Assembly: GCF_042453785.1 (NCBI RefSeq)
Contig: NC_091674.1
Coordinates: forward strand, 28,469,501 to 28,533,500
Length of the DNA: 64,000 nucleotides
Direction: 5' to 3'
Source of the DNA: Malus domestica
Lineage: Eukaryota; Streptophyta; Magnoliopsida; Rosales; Rosaceae
This document shows positions 1-64,000 of the stretch, one piece after another (within the stretch, counting starts at the first letter, position 1; every line of letters starts with the position of its first letter). Made by a program: the position numbers and the translations under genes. Under the pieces are notes generated by a model that saw nothing but the letters and a program-made list of their open reading frames with translations, made no database searches and was not told the origin of the DNA.

Positions 1-957
1 AGTTTGAAACCCCGTCACCTTTACAGCATTGTTTCAGTGAAGTTATTCTCTCAATTACGGGCTAAAAGCTACATGAAATCGAGTGCACTCCTTAAGTATT
101 TGTCTCTTTCTTCAGGTAAGTCTCTCTCTCTCTCGTAGGACTTCCATTCCATGACATAAATACACAAGCCACCATGATTTCTTAAGTCGGCGATACAGCA
201 TCATGTGTAAGTTTTTCTTTACATGCGGTTGTTTAACTAACACGGGACATCATAGTAGCAGTATACTCACACCTTCGAGGTCTCCATCAAATGAATGACT
301 CTTCCTAATCCACATGATAAAAATTGGATTGGACTTAAATGTGAATGTGAAGTTGGATCGGTCTTAAATCTGAATGTGTTTCAGATTTTGGGCCTCAAAA
401 TGTTGTATGCGTGCAATAATCTGAGCCTGTCAAACGTTTAAATATGTAAACCTGCTGTGAGCTAAGGATCCTTCCATTTTTGCTATTCTTTCACTTCAAG
501 ACTCTTCTGAAAGCTGAGAAGTTCAGAAGAACCAAAGCTATAACGATACGAAGAGAGGCATGATGCCCTAACCTACGAAACAAGAAACTGTACACGGCTT
601 TTCCTCGGAAACCATTGCTACGAATCTATGCATTTGCCCAACGGGACTTTGACAAAACAGGAAACCAGGAGCTAATCAGGCAACAAACAAAAAGTTTGAA
701 CAAGAGAGAGAGAACATTACTCTAAACAAGAGATCCCATCGTTTTAGACCATGCTTTCCTCCCCTCCCGAATATTCTAAGGTGGATCGGTAGTTTCTCTG
801 CTTACTTTGTCACCGAGTTTGTGGCAGAGATTTTCACTTCCTCAACTAGTGGATGCAGCCGCCTAGATGGAAATGCCAGCGACCAGGTTGTACTCTTGTG
901 TTTCTCGTCGAGATCTGTCTCCTTTTCTGGTTTACTCAAAGTCTCTCCATCAGACAT
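1..957. other. Intergenic DNA and probable 3' UTR of the kinase gene
   Basis: No convincing coding region is visible on either strand. A short CT microsatellite lies at about 119-134. The part next to 958 is probably the 3' UTR of the minus-strand kinase gene that ends there. The two small plus-strand ORFs over 821-1092 have no recognisable domain and overlap the end of that gene. Confidence 0.5.
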
Positions 958-3900
958 TTACTTCCCCTGCTTTTTACCTGCAATTCAAAAGTCACAATAT
1001 TTAGCCAAAGACAGCCATTGCAATCATCACCTATATTTAGTCAGCTACACGATAATGTAGTAAAGTACCCCTCTCCATCCCCGATCCACTAGGTCTGTGG
1101 GGAAAACCAGAAGATATATGGTAAGTTAGTAGTGTTAGTCCGGTACCTCTATGAAACCATGAGTTCCGGGTCGCCCTTCTGATGCGGCGCTCATGTCTGT
1201 CCAAAAATTCATCAACTCTATACGGTTGAGACAACAAGGGTCCGGAAAATTCAACCTTTTCTCCTTGATCTTGAAGTTGAAACCCCTGTTACAAAACCAA
1301 TATTAACGAGGTTAAAGACGCCAGGTGATCATCTATAAGACTATAACATCACCAAAAACAAAATTTTTTTTGCCTTACAACTTGTATTCAACTTGACCAA
1401 AAAAAACGAATAACTAAGAAAAGCTAAAAGATAAATGAGACGGTATTCCTGTGGTGTTCCAGGTAATGCGAAAACTGGGAGTTGTATGTCGAAAGTCATA
1501 TAATTATATCTGATTTCTGTATTTACAAACTTACTGTATCACTTTTAGCTGCCATTTCCTCTCTCTGATAAAGTGCCAATGATAATTCCTGCGAATGGTA
1601 CTCCTCGGAAGCATCAAAGGAATCTGGACGCTCAAGCTTGCCCCATTGTTTCAGCATTGCAAGCTTTGCAATCTCGTATGAATCGTTCCCTTTAGAATCA
1701 GTGCACCCCTTGTACGTAAGTTCCCCATTTTCATGCCTTCTTGAGTCAAAGTTGCTCCTTGTATGCACTGTGATCGAAGATTCTAACGTGTTAAAAATGT
1801 GTCCTCTTGAAATAGACCGAGTATGAGATCTTCTGGCCTCATCTTTTCGTCTCTTTGCCCATGCAAAGCCACTTGATGTAGAAACCTCTAATGGACCGGT
1901 GAGTGGAATGTCTCCTTGAGATGCATTTTTTACATGCGAAGAGTCTTCTACTTTACCAGCTGACGGCTTTGGAAGTTCCCTCCCTACTATTGAGTTATCT
2001 TCCTTAAGAATATGTCCATTAGTGCCATTAGTTTTATAAGAACCTCGAGACTCAGCTGCCAAGTCCTGCAAGATAAGGTTGAGATTATCAATAAGAACCT
2101 TCAAATGGTTACCATTAAAACACACAGACCCGCGAACAACATACAAGAGAGAGACCTCTGGTGGTGCCAATTTACTAAACCCAAGTGACTTTCTTGCTGG
2201 CTTTCGTGTTTCAGATCCACGAACACGCCCACCAATTTTTTTCCTGAAAATTCAGCGACCGCACTAAATTTCAATTTTCATACTTTGGTGAGGACTACAC
2301 TAATTTTTTTCACACAAGAGAACAAGAACCACTCACCTATTTGCCTCCTCCCGGTTGTTCGCATCTATCTCTTTGCTAGGTGGGTACATAGGCAAGCTTG
2401 ATGGATCGCATGCATGAGGCTTCATTTTGAAATACTGAAGTGGGAATAAAGAATACTGTATTAGGAAAATCTGAATGATGAGAACCAACGCATAAGGTAC
2501 ATATTACATTATTTTTCACATTACCTCGGATGCAAGAGCGGAGGAGGCAGTCCCACGCTTGTGTGGTTCTACAGAAAGGAGAGTCTCTAGTAGGTTCAAA
2601 GTAGCCGCAGGCAAATCTTTAAAGGTATCCCGCAGAGAACTATCGTAAGGTTGCTGTGGTTTAAATAGAGTGGCATGAGGAAGTTTGGACTTTTTCCAGT
2701 AATCTTCTGGCGGGGAGCCACAAAGCTTGAAAATCTTGTGTAATTGTTCAACCTGTCAGCAGAAAATGCATATAAGAAATCCAACAGGAAAACCAAACCA
2801 AAGTATGACAACAGCAATCCTTGTACAACTTTGATGCATGCATAAAAGAGTTTTACTAATGTAATGCATCCTAAGAGGGTCAATGTGTTAGTTCTCATAA
2901 AATATGCACTAGTTAAGAGAATCAGATCTTTAATTTTTCGATTTATGCAAGCATAACGGAGGACTCTGCACTCAGATTGCCGTGTTGATAAACATGCTGA
3001 TTATTTTACCAAGACTGATAAAGAAAAGCCATGTATTTCGATTAGTTAATCACCTCTGTTCTCCCTTGAAGAACAGGTTTCCCCATTAGTAGCTCTGCAA
3101 ACGCACAGCCAACACTCCATAGATCTATAAAAGCTCCATAATCAGTCGATCCAAGCAAAAGTTCAGGAGGACGATACCATAGAGTTACAACACGACTGGT
3201 TAGGGGTTGCTTATGCCCGGTATTACAGAAGTTTGCCAACCCAAAATCAGCCACCTTCAGAATTCCTTCATTGCTCACCAGAAGATTTGATCCTTTTACG
3301 TCCCGATGCATTACACCCCGCGAGTGACAATGCTCAAGTCCAGATAACAGCTGCTTCATGTAGCATTTAATCTACAAAATACAGCCAACATCACCAATTT
3401 GAGCTCCAACATGGATGGAAAGATAGACGACTAACTGTGAAGTAGAACATCACGAAAGATGAATACTACTAAACTAGCATGACAACTATTCATAAGAGCA
3501 ATGGAAGCAAAACCTGTGCCTCACTGAATTTGATGTCAGGGTTAGACAAGAGTCCGGTAATGTCATGTTCCATGTACTCGAACACAAGGTATATGCTACA
3601 TGATAATCGGGAAGTAATTAAGCCCTCCAGTTTAACGACGTTTGGATGGTCAAGCCTTCTAAGAATCAAGATTTCTCGTGCCATAAACCTGACGCTCTCA
3701 GGCTCAAAATTGTCAAACCGCACCTTCTTCAAGGCAACTATCTTCCCAGTTTCAAGGTCCCGTGCTCGGAACACGCTACTATATGTACCCTGTCCAATCT
3801 TTTCAAGGAGTTGCGATCGAATAAGAACAGATAAGAAGAAAGACGGAAAACTATCAAGGGTAACAAAACATATACCATGCAGATATAGTTTCTACAATTC

Positions 3901-4827
3901 ACAATCAATTAATACTTGCAATGAAGAATACGAACAATAACAAAAGTTAGATTATAACGATCCAATCGAAAAATATATCATGTAGATATTCCGGGACAGC
4001 AAAATTAACCATGTCGAAAGTTTTGCCAAGAAAAAAACAGTTGCAGAAACACCAGCTTGGATTTGAAGGCCTTGCATTTTACCAAACAATCTGAAAATGG
4101 TAAGTTGTTGTAAGCTTACTCCGATGCACGCCATCGATTTCAAGCAAGTGCTTAAAGTTTTTAGCTTTTTAACCAGCCGATATTCTAAACTACTCTAATT
4201 TAGACGGATCAAACGCGGGTTCAAAAACTACTCTAAACAAATATGCCAACTTTCTAAAAAAGTGTAAGAAAATGAAGAGTAAACGTCTCACTAGCCACAT
4301 TGAATTTTAACGTTTGTGCTCAACATTTTTGTAAAATCCAAAACTTTTTTAAACAAAAACCAAACAATCAACAAAAAAACTCGAACTTTGCAAACAAAAT
4401 CTAATAAAATGAGTGAGAGAGAGAGAGAGAGAGAGAGACTCACTTTCTCTAACTTCTCATATGCATCTGCACGGAGTGGGACCCACCCTTGAATGGCTTC
4501 GCCGGCAACGGCGCTGAGCCAAGTAGGCCAGCCGGCGGCCACCTGCTCACCCTCCACATACTTCTGCAGATTGCTCAATCTAAAACTCAAAGACTCGGAA
4601 TAACTATTATTGCTCTTGTGATAATTCCCGCCACCGCCATTCGAACTCGCTCTTCCCGACTCACCCAACTCGTTCCCGCTCAACTCAGCCCCCTTCTTAC
4701 TCTTCTTCTCCGCCTCCCCCAGCCCGACCCGACTCCGACCCGAATTCCCCACATTGTCCCTGAAGGCGCCCGAGTGGTCGAACGCCGGCGTCACCGACAC
4801 CGCTTGCTTCGAGCTCACGCAACCCAT
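958..4827 (-). CDS. IBS1: CDK-like serine/threonine protein kinase, IBS1 (At1g18670) type
   Basis: Cyclin-dependent-kinase-like protein of the plant subgroup that includes Arabidopsis IBS1 (impaired in BABA-induced sterility 1, a defence-priming gene). My exon model (descending): 4827-4444, 3798-3514, 3371-3054, 2752-2525, 2434-2337, 2243-2156, 2065-1535, 1285-1147, 977-958. All junctions are GT-AG and phases agree, giving 696 aa. The start MGCVSSK carries G2/C3, a myristoylation/palmitoylation signal, so membrane attachment is likely. Kinase landmarks: glycine loop IGQGTYSSV (129-137), Lys152 in VALKK, HRDVKGSN (Asp247), DFG (265-267), TSRVVTLWYRPPELLLG. The tail has the family's conserved blocks ASQGD.P..GPL.VS.SSGFAWAKRRKD and ERPDSFD.S.EYHSQELSL, and ends SWFHRGKKQGK. 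The family member I recall is about 709 aa. An upstream in-frame Met (4950) lacks the lipidation context and was not used. Kinase call is firm; one-to-one orthology is inferred. Confidence 0.93.
4411..4439. repeat. GA/CT microsatellite abutting a splice donor
   Basis: About 12 GA units (CT on the coding strand) begin immediately after the GTGAGT donor of kinase intron 1. Length changes here would alter the start of the intron. Confidence 0.9.
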
Positions 4828-6790
4828 CGCCGGCCGCCGACCCAATGACCATGCACACCCACCCGCCGAAATCTGGGTCGACCCGGATCGGGAAGCCGCC
4901 GGCTCAGCTAGGGTCGGAAGTCCGGAGCAACCAACCAGCGAACCAACCAACTGGTTTGCTCAAAACATCAAAAATGGAAAATGCAGAGCTGGAATTGAGA
5001 CGGAAACAGAAACTGGGTTTTATACAAACAATCCAAAGATAGAATGTTCGTTTGTAATTATCTCAATGATTCGTTTCATCACTCGCTTTCTCTCTCTAAC
5101 TTTTTTTTTTTTTTGCTTTTTTGAAAATTTAATTTTCTATTTTTTTTGCGGTAATCGCGGGGATGGGGATAGAGGATTTTAATGAGCGGTTTTCTTCATG
5201 CAGACAGAACAAAATGTATATGTGCCCGTCCCGTGCTGCCAAAATTCGAGTCTTTTTTTGTTTTTTTATAACACAGAACAGAACGATATTTTATACTAAT
5301 TTGCTATAAAGAAAATGAAAAAATATTTGAATTTGGAACGTAAGAGGTTAAAAGATGTAGATTTTAACTATCAAAGCAATTCACATGCAATTTTCATTCG
5401 TTTTTTAATGTCGCTTGTAAGTGGTATTTCTCTTTACTTCCTCGGGGATGAAAATGTCTTAAATTTGATTTGAATTGATGGCAAGTTTCGTGTTTCTTTA
5501 TTATAACTAAGTTATAGTGTAGCTTCACACAAATATCCCACTTATTCAGCTAATGATCATATCATTGTCGAAAAAGAAACGATACTAATCCATGTTACGT
5601 TTTGATTATGTTTTTTCAAGACGTAAAAGACCTTTCTTTTCTTTGCTTTTTTGGTAAACAAAATGAGAACGCGTCATGCGATTGCCAACGCGAGTTTTTG
5701 TGGGGACTGTTCTTGTTTTGTTTGCAACCATTTTATTCTCTGGTTTTTGTTTGCATTGCTATTTTTCTTTGTTTGCATTGCTAATTTGTGTGTGTTCAAA
5801 GTTATTGAGGTTTGCATTATGTAGGCCACCATTAGGCAGCTACATGGGGTTGCATGTTGGTGCATGGGAGGGAAATAGACTGGCATTACACAAGTGGGGT
5901 CCCAATCAAGTATGGGGATTGGGAACTAGTTTAGTGGTTGGGTCATGAGTCATGAGGTCATGAACTCCTATATGGGGTAGTTGTTGTAATGTTGGCTAAT
6001 GGTACATGTAATGGGGTTGTGATTAGTTTTTGGATTCTGTTTTGGGTTATATAAATTGATTTTGAAGCAACTAGTTCTTGGTTTAATGGTAGTTGTATTA
6101 ATTTAGCTGGTAATGTTTTAGGTTAAATTCTTCTACATGCAAGAATAATACATTTGGCAGTTTAATTTGATGTTGACAGTTGTCTCCACTCATCTTAAGT
6201 TCGACTAACTCACTTTATTAGTATTTGTGATGAATTCAATACCTAGTTGTAAGTTGTAACTAGCTCAATTAAAGTAGCCTCTTAGCACTTGTCTTCACTT
6301 ATCTCAGATTCGACTCACTTGATTTATTAAGACTTTTAACGAAATCAATATCTAGTTATGACTAGCCAAGTTATAGTGATGTAACTTTATTATTGGTGTG
6401 GTGGCGGTAATATATGTATACAAAAATCATATACACAATATTTCAAAATAAAATATATTTGATTTTGTAAAGTCTGTTTCAAGTTTTGGCATAAGAGTAG
6501 GGGTTGGGTTTGTGGATATATCCAAGAAAGGGGAATGGAAGGGAAAGGGGAGTTGATTAAAGAACTTTTGTTTTTTGGTGAACGATTAAAGAAGAAATGG
6601 AAAGCAAGAAAAAGGAGAGAGGAAAACTCGACCCTTCCTTCTTCATGCTGTTCTTTTGCCCATCTCCCACTTCTAAGTTTCTGACATTTCTTATGAGGCC
6701 TTCAAACTTCATTAGTCTCATGGCCCCACATGTTGAGTTTGATGGTGGGGTCCACTAAATAATTGGGACAAAGCATCTCTATGCTTAATC
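4828..6790. other. Kinase promoter and intergenic DNA, no gene seen
   Basis: The region next to 4827 is the 5' UTR and promoter side of the minus-strand kinase. A T-rich tract (5100-5145) and repeats of TTTGCATT (5720-5815) are visible. Small ORFs over 5602-5948 are low complexity and resemble no family I know. Confidence 0.4.
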
Positions 6791-6796
6791 TTGGTT

Positions 6797-6955
6797 TAGC
6801 AGTCGAAAAATGGTAAGAATACTCTTTCAAAAGTGAGATTTTTTATAGACTTTTTGTTATCTTATATTTTTTCCACAATGTTTTATAATATTAACACACG
6901 TTAAACTGTGATGTGGTAAAAAGTCCATAAAAAATCCGATTTTGGAATAGTGTTC
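6797..6955. mobile_element. MITE-like inverted-repeat element
   Basis: About 35 bp at the left end (GAATACTCTTTCAAAAGTGA, then GATTTTTTATAGAC) recurs as an imperfect inverted copy at the right end (GTCCATAAAAAATC, then GATTTTGGAATAGTGTTC). The middle is AT-rich and non-coding. This is the shape of a small non-autonomous DNA transposon. Confidence 0.6.
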
Positions 6956-7475
6956 ATAACATTTCTCCTTGCAGTTTTAGCTCAAGTTGGTTTGCTGCAT
7001 CTGCGGCCTGCCCACCAAAATGAAGAAATGAATCATCTTAATTATATTATCTGTTTTTATCTCAGTTTGGTAGGAGTATCTAAGTCCCTGAATGTAAAAT
7101 TTAATCACACAATATCTAAATATTGATGAGTGAGATTGACAACATTTCGGTTATTGAAAGAGTGCATTTTTTGGGTGCTGAAAATAAATGAATAGTGGGG
7201 TTTTCACAATTGACACTTTCATAAGATGTTTTGGGGACATACAATTGATGATATATGAAAAAAGTAGTTAGCTAAAAAGTAAATATATTTAAGGGCATGT
7301 CTGAGAAAGTGAGGAGCAATGCATAAATGTAAAGTTATGATCTACTCAAGCCACATGTCAATTTCACAAAGTAAATCCAAAGCAATTATGCAGTACAATT
7401 GATGTTAAAAGTAATTTTTCTTAGTTTAATATACATTGTCGGTGTTTTATTTATTTATTTATTTTTTACAATTTA

Positions 7476-7666
7476 AGGGCTCATTTGGAAGCTTATTTAA
7501 AATAATTGAGAGCGCTATTGGAAAAAAATGTTTTTGAGTTCCAAAAGCAACAGGAAGTGTTTTTCCAAGTTTCACTAACATTTTTACTAATTAAAGATTG
7601 GTATAAAAAACATATTTATCAAAAGCGCTTTCAGTTATTTTAAAAGTATTTCCAAATAAGCCATAA
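7476..7666. mobile_element. MITE, family with GGCTCRTTTGGAA-type ends, copy 1
   Basis: Starts GGGCTCATTTGGAAGC and ends with the inverted form CTTTCAGTTATTTTAAAAG followed by CCAAATAAGCC. A second copy at 10317-10497 has the same ends and layout. Non-coding. Confidence 0.65.
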
Positions 7667-7679
7667 AGTTTCGAGTCTA

Positions 7680-7975
7680 ATATGGTATCAAAGTTGTAGT
7701 TTTTTCATGAGGTTTCGTTGTGCTGTGAATCCGTCTCTGCTTAAGCTTTTGAGGCTTAGTAGTTTTCTAATATGATATTTCATGAGTTTTCGTTGCATTG
7801 TGTATCTTTCTATGGTTAAAACTCGGATTCCAAGAGGTTTCGTTGTGCTGTGCATTTTTCTATGCTTAAGTTTTTAGGACTTAGTGGTTGTCCAATATGG
7901 TATTATACTTAAATTCGTGAGGTTTCGTACGTTGTTTGCTTAATCTTTTGGAGCACAGCAGTTGTCTAAGAATGC
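7680..7975. repeat. Degenerate tandem repeat, about 80-bp unit, 3-4 copies
   Basis: The phrase GAGGTTTCGTTGTGCTGTG, then CTATGCTTAAG, then GGACTTAGTGGTTGTC, then AATATGGTAT, is repeated in diverged form from about 7705, 7780, 7830 and 7918. No open frame persists through the units. Confidence 0.7.
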
Positions 7976-8955
7976 CAATCCTTGATTTTTAAGCTTCCCA
8001 GTTACAATGATAGCCAAAGAAGCCGACCTTCTTAAGTCTGCTTAGCTGAGGTTTAACAAATACATGTTGTTGGAGTGAGGGTCTGCTGCTTTGGTAATCT
8101 ACGTGCAAAATACGCAATACGTTAGCTTGTTTTTTGGTTTCCACCAAACAATATATGCATGGAGTTTATATGCATGGCATGGAGTTTCGTACGTAATTCG
8201 TATGACATACACAAAAATAGTATAATCTATATCAATTTTACTATTTTAATTAGCTAGCTGTGATGCTACAACCTGGACCAATCCATCAATGGGATGTATG
8301 TATTAGCTATGCATCGGGATTCTCTCCTTTCTCATTCTCCTCTTATTCAGTTTCCTCTTTTTTTTTTTTTTTTTTTTCTTTCTTGCTCTATAATGAAAGC
8401 AACATAAAATGTTAACATAGTTTAATCGTTAACATTTAAATAAGAACAAACTTGAGAAGAGGAAAATAGAAAAGAGAAAATCCTACTCCATTAGCTATAA
8501 CCTTCTAATTAATTAGTTGGTTAATAAGATAATGATAATCCAACTAAAAAAAACATGAAAAGTAAGAAATTGGCATGTGATGTGTGTGCATGCCAGTTGC
8601 CACCACTACCTTGGACTCTCACCCTTAAGTTATGATTGCTGCTTCCCATGATCCAATCAAGATCTCTAGCCACTCATCGATACCACTCACGCACCAGAAA
8701 ATATAAGAATTTGGTTATCATATATTTTTTAATTTATACAAAAAAAAAAAAGGTTATCATATTAATTTGTTTTTATTAATTATCACATTGAGGCAAAGAG
8801 CACCACTTTTGAATATTTCTTGACGACCTTGAAACCTACTTTTCGTAAGAAACCCCAAACCCTAATTCTGAAACTAGAATCTTCTTTTGGATATATGACG
8901 AATTTTTCTTCAATAGTCTGAAACTTCGAAGTAGTTCAGAAATGAACGGTAAAGT
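7976..8955. other. AT-rich intergenic DNA, no gene seen
   Basis: Contains a poly-T tract (about 8359-8379) and a poly-A tract (about 8738-8750). I see no coding region or structural RNA. Confidence 0.4.
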
Positions 8956-8959
8956 TTTA

Positions 8960-9160
8960 CTCTAAAAAAATCAAATGATAAAAATTATTTAAAAAAATAA
9001 AAATTAATAAAAAGGATTTGAAAACTTTGAGTTTTAACGATAAGGACAAAATAAAAGGTAAAGTGAATAGTACTAGGATTAACTTTTTAGTGTAAAAATA
9101 TTATTTTTCGTTAAAGTGAACAGTATCAAGAACTTTCCGTTAAAGTTCCCTTTAAAAAAT
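8960..9160. mobile_element. Dispersed repeat, AACGAAAAAC family, copy 1
   Basis: Carries the block TTTTAACGATAAGGACAAAA, then GGTAAAGTGAATAGTAC, then TTTTTAGTGTAAAAATA, then TTTTTCGTTAAAGTGAACAG. The same ordered blocks occur at 32712-32865, 49197-49345 and 61440-61580 in either orientation. About 150 bp, non-coding, MITE-like. Confidence 0.7.
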
Positions 9161-9970
9161 TGACCTAGTAAGACTTGAACTGCAAAAGACAAATCGGGAA
9201 ACCAAATTGCACAGTTAACCTTAAAAAAATTAGGGATATTTGATGGGGTAGTTGAAGGTAGGTCTAGTTGCATGAATGTCACTAACAAAGACCATATTGT
9301 TCAACGACTTCACTCATATATAATTAAGATCATGGTGTAAATATATTAAGAGGAGCTAATTAATCAACATATGTCCTTCCTTGGTGAATACGTTTTTAAT
9401 ATCTTATTTATGAGCAAAAGTTAGAAGAACCAGTAGGACAGGTCACAGACTAACAAGGACAAGACAAACAAATAAGTAGATGTGTTGTTTTTTGGTTCAA
9501 TTATTTAATTATGCTTCTTATCTTGTAAAAAAATTTCCTTTAAATTGAAGAAATCACTAGTTCAAGTGGAGGGATTCATTTGTCAAAAATACTTTTTATT
9601 TAACAAAGATTTTTCACTGAAGGACCCAACTGATTTACGGTGGACAATCACAAGAACCACTACTATCGATTTTAAATATCAAGAATCAAAATAAAGAATT
9701 ATGCTAATCTCAAAGACAATTTTAGTTAAAAAATATTTATTTAAATTATTTTTTTTACAGATCTTTTTGACTCACAAATAATTAAAAAAAAAAGAATATA
9801 TAAATATTTAAATCATTCACGAATATGCTTTTAGGTTTGGTTGCATGGACTTATCAAATAATAATACGCTTTTAGACTGTTAGGTTGGGTTAATTATCAT
9901 TGTTATAATTAAGGTTACTCTATATATAATATCAATTCCTGTAGAACATAACGAATATATATATATATAA
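9161..9970. other. AT-rich intergenic DNA, no gene seen
   Basis: No supported gene. A short TA microsatellite lies at about 9955-9970, just before the next element. Confidence 0.4.
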
Positions 9971-9972
9971 AG

Positions 9973-10210
9973 AGTGGATCCGTGACACCATTTTTTTACA
10001 TAATTTTGGCACATGTTTTGTAAGATCCATTTCATTATGTATTTTAACGATCAAAATCGTCTATATTTTATAACATCATTTGTAGATCATCCTTGTGAAA
10101 AATCGGAAAAATCTAAAACTATTAAGACATTCATTTATAATACCCAAAATTGATAAGACACATTATTAATGCATTCTACAGGTTTTAGTAAACACAAGGT
10201 TGAGAATCAT
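9973..10210. mobile_element. Element with GTGGATCCGTGACACCA end, partial copy
   Basis: The left 90 bp match the ends of the element at 14829-15214: GGATCCGTGACACCATTTTTT, then ACATAATTTTGGCACA, then ATGTATTTTAACGATC. A matching inverted right end is not clear, so this looks like a truncated or strongly diverged copy. Confidence 0.55.
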
Positions 10211-10316
10211 ACTTATTCACATACATGACGAGTAAACGTGCCCTCAATTGCGCCCAAAATCAAGTTATTTTGGTAGTCTGGTATAATCTAGTATCAAACT
10301 TGACAAAAGATATAAG

Positions 10317-10497
10317 GCTCGTTTGAAAGTGCTTTCAAAATGATTGAAATCATTTTTGGTGAAAATATTTTTAGAACCAATCTTTAGTAAAAATATAAAT
10401 AAATCTTAAAAAAAACATTTAAAATGCTTTTAAAATTCAAAAATATTTTATCTAAAAACGATTTCAATCATTTTAAAAGTACTTCTAACAAGCTCAT
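10317..10497. mobile_element. MITE, family with GGCTCRTTTGGAA-type ends, copy 2
   Basis: Left end GGCTCGTTTGAAAGTGCTTT and right end AAAGTACTTCTAACAAGCTC are inverted repeats. The inner inverted pair ATGATTGAAATCATTTTTGG and AACGATTTCAATCATTTT makes it nearly a foldback. Same family as 7476-7666. Confidence 0.7.
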
Positions 10498-10715
10498 ACT
10501 TTAATCTCTCCCTAAAATGAGCTTTAAGATTCATGATTGCTTGGAGCTAGACTTGTACCGCAGTTGATGGGTCAATCAAGAAGGTAGGTCTCAATGGAGA
10601 TATGACCCATTATTCTCTTATGTCCCCTCTACATAATGTTCCTACTATTTATTTGGTTTTAAACTTTATTCCAACAACCTTCAATGATTAGACGGTGGTG
10701 TAGCATCAATCGTGC

Positions 10716-10878
10716 ATGCTTAGATTTTATTTTTTTTATTTTTTTTAATTTTTTGAGATTTTTTTTGACAATTTCTTGATTTATGCGTGTCATCCTTGCG
10801 CAAAGGTCATGCTAATTTTCTTTGTGTCGTTCCAATTTTATCAGATGTCCTTGAAGGGACTGAATGCTTAGACCTTAT
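10716..10878 (-). pseudogene. Retroposed U6 spliceosomal snRNA pseudogene with target duplications
   Basis: On the minus strand 10860-10759 reads as U6 snRNA: GTCCCTTC at the 5' end, then GATAAAATTGGAACGA, ATTAGCATG and TGCGCAAGGATGACACGC. About a dozen positions differ from the plant U6 I know, nearly all C-to-T or G-to-A, as in a silenced methylated copy. The 3' end runs into an A-rich tail (10730-10758 as T on plus) instead of a Pol III terminator. ATGCTTAGA at 10716-10724 is repeated at 10864-10872, extending to 15 bp with two mismatches. I see no upstream sequence element typical of plant U6 promoters. Together these indicate LINE-mediated retroposition, so it is probably not expressed. 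Confidence 0.87.
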
Positions 10879-10963
10879 AAATGCTAGAATTAGTAATGTC
10901 CCATTCACTAATCATGTATGCTAAGATTTTATTTACTTAAGTAGGTTGTTATCTCATGTATGT

Positions 10964-11160
10964 TAAGAGACGGAAACACACATGAAAGAGAAAACAAACT
11001 TTAAGAAAAAATATGAAGTACTTAGAACTAACAAAAGATATAGCGCAAAACCGAGCGAATGACGTTTTATGATTTATACAGCCGACTTCACTTAGTGGGA
11101 TAAAGCTTGGTTGTTAATTGTTGTTGTTGTAAGAGACGGAAATACACACGAAAGAGAAAA
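10964..11160 (+). mobile_element. 5'-truncated RTE-type LINE 3' end with 31-bp target duplication
   Basis: The segment 11040-11129 matches the familiar plant LINE/RTE 3' end: GCGCAAAACCGAGCG, CAGCCGACTTCACTTAGTGG and a terminal (TTG)n. It is bracketed by direct repeats at 10964-10994 and 11130-11160 (starting TAAGAGACGGAAA) that differ at only two of 31 positions. It is therefore a short, recently bounded insertion with no coding capacity left. Confidence 0.75.
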
Positions 11161-11441
11161 AGAGATGTGCGGTAATCATTTTCGTAAAACAATGAGTGAT
11201 ACTTTAACCGTTTCCATTGACTTAAAACACAGCAGGATAAGAAAATTGCTTTGATGGGGGAAGATAAATTCCAAACATTATGTCAATGGCCATGATGGTA
11301 CAAGGAAAGTTAAAATTTGATTAACATGTCTAATCAGACATTATTCAAGTTGACCCAAATTTGTGTGCAGGGTCACAAGTTGAATTGATGAACTCACTTT
11401 TAAGTCTTAAAAACTAGTAATTGGTTGCTAAAGAGCCCAAC
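11161..11441. other. Short intergenic gap, probable 3' UTR of the HNH gene
   Basis: Nothing coding is seen. The part nearest 11442 is likely the 3' UTR of the minus-strand gene. Confidence 0.4.
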
Positions 11442-13751
11442 CTATGGCAACTTGCAAGCAGCTGTTTGGTCTTTCGACTTGTGCTGTCCAAGCATCTCGG
11501 CTACAGTTCTGCATCGGCATTGGTTTCCTGGGCGGATCACGTCACCATATACGGCCATTTCGATTATGTCAAGCTCCTTATCTGCAAGTAAAAGAGATGT
11601 GTGATCATGAGATACGAGTCTCACCAGTTCTAATAACTAACTAGCTTCCAAGTAGGCCAGAATGAACACCAAAAGACCACAAGGTTCAAAGCAATGTGCC
11701 AACAAAGAAAATCACAACTGTGTTGACTCGGATAGAAAGGCAATCAGAAGTTCGGACAAATGTTTTTTGAATGTTGAAAGACTCAAATTACACGTTCGGA
11801 CAGAAGTTCGGACAAATGTTTCTTGGAGAAAGCGGCCCAAGTTGAAAATTTCCATTCCCTTTTCTTTAAATTTGGAATTCGTTGAATGATTTACTTTGTA
11901 TAATGAACAAATATCATAAATCTTGAATCAGATCTAGGTTTATGAAAATATTCCGATAACAAGATCTGATGCTCTTTATGTTCAGGAACAAGCAATAGGA
12001 AGTCAAGGATATGGCGAAGGATCAGGGGAAAAGGTTTCTCTGAGAATAATTGCAGAAAGTAATTACGAAATTAAGTGGAAACGTCGTTATCAGAAAAAGT
12101 TCAGAGCAAAGGTATAGCCTAAACTACAGTGTGCCATTTTCACTTTGAATATAAGCCAGAGACAATGTTCATCCATCCCTTCTGCTTAGATAATTGATCA
12201 TGAGTTAATGTCTCTAGACACAAAGCTCCGAACTTTTTCCATAACGAAAGGCATACTAGAACAGTAGTACGAGTGAACCTGAGTAATTTGTATTTCTGAT
12301 TTCATATTTACACCAATAAGAATATGATATGATGTCAATTCTCAATCGGGACAAATGATGAGGTTATGTAACTCAACAAAGACCAAGCTAGCCAAACTCA
12401 ACCGTTCAGTCCATCCTATAAACTAACCCACAACCCTCTTAGCACACCTACGTTGTGAACAGTGACCCCCGACTAGAACATTTACAAAGCATTGGATATA
12501 CTGAGACATAAAGTCGCACCATGACTAAAACCAGTATTGTACATATGGACCTAAAACATATATTCTCATTGCGAATCTTTGGACACTTCAGATCAGAAAA
12601 ACAGTTTATAAGCATTGTTCAAAATGGTGACAAATTGGGGATGACACCCAAAATTGTTATCAATGGAACATAGGAGCATCAGGTCACGTAGATTCACCAA
12701 ACACGTTCTAAACTATGATTATAGTCATGTGCACTCGACTTGAAAACAATCCCCCCTAAAATCATTAGATACGAACCACAATGACGAATTGTGTTTACGA
12801 TTCAAAGACAAAACCATTATGCTCGACCCAATAACCACAATTCTGGGTTCCAAACTAAATAGATCAGAACTCCGAATCTAATATTAACAGTGAAGAAGAG
12901 AACGCGAAAAACTTACCTGTAAACTTGACATCACAAGAGTAACCTTTCAATTTATCTGTATCGATTTTGTCTTTGTCTGATTTGAATCTGTTTACCCTTG
13001 TTTGAAGAATCTGACAATTTTCTTCTGTGGATTCACCACCTACAACACAACCCCAAATCTCGATTAATTCAAACACCAAATTGGCTGACAGATTAAAGCC
13101 CACATTAGCATGTTTACTGCTGAGGAACAGCACAGAAAAAACTTCCGAAATTTTTTGCCTCAAAACGCCATGATTTTGAATTTGAACAATTCAAAAAGTA
13201 AAAAAATCAAGTAAATTACATATCAATTAGAGTCAGCGAAAACCCAATAAAAGCACAAATACCAATATCGAAATTCAGCTCAATTAAGTAGTATATGCAC
13301 TAAAATGCTAAATTTCAAAATACCCAGTTCAAAATCATCAAAAACCAATCAAATTATTGAAACTTTGCAATAAAATTGCTAAAATTCAAGATACCCAGTT
13401 CAGAATTCATGACAATCAATCAAAAGATTGAAACTTTGTGGAAAGAATTTTGAAACTATCTAGTTGAAAAGAGAGGAAGTTGTGACCTTTGGAGAATGGA
13501 ACGATGTGATCGTACTCGAAGCAGAGGCAGCCCTGGCAGTTGCAGAAGCGCTTACAGACGACGTTGCCGGCGGCGTCTTGCCGCCACCGCTCAGGGTGTC
13601 GGCCCGGCACCACATCCGCGTTTGCCCAGCACTTGCTCTTCGTTTTTGAATCGAAGAACCGTGGTCTTTCGTCACCCTTGCTCTTCGGCGAAGAACTCAT
13701 CACACCCTCCCCCCCCTCTCTCTCTTCTTGAACTGGAAGTGGAAGAGACAT
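11442..13751 (-). CDS. HNH endonuclease domain protein (plant At3g47490-like)
   Basis: Small plant protein with an HNH nuclease fold. My exon model: 13751-13487, 13039-12917, 11581-11442, all GT-AG with matching phase, giving 175 aa. The N-terminal part is KCWANADVVPGRHPERWR..AAGNVVCKRF, and the HNH core is CFEYDHIVPFSKGG...ENCQIL with Asp81-His82 and Asn96. The C-terminus (DKELDIIEMAVYGDVI..GNQCRCRTVAEMLGQHK) is the conserved family tail. HNH folds cut DNA or RNA with one metal ion, but I know of no proven substrate for this plant family. The start is uncertain: the first Met is at 13751, and a second in-frame Met at 13700 (MSSSPKSKG) looks equally natural and skips a low-complexity EEREGGEG stretch. 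Intron 2 is 1.3 kb and AT-rich. Confidence 0.9.
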
Positions 13752-13865
13752 AATCCGAAAGTTTCTAGAGAGAGAAACTTTGCCATGTCAGATCGCTGAC
13801 GTGGTCCCCGGGCGCCAATCATATTGTACCACTTGTAATAACCTCCCGCCACTTTCTTAGTTTGC

Positions 13866-14074
13866 CAGGAATTGGATCCTCTCCTAGGCAAACCCTTGGG
13901 ATATTCCTTACCCACTAACACTGACCGTTGGATTGGATTTTGATCCAACGGCAACAAACATGAGGTTCTTTTAAAAGTTATAATAATTGTAACTATTTAA
14001 TCAAAATCCAACAGTCCGTGTTATTGAATCAGGAAGATCTCGATGGTTTGCCTCGGAGAGGATCTAATTCCTTA
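13866..14074. mobile_element. Foldback MITE, GGATCCTCTCC family
   Basis: Left end AGGAATTGGATCCTCTCC with AGGCAAACC is mirrored on the right by GGTTTGCCTCGGAGAGGATC with TAATTCCTTA. An inner pair, CCGTTGGATTGGATTTTGAT and ATCAAAATCCAACAG, extends the palindrome. It lies directly upstream of the HNH gene, in its promoter side. Related copies are at 21849, 35020, 43780 and 58808. Confidence 0.75.
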
Positions 14075-14828
14075 GTTCTGATATGATCCAACGGTTAAAG
14101 ATGACACCCTCAGTCTCTCCCTTCTTTTGCTTTTCCACTTGTTTAGGGTATCTATTTACTTACGGGAATAAGAACTGAAATCACATTTAGTTTTCTGCAT
14201 TTATTAAAATAGAGGTAAGTGAACCATTTCTTAATTTTTCTTGCATTTACTTACCACTTACAAGTAAAGAATCGAAAATTTTTAAGTGTTTTCTTGAAGT
14301 TCGTAATTAAATACTTAAAAATTAAGAATTAAATTGACAAGAGATGTCTAGTTGATTTGAGTCTCTATCCTTTCTTCTCCTATTGTTTGCAAATTATTTT
14401 TGTGAAAGCGATTTCTGCACATACTTTTTACCGATAGTTTGAACTTTGAACACTTACTTTTAATTCTCTCTCTTAAATTCTTGCCATGAAAAAGCTAGGA
14501 GTGTGCATGAATCATTTTCTTTTTCTTTTATTTCTTAAGTTTTGTTTTGTTTTGTGTTCACAAGTTTTGCATATCTGAATAGCACAAAAAGGAACGAGTG
14601 TCACAATTCTTTGTTTAAGATTTTCATATTTCCAAAATATGACGAGGGTAAATTCGTAAAATTCCGCACATCCTCAAAATTCTTCTGCTCGAATGGCATC
14701 ATTGGGCATTTCACAGGCATCTTTCGGCCTTGTTTTCTTCACACCGGCAACGAACCACACTACAAACGTGGATAATGCATATCTAGATGTGAGTCACATG
14801 TTGAATTTTTAATGTGTGTATATATATG
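14075..14828. other. Intergenic DNA, no gene seen
   Basis: One open frame at 14542-14775 has no recognisable domain and no neighbours that support it. I read this stretch as non-coding. Confidence 0.4.
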
Positions 14829-15214
14829 GAGATGGATCCGTGATACTATTTTTTTTGCACAATTTTTTGACACAAGTTTTTCGAGTCCTAATAATGTATT
14901 TCAACAATCTAAACCGTTTTATATTTAGGTCTTTCCTAAAATACCATGTCTACAAAAAATCATTCAAATCTGAAAACCATATAATTGTTAGATTAAGGGT
15001 TTAGGGTTTCGTAGAACCGTATTCATCCATTTCTTCATATTAAATTAATGTCTTAATGATTTTGAATTTGTCTAATTTTTTTGCAAGAATGATTTATGAA
15101 TAACGTTTTAAAAGACAGAAAGTTCGGATCGTTGAAATACATTAATAGTTGGGCCCGAAAAACTTGTGTAAAAAATTGTGTAAAAAATATGGTGCCACAA
15201 ATCCATTCCCATTA
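14829..15214. mobile_element. MITE-like element with about 90-bp terminal inverted repeats
   Basis: The left 90 bp (GATGGATCCGTGATACTATT, GCACAATTTTTTGACACAAG, ATGTATTTCAACAATC) are mirrored by the right end (GATCGTTGAAATACATTAAT, CTTGTGTAAAAAATTGTG, GGTGCCACAAATCCATTCC). The middle is AT-rich with no transposase. A partial relative is at 9973. Confidence 0.75.
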
Positions 15215-15520
15215 TACATACCATTAATTACCAAGAACAAATTGGACTTAGCACACAAGTGCGCAGGCATATTCTTGTTGTCCATCTATATGTCACATTG
15301 TCCAATTACATTTGTTGCTCCCCATCTTTAGAACACAGAAGTGTTTAAATTCTGCCGAACGTTTCTGGTGATCAATCCAAAGCACTGGCGGAACATACAC
15401 AGGAGAACCTTCACCTTATTCTGCAGCGCATCCTCCAAAGCAAATAAAACAATGTTACATTCCATCATTAATCCCCAGAATTCACATCAACTTTTCAGGA
15501 GATATAACTGACTGGGAAAC
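15215..15520. other. Upstream region and probable 5' UTR of the PMI2-like gene
   Basis: No separate gene is seen. The sequence just before 15521 is likely 5' UTR. Confidence 0.4.
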
Positions 15521-18169
15521 ATGGGGGAGATTGATACAAAACCAATTGAACCAGTCCAGGCTGCATTGTGCCTGTTTGAAGAGAAGAACGATCACCGGAA
15601 AACCCGGCTTTCCGGCACAGATGTAAGTGATCGTGTGTGTACACATGAACTGGTATGGTAACAGCCTAACAGCTCAGTTCGATAGGAAGATCCTTCCTTT
15701 TAAGTTTGAGTTGTGATATAGTTTCCTAGTCCAAACTTATAGCTTCATTTTTTTCTGTTTATGCATTTATGCTGTGTATTTAAAGATGTGATGGCAAAGT
15801 CAATTTGGCTAGAGCAATCTGCTTGTACTTTCGCAACCAAGTTTAAATCTCACTCTTCGTAATTTGGATTAAATTAGAATATTGCTCGAATAAAATGAAA
15901 AAAAAAGTGATGCATGATCATTATTAGGTAATTTCGAGGATTACTAGGGTTCCATATGTTAGGATAATGTGAAAAACTAATTCACATCGGAAATTTAAAA
16001 GTTTTGCGAGAGTTTATAAGGAGCTGAGCTGCTCCCACTATTGTCAATTAATTGTTAAGGAGTTGTGCTCTATGTCACCCTAATAAATTTATTCATGTAT
16101 TAGACTTGAAATTTTTCACACATAAAAGGGGATGTGAAAGATTTGAACTATTGTCCCACATCGCATGGTTAAGAAACTTTGCAAAAGTAAAACCTCAACT
16201 TTCTTCACCAAATTTGATTTGGTAGTGCTTATGGAAATGTATATTTGAAGATGGTAATTAATACCAGAACTGATTTACTAAATACATAAGGACAATCTGG
16301 TAGTTTGTATGTAACCATACCCTTGATAGGCTGTTTTGGCATGCAGATATTGTTCTTAAGTTTGTTGATTCCGACAATGTTTTGCAGAAGGATAGTGAGA
16401 AAGAGAGAGAGCTTGAAGGTGTGTTGAAGGATTTGGCCAATTACAAGGTGCAGCTGGAAGCAAAAGATGCTTCCTACATGCAAGCCCTTCTCAAGCTGCA
16501 ACACCACGAGTACACAGCGGAGGAACTCTCTGCCCTCCTTGAAAACATCGAGTTTGAGAGAGATAAGTGCGTCGAGGAATGTAAAGAGGCTCGGGCGCAG
16601 ATATACCAACTCGAATCCAAGGTAAAGGAAATGGGGGATCAGCTGTCTGAGACTCAGAAGGTGAGAGAGCAACTCATGCATGTTTTTAGTGAGTTGAAGG
16701 CTACACAATCAGAGCTGCTTGGCATGGAAACAAAACTAGCGGACGCTAGAGATTCGGAGCTAAAAGCTCTAACGCAAGCGGAGCTAATGGAAACAGCTTT
16801 CGTGATGGAAAAGGAGAGGGTGGAAGAGCTTCTTAAACATGTCTCCGAGCTAAGTGAAGCCGTGGTTAAGTCAAAGGTTGCTGCTAGTGAAACAGATAAA
16901 GAGAAGTTGGCGATATTATCTGCGAAGGATACTGAGATTGAGTTAGCTACACAGGCTGCTCTTCAAGAGCAGGAGCAGCTCGAATATTCTAAGAAACAAA
17001 CGGTGAAGATGGAGGAGTTGGAGGATCAGCTCCTCGCCAAGTCTTCGTTCATTGAGATGCTTCAGCTGGAGATTAAACAGGTGAATGAAAACCTTAGTTT
17101 CTCTAAGATGGCGTCTTCTGATGCGATGAATGACTTGAAGCAGCTGGAAAAAGAGTTAGAAGAGAAGGAAAGAAAGATCTCGGATCAGGAAGGTTTCATC
17201 GAGGGGCTAGAAATGGAACTGAATCAGTTAAAATTGGAGCTTAGTGATGCAAATCAAGTGGCCAACAGCCTGAAGCACGACATTGAAGTTCTTACTGAGG
17301 ATTTACAGAAAGCAAAAATGCAGCTTGATGAGATGGCGGAAAGGGAAAACAATGCGCAGGTTGAGATAGCAATGCTGGAATCTGAGCTTCATAGAGGGAG
17401 GTCAAAAATTGCAGCAGCAGAGGCAGCTGAAGAAAGAACCGAAAATGTTAAATCGGGGCTGTACCTTGCGATTCATCAACTAGTAATAGAAGCCGAGACT
17501 GCCAAGATGGAAAACAGAATGTTAAAGCAAGGAGCAGATAGCGCAGACAAAGAAACTGACGAACAATCTCCCCTTTTTGATTCTAATGAAGATGCTGAGG
17601 TTTCCAAAACTGGTGAACTTAAGGACGAAGCTGAAGAGCGAAAGGAAGAGAACGATTCCTATGTAACAATTTCATTGAAGGAATACAAGTACTTGGTTAA
17701 GAAGGCTGACCAGGCTGATCAAATTCCTTTGTCGTTGGTGGAAGCCTTTAGTCGTCAGTTGAGCTTCAGCACCGCAGGAGATAAGTCTGAGTTGGAACAT
17801 TTGAAGAAGGAGTTGGAAGCTGCAATGGAAAAAGTTGCGCAATTCAGGAACCGGGCTGAGCAGGCTACTACTAGGGCCGATCTTGCCGAGAGAGCGAAAG
17901 AAAGACTAGAGGACCGGATAAGGATTTGGCGAAAGGTGAAGCAAAAGAGAAGAGCTGCTCTTGCTGCGCTTAGGGAGGTGTCTCTTCCTAAACAATTTAG
18001 CCCTCCCGCATATGAATCTCCAGATGAAATTAAGCCTCCTGCATATGAATCTCCAGATGAAATTAAGCCTCCTGCATATGAATCTCCAGATGAACTTATG
18101 CATAATGCATCACAAGAAACACAAAAACCATATCCGCAATTGTGTGACGTACTTAAAATGAAATTCTAG
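15521..18169 (+). CDS. PMI2: PMI2/WEB-family coiled-coil protein (chloroplast movement)
   Basis: WEB1/PMI2-family (DUF827) protein. In Arabidopsis PMI2 (WEB2) pairs with WEB1 in the cytosol and tunes the speed of light-driven chloroplast movement through actin. Exons are 15521-15622 and 16388-18169, phase 0, GT-AG, giving 627 aa against about 607 in Arabidopsis. The first exon encodes MGEIDTKPIEPVQAALCLFE, the family's conserved start. From about residue 35 to 390 the protein is almost continuous heptad coiled coil. The block SLKEYKYLVKKADQAD lies about residue 430, and a second coiled coil ends in the basic RIWRKVKQKRRAAL. The C-terminus carries three copies of an 11-residue PPAYESPDEIK unit. 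Family is firm; PMI2 rather than a sister WEB member is inferred from length and N-terminus. Confidence 0.88.
15815..15905. repeat. Possible SINE-like remnant inside intron 1
   Basis: GGCTAGAGCAATCTGCTTGT, then AAGTTTAAATCTCACTCTTC, then an A-rich end. The middle resembles a decayed Pol III B box, and a related piece is at 29414-29500. Weak evidence; it could be another repeat class. Confidence 0.35.
17999..18093 (+). repeat. 33-bp coding minisatellite, three units
   Basis: Three near-identical 33-bp units, each encoding PPAYESPDEIK (the last reads DELM), lie in frame close to the C-terminus of the PMI2-like protein. Units two and three are almost identical at DNA level, which indicates recent slippage or unequal exchange. 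Confidence 0.95.
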
Positions 18170-19400
18170 CCTTCTTTTTTTTTAAGATTAGACAAGCTAA
18201 ATAATTGTTCATGTGAGAAGCACATACTGCTCGTTGAATCCATGTATTCAGTTATCATTATTAATACCATTTTCTTGTTTCTAATGTGCTTTTCCTTTCC
18301 AAATGTATTCCTTATGCTTCCGTTTGCACGCGTTCGTCTTCCTTTCTTATTTTTAAGCGATCCGTTTCCTATGTCAGAAGGTTCATTCAAACATTTCAAA
18401 CGATTGACAATTTGAGTGCTCCGCGAACCCGGCTGCTATTGAAGCCCGAATGGAAGCAAGCCGAATTCGGGAACTAGAAGAAAGCAAGTATGTTCAAAAC
18501 ATAAGTCGGTCGGAATAGTTACATTATTGTTCAAACTTTGCACAAAACCATTGAAGATCATGATTACCATCACAGGTTAACATCTGCAGATATCAAATCA
18601 TACTTGTGACGTGAGTTCCCCTTTCTCTAAGTTTGACTAGAGGTTCGTGTCCTTGAATCCAAAGTAATTTGTTGAAAAAGATTGTAACATCAGTTGATCT
18701 TCACAACCTGTCACATAGACAAAACCTACCACAGCATCTTTACCCTATTAGGGAAATCTAAGCCGGAACGGATTCAATCTGAGGATTAGGAATTATGAAA
18801 ACTTAAACCCAAAAGTGGGTTAACAGATTTGGACTTAACCAAATTGGCTAGAACAGTGCACTTATTTTTGTAGCCAAATTCTGATTCTCTTTCTCGTAGT
18901 TTAAATGAATTTAGCGTTCTATCATTTGTCAAAAAAGGAAAAAGCCGACGTGGGTTTTAGGTTTCGAGCTGTGGCTAGCAGCGTAGCAGGCACGTAGTTG
19001 GTAGGAGCCGTAGTGTGAACCTGTGAACTTAATTTTTCTCCATATACTACCACTGACGTCAAGTCTTAAATAAAGTTTGAACTTGAAGGATTTGGAATGC
19101 AATTTCAGAAGGGTCTGAAGTCTCTGCACACGGGTGGTGTGGAATTGTTTTACATGCTTGACCATACAAATTGCGTTGTAATTTGACTGGGATAGTCGTA
19201 ACCCTACTATCGTGGTAAGGACTAAGGAAAAAGGATGTATTAGCACTTTTTTTTATATATATTTTTAATTTTTTTTTAAGAAAACCTTGACCAAACGATA
19301 GAAATTTTATTAATAATGAAAAAAATGAGCTGCACTTAATCATGGGGACATGAACTTAACTCTTCATAGCATAAGAAAAAATATAAATAAAAAATATTAA
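18170..19400. other. 3' UTR and intergenic DNA
   Basis: No intact gene. A short stretch at about 18417-18497 could encode a charged helix-like peptide (EARMEASRIRELEESK), but no exon structure surrounds it. Confidence 0.35.
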
Positions 19401-19407
19401 TAAGGAG

Positions 19408-19546
19408 GATATAAATTTACCCCTCTCGCTCCCTCTGTCTCACTCTCCATTTGTATCTCTCCCTCTCTCTCTGCCAATCTTGTAACAATCCATATGCCTC
19501 CTCAAATCATCACCATATCAGCTCTAATTCAAGCTCCACGGTACTG
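19408..19546 (+). promoter_or_regulatory. Orphan promoter-like segment with CT-rich leader and short ATG frame
   Basis: TATAAAT at 19410-19416 is followed after about 20 bp by a CT-rich stretch typical of plant 5' UTRs (19427-19472). An ATG at 19494 opens a 16-codon frame that runs into a possible donor (ACG|GTACTG). No downstream exon could be found, so this may be a stranded promoter or chance. Confidence 0.3.
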
Positions 19547-20199
19547 ATTTAATTCAACAATCAATCATCAAACCATTGGGTGTGTCTGTGACGGTTTGGC
19601 TAATTTGTTCGTTGTATTTTTATTTTTAATTAATAGTTGACAAAGTTAAATCGCGTTAATTAGTTTGAGAACATGTGTCAAGCAATGAGTTAAAGACACA
19701 CAGAGATCAGAAAGAGTTTTGGAGGCTGAAGATTTGGACTCGTTTATTACCTTGTAATTTCATTTCCATAATTTATTAACAAATACCTGCAACTTGGGGG
19801 TGCAAGCAGTCACTATAAGCGTGTGAGATTTTAGTATAAATAAATTCCCTTTCTTTGCTTCTAATTTCCATGATCTTGTCTCCTGTTGTATTATTATCTT
19901 TGTTGATCTTTCTTTTGGCTTTTATTTTTCGACCTCAGTCCAAAACCTTATTTTTGAGTGGAATTATTAAATCGCCAATGGCCGGCCATCAAAATTCAAA
20001 ACCCAATTAAATATTTTCTGGAACTTATGGCTGAGAGTGTAAAAGTAAATTGAGCTGCAAATATATATGATTAAAATCTCTAAATTCATCTCAATTATTC
20101 ATTAAATATAAGAGAAAAAGAACCCATTTCTGTATGTCCAAATTCTATTACATCATCATCAGTAGAGGATAAGTGCTTCAATTTTTTTTTTTTCATAAA
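19547..20199. other. AT-rich intergenic DNA, no gene seen
   Basis: No coding region or clear repeat boundaries were seen apart from the poly-T tract just before the SINE. Confidence 0.4.
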
Positions 20200-20346
20200 T
20201 GAGGATAAGTGCCTTCGCCCATGAGCGGTAGGTCTCGGGTTCGAGACTTGGGAGCAGCCTCTCCATAAATGGGGGTAAGGCTAGCCGACATTCACCTCTC
20301 CCAGACCCTGCTTAAAGCGGGAGCCTTGTGCACTGGGTACGACCTT
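20200..20346 (+). mobile_element. Au-type tRNA-derived SINE
   Basis: Matches the plant Au SINE as I know it: CCCATGAGCGGTAGGTCTCG, the B box GGTTCGAGACT, CTCCATAAATGGGGGTAAGG, CTAGCCGACATTCACCTCTC, CCCAGACCCTGC, then GGGAGCCTTGTGCACTGGGT and a T-rich end. It is non-coding and was moved by LINE enzymes. The start is approximate, because a near-duplicate of GAGGATAAGTGC occurs 37 bp upstream. Confidence 0.9.
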
Positions 20347-20861
20347 TATTGTGTTGTTTTCATACCCTTAATTTCTTTTTCTTTTTTCATGTTAATTTAT
20401 GAAGGCAAATTTTAAAAGAGCTTCCTTATGTGCAACAAATGGTTCTCTTATTTTTATCAGACTTATTATATGCTTGAGCTTGACTACATTGTGCTTGGCA
20501 TTTTCTTTTATTTAACTTATTTATTTGAATGAGTTTGCGATAGTAGCGATGACAACAAAAATCTTTACTTTATAACTGAGAAGCGTCCAATATTAATGAG
20601 TATTAAAAAGTAGTATAGAGTAATAATATCGCTTAGGTCGGTGAAACCCTTGTATGAAAGGAATATTTTCAGTTATATAAAGATTTTCCAAACCACAACA
20701 CGTGTGACTAGATCAGAACAAAAGTTATCTGATGCTCTCCGTGTCACACCATACAAAGATAATACGTAGTTGACAATAAAAGTCTTCACTTTGACTATGA
20801 ATTTGTTAATTACTCAATTAGAATATGATAATCAAGCAAATTAGGAACCACCCCACGTCCC
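20347..20861. other. Intergenic DNA, no gene seen
   Basis: No supported feature between the SINE and the Tourist-like pair. Confidence 0.4.
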
Positions 20862-21142
20862 TTAGGTACCGTTTGGTACGTGGGACGGGACAAGCTGTTC
20901 CGTCCCACGTTTGGTGTGCCTAAAAACTGTGGAACGGGTTGTCCTATGGGACGAAATTTGGCTAATTTTTCGTTCCACCTTTTCTCTCTGGAACGACCCG
21001 TTCCACATCCGTAGAACACAAATTTATAACATTTTATGACAAAATTTCTCCTTATCTTTTTCAATATTTACATCATCTGTTCTGTCCTGTTCCGTCTCGT
21101 CCCGTCCCATCCTATTCCGTCCCGTCTGCGTACGGTACCTTA
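20862..21142. mobile_element. Tourist/PIF-Harbinger-like MITE with TTA target duplication
   Basis: Element 20865-21139 begins GGTACCGTTTGGTACG and ends CGTACGGTACC, flanked on both sides by TTA (20862-20864 and 21140-21142). A TTA duplication and GGTAC/GTTTGGTA ends fit the Harbinger superfamily. The interior is GGGACGGGAC-type low complexity with no transposase. Confidence 0.8.
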
Positions 21143-21472
21143 ATGCGTTTGGTACGCAGACGGAACGGAACGGGACGGGACGGGACGGAACGGAACGGGA
21201 CGGGACGGGACGGGACGGAACGGGACGGGACGGAACGGAACGAAGGTGTAATTTTTGAAAAAGACATGGGGTATATTTGTCTTAAAATGGTAAAACATTG
21301 CGTTCCACAAACGTGGAACAAACCCGTTCCAGGGAGGGAGGTGGAACGCAAAAACACTCAAAATCTGTCCCGTGGAACAGCCCGTTCCACCCATTTTTGG
21401 CGCACCAAACGCGGGACGGAACGCCTCGTCCCGTTCCGTCCCGTCCCGTCCCACGTACCAAACGCACCCTAA
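21143..21472. mobile_element. Second Tourist-like element with (GGGAC/GGAAC)n interior
   Basis: Starts TGCGTTTGGTACGCAGACGG and ends with the inverse CCACGTACCAAACGCACCC, followed by TAA. It directly abuts the first element. Positions 21166-21242 are a pentanucleotide array of GGGAC and GGAAC units, with the inverse composition near the right end, so single strands could fold into a long hairpin. Open frames here are compositional artefacts. Confidence 0.75.
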
Positions 21473-21848
21473 GTACATGAGTGGAATAGTTCCCTATGCT
21501 GTGAATCCAAATCCACGATCACGACCTCTGGTCGACCCACAGATGCCTTTGAAAACCTCCAAGCACGAGAAATTGTCCAGTGTTTCGATAAGATAGTTTG
21601 ATATATTAAATATAGTAATATAATTGAGTGAAATTTTTTTTCTAAGTTTTTAGCAAATTGTATTATAACATTTGTAGTATCAGATTATATTCTCGACACA
21701 ATAAAAAATCTCTCTAAATGCATGGACTTGTTTTTGTATATCCCGACCGCGCCCTGGCTTAGATAAACAAATTTGCCCATGAAAAATGAAAAAGTAGATT
21801 AAAAAAAATGTCCTTTGACCGATCAATTTTATTTCTATGGATTTATAT
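21473..21848. other. Intergenic DNA, no gene seen
   Basis: Nothing supported. Confidence 0.4.
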
Positions 21849-22103
21849 TAAGGAATTAGTTATTCTTCAGATTCTTACACTAGGAATCGCGGAGATCAAT
21901 TAATAACAATCCTATCATCTAAGATCGTGTAATTACAGTTTTTTATTATATATATTTTTCACGCAAAACAAGTCTATCTTACTATTAAAATATAAAAAAC
22001 ATTTAATTGTAATGGATCGCACGATCTTTAATGAACGGTTGATATTAATTGATCTCTAAAATCCCTAATGAAAAGATTTGGAGAGGATCTAATAATTCCT
22101 TAC
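21849..22103. mobile_element. Foldback MITE, GGATCCTCTCC family, diverged copy
   Basis: Left end AAGGAATTAG and right end GAGAGGATCTAATAATTCCT are inverted. Inner pairs GGAGATCAATTAATA and TTAATTGATCTCTAAAATCC, and CTAAGATCGTG and GCACGATCTTTAATGAACGG, continue the fold. Confidence 0.6.
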
Positions 22104-22494
22104 ATTAAGCGTGTAAAAACAGTTTATAAGAACCCTAGCTTTATTTCGTTTTCTTATTAGTTTTCTGTCTGATCTATATGGGAATTTTTGCTTGTTTTGT
22201 ACTTAGTACATGTAATATTTTTGTTTTATAATAAAGTACTGGTATTAGGACATTTTGGTTTTGATATTTAATCCCAAAAATGCGAAACAAGCATATTTTT
22301 TTTTCACACAAATTGTAATTCGAGAACCACCACAGTGTGGTTGGAAACGAATTTCAGATTCGTATTCTATAAGGACGTCCTGAGTTTAATTTCTAGTACT
22401 GATGTATCATACGATCGTGGTTAGGGAAAGCTGAAATACTGCGTGAGTCTTTCTAGTCTCTGAAAGAATGAACAGCAGTGACGAAGTCACCAAT

Positions 22495-22513
22495 TATTAT
22501 TATTATTATTATT
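22495..22513. repeat. ATT trinucleotide microsatellite
   Basis: About six ATT units followed by an A tract. Confidence 0.85.
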
Positions 22514-22817
22514 TAAAAAAAAAATTGTAATTCAAGTCTCATCTTCAAAAGCGTTATAGCCTACATGAAGTGAAAAATCAATGAAAAGTTTGTTCTAATC
22601 TCTTATTTAGAAAAGTAAAATAACATCCCTAATTGGCCAGCTCTATCAGTGTCTTGAAATTAATTTTTCCCAGACTTGGATTGCATGAGCAAAAAGACCA
22701 ACAAGCATATATGTGCTCCTTCTCACATTGTAAGGGTCCCATGTATTAGATCCAGAAGTTGTTGGGAAATACCTAAAAGCTTGGGGTTACGAAAAAGAAG
22801 GTATTAGTTATATCCAA

Positions 22818-23905
22818 GGACCAAAATATCGGCGAAATATCATCGATATTATCATTTTTTTCATATGACGATATTTCGTGACTTATCTTTTAATTATCGT
22901 TAATATATCGCGATATTATCGATAATATTACGATATGAAATAAAAAAATACTTGAAAATTTCTGAAAAGTCTCAATTTTGAGCATAGAAGGATTCAAACC
23001 CTTCCCATTTATCTCCTTCAACGCCTTCACCACCATATCACTTATGTTTTTGTGATAATATGTTAAAATATTTATATATATGGTTTTGTTTTGAATTCTT
23101 TTTTACAAGAAACAAATTTGCACATATTCCAAAATTTTTGTGGTATTATATTTTAAATTGTGTCAATTAATTACTTAGTCAATGACATGTGGTTTTTAAT
23201 TTTTCTATTTTTTATTTGGCCACTTACATGGTAGGGTTGGAAAAAATTCCCGAAAATCCCAAACCAAACTGAAAAAGTCCCAAACCCAAACCGAAAAATC
23301 CCAAACCCAAACCATCCTGAAAAATACCGAAATTTTCGATATGGGATTGGTTTCCAAATCCTATTTGTTTGGTAATCCCGAAAAATACCGAAGTATTCGG
23401 TTTCCTATTGACTTTTGGGTTTTGGTTCTTGAAAGCCATTGCCATGGTTGTTGACTACTTTCACAATACACTTACTCTACACATAGAAATGATGAATATA
23501 GTGAAAATTTTGAACCTCATAGGAACTCTATGTGGTACTAAGTCACTCATGTATCTTACCATGCAATGTATAAAGTGTAAAATATTGTACTAATTCATTA
23601 TATATAACTGATTATGGTGTGTTTAAACTTATTTCATTAATTACTACATATTTTCTATATTCACAATATTTGCCAGCTTGCTATATAATCAACTTAAATC
23701 AGTTAAATCCATCATGCAATACATTTCCTTCCAATTTTTTGTGATAAACTAATAGATAATTGACTAAATAAACATCCTGCAAAGTTTCAACAAAAATTTC
23801 CAAGTTTTACTTACAATTTCCGTGGTTTTTATTCAATTTTTATCAATATCGATAATATCCCGATATTTCCATCAAAATTTCCGTGTTTTTAGATTACCGA
23901 TACGG
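22818..23905. mobile_element. ATATCGATA-rich dispersed repeat, copy 1
   Basis: Edges are dense in ATATCGATATTATC-type words. The interior shares long stretches with 56755-57425: AGGATTCAAACCCTTCCCAT, GTGATAATATGTTAAAATAT, GAAAATTTTGAACCTCATAG and TTTCCGTGGTTTTTATTCA. About 300 bp (roughly 23110-23440) have no counterpart in the other copy and include GGTTGGAAAAAATTCCCGAA, so another element is probably nested there. No transposase frame was seen. Confidence 0.65.
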
Positions 23906-24947
23906 TTATATCATAATTAAACAACCAAAGGTTCTGGTTTTGAGTCTTTTGACCATATCATTGTTGGCTTCAAGTTTTGGACAAGGATCTCTCAATGGTT
24001 TTGGGACTTCATCTTTTAGTCTTGCTGGATAGTTGAAAAATGCGAGTGCCCAGTGGGTCTATTTATTAAATTGATTGATCGAACGACTGCTCTCACATTC
24101 CGTAACTATCTTACAAGATATGCATTTGAGAAATCATTGTTTCTATTGCTACCACAAAAGAAAAATGTGTAAACCATTTCATTTTCTTTTTGTATATTAA
24201 TAAACTAATCATTTCATGTTTATCTTTATAATTTGTTAGGTGAGCCACCACCATAACACACGTTAGTTGTAGCCTTTTGTTAATAAAGCTCCAATCTGCA
24301 TATTCAAAGTTTTGTCTTCTTAGCTTGCAGTAAAAAAATTTATTTCAAGCCTTCGTGTGGAGATGTCCCCAGCTATAATTGTTAATTTAATTAACACTAA
24401 CTAATGCAAACTTTCTTTCTCTTACCAACATCATTGACCAATGCAAACAGCTTATAGTACCCATAACAGATTGCAAGTTGGTTCATGTCTATGGGGAGAA
24501 AAACCTTGTTATGGACAACCTTGCCAATTGGAATTATAATCTGAATCTTGGGTACCATTATTTTGAGAATCCACCCGAATGAATTGAAACTCATTATTTA
24601 ATAATATGATCAGAGTCTCTAAAACACGAATTGTTTGTAATAATTTATTGAGTTGGTTTTAGGGTGATCTACCCCTTATGTTATCTAATTTTTTTTAGAG
24701 CTTAATCAGCAGGTAGGAACCGGGTCTAACTCGACTTCTATATGGATAAAATTTGAGAGTATAAAGGGGTTACTAATTTTGTAGAAGGTTTTGCATCAAA
24801 TTCCAAAACCATGGGTGCCCTTTTGACTTTGAAAAATATTATTCCCTTTGTTGGTAATTTTGCTTGGATTATTAAAGCAAAACATGCCAAATGTCAAATC
24901 TTAGAATCCAAACAAACGAATGATTTTTCAATGCATTCGGAATATAG
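23906..24947. other. Intergenic DNA, no gene seen
   Basis: The ORF over 24397-24594 (minus) has no family resemblance that I recognise. Confidence 0.4.
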
Positions 24948-25120
24948 GGTCGGGCATCATATGCTACTATAATTGTATTATTTACATATTTCTTTTTATT
25001 TTTCACACACATTCGTTAATTTTTGTCAATGATCTTCTTCAATTTTTTTTTTCATCTCACAAACAGAATTTGAGAGTGATAGTTGAGATGTAAAAATAAG
25101 TGTGTGGATAGCACCACCCA
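24948..25120. mobile_element. MITE, GTGTGCTATCCACAC family, diverged copy
   Basis: Contains TTTTTCACACACATTCGTTA, ATGATCTTCTTCAATTTT and the end TGTGTGGATAGCACCACCC, in the same order as the clearer copies at 29676 and 60744. Confidence 0.55.
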
Positions 25121-25627
25121 TGTCAAGTGAAATCTCAAACAAACCAACGTGAAAGCACGTAGACATGGACTAATGGACACCGGACTCTTCTTTCTGTCTA
25201 TCTTTCTCTCCCGAGTCAAATCCGAAAGCCGGTTTAATCAAACCGGTCAACATGGGCGGCTCAACGGCCCCCTGGGAACTGTATTAGCAGAGAGATTTTA
25301 AGCTAATCAACGCAATCAAGCAACGTCGTTAATATTTTTAACTAATAATTAATTGTTATAATAAATCACTTAAATATAAAATAAATACAGAAGAAAAATT
25401 CTTTGTTCCAAATTCTGGTTTCTTGCGTATACGTATTGCAGGCTTTGTGCCTTCAAAGACATTCCTCCGACATTTTCAACCTTCAGACATTCTTCACCTG
25501 TAAATAAAAAAAAAATATTCTTTAATCTCTACGAACACATTTTTCATTCGATTGTAGCGCCTAATCAAGATTCAATATCGAAGTTTTGCAAGTAGCGAGC
25601 GGAGCAGAAAATAAAAAAGTTTGCATC
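25121..25627. promoter_or_regulatory. Upstream region of the NILR1-like receptor gene
   Basis: No gene is seen. This is the likely promoter and 5' UTR of the downstream receptor kinase. It includes TTGAC-type words on both strands (for example GGTCAA at 25246), possible W-box sites, but such words are common. Confidence 0.4.
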
Positions 25628-28600
25628 ATGTACTCATCGATCACGAAAAATAATTCATGGCGCACAGTGTGTTCTATATTCTTGGTCTTGGTTGTGATCA
25701 TGATCACAGGTACTTACTCCAACATGTTGCAGATTTTTAAAAAATCTTTGTCACGGGTACTTTTTTTTTTTGATTTTAAATTCACCCGTTTTCCGTGGAT
25801 GATTATGTTGTAATTTAGTTTTTCGAGAATGATTCTGTCATGTGTAATGAAAAAGTGTTTTTCAAGGATGATTATTATTTAATTTACTAGGCTGCTAGTT
25901 CGATTTTGAAATCTTAATATTTTATCGTTTTTTGCAGGTGCTTCCATGGTAGCCGGAGATTCTCTGGACACAGACAGAGAAGTTCTGCTGAGCCTCAAAG
26001 CATTTCTTCAGCAAACCAACCGCGTCAACCAAGGAATATACTCGCAGTGGAATCAGAATAGCAGCAACCCGTGCGAGTGGCCAGGAATTTCGTGCAACCA
26101 TGACAGCAAGAGAGTCAGCGGCGTTCAGCTCTCCAACCAACATATCACCGGTGAGATTTTCCTAAACTTCTCTGCACTGACAGCACTTTCGCACCTCGAC
26201 CTCTCGAAAAACACAATAACCGGAGCTCTCCCGGAGGACTTGAGTCAATGCCACAGCCTCAAACACCTCAACTTGTCACATAACACTATAGACGGTGGGC
26301 TGAACTTGAATGGTTTGAATCAGCTGGAGGTTCTTGATTTGACTGTCAATAGATTTTACGGCGATCTGGGGATGAGCTTTCCCGGAGTTTGCAGTAACCT
26401 AGTGGTTGCAAATCTCTCAGCCAATAATTTTAACGGAAGGATTGATCACATGTTTGATGAATGCTTCAATTTGCAGTACTTGGATTTGAGCACGAACTAT
26501 TTTAGTGGTGAGATATGGAGTGGATTCAGTAGGCTTACGGAGTTTTCAGTATCAGAAAACTATTTCAATGGCACTATTTTGCCTTCTGTTTTTGCGAATA
26601 GTTGTAGTCTTGTCGATTTGGACTTGTCCGAAAACAGTTTTTCTGGTGCGGTTCCTGCAGAGATTTCGAAATGCCAGAGGCTGGTCAAATTGGATCTATG
26701 GGGGAACAAGTTTACGGGGCCAATCCCGTCTGAGATTGGATCAATTTCGAGTCTGCAGGCCTTGTTCTTGGGCAACAACAGCTTTTCAAGAGATATCCCG
26801 GAATCCCTTTTGGATTTGAACAGCTTGACATTCTTGGATTTGAGCAGGAACAATTTTAGCGGAGATATACAAGACATTTTCGGGAGACTCAGACAGGTGA
26901 AGTTTCTTGGGCTGCACTCAAACTGGTACACAGGTGGAATCTATTCCTCTGGCATTCTCAAGTTACCAAATGTTACGAGGTTAGACGTCAGCTACAACAA
27001 TTTTACTGGTCCTCTGCCGCTTGTTATTTCTCAGATGCCGAAGTTGGAGTTTTTAGTCCTGGCTTTCAATCAATTCAACGGAACTATACCACCGGAGTAC
27101 GGAAACATTCCAACCCTCCAAGCCCTGGACCTTTCCTTCAACAGCCTAACGGGAGCAATTCCAAGCACCCTCGGAAACTTGAGCTCTCTCTTGTGGTTGA
27201 TGCTTGCGAACAATTTCCTGACTGGTCCAATTCCACACGAATTGGGAAATTGTGGTAGTTTGCTGTGGCTTAATCTCGAGAACAACAAGCTCTCCGGGCC
27301 AATCCCATCTCAACTGACAAAAATTGGGAGAAATGTTAAGCAAACATTCGACAAAAATAATCAGGACTATGATCAGATCATAGGGGGATCAGTAGAGTGC
27401 TTGGCGATGAAGAGATGGATTCCTGCAGATTACCCACCTTTCAGTTTCGTGTATACGATCCTCACTAGGAAGAGTTGTCAAGGCATATGGGACCGGCTAC
27501 TTAAGGGAAACGGCCTATTTGAAATATGTGCAGCTGGCTCTTCTGTACGGACACAACAAATCTCGGGTTACATTCAACTGAGTGGGAATCAGCTTTCGGG
27601 TCAGCTCCCACCAGATATTGGTACATTGCGCAATTTTAGCATGATACATTTGGGTGTCAATAGATTCCAAGGCGAACTCCCTGCAAATATCGGTCAGTTG
27701 CCACTTGTAGTGTTCAACATCAGTGCGAACAATTTTTCGGGTCAAATTCCGGAGGAGATTGGGAATATTAAGTGCATGCGGAATCTTGATATGTCATATA
27801 ACAATTTTTCTGGCACATTTCCTGTGAGCCTAAACGGCTTGACTGATTTAAGTAAGTTCAACATTTCGTACAATCCGCTCATCTCCGGCATAATTCCTTC
27901 GAGTGGGCAGTTAGCAACCTTCGAGAAAGAATCCTATCTCGGTGACCCCCTCCTGCAGCTTCCCAAATTCATCGACAACTCCACGTATCCAGCAAAAAAA
28001 CCGTACGGGAATCCGAAAAAGCCTAAAAAGTTTGCTGCATATGTTTTGGTCTTGGTTTTGCTAATTGTTGTCTTGGTATGTGGAGTTTTGTCACTTGTAG
28101 CGTGCTTATCCGGAAAGAGCCCGCCACAGCCCCCAGGATACTTGTTGGAGGACATCAAATACCGGCATGACTTGGCCTCGAGCTCTAGCAGTTCATCCCC
28201 GTGGTTGTCGGATACTGTGAAGATCATTCGTTTGGACAAAACGGCTTTTACACATGCTGACATTTTGAACGCTACACGCAATTTTTCGGAAGATAGGATT
28301 ATAGGGAGGGGAGGGTTTGGGACAGTGTACCAAGGAGTATTGCCGGATGGGAGAGTAGTAGCGGTGAAGAAGCTTCTAAGAGAAGGACTCGAAGGTGAAA
28401 GGGAGTTCCGAGCTGAAATGGAGGTTCTTAGTGGGAATGGCTTTGGCTGGCCTCACCCGAACCTTGTAACTCTTCACGGCTGGTGTCTCTATGGATCCGA
28501 AAAAATACTAGTCTACGAGTACATGGAAGGCGGGACCTTGGAGGATTTTATAACTGATAGAGTAGGACTGACATGGCGAAGGCGAGTTGATGTGGCAGTT

Positions 28601-29140
28601 GACGTGGCTCGAGCCTTGGTGTTTCTACACCACGAGTGCTTCCCTGCCATCGTGCACCGCGATGTGAAGGCAAGCAATGTGCTGCTAGACAAGGATGGAA
28701 AGGCGAGAGTTACAGATTTCGGGCTGGCTAGAATAGTCGATGCAGGGAATACTCATGTGAGCACAATGGTGGCGGGGACTGTTGGCTATGTCGCGCCCGA
28801 ATATGGGCAGACATGGCAAGCCACGACGAAAGGAGATGTGTACAGTTACGGAGTGCTGGCAATGGAGTTGGCAACCGGGAGGAGAGCGGTGGATGGAGGA
28901 GAGGAGTGCCTTGTGGAATGGGCAAGAAGGGTAATGGGAAATGGACATCAAGGATTCAACCGGTCTGTGATACCGGTTATGCTTATGGGATCGGGGCTGG
29001 TTGATGGGGCGGAGGAGATGTGCGAGCTGCTTAAGGTTGGCATTAAGTGCACGGCCGAGGCACCACAGTCAAGGCCAAACATGAAGGAGGTTCTAGCTAT
29101 GCTACTCAATATATATAATGTCGAAATGTTAAATATATAG
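25628..29140 (+). CDS. NILR1: LRR receptor-like serine/threonine kinase, NILR1 (At1g74360) type
   Basis: Plasma-membrane LRR receptor kinase like Arabidopsis NILR1, which senses nematode ascaroside signals and triggers immunity. Exon 1 (25628-25709) encodes the signal peptide, including SIFLVLVVIMITG. Exon 2 (25938-29140) completes a 1094-aa protein; Arabidopsis is about 1106. Order: LRR N-cap (DREVLLSLKAFL...PCEWPGISC), about 20 LRRs of the L..LDLS.N.F.G.IP type, broken by an island (about residues 475-540) with ECLAMKRWIPADYPPFSF, more LRRs, juxtamembrane SSSSPWLSDTVKIIRLD, then kinase. The transmembrane helix is about 725-750. Kinase: GRGGFGTVYQG (about 817), VAVKK, HRDVKASN, DFGLAR and APEYGQTWQATTKGD, apparently active. 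The tail after EVLAMLLNIYN is shorter than in Arabidopsis. Without exon 1 the protein would lack its secretion signal. Confidence 0.94.
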
Positions 29141-29323
29141 TTCACAAAGAAATTAACTTTTCTACTCAGATTCGTTTATGTAAATTCTTCTTGTAAAGAA
29201 ACGAAAAATCCAATCAATTTTGCCCCTTCTTAGGGTATTAGATTTCTACCCATGCTTTGCTGGTTCGAACTCCCATCCCTTAAATTATTGTAATAGTTTC
29301 TAACTCTTCATCTTCTCATAATA

Positions 29324-29328
<5 letters not shown>

Positions 29329-29354
<26 letters not shown>
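29329..29354. repeat. Poly-A tract
   Basis: About 25 A, downstream of the receptor gene. It may be the tail of a retroposed element, but no body was identified. Confidence 0.8.
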
Positions 29355-29413
29355 CCAAATGAAATCATTATCCCCTACCTGAAAAAGGCAATGCATTGAT
29401 CAAATAAATAGCA

Positions 29414-29675
29414 TACCTAGAGTAAGTCGAGTTGGCTGAAGTAGTGTGCTCTCTCTCTTTGCATTCAAGTTCGAATTCTCCTATAATTTAAAATATTTTA
29501 GTGTAAATTATCCTATCGTTGTCAGGAATCTAACTAATAAGTAATGTTTGATAAATGACTTGTTTACTTGCATATGTAATATGGAAGATAATGTCTTGAA
29601 CAGAAACAGAGCATGCTGAATTGTCAAGTAACAGAAGTTGCTACTCAATCAATTACCCCATATATAATTTAGATT
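29414..29675. other. Intergenic DNA with a SINE-like scrap
   Basis: GAGTTGGCTGAAGTAGTGTG, then AAGTTCGAATTCTCCTATAA, resembles the remnant at 15815-15905. Nothing else is supported. Confidence 0.35.
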
Positions 29676-29827
29676 TAGGGGTGTGCTATCCACACACCCC
29701 TTTTTACTTCTCACACACTCTTTGTTAATTTTTGTCCGTTGATCTTCTTCAATTCATTCGATCCGACGGTTGAAAATTAGAAGGGTGTGTGAGAAGTAAA
29801 AAAAGGTGTGTGTATATCACATCCCTA
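29676..29827. mobile_element. MITE, GTGTGCTATCCACAC family, clearest copy
   Basis: Left arm GGGGTGTGCTATCCACACAC, TTTTTACTTCTCACACAC and right arm GTGTGTGAGAAGTAAAAA, GGTGTGTGTATATCACATCC form near-perfect inverted repeats. TA sits at both outer edges, a likely 2-bp target duplication (Stowaway/Mariner-like). Confidence 0.85.
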
Positions 29828-30489
29828 GATTTATCACCGGCAGTTTTCACCTTCTAATATGATCAATGCTACTCAATAATGGGTTAAAGTGGTGCAGTCT
29901 GCCTTTTCACCAACTTCAAAACTATGTTCAAATCAGTACAACGGTTTAGTGAGAGCATCTCTAACAATATTAACTAAATTTTTGTTATTGTAGCTAACCA
30001 AATGACTCAAATGTTAACTTTCCTTTTTCATATTTCTCGTTTATTATTTTAAATGCTTCATTCAAACTTGGTAAGTGATGTTATTTACTTTGAATTGATT
30101 TGTGCTTTGTTTGTTTACCCTAATAGAAAGCAAATATATGTTAAGATTATATGTAAGGATGTGACATGCGAAGTTATAAACGAATTTGGATCCTCTCTAG
30201 ACTTTACTGTTCAGAGTTTAAGGATCAGGAAATTCGAGCTTTTGGTTTGTGTAAAAGAAAAATCGAAGCCCTTAGTTTATGTAAAATGGGTTAATGGAAT
30301 GAGTAAATAAAATCGTCGAATTCTTGGACTTAGGATAGTGAGATCCAAGGAGGATCTCTGTCCGTCATAAACTACCCTGTATAGGCAGATAATCTGACAT
30401 GCCAAGTTGAATAATTGGAAAGGGGCCCTTTACACTTTCTTCTCCTATAGGCTATATACACATATCCTCCTTATTAGTCCTCTCCCACC
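29828..30489. other. Intergenic DNA, no intact gene
   Basis: A frame at 30053-30310 has no recognisable domain. The stretch leads into the DUF2828 pseudogene. Confidence 0.4.
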
Positions 30490-32060
30490 AGAAAACTCAT
30501 TGAAACAAAGCCAGTCATCAAATTACATAATTTCCAACGACGCGACTGGCAAGATCTCCTCCTTCTACTCCTCCTCCTACGGCGATCCCTGCCTTGATCT
30601 GTTTGACCACGTGACACAAAAATACTTCAAAGATGACACCGAGCAGGCCTCACATAATTCCGGTTTGCTTAACAATCTGAAGCAACTGCTGCCCTTGGCC
30701 TGGTCTCACAATCCCTTAATCACACTCGACTCAAGCTCATCAGCAACCTCGACTCTGGAAAACTTTATGATGAAGCGTTCTTCTCCGCCGTGTTTTGGCT
30801 CCACCACAACCACCCAAAGACTCTACTATGTAACGTTTCGTTTTAAGACTCGTATGTCCTTATTGACATTCTCTAAAGCCTTCTGGAAGGCCAAGACGCT
30901 GCTGAGAGGCTGCGCAGCGATCCGGATTACAGGTTGTTGCACGACCGGGTGATGGATTTTTCGTGGAGAGGATGAAATCTGATATTGGAAAGTTGAAGCA
31001 GAACAAGCTGAAACTCAAGTTGAATGATGATGTTGGCAATGATAGTGATGATGATGTTTTCGTTACCGAGGCTGCAGCGTGGTGCGTTAGCGCATACCGC
31101 TCGGTAACCAAAGCCACCCGCGCTGTTTTGCTGCGTTGAAAGGAGGCTTTTCCCGCATCAATCATCAGTTCATTCACAAGAGTGGAAGCGGCTGGCGAAG
31201 GAGGTTTCGGAGCCCTTGACCAATTACTACAATCTTGGAGGCATTGTCGGACACAAGCGCCGTGATGATAAGAAGTATTTGGAGGAAATTGCAGCAGGAA
31301 ATTTAAGTGGCATAAAGTACGATGCTCTCCTTCCACATCAAATCATACTCTACGCCGAAGATGGCAGTGATATCAAGCAAGCGGCTGAGCTTCAGTGGAA
31401 GACAAAGGTGGAGGGCATGCACCTGAAGGGAAAATTCAGAAATTACTTCGCTGTGTATCACACCACCAAATACGCGGACAAGGGAGTTGGAGGAAGGATG
31501 ATGCAGGGTTGGGCACTATTGCTGTCTCAACTGAGCGAAGGGCCATGGAAAGGCAAGGTGATCGTTTTTGGTAATTCGGCCAAGATCAGCCGCTGCTATG
31601 TCCGATACAAGGCAAAGATCTCAAGTACAAGTGCGAGTTTATGGGAACAATGGAGTCCGACTTGTTTGTTGATTACGAGAAGTTGTTTGATATTCCGGAG
31701 GTGACTGCCATTGCAAAGGGGAGTGTGAAGCCAGAGCAGATGATCAAGACGGTGTTTGTATTCAGTGAGTCCCTAAGATTTAGCGGCATAGACGAGAGCC
31801 AGTACGTCAATACGGAGAAAGTTTAAGGACAAAGGGTACGGAGATGATACGGTGACACACCTTCTGTTTTGGGATTTTGGGGACTTGGAAGATCCGCCGA
31901 TGCCTCCTAAACAACATCCAGGAGTTTATGAGTATAATTTGGTCAAGGTCGTCTTGGACAATGGTGGGGAAATTGTCCCACTCCATCTCAGGGAGGCTGC
32001 CCTCTCGGACAAAGATTACCAAACTCTCGCTGTTGTCGACCGAATTTCAACTGATCAACT
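30490..32060 (+). pseudogene. DUF2828-family (TROVE/vWA-like plant protein) pseudogene
   Basis: Protein fragments in all three forward frames line up in order with the plant DUF2828 family: SSYGDPCLDLFDHV near the start, LAWSHNPLITL, then in another frame a WLHHNHPKTLLCNV-type stretch (about 30760-30840), an acidic middle, then EPLTNYYNLGG, LLPHQIILY, AELQWKTKVEGM, LSQLSEGPWKGKVI, then VKPEQMIKTVFVFSE, and finally THLLFWDF and EYNLVKVVLDNGGEIV. Frame changes fall near 30725, 30860, 31130, 31600 and 31820, and the vWA Asp-x-Ser-x-Ser site is lost. Family members are normally uninterrupted single-exon genes, so this copy cannot make a full protein. Divergence is modest, so the decay looks fairly recent. 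Confidence 0.85.
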
Positions 32061-32711
32061 AATCCTCAATCCATTGGATTGGGGTTGGATTGGTCTGATC
32101 TCATTTACTGTGTTTTTTTTTTTTTTTTTGATATTTCGTCACAAATTACATTATTTATAGTCTCGATATTCATGGTTCTCTAAGATGAAAACCCCGAAAC
32201 TTCTCAAATTTTATTTTCGTTGTGGCTTGTTAATTATACAGCAGTCACTTGCCTTTCAATTCATCTAGAAATTACTAGCAATTACGTTCACTGGGGAAGT
32301 AAATAACTTTTACAAGTTTATTTCTTAACACGAAGGAACACTACTTGGTTGTAGATTACATTGGAAAATTGACAAACGAATCATTTTTTCTTGCTTTTAA
32401 TAAATGGGCTGTAGCAAAAGGAAAAGCACTTAAATTTTTGCCGAAAAGCAGAAGGAGGAGCACTTAAATTAGCAAAAAGTAGCCATTCTTGCCTAAGATG
32501 ACTGTTTCTATCTTTTGCAACGAATATTGACGATTTTATGGACTTCAGTAACTAAAAATCTTTTTAGCGGCGATTTATTCGTTCTAGCCGCTACTAAAGG
32601 TCTCTTTAGAGACGACTTTTGTTATCGCCTCTAAAAATAGTCTGTAGCGACGATCATTGATGCCGCCGCCAAAAGTTGTAAAAGAAAATTAATCTTCCCC
32701 GTCCCAATTAG
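32061..32711. other. Intergenic DNA with CACTA-like subterminal repeats
   Basis: Around 32560-32675, degenerate units such as TTTAGCGGCGATTT, CTAGCCGCTACTAAAGG, TTTAGAGACGACTTTT and TGTAGCGACGATCA occur about every 35 bp in both orientations. This style is typical of CACTA transposon ends, but no CACTA terminus was located. Confidence 0.4.
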
Positions 32712-32865
32712 GTTTTTTTTTTGGAGTTTTAACAAAACACTTATGGTACTGTTTATTTTTAACAAAAAACCATATTTTTACTTTTAATTGACACTATTCA
32801 CTATACCTTTAAAAATGATTTTTCGTTAAAAGAGAAGTTTTTTTGGACTTTTCGTTAGTTTTTTT
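32712..32865. mobile_element. Dispersed repeat, AACGAAAAAC family, copy 2
   Basis: Ordered blocks GGTACTGTTTATTTTTAAC, AAAAACCATATTTTTAC, GACACTATTCACTATACC and TTTTTCGTTAAAAG match the family at 8960, 49197 and 61440. Confidence 0.65.
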
Positions 32866-33202
32866 TTTTTTTTTTCATACACAGTGGGAAGTTCGGAATC
32901 TCCACCGGTATAAACAAGAACATAATTTCTTAATCATTCGTAAGTACAAACTTCACATTACATTTTTACACTTTGAATTGTTTATGGGTTTTTGCAAAAA
33001 ATCGTGGAGATATCTAAAGACAGTCTCCATAAAGCCAGTTAACAGCTTCCCGAAAAGATTCTTGAATGTTGAAACGCAAAAGTTTCAGTCCCGTGATATA
33101 TTCTGCTGCCACGCTGCATCGAAAACATTGATGTAAGGGATGGAACACCATGGAAGTGAGAATCAAATTGTAAACAGAGAATCCACTACAATTTATACTT
33201 GA

Positions 33203-33346
33203 ACTTGCTCTCCAGCAATGTTATGCTTTTTACTTTCTCTTGATGGTAACAATCTACCGATAGCATACTTAATGAAGCGGGGTTTTTCTGACCTTGGGCA
33301 CGAGATCAATCCCGGAGGCTTATTTATGTCGATAGTTCGTCGCTGA
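33203..33346 (-). other. Possible orphan terminal exon, function unknown
   Basis: On the minus strand a TTCTGTTCAG acceptor-like site is followed by 49 open codons rich in charged residues (RRTIDINKPPGLISC, EKPRFIKYAIGRLL), ending in TAA. Composition is more protein-like than the surroundings. I do not recognise the family and cannot connect it to upstream exons. It may belong with the gene fragment at 33936-34862 on the same strand. Confidence 0.35.
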
Positions 33347-33935
33347 ACAGAAGAAAATACACATCAGTATAGCATTAATGCATTGGTCACCAACTGTCTA
33401 CATTATAAAATCGTCTCCACAGGAAAGACGGCAGCTTAAACTACTAATCAAAATCAAGGGAAAGAAAAAACAAATAAAAAATGAAAATCTTCAGTAGAAA
33501 GAAAATGAATGAACTCATAGGTCCCAAAACTGATGGAACAAAAAAAGACAGGAGATTCTAAAACACATACATCCCTTTAAAATGAAGAATTGCACAGCTT
33601 CGTAAAGGCGTAGACAACATTGAATAAGCGAGCCTATGTACCTAATGTCCCTTGCACCAGGGGAAATGAGAGAAAAAAAATCAAAAGCAGGACTGAAAAT
33701 TGTATAAAGCAAGACAAAACAAATTCATAACTATTTAAACAATTGACAACAATGATAAGATTACTGAAATTTCATGTAGAGATTAACAAAGAAGGCTCTC
33801 ATACAAGTTGATAGATACGGCATGGGCAAACACAAAAAATCTACTAACTAGAATAATTCAGTATGGAAACTCATCAGGAGACCGAGAAAAATAAAAAAAG
33901 GAACTGAGAGTCAGATTCAGTTCAGCATAAGCAGA

Positions 33936-34862
33936 TACCTAAAGTTGGTTGGAATTGAGTTCTTCACTTATATAACTTGATATCTGTGTTGTTGAGCGCC
34001 ACCAGGAAGTGATAATGCGTGACTAGTGATCTCTTCCTCCGCTTTTCCATTTCCTCATCCAATTCCTCTGTTGATCCTCTTAACTCCTCCTCCACCACCT
34101 CGCATGTTCGTTTCCTCTCTTTCTTAACTGAATAATCTTCATCACTCTTCATGATCAGCCTCTCAACTCCATCATCCCTATGTCCATCTGACCTGCTGCT
34201 ACTCCTTTCCCGCTCTCTCTTTACGTTATCCTTGTGATCTTTCTTACACCGTTTCCTATCATTCTCCCTAGCATCATCATCCTCGTCTACATCATCACTC
34301 TGCAACCTTCTCTTTTGACCTTCTCCCTCTCCTTATCTCTAGTCCTCCTATGACTATCTCTCTCCCTATCTCCTCAATGCCGCTTCTCTACATCGTACCT
34401 CTCGTCCTCAGAACAATCACAAAACTTGTCTCTCACGTAACAACTATCACAATCTCTCGTATTTCTATCTTCCCCCCTCTAATGCCTCCTCCCAATTCCT
34501 CTCCCTTTTGTCATCTCTATCTCGAAAACCACTTATCCTCTTCGATTCTTACTCCTTCCTAGGTTTATATTTGCCCTCTACCATTGCAGTTCCTCCTACA
34601 ATATCAATAGTCCTCTGCAATTCACCATACACACATAAAAATCAATCCTTTTTCTGACTTCTATACATTTCAGACCTACCCAATCAAGCAACAGGAATCC
34701 GATTCAGACAAGAAAACACTAAACAAAACGAACCCTAAATTTAAACCGAGTCAGAAGTAAAACAAATTCGTCTGTTATTTTCCAAATTTAAGAAATTTCG
34801 ATCCAGGAGAGATTGATTACCTGATTGTAATAAGGGGGTAAACGCAAAATTAGGGCAGATTG
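33936..34862 (-). pseudogene. Gene fragment resembling the N-terminus of DEAD-box helicase RH42/RCF1
   Basis: From an ATG at 34584 (MVEGKYKPRKE) frames on the minus strand encode Arg/Asp/Glu/Ser-rich stretches (DRERDSHRRTRDKERE, SKRRLQSDDVDEDDD) and end with EELDEEMEKRRKR. In plant RH42/Prp5-type helicases the phrase DEEMEKRRRR precedes the helicase core, which is absent here. In-frame stops and frame changes (for example just after RKE) break the reading. A 5' leader ending TACAATCAG|GTAATC at about 34821 and a TTGTAG acceptor near 34605 suggest an intron, so this is a genomic duplicate rather than a processed copy. Low-complexity composition limits certainty. Confidence 0.6.
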
Positions 34863-35019
34863 ATTTCTTCGGCTCAATTGAATTTGATCAAAACCGGGTC
34901 GGGTTACTTAGTTGGTAGGCCTATTTTGGGTTAACAATTTTAAATGACTTACTGTTCCTCCTATAGAAAGTTAGTTTTTAGCGACGGGACGTAGGATTTG
35001 AACTTTGATTTTTTTTTAG

Positions 35020-35220
35020 GGAAATGGATATTCTTTGGATTCCTTACTCCTAATTCATCAAGTTCTGGGATCCGAGTCATTGAAATTTGATCAAACGACT
35101 ACAAATATAGACCCACTTTAAAAGTTATAATAAACTTAGTTATTAGATCAAATTTCAATAGCCTGGATCCCCGGATTTGATGGATTAAGAGGAAAAGATC
35201 CGGGGAGGATCCGTTTCCAT
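35020..35220. mobile_element. Foldback MITE, GGATCCTCTCC family, copy 3
   Basis: GGAAATGGATATTCTTTGGA, TAATTCATCAAGTTCTGGGA and TTGAAATTTGATCAAACGAC on the left are mirrored by GATCAAATTTCAATAGCC, CCCGGATTTGATGGATTA and GGGGAGGATCCGTTTCC on the right. Confidence 0.7.
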
Positions 35221-35239
35221 TTTTTAGCATGTTAAAAAG

Positions 35240-35365
35240 AAAAGTCACTTAGTACAATGGTTTATTGATATTTCTCTTCACTTGTAAGCAAGAAGTCTTA
35301 AGTTCGATTCTTACCAAAAATAAATTTGAATCGTATTATTGCTAATTTATTATAAAGCTAAACCC
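35240..35365 (+). repeat. Dispersed repeat with AAGTTCGATTCTTACC motif
   Basis: TTAGTACAATGGTTTATTGA, CTTCACTTGTAAGCAAGAAG, TCTTAAGTTCGATTCTTACC. The inverse form (CACTTATAAGTGAAGACCAC, TAAACCATAGTACTAAGTG) occurs at about 59630-59715. Resembles a tRNA-derived or LTR-associated plant repeat; class uncertain. Confidence 0.5.
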
Positions 35366-36990
35366 AACTTTCCTCCACACTAGTTATTGTAAACAATATA
35401 GTTTGTTAAAAAAAAAAAAATACCATCGTATCAACGATTTTGTATTCCGAAAGAAAAGAGTTTTCCGAAAGTCAAATAAGACATGTCACAAATGTTAAGA
35501 AATATGTGGGGTTGAATAGCATTTTACTGTAATTAGACAGTCAACGAAATTATCAGTTATTTATATTGAACAACTGCAAGAAGTCGCCATGGATGAAACA
35601 TTAGTATTTTACCGTTTAATAATTTATTACTTTTGGTCCCACTATTATTGAAGGGGTGCTCAGCAATATCATCGATAAATATAACATAAATATTCACAGT
35701 TTTTAAAGTTCACAAATTAGTGGCTACAGATAAAAGAATCTTAAAAATAGAGTGCTCCAAAGTAGTAACGGAGCTAATATGGGATCATTGGTTGTCTATA
35801 ATCCAAATAACTTTACAATTGCTACGTATATTGACTGTGTAGTTGTATTTGATCCTTATAAATAGTCATGACAAACTAAATCATAACTTATGCCTTTTTT
35901 CATTTTGTTTTTGTTTATCATCCACGTCTTCCTTTCTCTCTTTTTGTGTGAAACTCTTTTGTGCGAATGCTCAATGAAATGCTTCATTTGACAAACTTTG
36001 GCAATTTTCAACGTTACTCGACAATTTCCTACAGCTGCCATTGAAAAGCCTCTATGATCATAGTAGTTGTCGACATACGTTGGTGTAAGCTTTGGCAAGT
36101 GCCTACCAGGTGCTCAAGAAATGGTCCAAGGAAGTATTCTTTGGTCGAAATTATTACCTCATTATTTGAAAATCCTAGCTCTACCATTGCTCCAAAGTAA
36201 AAATCGTTTAGCCAAACTATAGTGAACACCAGAGAACGACCAGAGAGAAGAGGCAAATAGAAAGGTAAAGGGAACCAAAAGCTAAAGATGAAGGATGATA
36301 AACGCGTATCCAGCATGGGCAAATCAATCATTAATTTCACTGCACCAAGATGGCAAAAGAACGGCAAAGCAAGAAGGCACAAAGGGCACTTTCGCCATTT
36401 CACTGTTAATGAACAGTGCCGGGAAAAACTTAGTTTTGGTATATATAATATTTCATTACGTATCTTTCAAATCATAACTCGTTTAGTTATGTAATTGTGA
36501 CTTGATAAACAAAAGATCTCGCAATATTAACCTAAAAAATATTGGTTTACATTATGAAAAATATTTTGGAGCAGGCCGAGACAAGTAGTTAGCATCATAT
36601 TAAATTACGGACTATTTAACGCTTTGCACTAGTGAAGTACCTATATAGTATGAGATCCTTAGATTTCAGTTTCAATTTATGAACACAATTTTATTAGGAG
36701 ATCGAAAACTGAGCCATATGGTTTCATCTTAATCTTCTAGTTGCATTGCGTGCATCAACTCATCAATCATCACCATGAATGAAAGTAGAAAAGCTGCTTC
36801 TACAAAAAGCACTTGTGGAAAGATGAATCAGAGATGATAGGGTCTACCACTACATTAATACCAACGCTATTGGATTTTACAGACAGCAGCTGTTCTTAAA
36901 ATGGCAACACCTTTGGAGCACACACGTGATACTAACAGTCCCTAAAGCCATTCGGAGATTCGCGATCATAGTAGTTTTTTCCAGCAACCA
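35366..36990. other. Intergenic DNA, no gene accepted
   Basis: The longest frame (36029-36403, minus) has no recognisable domain. The stretch is AT-rich, with CACTGTTAATGAACAGTG (36401-36418) as a small perfect hairpin. Confidence 0.4.
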
Positions 36991-37058
36991 CATTATATAT
37001 TTTTCATTTTGAAATATTTTAAATAACATATGTTAAGGGCTTCATAGAAACTGAAATT

Positions 37059-37422
37059 TGTTGAGAGTATCAATATCACATTGGAGAAATGAAGCATGTA
37101 CTTATAAGTAGATTGGCTACTCACCATATTGTCAATTTATTTTATGGTGGAACCTGAACCCTATTCATGGCATCAGAGCAGGTTAACCAATATCGAAAAA
37201 AGGAGGGAGGAGGGGTTTTGCAAGCATATTGAGAGTATATATCAATCCCAAATCGGGAAAGGAGGTAGAAGGGATCTTGTATGTGCTTATAAGTAGTTGA
37301 ACTAGATTTTGCAAGCATATTGAGAGTATCAATTTCATATCCGGAAAAAGAAGTAGGAGGATCAATCCCACTTCAGGGAAAGGAGGTATGAGGGATATTG
37401 CATGTGCTTATAAGTTTGCTTA
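37059..37422 (+). mobile_element. TRIM-like miniature LTR retrotransposon remnant
   Basis: A 109-bp LTR-like unit, 37059-37167, starts TGTTGAGAGTATCAAT and ends CCTATTCA. It is followed at once by TGGCATCAGAGCAGG (37168-37182), close to the initiator-Met-tRNA primer site TGGTATCAGAGC. Downstream, partial LTR starts (TTGAGAGTAT...CATGTGCTTATAAG) recur from 37231 and 37322. No gag or pol is present. The small LTR and lack of coding fit a TRIM. The last LTR copy appears to be cut by the element at 37423. Confidence 0.65.
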
Positions 37423-38555
37423 GAGCAAGTCCAGCGTTGTTAAACACCATGGGGGCCAGTTGCTCAGCAACCCAAATCGCTAGCCTTCCTTGCTCCAACC
37501 CATGCGGGCAATTGGGCTAAAGGCGGGCCCATGGGAGAGAGGAGGCACGAATTCACGGCCCGAGCACCTGAGGGCGCGCTGATGCAAGACTGACGTCAAC
37601 CATGTTATAAAAAAATTTGTGTCAGGCGTGTGCATAACACTAGCGCATGGGGGAGTGTCACCGACATCTTTTCAGTTGGTGGGGCCTGCGGTTTAAACTC
37701 TGAGATGTTACCGTTTCTGGTGCCACGTGGCACATTCTCGGCCATTGGTTTTCAACAGATATTTTTTTGGACCGTTGGATTTCCAACGGTAAAAAAAAAT
37801 TTCAAACCTCCCCCAATGGCTAGATGACGTGGCACAATATCAGCCGTTGGATTCCAGATCAACAGTCCACATTATTCGCCTTAAAAAAAAGGAAAAAAAT
37901 CGAATATGTTACCGTTGTGCCACGTGGCACAATTTGGAGGGTTGGATTTCAAATTTTTTTAATCCAAAGGCAAAAATTAATTATGTTAATAAAAAATGTC
38001 AAAAATTAATAAAAATTCCGAAAAAAAGTTTAAAAATTAAAAAAAAATGATTTTATTTTTCTATAAATACCTTATCATTATCTTCCACTTTACACCACAA
38101 TTTCATATTTTCTCAAACTCTTTCAACCACATTCCAATCTTTATCTCACAGTTTTTATATACTTTTGTTTCCAACCTAATCCTTGATAGAGCACCAGTGG
38201 GAATTGAAACAAGCTCAAGAAAATTAAGTTCATTTAGTGTGTTTTTTTTATTTGGTGTGTTTATGTAAATTTAACGAAATCTATCGAAATATATCATCAA
38301 AAATTGTCCATTCGGATAATGACACGTGACCCAACGAGACGGATTAAAAATCCTATCCGAAATTACAAATAAAATTATTTATTATTATATTATAAAATAA
38401 AAAATACTAATATTTTATTGCCTATTGCCATGACTATTCAGTTTAATAGTGAAGATGCAAAAGACAATTACTGTTTATTAAAGGCAATTACTAATTATTG
38501 AAGGGGACTCAATAAGCAGTTGCCCTAGGGCCTTCCCACACTAGAAGTGCTCTTA
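37420..38555. mobile_element. 1.1-kb non-autonomous element, TTA target duplication
   Basis: Element 37423-38552 begins GAGCAAGTCCAGCGTTG and ends CACTAGAAGTGCTC, with TTA on both flanks (37420-37422, 38553-38555), suggesting a Harbinger-like element. The interior holds repeated words such as GTGCCACGTGGCAC (37719, 37917), GACGTGGCAC, and CCGTTGGATT with its inverse CCAACGGT. It has no transposase frame. Internal repeats suggest slippage or nested growth. Confidence 0.7.
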
Positions 38556-39278
38556 TGAGTAGGACTAATGGGTGGGCGCCAACGTTTAAAGCATATGCAA
38601 GCAAAAAACATTTTTTTTTCTCTCTTTTACACGTTTTATTCTGCAGAATGGGCAATGGCTTTGCTGGTTGGTTTTTTATTTTTTTTAATTTTAATTTTTA
38701 TTTGTTGTTTTCAACTTGGACACGATTTCCATGCTTATAATAAACGACAAATGACAACCATAGAGGATGATATGAAATGTTCCAATGCTTTGTCTGGATG
38801 CCTTTCAAGTTTCCGATTCTGATGTCGTAAATTGTCCTAGTTCTTATCGCAATTTCCGGATTCATATAACAAACACACAACCGACGATGTTTTTGTGTTG
38901 TTGATTCCACAAAAGAGTGAGAAACCAAAATATTTTGTGATTCTTATGAAATCTAAAAATATACTAGCTAGTGAAATTGGTGGAGGATAAATTCAAAACG
39001 CCAAGGAACAAAGTTATAGATTCTAAGGATTCAAGACTAGCTAGATTCTATAAAGAAAGATTGCCATAGCCATAGGTCGGGGATTTCTTGTGTGTAGACT
39101 GGTCCCTATATTAGTATATCTCTCATCACGTGGTAAATGAAATATTTTCCTAATTATAATTTTAAAACGTTCCCATTACGTGGCACAAGATATTAGTATC
39201 TCTCTCATCACTCCCCGATTTTTTATTAGATTTCTCGTATTATAAGAGCCAAGTGATTTGGACCAACTAATAAATAAA
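38556..39278. other. Intergenic DNA, no gene seen
   Basis: No supported gene or bounded element. Confidence 0.4.
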
Positions 39279-39423
39279 GGATAATGTTGAGGAGACCAAA
39301 ACTTTAAACCAAATGATCTGTTACCAGTAAGAAATAAGCACGTTAATCAACACTTAAGTAATAATCCAATAATCAACCACCACATCATTTAATTTAAAAG
39401 TTTTGATCTATCTAACATTACAC
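39279..39423. mobile_element. MITE, GGTAATGYTAGGGAGA family, copy 1
   Basis: GGATAATGTTGAGGAGACC, AATAAGCACGTTAATCAACA and CCACATCATTTAATTTAAAA appear in the order seen in the fuller copies at 41220 and 46862. Confidence 0.65.
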
Positions 39424-39630
39424 ATAAATAAAAGTTTGCAGATGGGAAATGTGAGTGATTTCACGTCATTGATGAGAAGGTTGGGACATGTTTTGTGCCA
39501 TACCTGAAATGATTACTGTTTTGAGGGGAACACTCAAGTGCCCCATCCACTATACCAAGTTGTGCTTTTAAAAATGGGTAACGGTAGATAGACTAAATTT
39601 AGAGATAAAATTTGTAAATTAAATGATGGT

Positions 39631-40442
39631 AACACTCAAGGACGGATCCACATAGGGACCTGGGAGGTCCCAGGACTCGTCGACAATCCTAAATCACTGC
39701 TAGAAATTTTCCGGGGACCCCTCGTACTCGAGCATGAGGTCTATGCAAGTTGTAGGTTGCAGGTTGCAGTGGCTATCTTCTTCTCGAAGAAGATGATCAT
39801 GCATGGAGAAGAAAGAAAATAGGGACCCTTCCAGCCTCTCTCCTCCTGGCTTCCGCCATGGTCTCATCCATCAATGTACCCACTTCTCTTCCAACCTTTC
39901 TCTGTCGTCTGGTGGGGCAGTACATAAGCCCAAATTTCCCCAAATTATTTCAACCACCTTAGTAATTTTTCTTATGGGTGAAATTTCCTACATAAGGTTA
40001 GTAAGATGGATATGATCTGTCATGGATTGGTAAAATTTGGGGGTGGAGCTGCCATGGGGAGGGAGAATGGGGAGGGAGGCGGTTGGTGGAGGTATGGTAG
40101 CTGTGTTCTTAGTGAGAGAGAAAGTGGATGTTTGGAAACTAGTAAAAGATAAAAATGGTGTGTTTGGTTAGAAAGATAGTGGGAGTTTGGGGAGAGTTTT
40201 ATTTGACCGGTGTTTTAAATTTAGTGGTCCATATTAGATAATCAATAACTTATGTACTCCCTAGTAACTTATAAAACCTCGTAATTATGATTTTATAATT
40301 TGTAATATTGTTTTGCATATGATTTTTGAATGAAATGTATTATATTTAAATTTTCAATGTTGTTTTTGTCTATAAATTTTTTGACCTTTATTATTAGGAC
40401 CCCCGAGTTTAAAATCATGGATCCGCCACTAGTAACACTCAA
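39631..40442. mobile_element. 0.8-kb element with GGCGGATCC ends and 11-bp target duplication
   Basis: TAACACTCAAG at 39631-39641 recurs at 40432-40442. Just inside lie GACGGATCCACATAGGGACC and, inverted on the right, GGATCCGCCACTAG preceded by GGACCCCCGAGTTTAAAATC. A 9-11 bp duplication with such ends fits a Mutator-like non-autonomous element. The frame inside (39803-40015) is not convincing. A further copy type is at 62654-63150. Confidence 0.65.
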
Positions 40443-40566
40443 GTACCCCATCCACCATGCCCTTCAAAAATCTATCTCTCTCCCCCTCTCTCTCCATTTG
40501 CTTTAAATTTGGTTGCGCTGCATGAGGGCCAAAGTGTAGAGGAGAGCTAGTAATATTAGAAGAGAA

Positions 40567-41150
40567 ATGGGGAGTTCTCATGAGCTTGCAAGAAATGGTC
40601 ATAAAGATGTTTCACTTCAAGAACTTAGTGATCGGCTTGCTGAGTTTGCTCAAGTAAGAGGATGGGAACAATATCACAGCCCCAGAAATCTCCTTCTAGC
40701 ACTAGTAATCACTCTCACCCTTTTAGAATCTTATCAATTTATTTACTTTCTTATATGCGGATATATTTTTTTATCATATCAGACGTGAGGTGGGTCAGTT
40801 GCCAGGTCAAAGTAGTGAGTCTACCGCTTGCTTGTAGATTATAATAGCTTAGAATATCATCATGTTAAACGGATAAAATAACTTATATATGGCATGTGTT
40901 TGTGCAGGTGGGAGAGGTTGGAGAACTGTCTGAAATTTTCCAGTGGAAAGGTGAAGTTGCAAGAGGGCTGCCTGACTGGACTTCTGATGACAAAGAGCAT
41001 TTGGAAGAGGAGCTCTCTGATGTTCTGCTCTACCTGATTCAACTGGCAGACGTTTGCGGACTTGATCTTGGACAAGCAGCTCTCACCAAGATTGTCAAGA
41101 ATGCAAGAAAATACCCCGTTGCCAAGCAAACAGCAGCTTCCACCAACTAG
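40567..41150 (+). CDS. dCTP pyrophosphatase 1-like, MazG-fold (DCTPP1)
   Basis: All-alpha NTP pyrophosphatase of the MazG/DCTPP1 family, which hydrolyses dCTP and modified dCTP to the monophosphate plus PPi, keeping the nucleotide pool clean. Two exons, 40567-40704 and 40908-41150, phase 0, GT-AG, giving 126 aa (compact, single domain). Start MGSSHELARNG is followed by VSLQELSDRLAEFAQVRGWEQYHSPRNLLLAL, and the exon 2 junction restores VGEVGELSEIFQWKGE. Metal ligands are expected at Glu49, Glu52, Glu81 and Asp84 (EVGE and EELSD). All catalytic acids are present, so it should be active. The gene is small and isolated, bordered by transposon insertions on both sides. Confidence 0.93.
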
Positions 41151-41189
41151 CTAACCTCAAAATTAAGAACCAGCTCTATATGTTTGGAT

Positions 41190-41219
41190 CCTCTCTTTTT
41201 TTTTTTTTTTTTTTTTTTT
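41190..41219. repeat. Poly-T tract
   Basis: About 25 T directly abut the MITE at 41220. Confidence 0.85.
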
Positions 41220-41389
41220 GGGTAATGCTAGGGAGATTAAAATTTTAAACCAAATTTGCAAGTCAAATGATGTGTCACCAATATGAAATAAGCACGTGAT
41301 CAATGCTTAAGTAGTAATCCAATTGTCAACAATCACATCCTTTGATATGCAAATTTGGTTTAAAAAATTTGGTCTCCCTACCATTATCC
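41220..41389. mobile_element. MITE, GGTAATGYTAGGGAGA family, copy 2
   Basis: Left GGGTAATGCTAGGGAGATTA, AAATTTTAAACCAAATTTGC and right GCAAATTTGGTTTAAAAAAT, TTGGTCTCCCTACCATTATC form about 40-bp terminal inverted repeats. It sits about 70 bp past the DCTPP1 stop, so it may be in the 3' UTR. Confidence 0.85.
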
Positions 41390-41806
41390 TTTTTTTCTAT
41401 ATGTATTTTGGTAAACTCTTGCTGCTTATATTTTCTAGCGTTAGATTGTCAACTATGATCGAAGTTTTGTTTTTGGAGGAATCTACTTCCTTATCCTTCT
41501 TAATAATAACTGAGCTGGACTTACTTTTTATACAAACTATATTCTATCCTAAACTCATCTAAACTATGGGGAGGAAGATCGAATAAGGGTGCGGAGGGAC
41601 AAACACATTCATCTAGCCAACTTGAATAAACCTACGTCTGCTAAGTTGGACTTTAAACCCAAGTGTGTCAGATGAATCAGTTGGACATTGTAGTCATTTC
41701 ATTTTACTATTATTATATATATTGGTTAGGGTTGATAATCTGCAGTGCAAAACTGATGATGCAGTATTTAATCTAGGCCATTACTTTAAGCTTAACAGAG
41801 TAAGTA

Positions 41807-42070
41807 GCAACAACAACAACAACAAAGTATTTTTTTACTAAGTGAGGTCGGTTGTATAAATCTTAGAACGTAATTGCGCTCGATTTTGTGTCATATCCTC
41901 CGTTAAATTCAAATACTCTTAAGTTTTTTATTAGAGTTTCTTCCGAAGTCTTCATAGGTCTTCCTCTATGGTTTAGATTTCCTTCTTTATCCAAACAGTA
42001 TGTGAGTGCAACCAGACAGATTGTCCTTGTGGTCATTTTAGCTGCCTTTTGATAAGGGCCAACCATCTAA
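41807..42070 (-). mobile_element. 3' end of an RTE-type LINE, coding remnant included
   Basis: On plus: (CAA)n at 41810-41826, ACTAAGTGAGGTCGGTTGTA, AATTGCGCTCGATTTTGTGT. This is the inverse of the conserved plant LINE 3' end also seen at 11040-11129. The minus frame 42066-41863 reads through GRPMKTSEETLIKNLRVFE, matching the C-terminal GRPRKTW.E..-type tail of these reverse transcriptases. The rest of the element is missing. Confidence 0.75.
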
Positions 42071-42071
42071 A

Positions 42072-42705
42072 GTGGAGCAAATATTTATAGGTTAGGCTAG
42101 CTTATGATCACAGATTCACAACACAAGCCATAACGTGTGTCGACCATGTTGTGATTAGTGAAAATATATAGAGATTATGATCTTATCCCAATATAGTTAG
42201 TGTGTGGTGGGCTTAAATTTTAATTAATTTATGTTGTTGTGACAATATTTCAAATCAATAACATAATGTTATGTATTGAACTGTCTTATGTGACAATAGG
42301 TTATTAATTTGAGATACTATTATAATAGTGTACCTAGTGGAAAGAAGCCTCCCTATTTGCCAAGGGCCAAATAATAGGGAACGAGCTTTGCGGCCTCAAA
42401 ACAAAACTATCGTCATCGTCCCCAACCCAATCAACCAAAGTGAAGCAGATATAGGTCATTAACCATCGTTTCTTAGTACTCTAATCAATGCATTATTAAT
42501 TTGAGATACCGGTTTTATAATGTATCTGGTGTAAGTAAGCCTATTTGCCAGTGGCCAAGCCGATCACCCAAAGTGGAGCAAATATAGGTCGTTGGCCATC
42601 GCTTCCTAGTACTCTAATTAAAAGGGTTGTCTACGATTACCATGTTGTGATCAATGAAAGCCAGTGGGATAAAGAAAACCTTAGCCAACAAAGTTAGTGT
42701 CTGGT
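42072..42705. repeat. Degenerate tandem repeat, three partial units
   Basis: The ordered words GTGGAGCAAATAT, ACCATGTTGTGAT and GTTAGTGT.TGGTGGG occur in a first unit (42072-42215). TTATTAATTTGAGATAC, CCTATTTGCCA and TAGTACTCTAAT then occur twice (42300-42484 and 42494-42618). GTGGAGCAAATATAGGTCGT and ACCATGTTGTGATCAATGAA return in the last unit (42574-42705). No stable frame. Confidence 0.7.
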
Positions 42706-43779
42706 GGGGAAAAACTTAGGTTAGCTAGTCCCACTTTATCCCACCTTGCTCGCTCACATTAGTATCATGTATGTTGATTCATCCAACCCCGTATTGACTC
42801 CATTCGTGATAATGTGGGAGCTTGTTGTTTGGTAGTCGCACAAGTATGATTATATAATGTCCTTATTAAAAATATAAAAAAATTAACGTGACGGGGTAAA
42901 ATTTGGATTGATTTCTTTGGAGATACAAAGCTGCAAATCTAAAATTAAAGGGCAAGTGTAAAAGAAAAAATTGTATTAAAAAAAAGTGTAAAAGAAAATT
43001 AAAATTATAAAGTGTACAATTTTCTTTTATATTATCTATAAAAAAATTATTTTACATTGTCATGTTTTTTTTTTTTCGCTTAAAAGGGGGATAACTGATA
43101 GCGAATTACATTATTCCAACCCTTTCGGGCTCAGAGGATGCTAGTTTGGAATTGCATTTTACCCATTGCAACAACTAAACAAATTCACAGTTTACAAAGT
43201 ATTGAACCTAAAATCTCTTTTTTTTTTTTTTTTTTTAAAGAGTTGTTTGCACTTTTTACTGAATTACTTTTCGTGATTACATGTTGACAATTTTGAGCAT
43301 ACTTAAATTTTTCCGACCATGAAATGATAGAAAATTGTTGTTTGTCACTTTTAAAAAGTCATTACACAGTCTTTTAAATTTAAACACGGTTAGAATGCCG
43401 AATGACTATTTCAAAACGTTATTAATAATTTCCAAAAATTAAAGCTTAAAATATGAGCTTGCTTTGGGTGTGAGTTTCAAAAGGCTTACTTTAATCTTCA
43501 TGGCAGATCCATGAAAGTGAGACCCAAGAAAGTGATGTAAAGGTAGATGGATTGTCATTTAGCAAAACGAAGGGTACTTTTGTAAATCCAGCTGCAAAAA
43601 ATAATAATAAAATATAAGTTTTTTATGCGAAGCCAAAAAATAATCACTTTGCACCTTGAACTTCTAGATTTGCCCTGCTTTGCCTAAATTTTGTCAATTA
43701 TATCAAGTTGGAGTTAAAATTGATGACGTGGAATGAACCATGCTAATGTAGTATCCATTGAATCCGCATTCTAGCCTGA
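42706..43779. other. AT-rich intergenic DNA, no gene seen
   Basis: Poly-T tracts are at about 43066-43076 and 43219-43236. Nothing coding was found. Confidence 0.4.
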
Positions 43780-43975
43780 TAGGGATCCGTGAATTGTGTC
43801 TGTTCATCTACATCGTGTGATCATAAATTATTTTAAATATTTTTATTTAAAATTAAATACAAACAGTACTCGATAAAAATTGACCGCACAATATACGATG
43901 AACAAACACGATTCACGGATCTTCAGGATCCTCATCAAAAGATCCAAAGAGGATCCTATTGGGCATCCATTGGGC
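43780..43975. mobile_element. Foldback MITE, GGATCC family, copy 4
   Basis: GGATCCGTGAATTGTGTCTG, TTCATCTACATCGTGTGATC on the left, and GCACAATATACGATGAACAA, ACACGATTCACGGATC on the right, form the inverted arms. The same GTGCGATC...TATACAATAAACGGTC layout occurs at 58808-59012. Confidence 0.75.
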
Positions 43976-44309
43976 ATAACGGAGAAGAGCATTTTTGCCA
44001 AATCGTCAAATCTCCTTCCTTGTTAAAGCATCCATCACCCAGAAACTGAAAATTTAAACTCAATGGTATGGCTGCCATATTAACAGTTAAGTGGGTCGTA
44101 CTTATGCCATGTTAGAGTTTTAACATATATGTCAACAAAACTAACGAAAAATGCCAAAGTGAATCAAACATTAAGTTTCGGTGTAAAATGACGAAATTTG
44201 ATTTTCAGAGGGTAAAGGAAGATCAAAACGGAATTTGAAGAGAAGTTGGAAAAATAAGCCTAAAATAAAATTGGGAGATCAGGACCCATAAAGGTCAAGA
44301 AAATTTTCA

Positions 44310-44440
44310 TTGTGTTCGTAATACGAGTAATACACCACAAGTTATAATATAAGTGGTTCATTTTTTTTTTTAAGTTTCATATTTTTTAGCACAAGTATTT
44401 CACCACTTGTATAATAACATGATGTGCTCCGTGTTCGGAG
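44310..44440. mobile_element. MITE-like repeat, CACGTGATGTACCAC family, diverged copy
   Basis: AATACACCACAAGTTATAAT and CACCACTTGTATAATAACAT form an imperfect hairpin. Related to clearer copies at 47263 and 49028. Confidence 0.45.
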
Positions 44441-46029
44441 CCCACTAAAAAAATCTCACTAGAAGGTGGACATCGACTTTAGAAAGAAAAAATCATAAAA
44501 GAATAGTATGATAGTTGATATGATTTTTACCATTTGCAAAAATAGGGATAAAAACACTTAAATACTTGCAAGAGTACAAGGTAATTGTAGTATAGTCGGC
44601 TCTAGCAATGTTGTTCTTCACAGGGAATGAATGAATATTTTATGTTAACCAAATCTTAATTAATTATTTGAAAACAAAGTTTGGAAAAGGGTGATTTTAT
44701 GACCTAAAATATTAAAAACAATTAAATAAATTGGCAAAGTAAATAAAACAAAAGAAAATAGTTTGAAAATCTATTTATGCACTAGAGTTTCACCGCCACC
44801 TTAACAATCCTATGTAGTTCTTCCACTTACTTATGAATTACCCATGCATATTTTGAAGGTTAGGTTTTCCTAATATATATCCTACTTGGAACCTCCAATA
44901 TAGAACGTATATCTAATATACAACCCGTGTGTGGTGTCTAAATCGAATGTGAACATGCAAGACTCATTAAGTTTTGTGAAAACTTTTTGAAAAATCATAC
45001 AACCCTTAAGATGTGTCGTTCATTCTAAGAAGTTACACATATTAACCACAAGCAGCCTCGATCAATTTCAGGGATAGCTCTCAGCCAAAATTACATCAAA
45101 TGACTTTTCTAAATATCCTAATGGTGGCCAATCATCAAGACAAATAGATAGTTTAAACCAGTGATTAATAATTCAAAACTTGCATGCATAATATCATAAG
45201 CAAATTGAAAAGAAACTACATATTTTTACTAAGGCTCACGGTCTTGCCAAGCAAACGGAATTAGTTACTAACAATCACAAAATAAAATGTTATTGAGAAC
45301 ATGGATATAAAACACTTTGTAGGTAAAAAATCTGAAATTCTCCAAAATAATGCATTATTCTCTTCTCCCCAATCTATAATAGCTAAATAGCCTTATTTAT
45401 ACTACAAAAAAATAAAATCCTACCTAGAAAATGTCTTCTAAAAACTAGGAAACATAATAGTAAAGATAATTAGGAAATAAAAAATTTCCTATTTAAACAG
45501 GAATTTAGACTGTAGAGAAAATCTATCTTTTGACCAACCAAATAAACTCCAATTTGGTCTAAAAAAATCTCTTTTTAAAGCTTGAGATGTTCCTAACAAA
45601 TCCCCAGAAGGAATATTTCTCAAAATATGACATCTTGACCTTCAAAATACCTAAAATGTCCATAAACATCAATATGGGAAAGCTGCGCGCTGAGTCTTTA
45701 TTTCATTGCCACGGTCAAATGGCTTGTTAGAAAAATCTGGAATTTTGATACAATCATCTTGAAACACTCACGAAAATCCTCCAATTAGAATCACTCTAAA
45801 ATTCATCCGTTTGATCACTTTTTGCTTAAGAGGAAGTCGAATGTTCTACATTGAAAATACATAACAAAATATCAAAACTCTATCAAAATAACTAATAAAT
45901 TATAACTAAGAGTACGATAAAATATAAAGTATAGTATCGACTCATCAATAGTATAAAGGGTCCCACCAGAGAACTTTCGCACGCTGAACCAATATGGAGG
46001 ATTTGTATTTGATATGTTTATATATTTTT
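44441..46029. other. Repeat-like AT-rich region, no coding capacity
   Basis: Long non-coding stretch without frames above 60 codons and with evenly AT-rich composition. It reads like transposon or LTR-derived DNA, but I could not place boundaries or a family. Gene-like features are absent. Confidence 0.35.
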
Positions 46030-46310
46030 TTAAGAGAAACAGTAGCTTTTATAGAAGATTGAAGAATCCACACAAAATAAAAGAGCTGCAAAGAGTAGCA
46101 GCAACTTAATTACAACAATTCTCTAATAACAAGTCAGAGATGAGGTTCGGGAGATCCTTAAACCAACCTTAAACCAACAACAAAAACAACTAGTATGAAG
46201 GGCATAACGGGCTAAGCGATGAGCAATTATATTGGCTTGATGTTGGACTTGCACATGAGAAGGATAAGCTCCAGTGATCGCAACCGTCATTGACTCGAAA
46301 ACGATCATCC
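46030..46310 (-). mobile_element. LINE fragment with RNase H-like (RVT_3) C-terminus
   Basis: The minus frame 46308-46123 contains HVQVQHQANIIAHRLARYAL and ends LRISRTSSLTCY. This corresponds to the VRREAN..AHRLARFAL...W....P..I..L segment of plant L1-type LINE RNase H domains. The adjoining T-rich, A-rich tail region (46020-46110) fits the LINE 3' UTR. All upstream parts are gone. Confidence 0.75.
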
Positions 46311-46861
46311 ATTATCAAATTTTAAAATAAAAAATGTACACTCACTCATTTAGCTTTGAAATTTAGCATCAAGTTTTACACTATATGGATTACTCTTTAT
46401 TTCTTACCAAATTCCAGTAAATTCACTTTGTCACTTTTTGTGAGGAGGAGGGTGTTATAGTTTCTTTGCGTGCAAGTTGATGATATCACATTCATATCCA
46501 GAATCTTGACCTCAAACAATTTTCCATTGAACATCTAAATAAAGTAATTAGCGCTTATTTTTACCATTGTCACTCAACTCTTGCAATTCAGAAATTTTTT
46601 AGCATGTCGGGCACACAGTCCAGTTTACCAAATATAATATTATAATTAGTTGAAAATTTGAAAAAAAATTATTTTTAGCTACGTCTCTTGGAACTCAATT
46701 TTAATCTCATTTTGCTACTTGTAACTCAAAAGTCGCAACTTTACGCATTGAAACTCAAAGTTTGCTTCATTTTGCCCCTGAAACCTGAAACTTGAAATCG
46801 TCTCTATAAAACTTAAAGTAGAACGAATTGATTTATTACAATTTTTATTGCATATTTTAAT
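46311..46861. other. Intergenic DNA, no gene seen
   Basis: Nothing supported. Confidence 0.4.
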
Positions 46862-47032
46862 GGGTAATGTTAGGGAGACTAAAATTTTAAACCAAATTTG
46901 CAAACCAAATCATGTGTCACCAACAAAAAATAAGCACGTTAATCAACGTTTAAGTAATAATTCAATCATCAACAACCACATCATTTGGTTTATAAATTTA
47001 GCTTAAAAATTTTAATCTCCCTGCCATTACTC
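46862..47032. mobile_element. MITE, GGTAATGYTAGGGAGA family, copy 3
   Basis: GGGTAATGTTAGGGAGACTA, AAATTTTAAACCAAATTTGC, AATAAGCACGTTAATCAACG on the left and AAAAATTTTAATCTCCCTGC, CATTACTC on the right. Very close to the copy at 41220. Confidence 0.85.
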
Positions 47033-47262
47033 TCTTTTAATTAGTTTTTTTCTTCCTTTATCTTCTTTCTTTGATTTGAAGTTTTTTCATGCGACGTAAC
47101 CTTGTAACTAATTCATTAAAGTAACAATTACGTCTTCGTCGTGTCAGTTGTTCTCGAGGCTTTAGTCATTAGCACCACTCAACCACAATGATTATATTGA
47201 TTAGATTGTCATATTTGGCAGAATATTTTTGGAAATAAAAAAATAAAAATTACACACACAAA

Positions 47263-47435
47263 TACGAGAAATTTTTAGTTGTGACAGAAATACGGATGAT
47301 ACATCACGTGTTTTTATGTAAGTGGTGGAAAATTTTAATTTTTAAATTATTAACCTTTTAACCACATAACTCACCATTTATATAAGGATACGTGATGTAC
47401 CACCTTTTGTGACGGTTACATTAAAAAATCTCTCT
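47263..47435. mobile_element. MITE, CACGTGATGTACCAC family, copy 2
   Basis: Left GAGAAATTTTTAGTTGTGAC, GATGATACATCACGTGTTTT and right AGGATACGTGATGTACCACC, TTTTGTGACGGTTACATTAA, AAAATCTCTC are inverted, with an AT-rich loop. Confidence 0.75.
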
Positions 47436-47439
47436 ACAA

Positions 47440-49027
47440 ACACAAGCGATAAGTGATTTCCGAACATTCATTTATTTCTATTTTGTATATGTTTATTTTA
47501 TTGGAGAATTAAAATAATATTAAGAAATCCATGTAAATAGACGTGTGGGGAAGGAGATGAATGATGTGTAAAAATCATTTTTCAATACAAATTTGTAAAG
47601 TCCCGGAAATTACAAATTTGTCTTTGGTGGTTATAAGGACCAACATGCGATGTAATTTTGAATTTACAGAGAAAATTTTCAGTATGCTGAGACTGAGAGC
47701 ACGGTTCGATACATCAAGTGACATAATATAAATGGTTGAAAAAAAAATTTAAATATCAAACTATTTGTATTATGATACTTAATATATTGAACCGTGTTAT
47801 CGATACATTGAAAATTCCATGGTTGGTAATGAATCAAATGACACCAAAAAGTATCTTCGTTCATGCATTTAACACTAATCATAGTTTCAAGGCAAATCAT
47901 AACACGGTGAGACCTATGCATTTCCCAATTAAGTCCATAATTATTGTAAAAGTTTATGCGTATAATCATTCTGATTTTTGACATGTTTGAATATGAGTTA
48001 TTCCAATTCTATAATTATCTTACCAACATATAAAATTACAAATAACATCGATCATGAAGAGTAGTTGGTCGTATTTTTATTTCTTCTCTTCCACTATTCA
48101 TGACTTCTCTAATTCATAATTTTTCTAATTTCAAATAAGTAAACATAACAGAAATTTATTTTGAAGGCTAACATCTGACAAGCGAATGAGTTATGAGTGT
48201 TCTCCTCGTTATCAGGCAATGTCCATGGGCCCACAACAAACCAATTATAATTTATAACGGACTATACTCGATTCTTGACAAGTTTAGAACCACATCTTCT
48301 TACATAATATAATAAGTCAGTTATAGTGCAACACATGTGACTGTTCAATAGTCATTAATAGCATGTCCATTGTTTATTAGAAACAAGATGATACGTACAG
48401 AGACATGAGTTAGTCGGATTATTCAATGTGTTTGCCCCCTTGCAGCCAAGTTCAAATTTTCTTTCCCATAATTATAGTAGTTGAGATTATATTGTACCGT
48501 TGATCACAAAACCTATTGTAATAATAAACGGCTCGTCTCGCTGTGACCTTCTCTTGAATTCTCAAAACTTCTGTCGCTCCATCTTGCAAAGGCCGAAAAG
48601 TCATCGTTGTCTTGGCTGTGCTACCAAAGGCTCATGGGGAAGTCGGAAACAAAAGGATATTGTTACATCATTATACATCATTAAAGATATGGGTCTAAAC
48701 CCAAGTATTACCTATTCATAACTAATGAAAAATAATAATAAAATTGCATTAAATTATTAATTGAATTAGGAAAATAGAAGTAGTCTAATAACTAGTAAGT
48801 GCTGGTGGAGTGTGTCCCCTATTGAAACCCAAATATTTTTGAAGTTAAATATTAAATATGTTTATGTTCTTCGTTTTTATTTTCCGGAAACAGAAGTGGT
48901 AGAGAGAATCTAGAACCTCATAAAACAATGCCCACTTGCTCGAAAAACCAAAATCAAACACATGATAATCGAGAAAGGGAGAGACTTTGTTGGGTGTGGA
49001 CCAACTCTCATGTTTCTTCTTATGTAA
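47440..49027. other. AT-rich intergenic DNA with scattered repeat scraps
   Basis: 47697-47815 holds a diverged inverted pair (CACGGTTCGATACATCAAGT and AACCGTGTTATCGATACATT). The frame at 48500-48721 has no recognised domain. No gene accepted. Confidence 0.4.
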
Positions 49028-49196
49028 GTGAGAGATTTTTTCAGTGTGATCGATACACAGAATATTATATTATATGTTATTATACAAATAGTGAAATATG
49101 TATGTTAAAAAATTAATAATTTAAAAAATAAAATTTATGACCACTTCTATTAAAACACGTGATGTACCACTTTTGTTTTCTCGTAATTAAAAATTT
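49028..49196. mobile_element. MITE, CACGTGATGTACCAC family, copy 3
   Basis: AGTGAGAGATTTTTTCAGTG, GATCGATACACAG on the left and AACACGTGATGTACCACTTT, TGTTTTCTCGTAATTAAAAA on the right form diverged inverted ends around an AT-rich core. Confidence 0.6.
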
Positions 49197-49345
49197 AGAA
49201 ATTTTAACGAAAACTCCACAGTATTGTTTACTTTAACGAAAAACTACATTTTTACACTGAAAAGTCAAACTTGATACCATTCACTTTACCCTTTATTATT
49301 TTATCTTTAACATTAAAATTCAAAATTTCCAAACTCTTTTCTTTA
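49197..49345. mobile_element. Dispersed repeat, AACGAAAAAC family, copy 3
   Basis: TTTAACGAAAACTCCACAGT, TTTAACGAAAAACTACATTT, ACACTGAAAAGTCAAACTTG, CCATTCACTTTACCCTTTAT. It ends about 60 bp before the CT-rich leader of the DUF863 gene, so it sits in that gene's promoter. Confidence 0.75.
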
Positions 49346-49402
49346 ATTACCGTCAAAATTTCTCCATGTAAGTGTCGTTTTTCCTGTGGGTTTTCTTATC
49401 AG

Positions 49403-49438
<36 letters not shown>
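49403..49438. repeat. CT microsatellite in the probable 5' leader of the DUF863 gene
   Basis: About 16 CT units with one interruption. CT tracts near plant transcription starts are common. Confidence 0.9.
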
Positions 49439-50503
49439 AAAATCTACTTAGAAAAAATGGCCCAGCGGATCCGAACTTTCATCGTTTATCCTTTATTTTT
49501 TTCATGGTATTTCCAAAATGCTTATACATTTTTTTTATGTTCGAGCTCTGTTGGGTACTGTGTTATTCTGATTCCTGATTCATGGGTTGTTCTTGTTTTG
49601 CTGTGTTTTCTGCTGCAGAGGAATCCAGAGTCCTGGAATGACTGATTCCTTGATGGGGTTTTGAGAAGGAGCTGGAATAGAAACTATGCATCAAATTTCA
49701 GGTGGGTTTTTTTGTGTATTTTTATTGGCAGAGGTGATTCCTTTAAATCTTTTTATTTATGAGTAAAAGGTGTTTCATTTGATGGATTTGTTGTATTTTC
49801 CTTTTCTGTTTCTTTGCTAATTTTTCTTTTTTCATATGTTTGATCTGTAAAATATGCATCCATGAACTAGGAAACCAAAAGGATGGAATTTTTAACCACA
49901 TTTTCTCAAAAGAATTTTTGTTTTAGTAATTTGTGCTTCTGGGTTTTTTAAATTATTCTGATTTTGTTTTCCTTTTTAATCATTGATTTCTGAGTTCCCC
50001 GGGAATTTTGGGATATATTTTATTGTGACTTTTACATTCATCTTTCCTATGTGAATATATAAGTTGAAGAAAATCTGGATATGGGGAAATGAATAAATTA
50101 CTCTGTGTGTGATTTCTGAGTTTGTTTCATGTTCTTAATGTTGTTTCCATGTTTACTTGTCTGGCGGCTTTTACTGTAATGGATTATCTTGAGTTAGCGC
50201 AGCCGTCCAAAGCATGCGCCTTCCGATCTTCATAGAGCGATGACATGTTCCTTCTTCCCCTTTTTCCGAAAATGATTTCAAATCGACTCCCCTGGAGAGG
50301 ATCATTGTAGCCTAACAGTTTTAAGGCTTGTCCTGGTTCTCTTTGGATTTCGACAGTTCATCTATACAGTGCAGACTAACTCATTCTGATTTCTGTGCAT
50401 TGCACGTTTTCTTTCTGATGGAACTGAGAGCGCTCACGCGCAGCTATACTTAATTGTCTTATCCAGTAAATTGTGTGCTTCATTACATGTAGATTTTCTG
50501 CAA
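49439..50503 (+). other. Probable 5' UTR exon and leader intron of the DUF863 gene
   Basis: A leader-like stretch ends at about 49700 (AAATTTCAG|GTGGG), and an acceptor ACATGTAG lies at about 50492, just before the ATG. The start codon is thus reached only after an about 0.8-kb leader intron. The frame at 49271-49645 is not regarded as real. Confidence 0.5.
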
Positions 50504-53500
50504 ATGGGGGCAAACATCCAGTGCAACAGCTATTTCCCAGGATATTATGCCTCAGGGAATCATAACTTAATTGCTAATGACAGTAAAAGGAAGCATAACT
50601 TATCTACGGACCATTTCGAGTACTACAAGGAGGCACTAAAGCAGACAATGCTCAAGCAAGACACAATATTTAGGAATCAGGTATACTATTTCATCCATTC
50701 GTGTCGTGAATAATATGCAGCATTTTGTATTTATTGAGCTTAGTACATTCAAATCATTTTGTCATAACTCTTCCTAAACCAATTTTCACTTGTCACTTGT
50801 TAATACTTAGAATGGTTCATAAACAATAAATTGTAGTTGCGGCAAAACATCGAGTCATAATGTAATGAAAACCATGCTGCTATCTTTTGTTTTGGCCACA
50901 ATATCTTTGGTATTCGCAAGTTTTATAGAATTTCACAAACACTTAAATATGCCTATATTGTCTTCTGTTCATCCAGGTTCAGGACCTTCATCGGCTTTAC
51001 GGAAGACAAAGGGAATTAATGGATGAAATAAGAAGGAATGAATTCGAGAAACATCAGCAGAAGATGGAGGCTTCATGGTTGACTACTGATTTGTCTCGGA
51101 GCTCATCTGTTTGTGTTCAAAAGACACTTCACGTTCCTTCCTTGCCTTTGGTAAACCCTGCATGCAGTCAAATCTCTGTTTCTGTTGCTGAAAGTTTCCA
51201 GTCACCTTCATGTTTTGTTCGAGGGAGGGACATACAGACATGCTCTTATCCTACTCAAACTGAAGGTCGTTCAGGAGACTCTGAATCGTTGGAATCCAAA
51301 TGCAACAAATTTCAGAAGAACTTCTTGGATCTCGAACTTCCAGCGGATGCATACATTGATGATGAAGGAGAAGGATTCTTAGTAGATGGAAAGGTTTCTG
51401 AAGCACCTCAGGTTTCAAGTTCTCGTTTGATAAGATTTCCGGAGGCTGTATGTAATGGTGATGCAAAACAATTTCTTGGCACTGATGGATATAGTTCTGT
51501 TTCGGAAGATGATACGTCAACTACTGCATCATTACAAAAAGGTTCAGTTGGCTTAAATTATCTGCATAAGCTTGAGAAAGGAACATCTCCTACATCAGGC
51601 CTTCAGTTTTTATCTAAGGAATATATCCAAGACACCTGGAAAAGACAGGATTTTGAAGTTTGCTCAAATGTCCTACTGCAAGAGAGAAAAAGGAAACAAG
51701 AGTTGCCGTCCACTGACGAAGCTGGTAAGAATTTTACTGTAAGGTGGAAATAAAGCTCCAGTTTCTTCATTTTTTTTTTCTTTTAAAGAATTACAACTCT
51801 TATAAGTATATTTATTCTTAGTTCTAATACTACGATAATTTGTGATCAGCTTGAATAGCTATAATCACCGGAAATGTTCTTATATTGGATGTGTTTATCT
51901 TTCAGAGAAAAGGAAAAGAACCTTGAATTCTTTTCCTCCAGGATCTCATGCAGATAAATTATGTCCTTCATCTAGTTTATTGCATGAGGAGCTCAAGGCA
52001 GCTGAACCTCCAACCCTTCATCAGAGTAACCAGAATTCATGGAGTGGAAGAACAATTTTCGGTCTACAGAACCCCAGAAGTTATAGCCAATCTGGACCAA
52101 GCGGAGCTTCTTCCATGTGCACGCCATATGAACATATTCCTCAGGGCAAGATGGAAAATTCAGGGGCCTCATGCAGTGCAGCTATAAGAAAACCTGTACA
52201 TGACTTTGCACGGTTCCCAATGGCAGTTCAAGCACTCCCATGTTTTAACACCCCCGTACCATTTGGTACTTGTTCTAAATCATCAACGGTAAGGCCTGGG
52301 ATCAATGGTGACAGGCTACAGTTGAAAAATGATTTGAGATCTAGCACAAAACATGGTAGTGCCTTCTTTCTTGATGATAACTTTAGCAATGGCTCCCAGT
52401 TGGAATCCAAGAATTCACAGCCACACATCAGTTTTGATAATCTGATCCGGACCAGTGACAATTTAGTGATTGAACTGCCTGGAGTAAAAAAAGATGTGAT
52501 GGATTCCGCAAATATCAAGTCTCTTAAGGATATTAACTTGAATTGTGTGCCTACTGGCTGTTCTCTGGATGCGGCAGTTTCTCAGTGTTTCCAAGCCACA
52601 ACCGGATCAGAAAAACTTGAAGCTTCTTGTGAGAGCTTGCCTTGGCATAGGCGAAAGCTTAATGGCAAAACTGACAAAGGATGTGAAGATTCAACCCAGG
52701 CGGGGGCAAGTGATTTCTCAAGTAAAATAATTCGTGAGTCTACTGGCCACCCCTCCAATTCCATTCTGAACCCACCTGAAGAAGTCAAGAAAAGAAGAAA
52801 AGTGGTGGTACTTGATTTAAACGCTGATTGTGATTCAGTGCTTGATGCAGAAATAGAACTTACAGGTCAGGTAGTAGAGAATGAATTTGATAGGAAAGAT
52901 TTTGGATTTCAAATTGCCCTGAACTCGTCCACAACTGGAGATGGGTTTTCACCAGCAAACTCTCTCTCAACTGGAATTCTTTTGGAGGCACCTGCTAGTC
53001 CAGAAAACAAGGAGTGTTCTCCACCAAGAGGAGAATCGGACGAAAATCAAGTTGAGACACCTTTTCTATTGCCAGGACAGGATGATCCGGAAAACAATGA
53101 GTTTTCTCCGCCGATAATACAATTTGATGAAAACCAAGTTGTCAGGAATGCAGCAGAATCTTTGGTTTCCATTTCATCATTTGACCTTCGTAGTTGTATC
53201 ATAAGGACCACGGACAAGCCACTTAAAAATTCATGTGCCTCCCTATGTTGGTTTGCTGGGATAGCATCTTCAGTTGTAGGTGGTCAAGAGAACGAGGGTA
53301 GAGTGGTTATCAGCGAGGAGCTTCTACCAGATGGAATGGACTACTTTGAGGTCATGACCTTGAGTTTAACTGAGACAAAAGTGGAAGAGTGCTGCTGCTG
53401 CTGTAGAAGTAGTGGCCACAAAAAGGAAGAGCCGGGTACCACTTCATTACCAAATCAGCCAAGGAAAGGCCGGAAGAGGGGAAGGCAGCGGAAGGATTTC

Positions 53501-53842
53501 CAGAGTGAAATTCTCCCAAACCTTGCTTCTTTGTCAAGGCATGAGGTGACCGAAGATCTTCAGACAATAGAAAAGTTAATTGAGTCTTCTGGTACAACAA
53601 GGTCGGTTAGATGCGCAACTAAACTTGGGTTGGCGAGGGGGAGGAAAAGGTCCAGCATTTCTCCGTCCACTGTAACCGAGAATAGTTTGGAATCACTGTT
53701 GACGCAGATTGGTGCCAAAAGTCAGTTCGGAAAAGGGGAGAGAAGTATGATTTGTTGGGGACAGGTAACTAGGCGGCATAGAGGGCAGAGATATCCAGTT
53801 AGCAAGCCTTGGCTTATTTCAGGCCAAGCATGGCAAGAGTGA
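50504..53842 (+). CDS. DUF863 family protein, 953 aa, function unknown
   Basis: Plant-specific DUF863 protein (Arabidopsis relatives At1g13940, At1g26620, At1g69360), large and mostly disordered, probably nuclear. Exons: 50504-50680, 50977-51724, 51906-53842, GT-AG with matching phase. The N-terminus MGANIQCNSYFPGYYASG and the helix EALKQTMLKQDTIFRNQVQDLHRLYGRQRELMDEI are the family signature. Later come basic KKRRKVVVLDLNADCD, the conserved block LCWFAGIASSVVGG...ELLPDGMDYFEVMTLSLTE, a basic cluster GRKRGRQRKDFQ (likely nuclear targeting), and a C-terminal WGQVTRRHRGQRYPVSKPW. VLDLNADCD and DLELPADAY carry a DLN/DLE-L-type motif that could recruit TOPLESS corepressors (inference). Acceptor usage at 51906 keeps the frame (GAG AAA AGG). 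Length agrees with the family. Confidence 0.9.
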
Positions 53843-54588
53843 CGGTAAACCGTCTGTTTTTATGCTCATTTGGTGATGTTTTTGTGAATCAAATAGCTTG
53901 TTTTGTAAGTATTCTCCAGACCATAGTTCATACATGTGGATATATATATATATATATATATTTGGGGTGGAGAAGAAAAGAACCCATATTGCAGAATGAA
54001 AATTTCTCTTTTTAAAGCTCCGATTACAGTTCCGAATCTAATGAGCTTATCCAATCCAATCGTATGCACTGGATGAGACCAAAATGTGCTCATACTAAGA
54101 TCTTAATCTTTCCAAATAGTAGCCGTTTACAAAACTCAATACGAAAGGGGGCCATATTACAAACAACTTGTGGCGTCATTGCCTAAAACGTGAACAAAAT
54201 ACATATTGAGTGACGTGAGACCATGTGAAGCGTTGAGCTCAACAAACAAATAATTTGATCTGATACCATATTAATATGAACATCCAACTCAAAACCAATT
54301 AACTATGAGTGTAAAAACTCAACTTCATTTAAACTATTAGACAATACTTCATCGTATTAAGAGATTCCAACTCTCAACAGTTTACAAGTCGATAACTCGC
54401 TAGATGAAATTGAAATTTTGTTTAAGTTGAATTAAGCTTGTTTTTATGTCAAGCGTTATGAAAAAACAAAGGATAATAAAGAAATATAAATGAAGTAATA
54501 TAATAGCAAAAACTTATAATATACTCAAAGTTGGTGGTCCAAGAAAAAGAAGAATAAAATAACATAAATAACAATATTTGTAGGGTTA
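53843..54588. other. Intergenic gap between converging genes
   Basis: 3' UTRs of the plus-strand DUF863 and minus-strand FMO genes face each other here. A TA microsatellite lies at 53941-53961. Nothing else is supported. Confidence 0.45.
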
Positions 54589-57500
54589 TTAAATAGGAAA
54601 ATCAAAATCTTGAGGCCCAAGTTGAGTAAAATGTGGACTTTGAAGAGCCTCTTGAAGCAGATCATGATCATCCCACGAATCCCTATATGTTTCTAAGTCG
54701 GTGTCAGCATTTCTTAGTGCCGAAAGGCAAAGCTCTTTCCTCCATTCTTCCAAATGTGGGAACCCTATGTGATCCCCATATCTATCACAATACTGCAACA
54801 ACAAGCAAAACAAAAATGGTAGAGACCTTAGAATATGAGCAACAATGGCTTTACGAGTCACTGTGATCAGTAAATATGATATAGGTAATTTTATGGAAGT
54901 TTACCTCGAACTCGGCGATGTCGTGGGTGTTATGCTTCGGAATGCCAGCAACATCCCTTGAGTGGTAGAACTCCTTGATTGACTGCATCATGTCATCCCT
55001 TGATGGCAATGTTGTTTTGCCAGAGAGCAGTTGAGCTGTCCATTTTGCTTGTGACTCAAAAAAAGGAAACCCTATGATCTGGATCATATTGATTGATTAA
55101 TAAATATCATTTTTCACAAAAATTATTAAATTAGAACAAAAATTCTACCACACTCCAAAATACTCTATATTTTGAAGATTTTAAGTGTTAAATTTTTATC
55201 ATTGTATCTTTAACTAAAAATATGTTGTACATCTATATTTGAACGAATACTAGAAATTCTCGAATTAGATACGTTTAAGTTACCTTTCTAGGAATGCCTA
55301 CAAATGATAAAAAGGGAGCAAGCGATGGAGGGAAGGTATGCTCATACAAAGGCCCCACTCTGTCATCATCCACAGCTACTATTCCTTTGGTGTCAAGAAA
55401 GGGGAATGTGTATGAATACCTGCACACATCCCACTTGGAAAAATTAGTTTATAAACCAATTCAAAGGAATACAACTAGATGTGGTTCCATAATTTTAGTG
55501 CGGGGCCCACACAAAGTCTTTCAGTCAAAGGTCAAAAGACTACGGGTATCAATCACTTTCCAAAGCAAGTCCATCGTACGATCCGAAGGATATATGTTAT
55601 GCGGTTGTATTTCAAATTAATCACGATACATAATAGTACGTGAATGACTTTAAAATGTTATCAAATTGTCACAATAATATTCCATGTATAAATGATATTG
55701 GGTTGAAAATTTACCCAGTACAATATATGATAGTGTCTGCAATGATCCAAGAACCGTCTACAAATAACACCTTCCCGTCTTCTTGAAGTACATCTATCTG
55801 CATTTGGTTGCATTTAAACATTACATAGACGAAATCTGTTTGAACATAGTTTTATTCATAGTCTGAAATATTGATAATATCGATGAAATATGGAGGATAT
55901 TTCGGTTTTTTCGAATCACGGATATTTCAGAACATATCCATGTACATATCGTACGAATATTGACATTATTGATGATAATATCGGATCTATCTGCATTTGG
56001 TTGCATTTAAACATTACATAGACGAAATCTGTTTGAACATAGTTTTATTCATAGTCTGAAATATTGATAATATCGATGAAATATGGAGGATATTTCGGTT
56101 TTTTCGAATCACGGATATTTCAGAACATATCCATGTACATATCGTACGAATATTGACATTATTGATGATAATATCGGAAAATATCGATGTCGATAATTTC
56201 ACTCACACTTCAGCAATATTTTGTCAAAATATCGGTGTAATATCGCTAAAATATCAAAAATATCGATGTAAAGGAAGGAAAAAAAAAGAAAAAAAAAAGA
56301 AAAAAACATAGTCTGAAATATTGATAATATCGATGAAATATGGAGGATATTTCGGTTTTTTCGAATCACGGATATTTCAGAACATATCCATGTACATATC
56401 GTACGAATATTGACATTATTGATGATAATATCGGATCTATCTGCATTTGGTTGCATTTAAACATTACATAGACGAAATCTGTTTGAACATAGTTTTATTC
56501 ATAGTCTGAAATATTGATAATATCGATGAAATATGGAGGATATTTCGGTTTTTTCGAATCACGGATATTTCAGAACATATCCATGTACATATCGTACGAA
56601 TATTGACATTATTGATGATAATATCGGAAAATATCGATGTCGATAATTTCACTCACACTTCAGCAATATTTTGTCAAAATATCGGTGTAATATCGCTAAA
56701 ATATCGAAAATATCGATGTAAAGGAAGGAAAAAAAAAGAAAAAAAAAAGAAAAAAAGGGCAAAAAGGGAGGAAAAAAAACACAAAGGGGATTTGAACCCC
56801 TCCCATTTTACTCCTCCAACATCGTAACCATCATATATCATTTATGTTTTAGTGATAATATGCTAAAATATTTATATTTATATGAGTATCATGTTAACAA
56901 TTACATACAAAACTATTTTGAGGATTTATCATTTGATGAATACTCTTCACAATAAACTTACCCTACACATAGAGATGATGAAGATAGTGAAAATTTTGAA
57001 CCTCATAAGAAGAGAACTTTATGTGGTACTAAATCACTCATGTATCTTACCATGCAATGTATAAAGTGTAAAATATTGTAGTAAATCATTATTTGTAAAT
57101 GATTATGGTGTGTTTAATTTTTTTTTCATTAATTACTACATATTTTCTATACTCACAGTGTTTGTCAGCTCGCTGTATAATCAACTTAAATTAGTTAAAT
57201 CCATCATGTAATGCATTTCCTTCTATTTTTTTATAAACTAATAGATAATTGACTAAATAAACATTTTCCAAAGTTTCAATAAAAATTTCCAAGTTTTGCT
57301 TACAATTTCCGTGGTTTTTATTCAGTTTTTATCGATATCAATAATATCCCGTTATTTCCATCGAAATTTCCATGTTTTTTTACTACTGATATTTCCGATA
57401 TTATCGATATTTTATACTATGGTTTTATTTGCTTATAATCCAATCCTAAAGACGAAACGCGACGTTTCGCTGTAGAAGCTAATTTCTTGTACCTGGGGAC

Positions 57501-58740
57501 GAAGGTGCCAGTTTTCATGTTTGGTAATGACTTTGGACAAGCCCTCAGATATGTCAAGAGATTTGCCACTGAGGTAGATTGCCTTTGCCACATCCACTAG
57601 TTCCATTGATATATCTTGCCCACTTAGTGAAGTTCCAACCACCACCACAACCTGCAAATAGAGCACAAGGATCACTTCATCTCTTTTGTGCTAGAAACTT
57701 CCGTTGATCTATATGATATTATGTTAGACGACTACAAGTCTCCCAACGCTCTTAAGTTGTCAAGAAGTGAACCTACAATATGTTTCAAGCTAATAATCTA
57801 ATTAATAATTAACTACTATAATGCCTTGCCTCATCACGAAATGGCTCCGGAACCCTGTAAATGTGACTATGCATTTGCTTCCTCTTCCATGCATCCATTC
57901 CTAAACATGACCAAATTAAACCCACCTCAATTAAAAAGAAATAAAAAGGAAATAGAGAAAAAGAAAAAGAAAATTGAAACAACATATGATTATGATTATT
58001 AAAAAATGTGATTGTTATGCACTTGAGCTGTTCCTTTTAGTACCGTGTCATCGTCCATTTTCATATGAAAAATAAAGAGTTAAATGTATGTCAGTACGTA
58101 ATTGACCAAGATTAATGTTACAACAAAATTCTTGTTAGATATGACCTAGCATGGAACTAAAGAAATTGATCTAGTACGTACCTTTAATGGAGGGCAACCT
58201 TGGCTTAGAGTAATGACCGGTGGCCACAACCACCGCATCAAACACCTCCTCCACGAAACTCTCGGTCTTATTCTCCACACTCTTCACAACCCATTTCAGA
58301 TCTTTGCAACCAACTACATGATCTCCATTCAACATCCCCACATATGAAACCCTAGTATTGAACCTTATCAACTCTCTCAACCCAAACCAATCACAAAAAT
58401 CCTTGAGGTACAAAAGAAGCTCCGTATGGCCAGGAAACCTCCTCATGTCCCTACCTTTCTTGACTGCAAATGGAAAGTCAGTGAACCCCATAATCTCTCT
58501 TGGAGATATGAGCCTCAAAGAGGTGTAAAGACTGCTATGCACTTTTAGGGTAGGTGACCTTCCTAAGGGATCCTCTCCCTCCACATTTGGGTCGTACAGC
58601 CACTGCCCTCCCACATCATGGTTTTGTTCCAACACCACCACACTGTGACCTTCTTTCCTCAGCTCCCTTGCAGCTACAAGCCCTGAGGGTCCAGCTCCAA
58701 TCACGCATACATTTTTGGATTGGTAAGTTTCAGAAGCCAT
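54589..58740 (-). CDS. Flavin-containing monooxygenase, FMO GS-OX-like
   Basis: FAD- and NADPH-dependent monooxygenase of the plant S-oxygenation clade. My seven exons: 58740-58182, 57900-57830, 57651-57493, 55797-55715, 55419-55284, 55078-54905, 54792-54589, giving 461 aa, normal for the family. FAD site GAGPSG (15-20), GGQW (44-47), FMO motif FPGHTELLLY (102-111), ATGHYSKPRLP at the exon 1 end, NADPH site VVVVVGTSLSG (211-221). The tail reads YCDRYGD...FPHLEEWRKEL...YRDSWDD. Intron 2 has a GC donor (GAG|GCAAGG). Intron 3 is 1.7 kb and filled with ATATCGATA repeats. Arabidopsis relatives oxidise methylthioalkyl glucosinolates; outside Brassicales the substrate is unknown, so another sulfide is likely. 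A partial paralogue of its 5' end lies upstream at 61274. Confidence 0.92.
55792..56757. repeat. Nested tandem duplications carrying a copied splice acceptor
   Basis: ATCTATCTGCATTTGG begins at 55792 (where it spans the real exon 4 acceptor), 55985 and 56435, giving offsets of 193 and 450 bp. The 126-bp stretch from CATAGTCTGAAATATTG to GATGATAATATCGG appears four times (about 55856, 56049, 56307, 56499). The longer units continue with ATATCGATGTCGATAATTTC and an A-rich end. Copies are almost identical, so duplication is recent. Confidence 0.92.
56758..57425. mobile_element. ATATCGATA-rich dispersed repeat, copy 2, inside FMO intron 3
   Basis: Shares GGATTTGAACCCCTCCCATT, GTGATAATATGCTAAAATAT, GAAAATTTTGAACCTCATAA, TTTCCGTGGTTTTTATTCAG and the ATATTATCGATATTTTATAC edge with 22818-23905. 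It forms the far side of the repeat-filled intron. Confidence 0.75.
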
Positions 58741-58807
58741 GGTTGGTCTATGGGTAGGCTTGTGGATTTTTATTTTTCTCTTCTGGGTGTGGGAAATTTG
58801 GGAAAAG
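58741..58807 (-). promoter_or_regulatory. Immediate 5' flank of the FMO gene
   Basis: This stretch is closely conserved in the second copy at 61306-61370 (GTGGATTTTTATTTT and CTGGGTGTGG blocks), as part of the segmental duplication. Confidence 0.6.
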
Positions 58808-59012
58808 TCGCCGGATCCTTTTTTTGAGGATTTTAAGAATTCTGTAATCGTGACGTTTATTATACATTGTGCGATCAGTTTTTGTAGGTATTATTTATAT
58901 TTAATTTTAAATTTTGAAATGATTTCTGACCGTACGATATACAATAAACGGTCAAGATCACGAAATCTTTAAGATCTCAGGAAAATGATCCTCACCGGAT
59001 CCTTTTCCGGAA
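58808..59012. mobile_element. Foldback MITE, GGATCC family, copy 5
   Basis: CCGGATCCTTTTTTTGAGGA, GTAATCGTGACGTTTATTAT, ACATTGTGCGATCAG on the left and CTGACCGTACGATATACAAT, AAACGGTCAAGATCACG, CACCGGATCCTTTTCCGG on the right. It lies in the FMO promoter and is absent from the second copy, so it inserted after the duplication. Confidence 0.75.
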
Positions 59013-59293
59013 TTTTGTTGATGATGTCGATGGGTTTATATATATATATAGTTCATTTTCTTCACGCAAACTGATGGAAACAAAATTATATATATATATA
59101 TATATATAGTTCGTTTTGTTCACGCAAACTGATGGAAACAAAATTGATAACAATGTTGTAGTCATGGTCTGATGGGGATGGTTTGTTAGCTCGGAGACAA
59201 CACTTGATAAATTAAAGTCAATGCCTAAAAGTTGTCTACTTTTAACTAAAAAGTTTACTTGCTTGAAATTTTCCAATCTCATCTTTTGTTATT

Positions 59294-59463
59294 GGATAAT
59301 GATAAAAAGACTAAATTTATAAATAAAATTTTAGAAATTAAATAATATGTAAATTGATGATTGATTTATTATTTAAACGTTGATAAACGTGATCATTTTT
59401 ATTGGTGACACATCATTTAGTTTGTAAATTTTGTCTTCAAATTTAATCTCTCTGACATTACCC
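59294..59463. mobile_element. MITE, GGTAATGYTAGGGAGA family, copy 4
   Basis: GGATAATGATAAAAAGACTA, TTTTTATTGGTGACACATCA, TTTAATCTCTCTGACATTAC, in the inverse orientation. It interrupts the duplicated FMO upstream region. Confidence 0.75.
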
Positions 59464-59629
59464 TTTGTTATTTGTGATCATCATCATCATGTCCCAACCA
59501 AAATTGTCTAAAGCCAATTAAACGACTTTGGATTATATGCAGGCTCATGAATGCAAGTTTTTAACAAATGATATTATCTGCACTAATGGGTTGAATGAGT
59601 GGGCTAAACCTCACAATAGACTAACATTA

Positions 59630-59762
59630 ATGTGGTTCAAATTTGTCTTTGACAAGAATTAAACCTAAGACCTTTCACTTATAAGTGAAGACCACTAAAC
59701 CATAGTACTAAGTGACTGCAAGTTCAATTCAGTCCTTATAACTTTTCATAAAAAAAAAAAAA
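59630..59762 (-). repeat. Dispersed repeat with GGTTTAGT/AAGTTCGATT family, inverse copy
   Basis: AAGAATTAAACCTAAGACCT, TTCACTTATAAGTGAAGACC, CTAAACCATAGTACTAAGTG is the inverse of 35240-35365. Confidence 0.5.
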
Positions 59763-60183
59763 AAAAAAAGAATGCTAGGGAGATCAATGCTAAGGATACT
59801 CTCTTTTGATAACCTTCAACTTCACAATTTAATGATAATTTTTATGCTAATATTATAAAAGATTATGTCAAAAAACAAAAATATGAGCACAGTAGCACTC
59901 AACTAACCTCATTTTACAAAATTATAAACCTTTACTTTAACGTTCTTACACGTCGATTCCAGCTCCACACACGTTCTTTTGCACGTTGATCCACCCACGT
60001 TCTTGGTCGCGTCGAAAGGATATTTTATGAAAATCTCTTTTGATTTCAATACTGTTTGAATACCAACAAAACGAGACGAACCTTCATCCAACAGCAGTAC
60101 AGAAAAGGAGTTAATGGGCATCCCATCAAGGTTGGATATTAACTTATCATGGATTGAATTTTCTACTTAGATATATTCGGTAA

Positions 60184-60356
60184 GAATAATGCTAAAGAGA
60201 TTAAATTTTGTAAATTAAATTTTTAAAAATCAAATGATTTGGTTGTAGATGATTGAATTATTAATTAAGTGTCGATTAATATGCTTATTTTTTATTGGTG
60301 ACACATCATTTAATTTGCAAATTTGATTTATAAATTTGGTATTCGTAAAATTATCC
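60184..60356. mobile_element. MITE, GGTAATGYTAGGGAGA family, copy 5
   Basis: GAATAATGCTAAAGAGATTA, TATTGGTGACACATCATTTA, ATTTGATTTATAAATTTGG. Diverged, and inserted into the duplicated region. Confidence 0.65.
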
Positions 60357-60440
60357 ATATATGTTTTCTCTGGTTAGGGTACCAGTGTCACCATTTTTTC
60401 ACATAAATTAAAGGGTGCATGTGTAATTTTGTTCTCTGCA

Positions 60441-60743
60441 AAATTTTATGCAAATATTATTGGTGTAGAATTTACTTATCAAAGTGGTCGGCATTGCCTT
60501 TCGTTGCAAAGTGACTTTTTAGTGTTGTTTTCTTTCTTCATTTGAATGATTTTGATCCTTCTTGGGTTCTTTGTACACAATGCTTATTCGTTTGGTTTGC
60601 ATGCGTGACATGAATAAACACATGCATGCAGACTAATTGGTATTTCCACCGATACTGATATTCCACACATATAGTATATAAAAAGCTCATATACTGACAT
60701 CCAGGGCCTAGACAAAACATGCATCGCTATCAGATCAAACAGA
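60441..60743. other. Intergenic DNA, no gene seen
   Basis: Nothing supported. Confidence 0.4.
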
Positions 60744-60882
60744 GGGCATGAACACCTCTTTTTACTTCTTACACACCCTTCTAATTTTCAGCCGTTAAAT
60801 CGGATAAATTGAAGAAAATAAAAAAACAGAAATTAACAAGAGGTGTGTGAGAAGTAAAAAGAATGTGTGAATAGCACACCCC
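60744..60882. mobile_element. MITE, GTGTGCTATCCACAC family, copy 3
   Basis: CACCTCTTTTTACTTCTTAC, ACACCCTTCTAATTTTCAGC on the left and AGGTGTGTGAGAAGTAAAAA, GTGTGAATAGCACACCCC on the right. Confidence 0.8.
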
Positions 60883-61089
60883 GTACTTTAATTATCCAGG
60901 GTTGTGTACCTATCTAATTGATCTTATCACACATTAAACTACAGTAGATATCAACAGAAACATGTACAATAAACAAATTAACACCATCAAATCAAATTTT
61001 AAAACTACTAAATGTTGATATCATTCATGCATATATATCATCCATCAGTTTCAGTCAATGTTTAAAATTTCTTCAATACAGTTGATTTT

Positions 61090-61273
61090 AAATTCACCTC
61101 ATATCGGATAAACTCTTAAATTTAGGCTAAATTGACGAATATCGTCATATTTCTGACACATCGGTTGAATATCGGAGAAACTCTTATATTTCGTCTAAAC
61201 CATATTTAACAAGCCGTAAAGTTTCATTTTAAATTTCCATCATTTTTATCGAAACAGCCGATATCGATATTCG
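61090..61273. mobile_element. ATATCGATA-rich repeat fragment at the FMO copy breakpoint
   Basis: AAATTGACGAATATCGTCAT, GAATATCGGAGAAACTC, CATCATTTTTATCGAAACAG, CCGATATCGATATTCGATAT. This is the same word style as 22818 and 56758. It meets the truncated FMO start exactly at 61273/61274. Confidence 0.6.
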
Positions 61274-61305
61274 ATATTTTTGGATTGGTAAGTTTCAGAA
61301 ACCAT
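61274..61305 (-). pseudogene. Truncated FMO paralogue, first ten codons only
   Basis: An ATG at 61305 opens MVSETYQSKN on the minus strand, against MASETYQSKN in the intact FMO. After the AAAAAT shared with the FMO coding sequence, the reading enters ATCGAATATCG repeat DNA. Everything beyond codon ten is missing, so no enzyme can be made, but the upstream region is retained. Confidence 0.85.
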
Positions 61306-62130
61306 GGTAGGTCTAGGTTTAGGGTTGTGGATTTTTATTTTTATTTTCTGGGTGTGGGGAATTTGTTGTTGTTGAATGGGGTTTTATAGTTGAATTTTCT
61401 TCACGCAAACATATGGAAAAAAAAAGGAAAACCAATGAGAAGGGTTTGAAAACTTTGAGTTTTAATGATAAAGACAAAATAAAGGGTAAAGTGAATAGTA
61501 GCAGGTTTGACTTTTTAGTGTAAAAATATAGTTTTTCGTTAAAGTAAACAGTACCGTGGGTTTTTCGTTAAAACTCAAAAAAAAAAAAAAAATGATGATA
61601 ATATGTAGTTGGGAGATAGTCATAGTCTGATGGAGATGGTTTGCTAGCTGGGAGACCACACGTGACAGATTAACCTCAATGCCTAAGATTTCTCTACTTT
61701 TAACTAAAAAGTTTATACTTGCATGAAAATTTTCGATCTCATCTTTTGTTATTTGTGATGCTTCATCATCATCATCATATCCCAGTGGTCTCCAGCCAAT
61801 TAAAGGACTTTGGATATGTACAGGCTCATGCATGCAAGTTCAATTCAGTCTTTATAACTTTTCATGAAAATAAAAAGGTAAAATAATTTTACGGATTTTA
61901 TGAAAATATCTTTGTATAATTGATTTCAATAATGTCTGATACCAACTTAACGAGATGACCCTTCGTCATCCAACACAGCAGTACAGACTCAATGGGCCAT
62001 CAACACTGGACATCAACTTATCATGGAGTTTGGATTTTCTGTTTCTATATATTCTCTGGTTAATTATGGTAAATGTCACCATTTTTTTTTACAGAAATTA
62101 AAGGGTGCATGCATGTGTAATTAGCAATAT
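61306..62130. repeat. Segmental duplication, copy 2 (FMO upstream region)
   Basis: Collinear with 58741-60440 and in the same orientation. It lacks three MITEs present in copy 1 but carries its own insertion at 61440-61580. Copy 2 is therefore closer to the ancestral spacing. Confidence 0.8.
61440..61580. mobile_element. Dispersed repeat, AACGAAAAAC family, copy 4
   Basis: GGGTTTGAAAACTTTGAGTT, TTAATGATAAAGACAAAATA, GGGTAAAGTGAATAGTAGC, TTTTTCGTTAAAGTAAACAG. Same orientation as 8960; inserted in copy 2 only. Confidence 0.75.
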
Positions 62131-62653
62131 GTAAAGTGTAGGGTTAGCAAGCAGAAGAAAAGTAGTCTAGTCGCAGTCCCCACAACAGAAAGAATGCCCC
62201 ATCTTGAAGCCAAGAAAACATCAACAATCATGAAACAGTGCAGTGCACATATATATATATATATATATTAAATAAGTGAAATATTTTTTTTTATAGAGCA
62301 ATAATGTTAGTAGATTAAACAGTTAGTTGTTAGGAAAGAAAAGTTGATAAAAATCAAATTAGCTAGCACCATGATCATGGTATAAGCATAATTAATTTCC
62401 ATCATTACAATAAAACATCATCTGCATATATTATTATTGAATTGGAAAAAATTGCAATGCTCGAGCAATGAAAAAAAAACAGTTCCCCAATCCAATCGCA
62501 AGAGGCATTGACATTAAGAGCAAACATGGACCAAATTTGCGTATAATACACGCATGCATGTATTTTTTTTTAAATATTTTCATTTTTCATGCGGTCATAA
62601 CAAGACCAAATTTGCGCATATATATATATCATTTACGTATATAACGTTAACGT
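62131..62653. other. AT-rich intergenic DNA, no gene seen
   Basis: TA microsatellite at about 62249-62269. Nothing coding was seen. Confidence 0.4.
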
Positions 62654-63150
62654 CGGGCAGAGCCACTAGAGGACCATAGTGGTCCCCCGGCCCATCTTGA
62701 TTGCAGTAAAAGAAATTTACCAATGTCCCTAAGCCTTCGTAAGACACGTGAAAGATGAATTGTTACACGTGAAGAAGTTGAGTTGTGAGTTGAACCACGT
62801 CGTCGTCTTTTGATTCTAACAGTTTTGTTGTTTTATCTTTGTAGTTTGATGAATGGTTAGTTTGTAGATGGAAGTTCTAAAAGAGATTTTAATATTAATT
62901 CTAAATCGATTTAATCATCTATTATTTGCCGACTTCGTTTTTGCCCTCCTATGTAACACATAATTTTTTTGTATGTTTTTTTATTTTAAAATTATTGTCC
63001 AATTCTTTTGATTCTCTCTATTAAATTTAATAGGTCTTTCAGTTTGTGAAGATTACTTCGATTCCTCATGTAACAAGTTCAAATATTATTTTTTTCATAC
63101 ATATTTGAAAGGCCCTCCCTCACATATAGAATTCTGACTCCGCCACTGGT
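62654..63150. mobile_element. Element with GGCGGAGCC-type ends
   Basis: Left GGGCAGAGCCACTAGAGGAC, then GTGGTCCCCCGG, and right GGCCCTCCCTCACATATAGA, then TCTGACTCCGCCACTGG, are inverted. Same style as 39631-40442. No clear target duplication was found. Confidence 0.55.
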
Positions 63151-64000
63151 TCACGTACTATTTATGTCCCGTATTTTATTAGAACTAAAACTATTAGTGA
63201 TAAATACTTTACGTCGAAGGTGGTGAGGTTTAAGCACTAATTATAGCAAAGGCCTTAATTAGTTAAGCAAACTAAGTACTAACTTGTGGCATGATTAAAC
63301 TGAGTTCTGTGATTACAACTTTGGAAAGCATACATTGACTATGATCACCATCATATTATTATCGTTGAATGAATTTAAATTTCAAGATATACGTAGTGGA
63401 TAGATACAAATTTCAAAATTTAAACTTATCTATACTAATAAGCAGATTGGTGGAAGAATAATGCACTCGTTCTGTAATCTGGTCTTTACGATGAAGACAA
63501 GCTCTTGAATCATAGCTTGCTTTCAAAATCATGCCCCCACAAATTTATCATTCAGCAAACTTCACCGACTGCGAAAGTATTCTACCGACATTTGTGTACA
63601 GTGTGTACAAAATATTTACCTACTCTTGAATTGAATCATGGAGAAAAAACTTCAAAGGAATGAAAATTGGAGCGTGAAAGTGAGGTTAAGTAGGTTATTC
63701 ATTTAGGAAATATTTTACCTACCCTTGTAATATCATTGTATTTTTTGTAATCATAATATATATGTAACTTTATTCTGAAATTGCTTTTGCTAGAATGTTA
63801 AAATCATCAAGTGATGAGGATTGATTAGTTATTTGGATATGTTAGATATTTGATTTCTTTCATTATATGAAAAGAAAAGAAATAAGCTGATAACGATTGG
63901 TAGGAGTATTTTTGAGTCTAAATGTTTCGCGTTGCCTAATCAAGAAAATTAAACATAAGCTTTATATTACACTCGGTTAGACCATTGTGCATGTTTCTCG
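63151..64000. other. AT-rich intergenic DNA, no gene seen
   Basis: No coding region, RNA gene or bounded element is supported up to the window edge. Confidence 0.4.

Follow-up and report, generated by a model that had tools for sequence, protein, structure and literature searches.

The promoter and first ten codons of a flavin-containing monooxygenase gene occur twice in a stretch of Malus domestica DNA: a likely remnant of a truncated tandem duplication

Introduction

In a 64,000-nt stretch of Malus domestica DNA (NC_091674.1; hereafter the window, on which all of the following rests), an intact FMO gene is preceded on its own strand by a copy of its promoter, leader and first ten codons, after which the likeness to the gene stops. 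The question raised by this locus is whether a longer second copy of the gene was cut back to its promoter, or whether promoter and start were all that was ever copied, and whether the copy may still be transcribed. The corresponding part of the intact gene is termed here block A and the copy block B.

Results

The FMO gene is predicted to encode a protein which matches the Pfam FMO-like family (E 3.3e-50; 171.5 bits vs. a cut-off of 22) in two stretches, the best of them covering profile positions 2-215 of 532. Its top solved relative is a flavin-containing monooxygenase, PDB 6wpu (E 9.4e-124, residues 8-445), which we take to be a garlic enzyme. The FMO-like domain and the nucleotide-binding start together assign the protein to the flavin-containing monooxygenases. 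In the hand gene model, intron 2 starts with GC rather than GT, at 57829. At 55792-56756, within intron 3, a 450-bp stretch is duplicated in tandem (99.8% alike), and a 194-bp unit occurs three times (100%). This unit includes the splice acceptor of exon 4 together with the exon's first six bases, so that the intron holds two surplus acceptors. Elsewhere in the window, two reading frames, 50947-51753 and 51839-53842, show matches to DUF863, a plant family, and GACGG-type units repeated in tandem every 25 bp form a short array at 21159-21242.

Table 1. Features of the FMO locus and of its promoter copy (window positions).
Feature	Position	Strand	Remarks
FMO gene, intact	54589..58740	-	seven exons, 461 aa; hand model from splice borders
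Element in FMO intron 3	55857..57421	.	inverted CATAGT ends, 8-bp direct repeat GTTTTATT
Block A: promoter, leader, first ten codons of the intact gene	58711..60470	-	upper end approximate
Insert in A, repeat-like part, between TATA run and ATG	58813..58941	.	matches 43809-43945; no clean flanking repeat
Insert in A	59294..59463	.	flanked by two copies of AATAACAAA; empty site in B
Insert in A	59560..59716	.	flanked by two copies of AACTTGCA; empty site in B
Insert in A	60183..60358	.	matches 46860-47033, 41240-41391; no clean flanking repeat
Spacer between blocks	60471..61275	.	no FMO trace found
ATATCGATA-bearing sequence joined to codon 10 of B	61191..61275	.	weakly like one end of the intron-3 element
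Block B: copy of FMO promoter, leader, first ten codons	61276..62143	-	upper end approximate
Ten codons of B, MVSETYQSKN	61276..61305	-	one base change in 30 vs. A
TATA-like word TATAAAA in B	61382..61388	-	83 bp before the ATG of B
Insert in B only	61419..61573	.	matches 8991-9144, 49202-49344, 32713-32873; flanked by a T run only
Collinear match	A 58711-58800 / B 61276-61365	same strand	90%
Collinear match	A 59136-59293 / B 61584-61753	same strand	
Collinear match	A 59464-59559 / B 61745-61840	same strand	
Collinear match	A 59717-59767 / B 61833-61883	same strand	
Collinear match	A 60022-60196 / B 61895-62073	same strand	
Collinear match	A 60360-60428 / B 62046-62122	same strand	

An earlier, sequence-only reading of this DNA had proposed that the FMO promoter and the first ten codons are duplicated with order and orientation kept, and alignment of the two blocks bears this out. 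Block B is collinear with block A on the same strand, the ATG and the MxSETYQSKN start included, with a chained score of 530.9 bits, a value reached by 0 of 200 control stretches drawn at random from window positions 1-58000 (median 0, maximum 155). Among 500 shuffles of block B, the highest single match scored 45.4 bits. Over the six collinear matches, 81 mismatches were counted in 623 columns (13.0%; K2P 0.143). This count omits the A rows 59047-59085 and 59105-59155 (39 and 51 columns), both of which share one target in B near 61385-61437 because the segment is doubled in A, and it retains small overlaps of neighboring rows on the B side, which occur at both direct repeats and around 62046-62073. 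The doubling, at 59037-59145, comprises the TATA run of block A and the bases following it, in 51-base copies that are 96% alike; block B has a single, more distant match. Judged by eye, a faint likeness seems to extend to about 60470 in A and 62143 in B, slightly past the ends given before; further likeness beyond these points was sought and not found.

Nor is the likeness between A and B built from dispersed repeats: most of the stretches which match repeats elsewhere in the window are present in just one of the two blocks. Block B bears a significant collinear likeness to a neighboring gene on the same strand, of which it keeps ten codons only, most of the parent gene being missing, as in a truncated tandem duplicate. 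A 24-base pattern taken from the shared start occurred, as expected, 0 times in viral and 0 times in prokaryote contigs. The low change within the ten codons, against 13.5% elsewhere (P 0.073), is no more than a hint that block B may once have been coding, and not a convincing one.

The blocks differ in length, about 1760 bp in A and about 868 bp in B, because inserts occupy one block and not the other. For two of the A inserts, both of which resemble stretches elsewhere in the window, the flanking direct repeats are exact, and block B carries one copy each of the repeated words at the corresponding places. As these sites are empty in B, the duplication would have preceded the inserts, and duplication followed by insertion would be the simplest order of events. 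The short repeats flanking the remaining inserts (6 bp ATATAT, 5 bp AAATT, 5 bp GGTGT and a T run) were rejected as being at chance level, given that both ends were free to shift by up to 12 bases in the search, and the A-only stretch near 59770-60010 has no flanking repeat at all.

No FMO sequence beyond the start was found in the spacer. When the full 461-aa protein was compared by tblastn with the window and with 60431-61310 alone, the second copy yielded just the first eleven residues, at the start of block B (E 0.79 and 0.004, respectively); the next match in the spacer had an E of 2.4, with no FMO beyond these residues. tblastn of other queries against the window, three of them being raw reading frames which include some intronic residues, gave no FMO remainder in the spacer. 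At the DNA level, the likeness of the whole spacer to the gene body and 3' flank was at chance level (26 of 200 shuffles equal), and for the two spacer parts which are not repeat-like, 84 and 72 of 200 shuffles did as well. At 13% divergence, a remnant of the body longer than about 50 bases should be visible. The spacer includes a repeat-like piece at 60752-60882, with matches near 29.7 and 25.0 kb. The spacer was also compared with the sequence beyond 62143 and shows no likeness to it (902 of 1000 and 149 of 300 shuffles equal), so the plain layout expected of a clean tandem duplication, whatever its size, is not preserved. With neither an FMO trace nor a repeated spacer, the spacer is compatible both with a longer copy that was later shortened and with one that was partial from the outset and then underwent other changes. 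Of the proposal that a second gene body was lost, what stands is that no body was found behind block B; that a full second gene once existed goes beyond this result.

Block B follows block A up to codon 10, ending in AAAAAT, and continues with ATCGAATATCGATATCGG to a stop nine codons later: the predicted protein start is MVSETYQSKN followed by IEYRYRLFR and the stop in B, and MASETYQSKNVCVIGAG in A. The end at AAAAAT had been read correctly. It had further been claimed that the copy there joins the repeat family which also fills intron 3, and for this part the support is weaker. The intron-3 element itself has inverted ends, equaled in 0 of 1000 shuffles, and an exact 8-bp direct repeat. Comparison of the 85 bases past the cut of B with the 57421 end of this element, which includes AAAATATCGATAATATCG when read along the gene, was equaled by 8 of 1000 shuffles; with the 55857 end and with the copy near 23.8 kb, the figures were 90 and 73 of 1000. 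For a 226-base arm, four comparisons gave 13, 2, 15 and 9 of 300 shuffles equal. The word ATATCGATA has five matches in the window vs. 0.46 expected, of which two represent a single place at the cut, read on either strand. Membership of the sequence at the cut in the intron-3 family therefore appears likely, if weakly supported and not proven. At 23448-23902 lies a second, partial copy of the intron-3 element (88.7%), where the CATAGT ends were not found.

Recombination between repeats had been suggested to explain the removal of the second body, and the joint does not show this. At the cut, exon sequence abuts repeat-like sequence directly, within exon 1, and the parent exon shares the word AAAAT with one end of the intron-3 element. 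Had two repeats recombined, repeat sequence should flank the joint on either side; such recombination fits worse than a deletion at short homology; such a deletion, or a copy that was partial from birth, would suit the joint better.

As block B lies on the same strand as the intact gene and has kept a TATA-like box, transcription from it toward the FMO gene is possible. In block A, an insert separates the ATG from the TATA runs, which are found 302-368 bp upstream of it; the insert itself contains an additional TATAWAW word 159 bp before the ATG. Words of the TATAWAW type are common in this region (1.7 per kb). The first same-strand AATAAA after the cut of B is found at 60296, about 980 bases on, and an RNA running from B would present 55 ATGs, B's own included, before the ATG of A.

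Discussion

We favor the reading that the FMO locus was duplicated in tandem and that block B is the truncated 5' part left of the second copy, the rest having been deleted, and assign this reading a probability of roughly 0.6. The second copy, complete or at least extending far beyond codon 10, would have lain upstream of the present gene; one or more deletions would then have taken everything after codon 10, the joint being formed probably via AAAAT, a short word bordering a ATATCGATA-type element. The result would be a promoter relic in decay, with a frame of 19 codons. The collinear blocks, the intact gene at A, the divergence, the empty sites in B, the absence of the body and the AAAAT joint together lead to this reading. 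Against it counts that the full second gene has to be inferred rather than seen, that the layout of a clean tandem duplication is not preserved, and that the identity of the element at the joint is weak, the remaining comparisons with the element being weaker still.

The strongest competing explanation is that the copy was partial from birth: promoter and ten codons alone would have been copied, by faulty repair or template switching, and would have landed upstream, so that no body was ever lost. In its favor, neither the gene body nor the 3' flank of FMO was traced in the spacer, and the sequence changes inside exon 1 at a short common word. A simple partial tandem copy should, however, repeat the spacer beyond 62143, which was not found there, and the fact that the ten codons differ by a single base leans slightly in the opposite direction. 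We therefore favor a longer copy later cut back, and regard a partial birth, which would call for other changes besides, as a tentative and appreciably less probable account.

That a mobile element moved the promoter fragment here by recombination or capture is very unlikely: repeat-like sequence does touch the cut, but the copy adjoins its parent on the same strand, and among the 25 listed of the 69 inverted pairs found in 58600-62600 (the other 44 being shorter), none has arms at both edges of B. An assembly artefact, in which two versions of the locus were joined end to end, is likewise very unlikely. It can occur in any assembly, and the window contains no N; a mismatch of 13.0%, together with several inserts confined to one block, exceeds what is expected between two alleles.

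The retained block might in principle act as a second promoter that survived the loss of its gene body, giving an RNA of about 2.5 kb which runs toward the FMO gene and tunes it, perhaps offsetting the insert between the TATA run and the ATG of block A. We hold such activity to be highly improbable, and both the frequency of TATAWAW words and the 55 upstream ATGs would count against it. Any RNA arising from B would most likely be a by-product.

Partial gene duplicates have been described before. In the truncated duplicates of PMC3449122, as in block B, part of a gene is copied and other sequence follows past the cut; block B differs from them in keeping ten codons only, so that the sequence shared by A and B is nearly all promoter. 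HvARM1 of the Triticeae, which derives from HvPUB15 by partial duplication (PMC6092874), is likewise a plant partial gene duplicate, but it encodes a protein with a tested function, whereas B has ten codons and no domain. In Arabidopsis, read-through RNA chimeras have been demonstrated by RNA at rearranged gene pairs (PMC6545605). They resemble the RNA proposed for B in that transcription enters a neighbor at a rearranged locus; there, an upstream gene runs on and the RNA has been shown, whereas here it would have to start from an orphan promoter. A search of the full-text literature gave no title on this locus among the matches listed, and the accessible part of PMC11197308 contains nothing specific to it.

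Block B is most likely an ordinary leftover of duplication, an event of a known kind. Its interest lies in that it offers a small, readable case in which decay has left a duplicate with little but its promoter, and in which inserts private to one copy put the events in order. If the leftover promoter were active, the locus would provide a natural test of a promoter after gene loss; otherwise, it represents ordinary genome decay.
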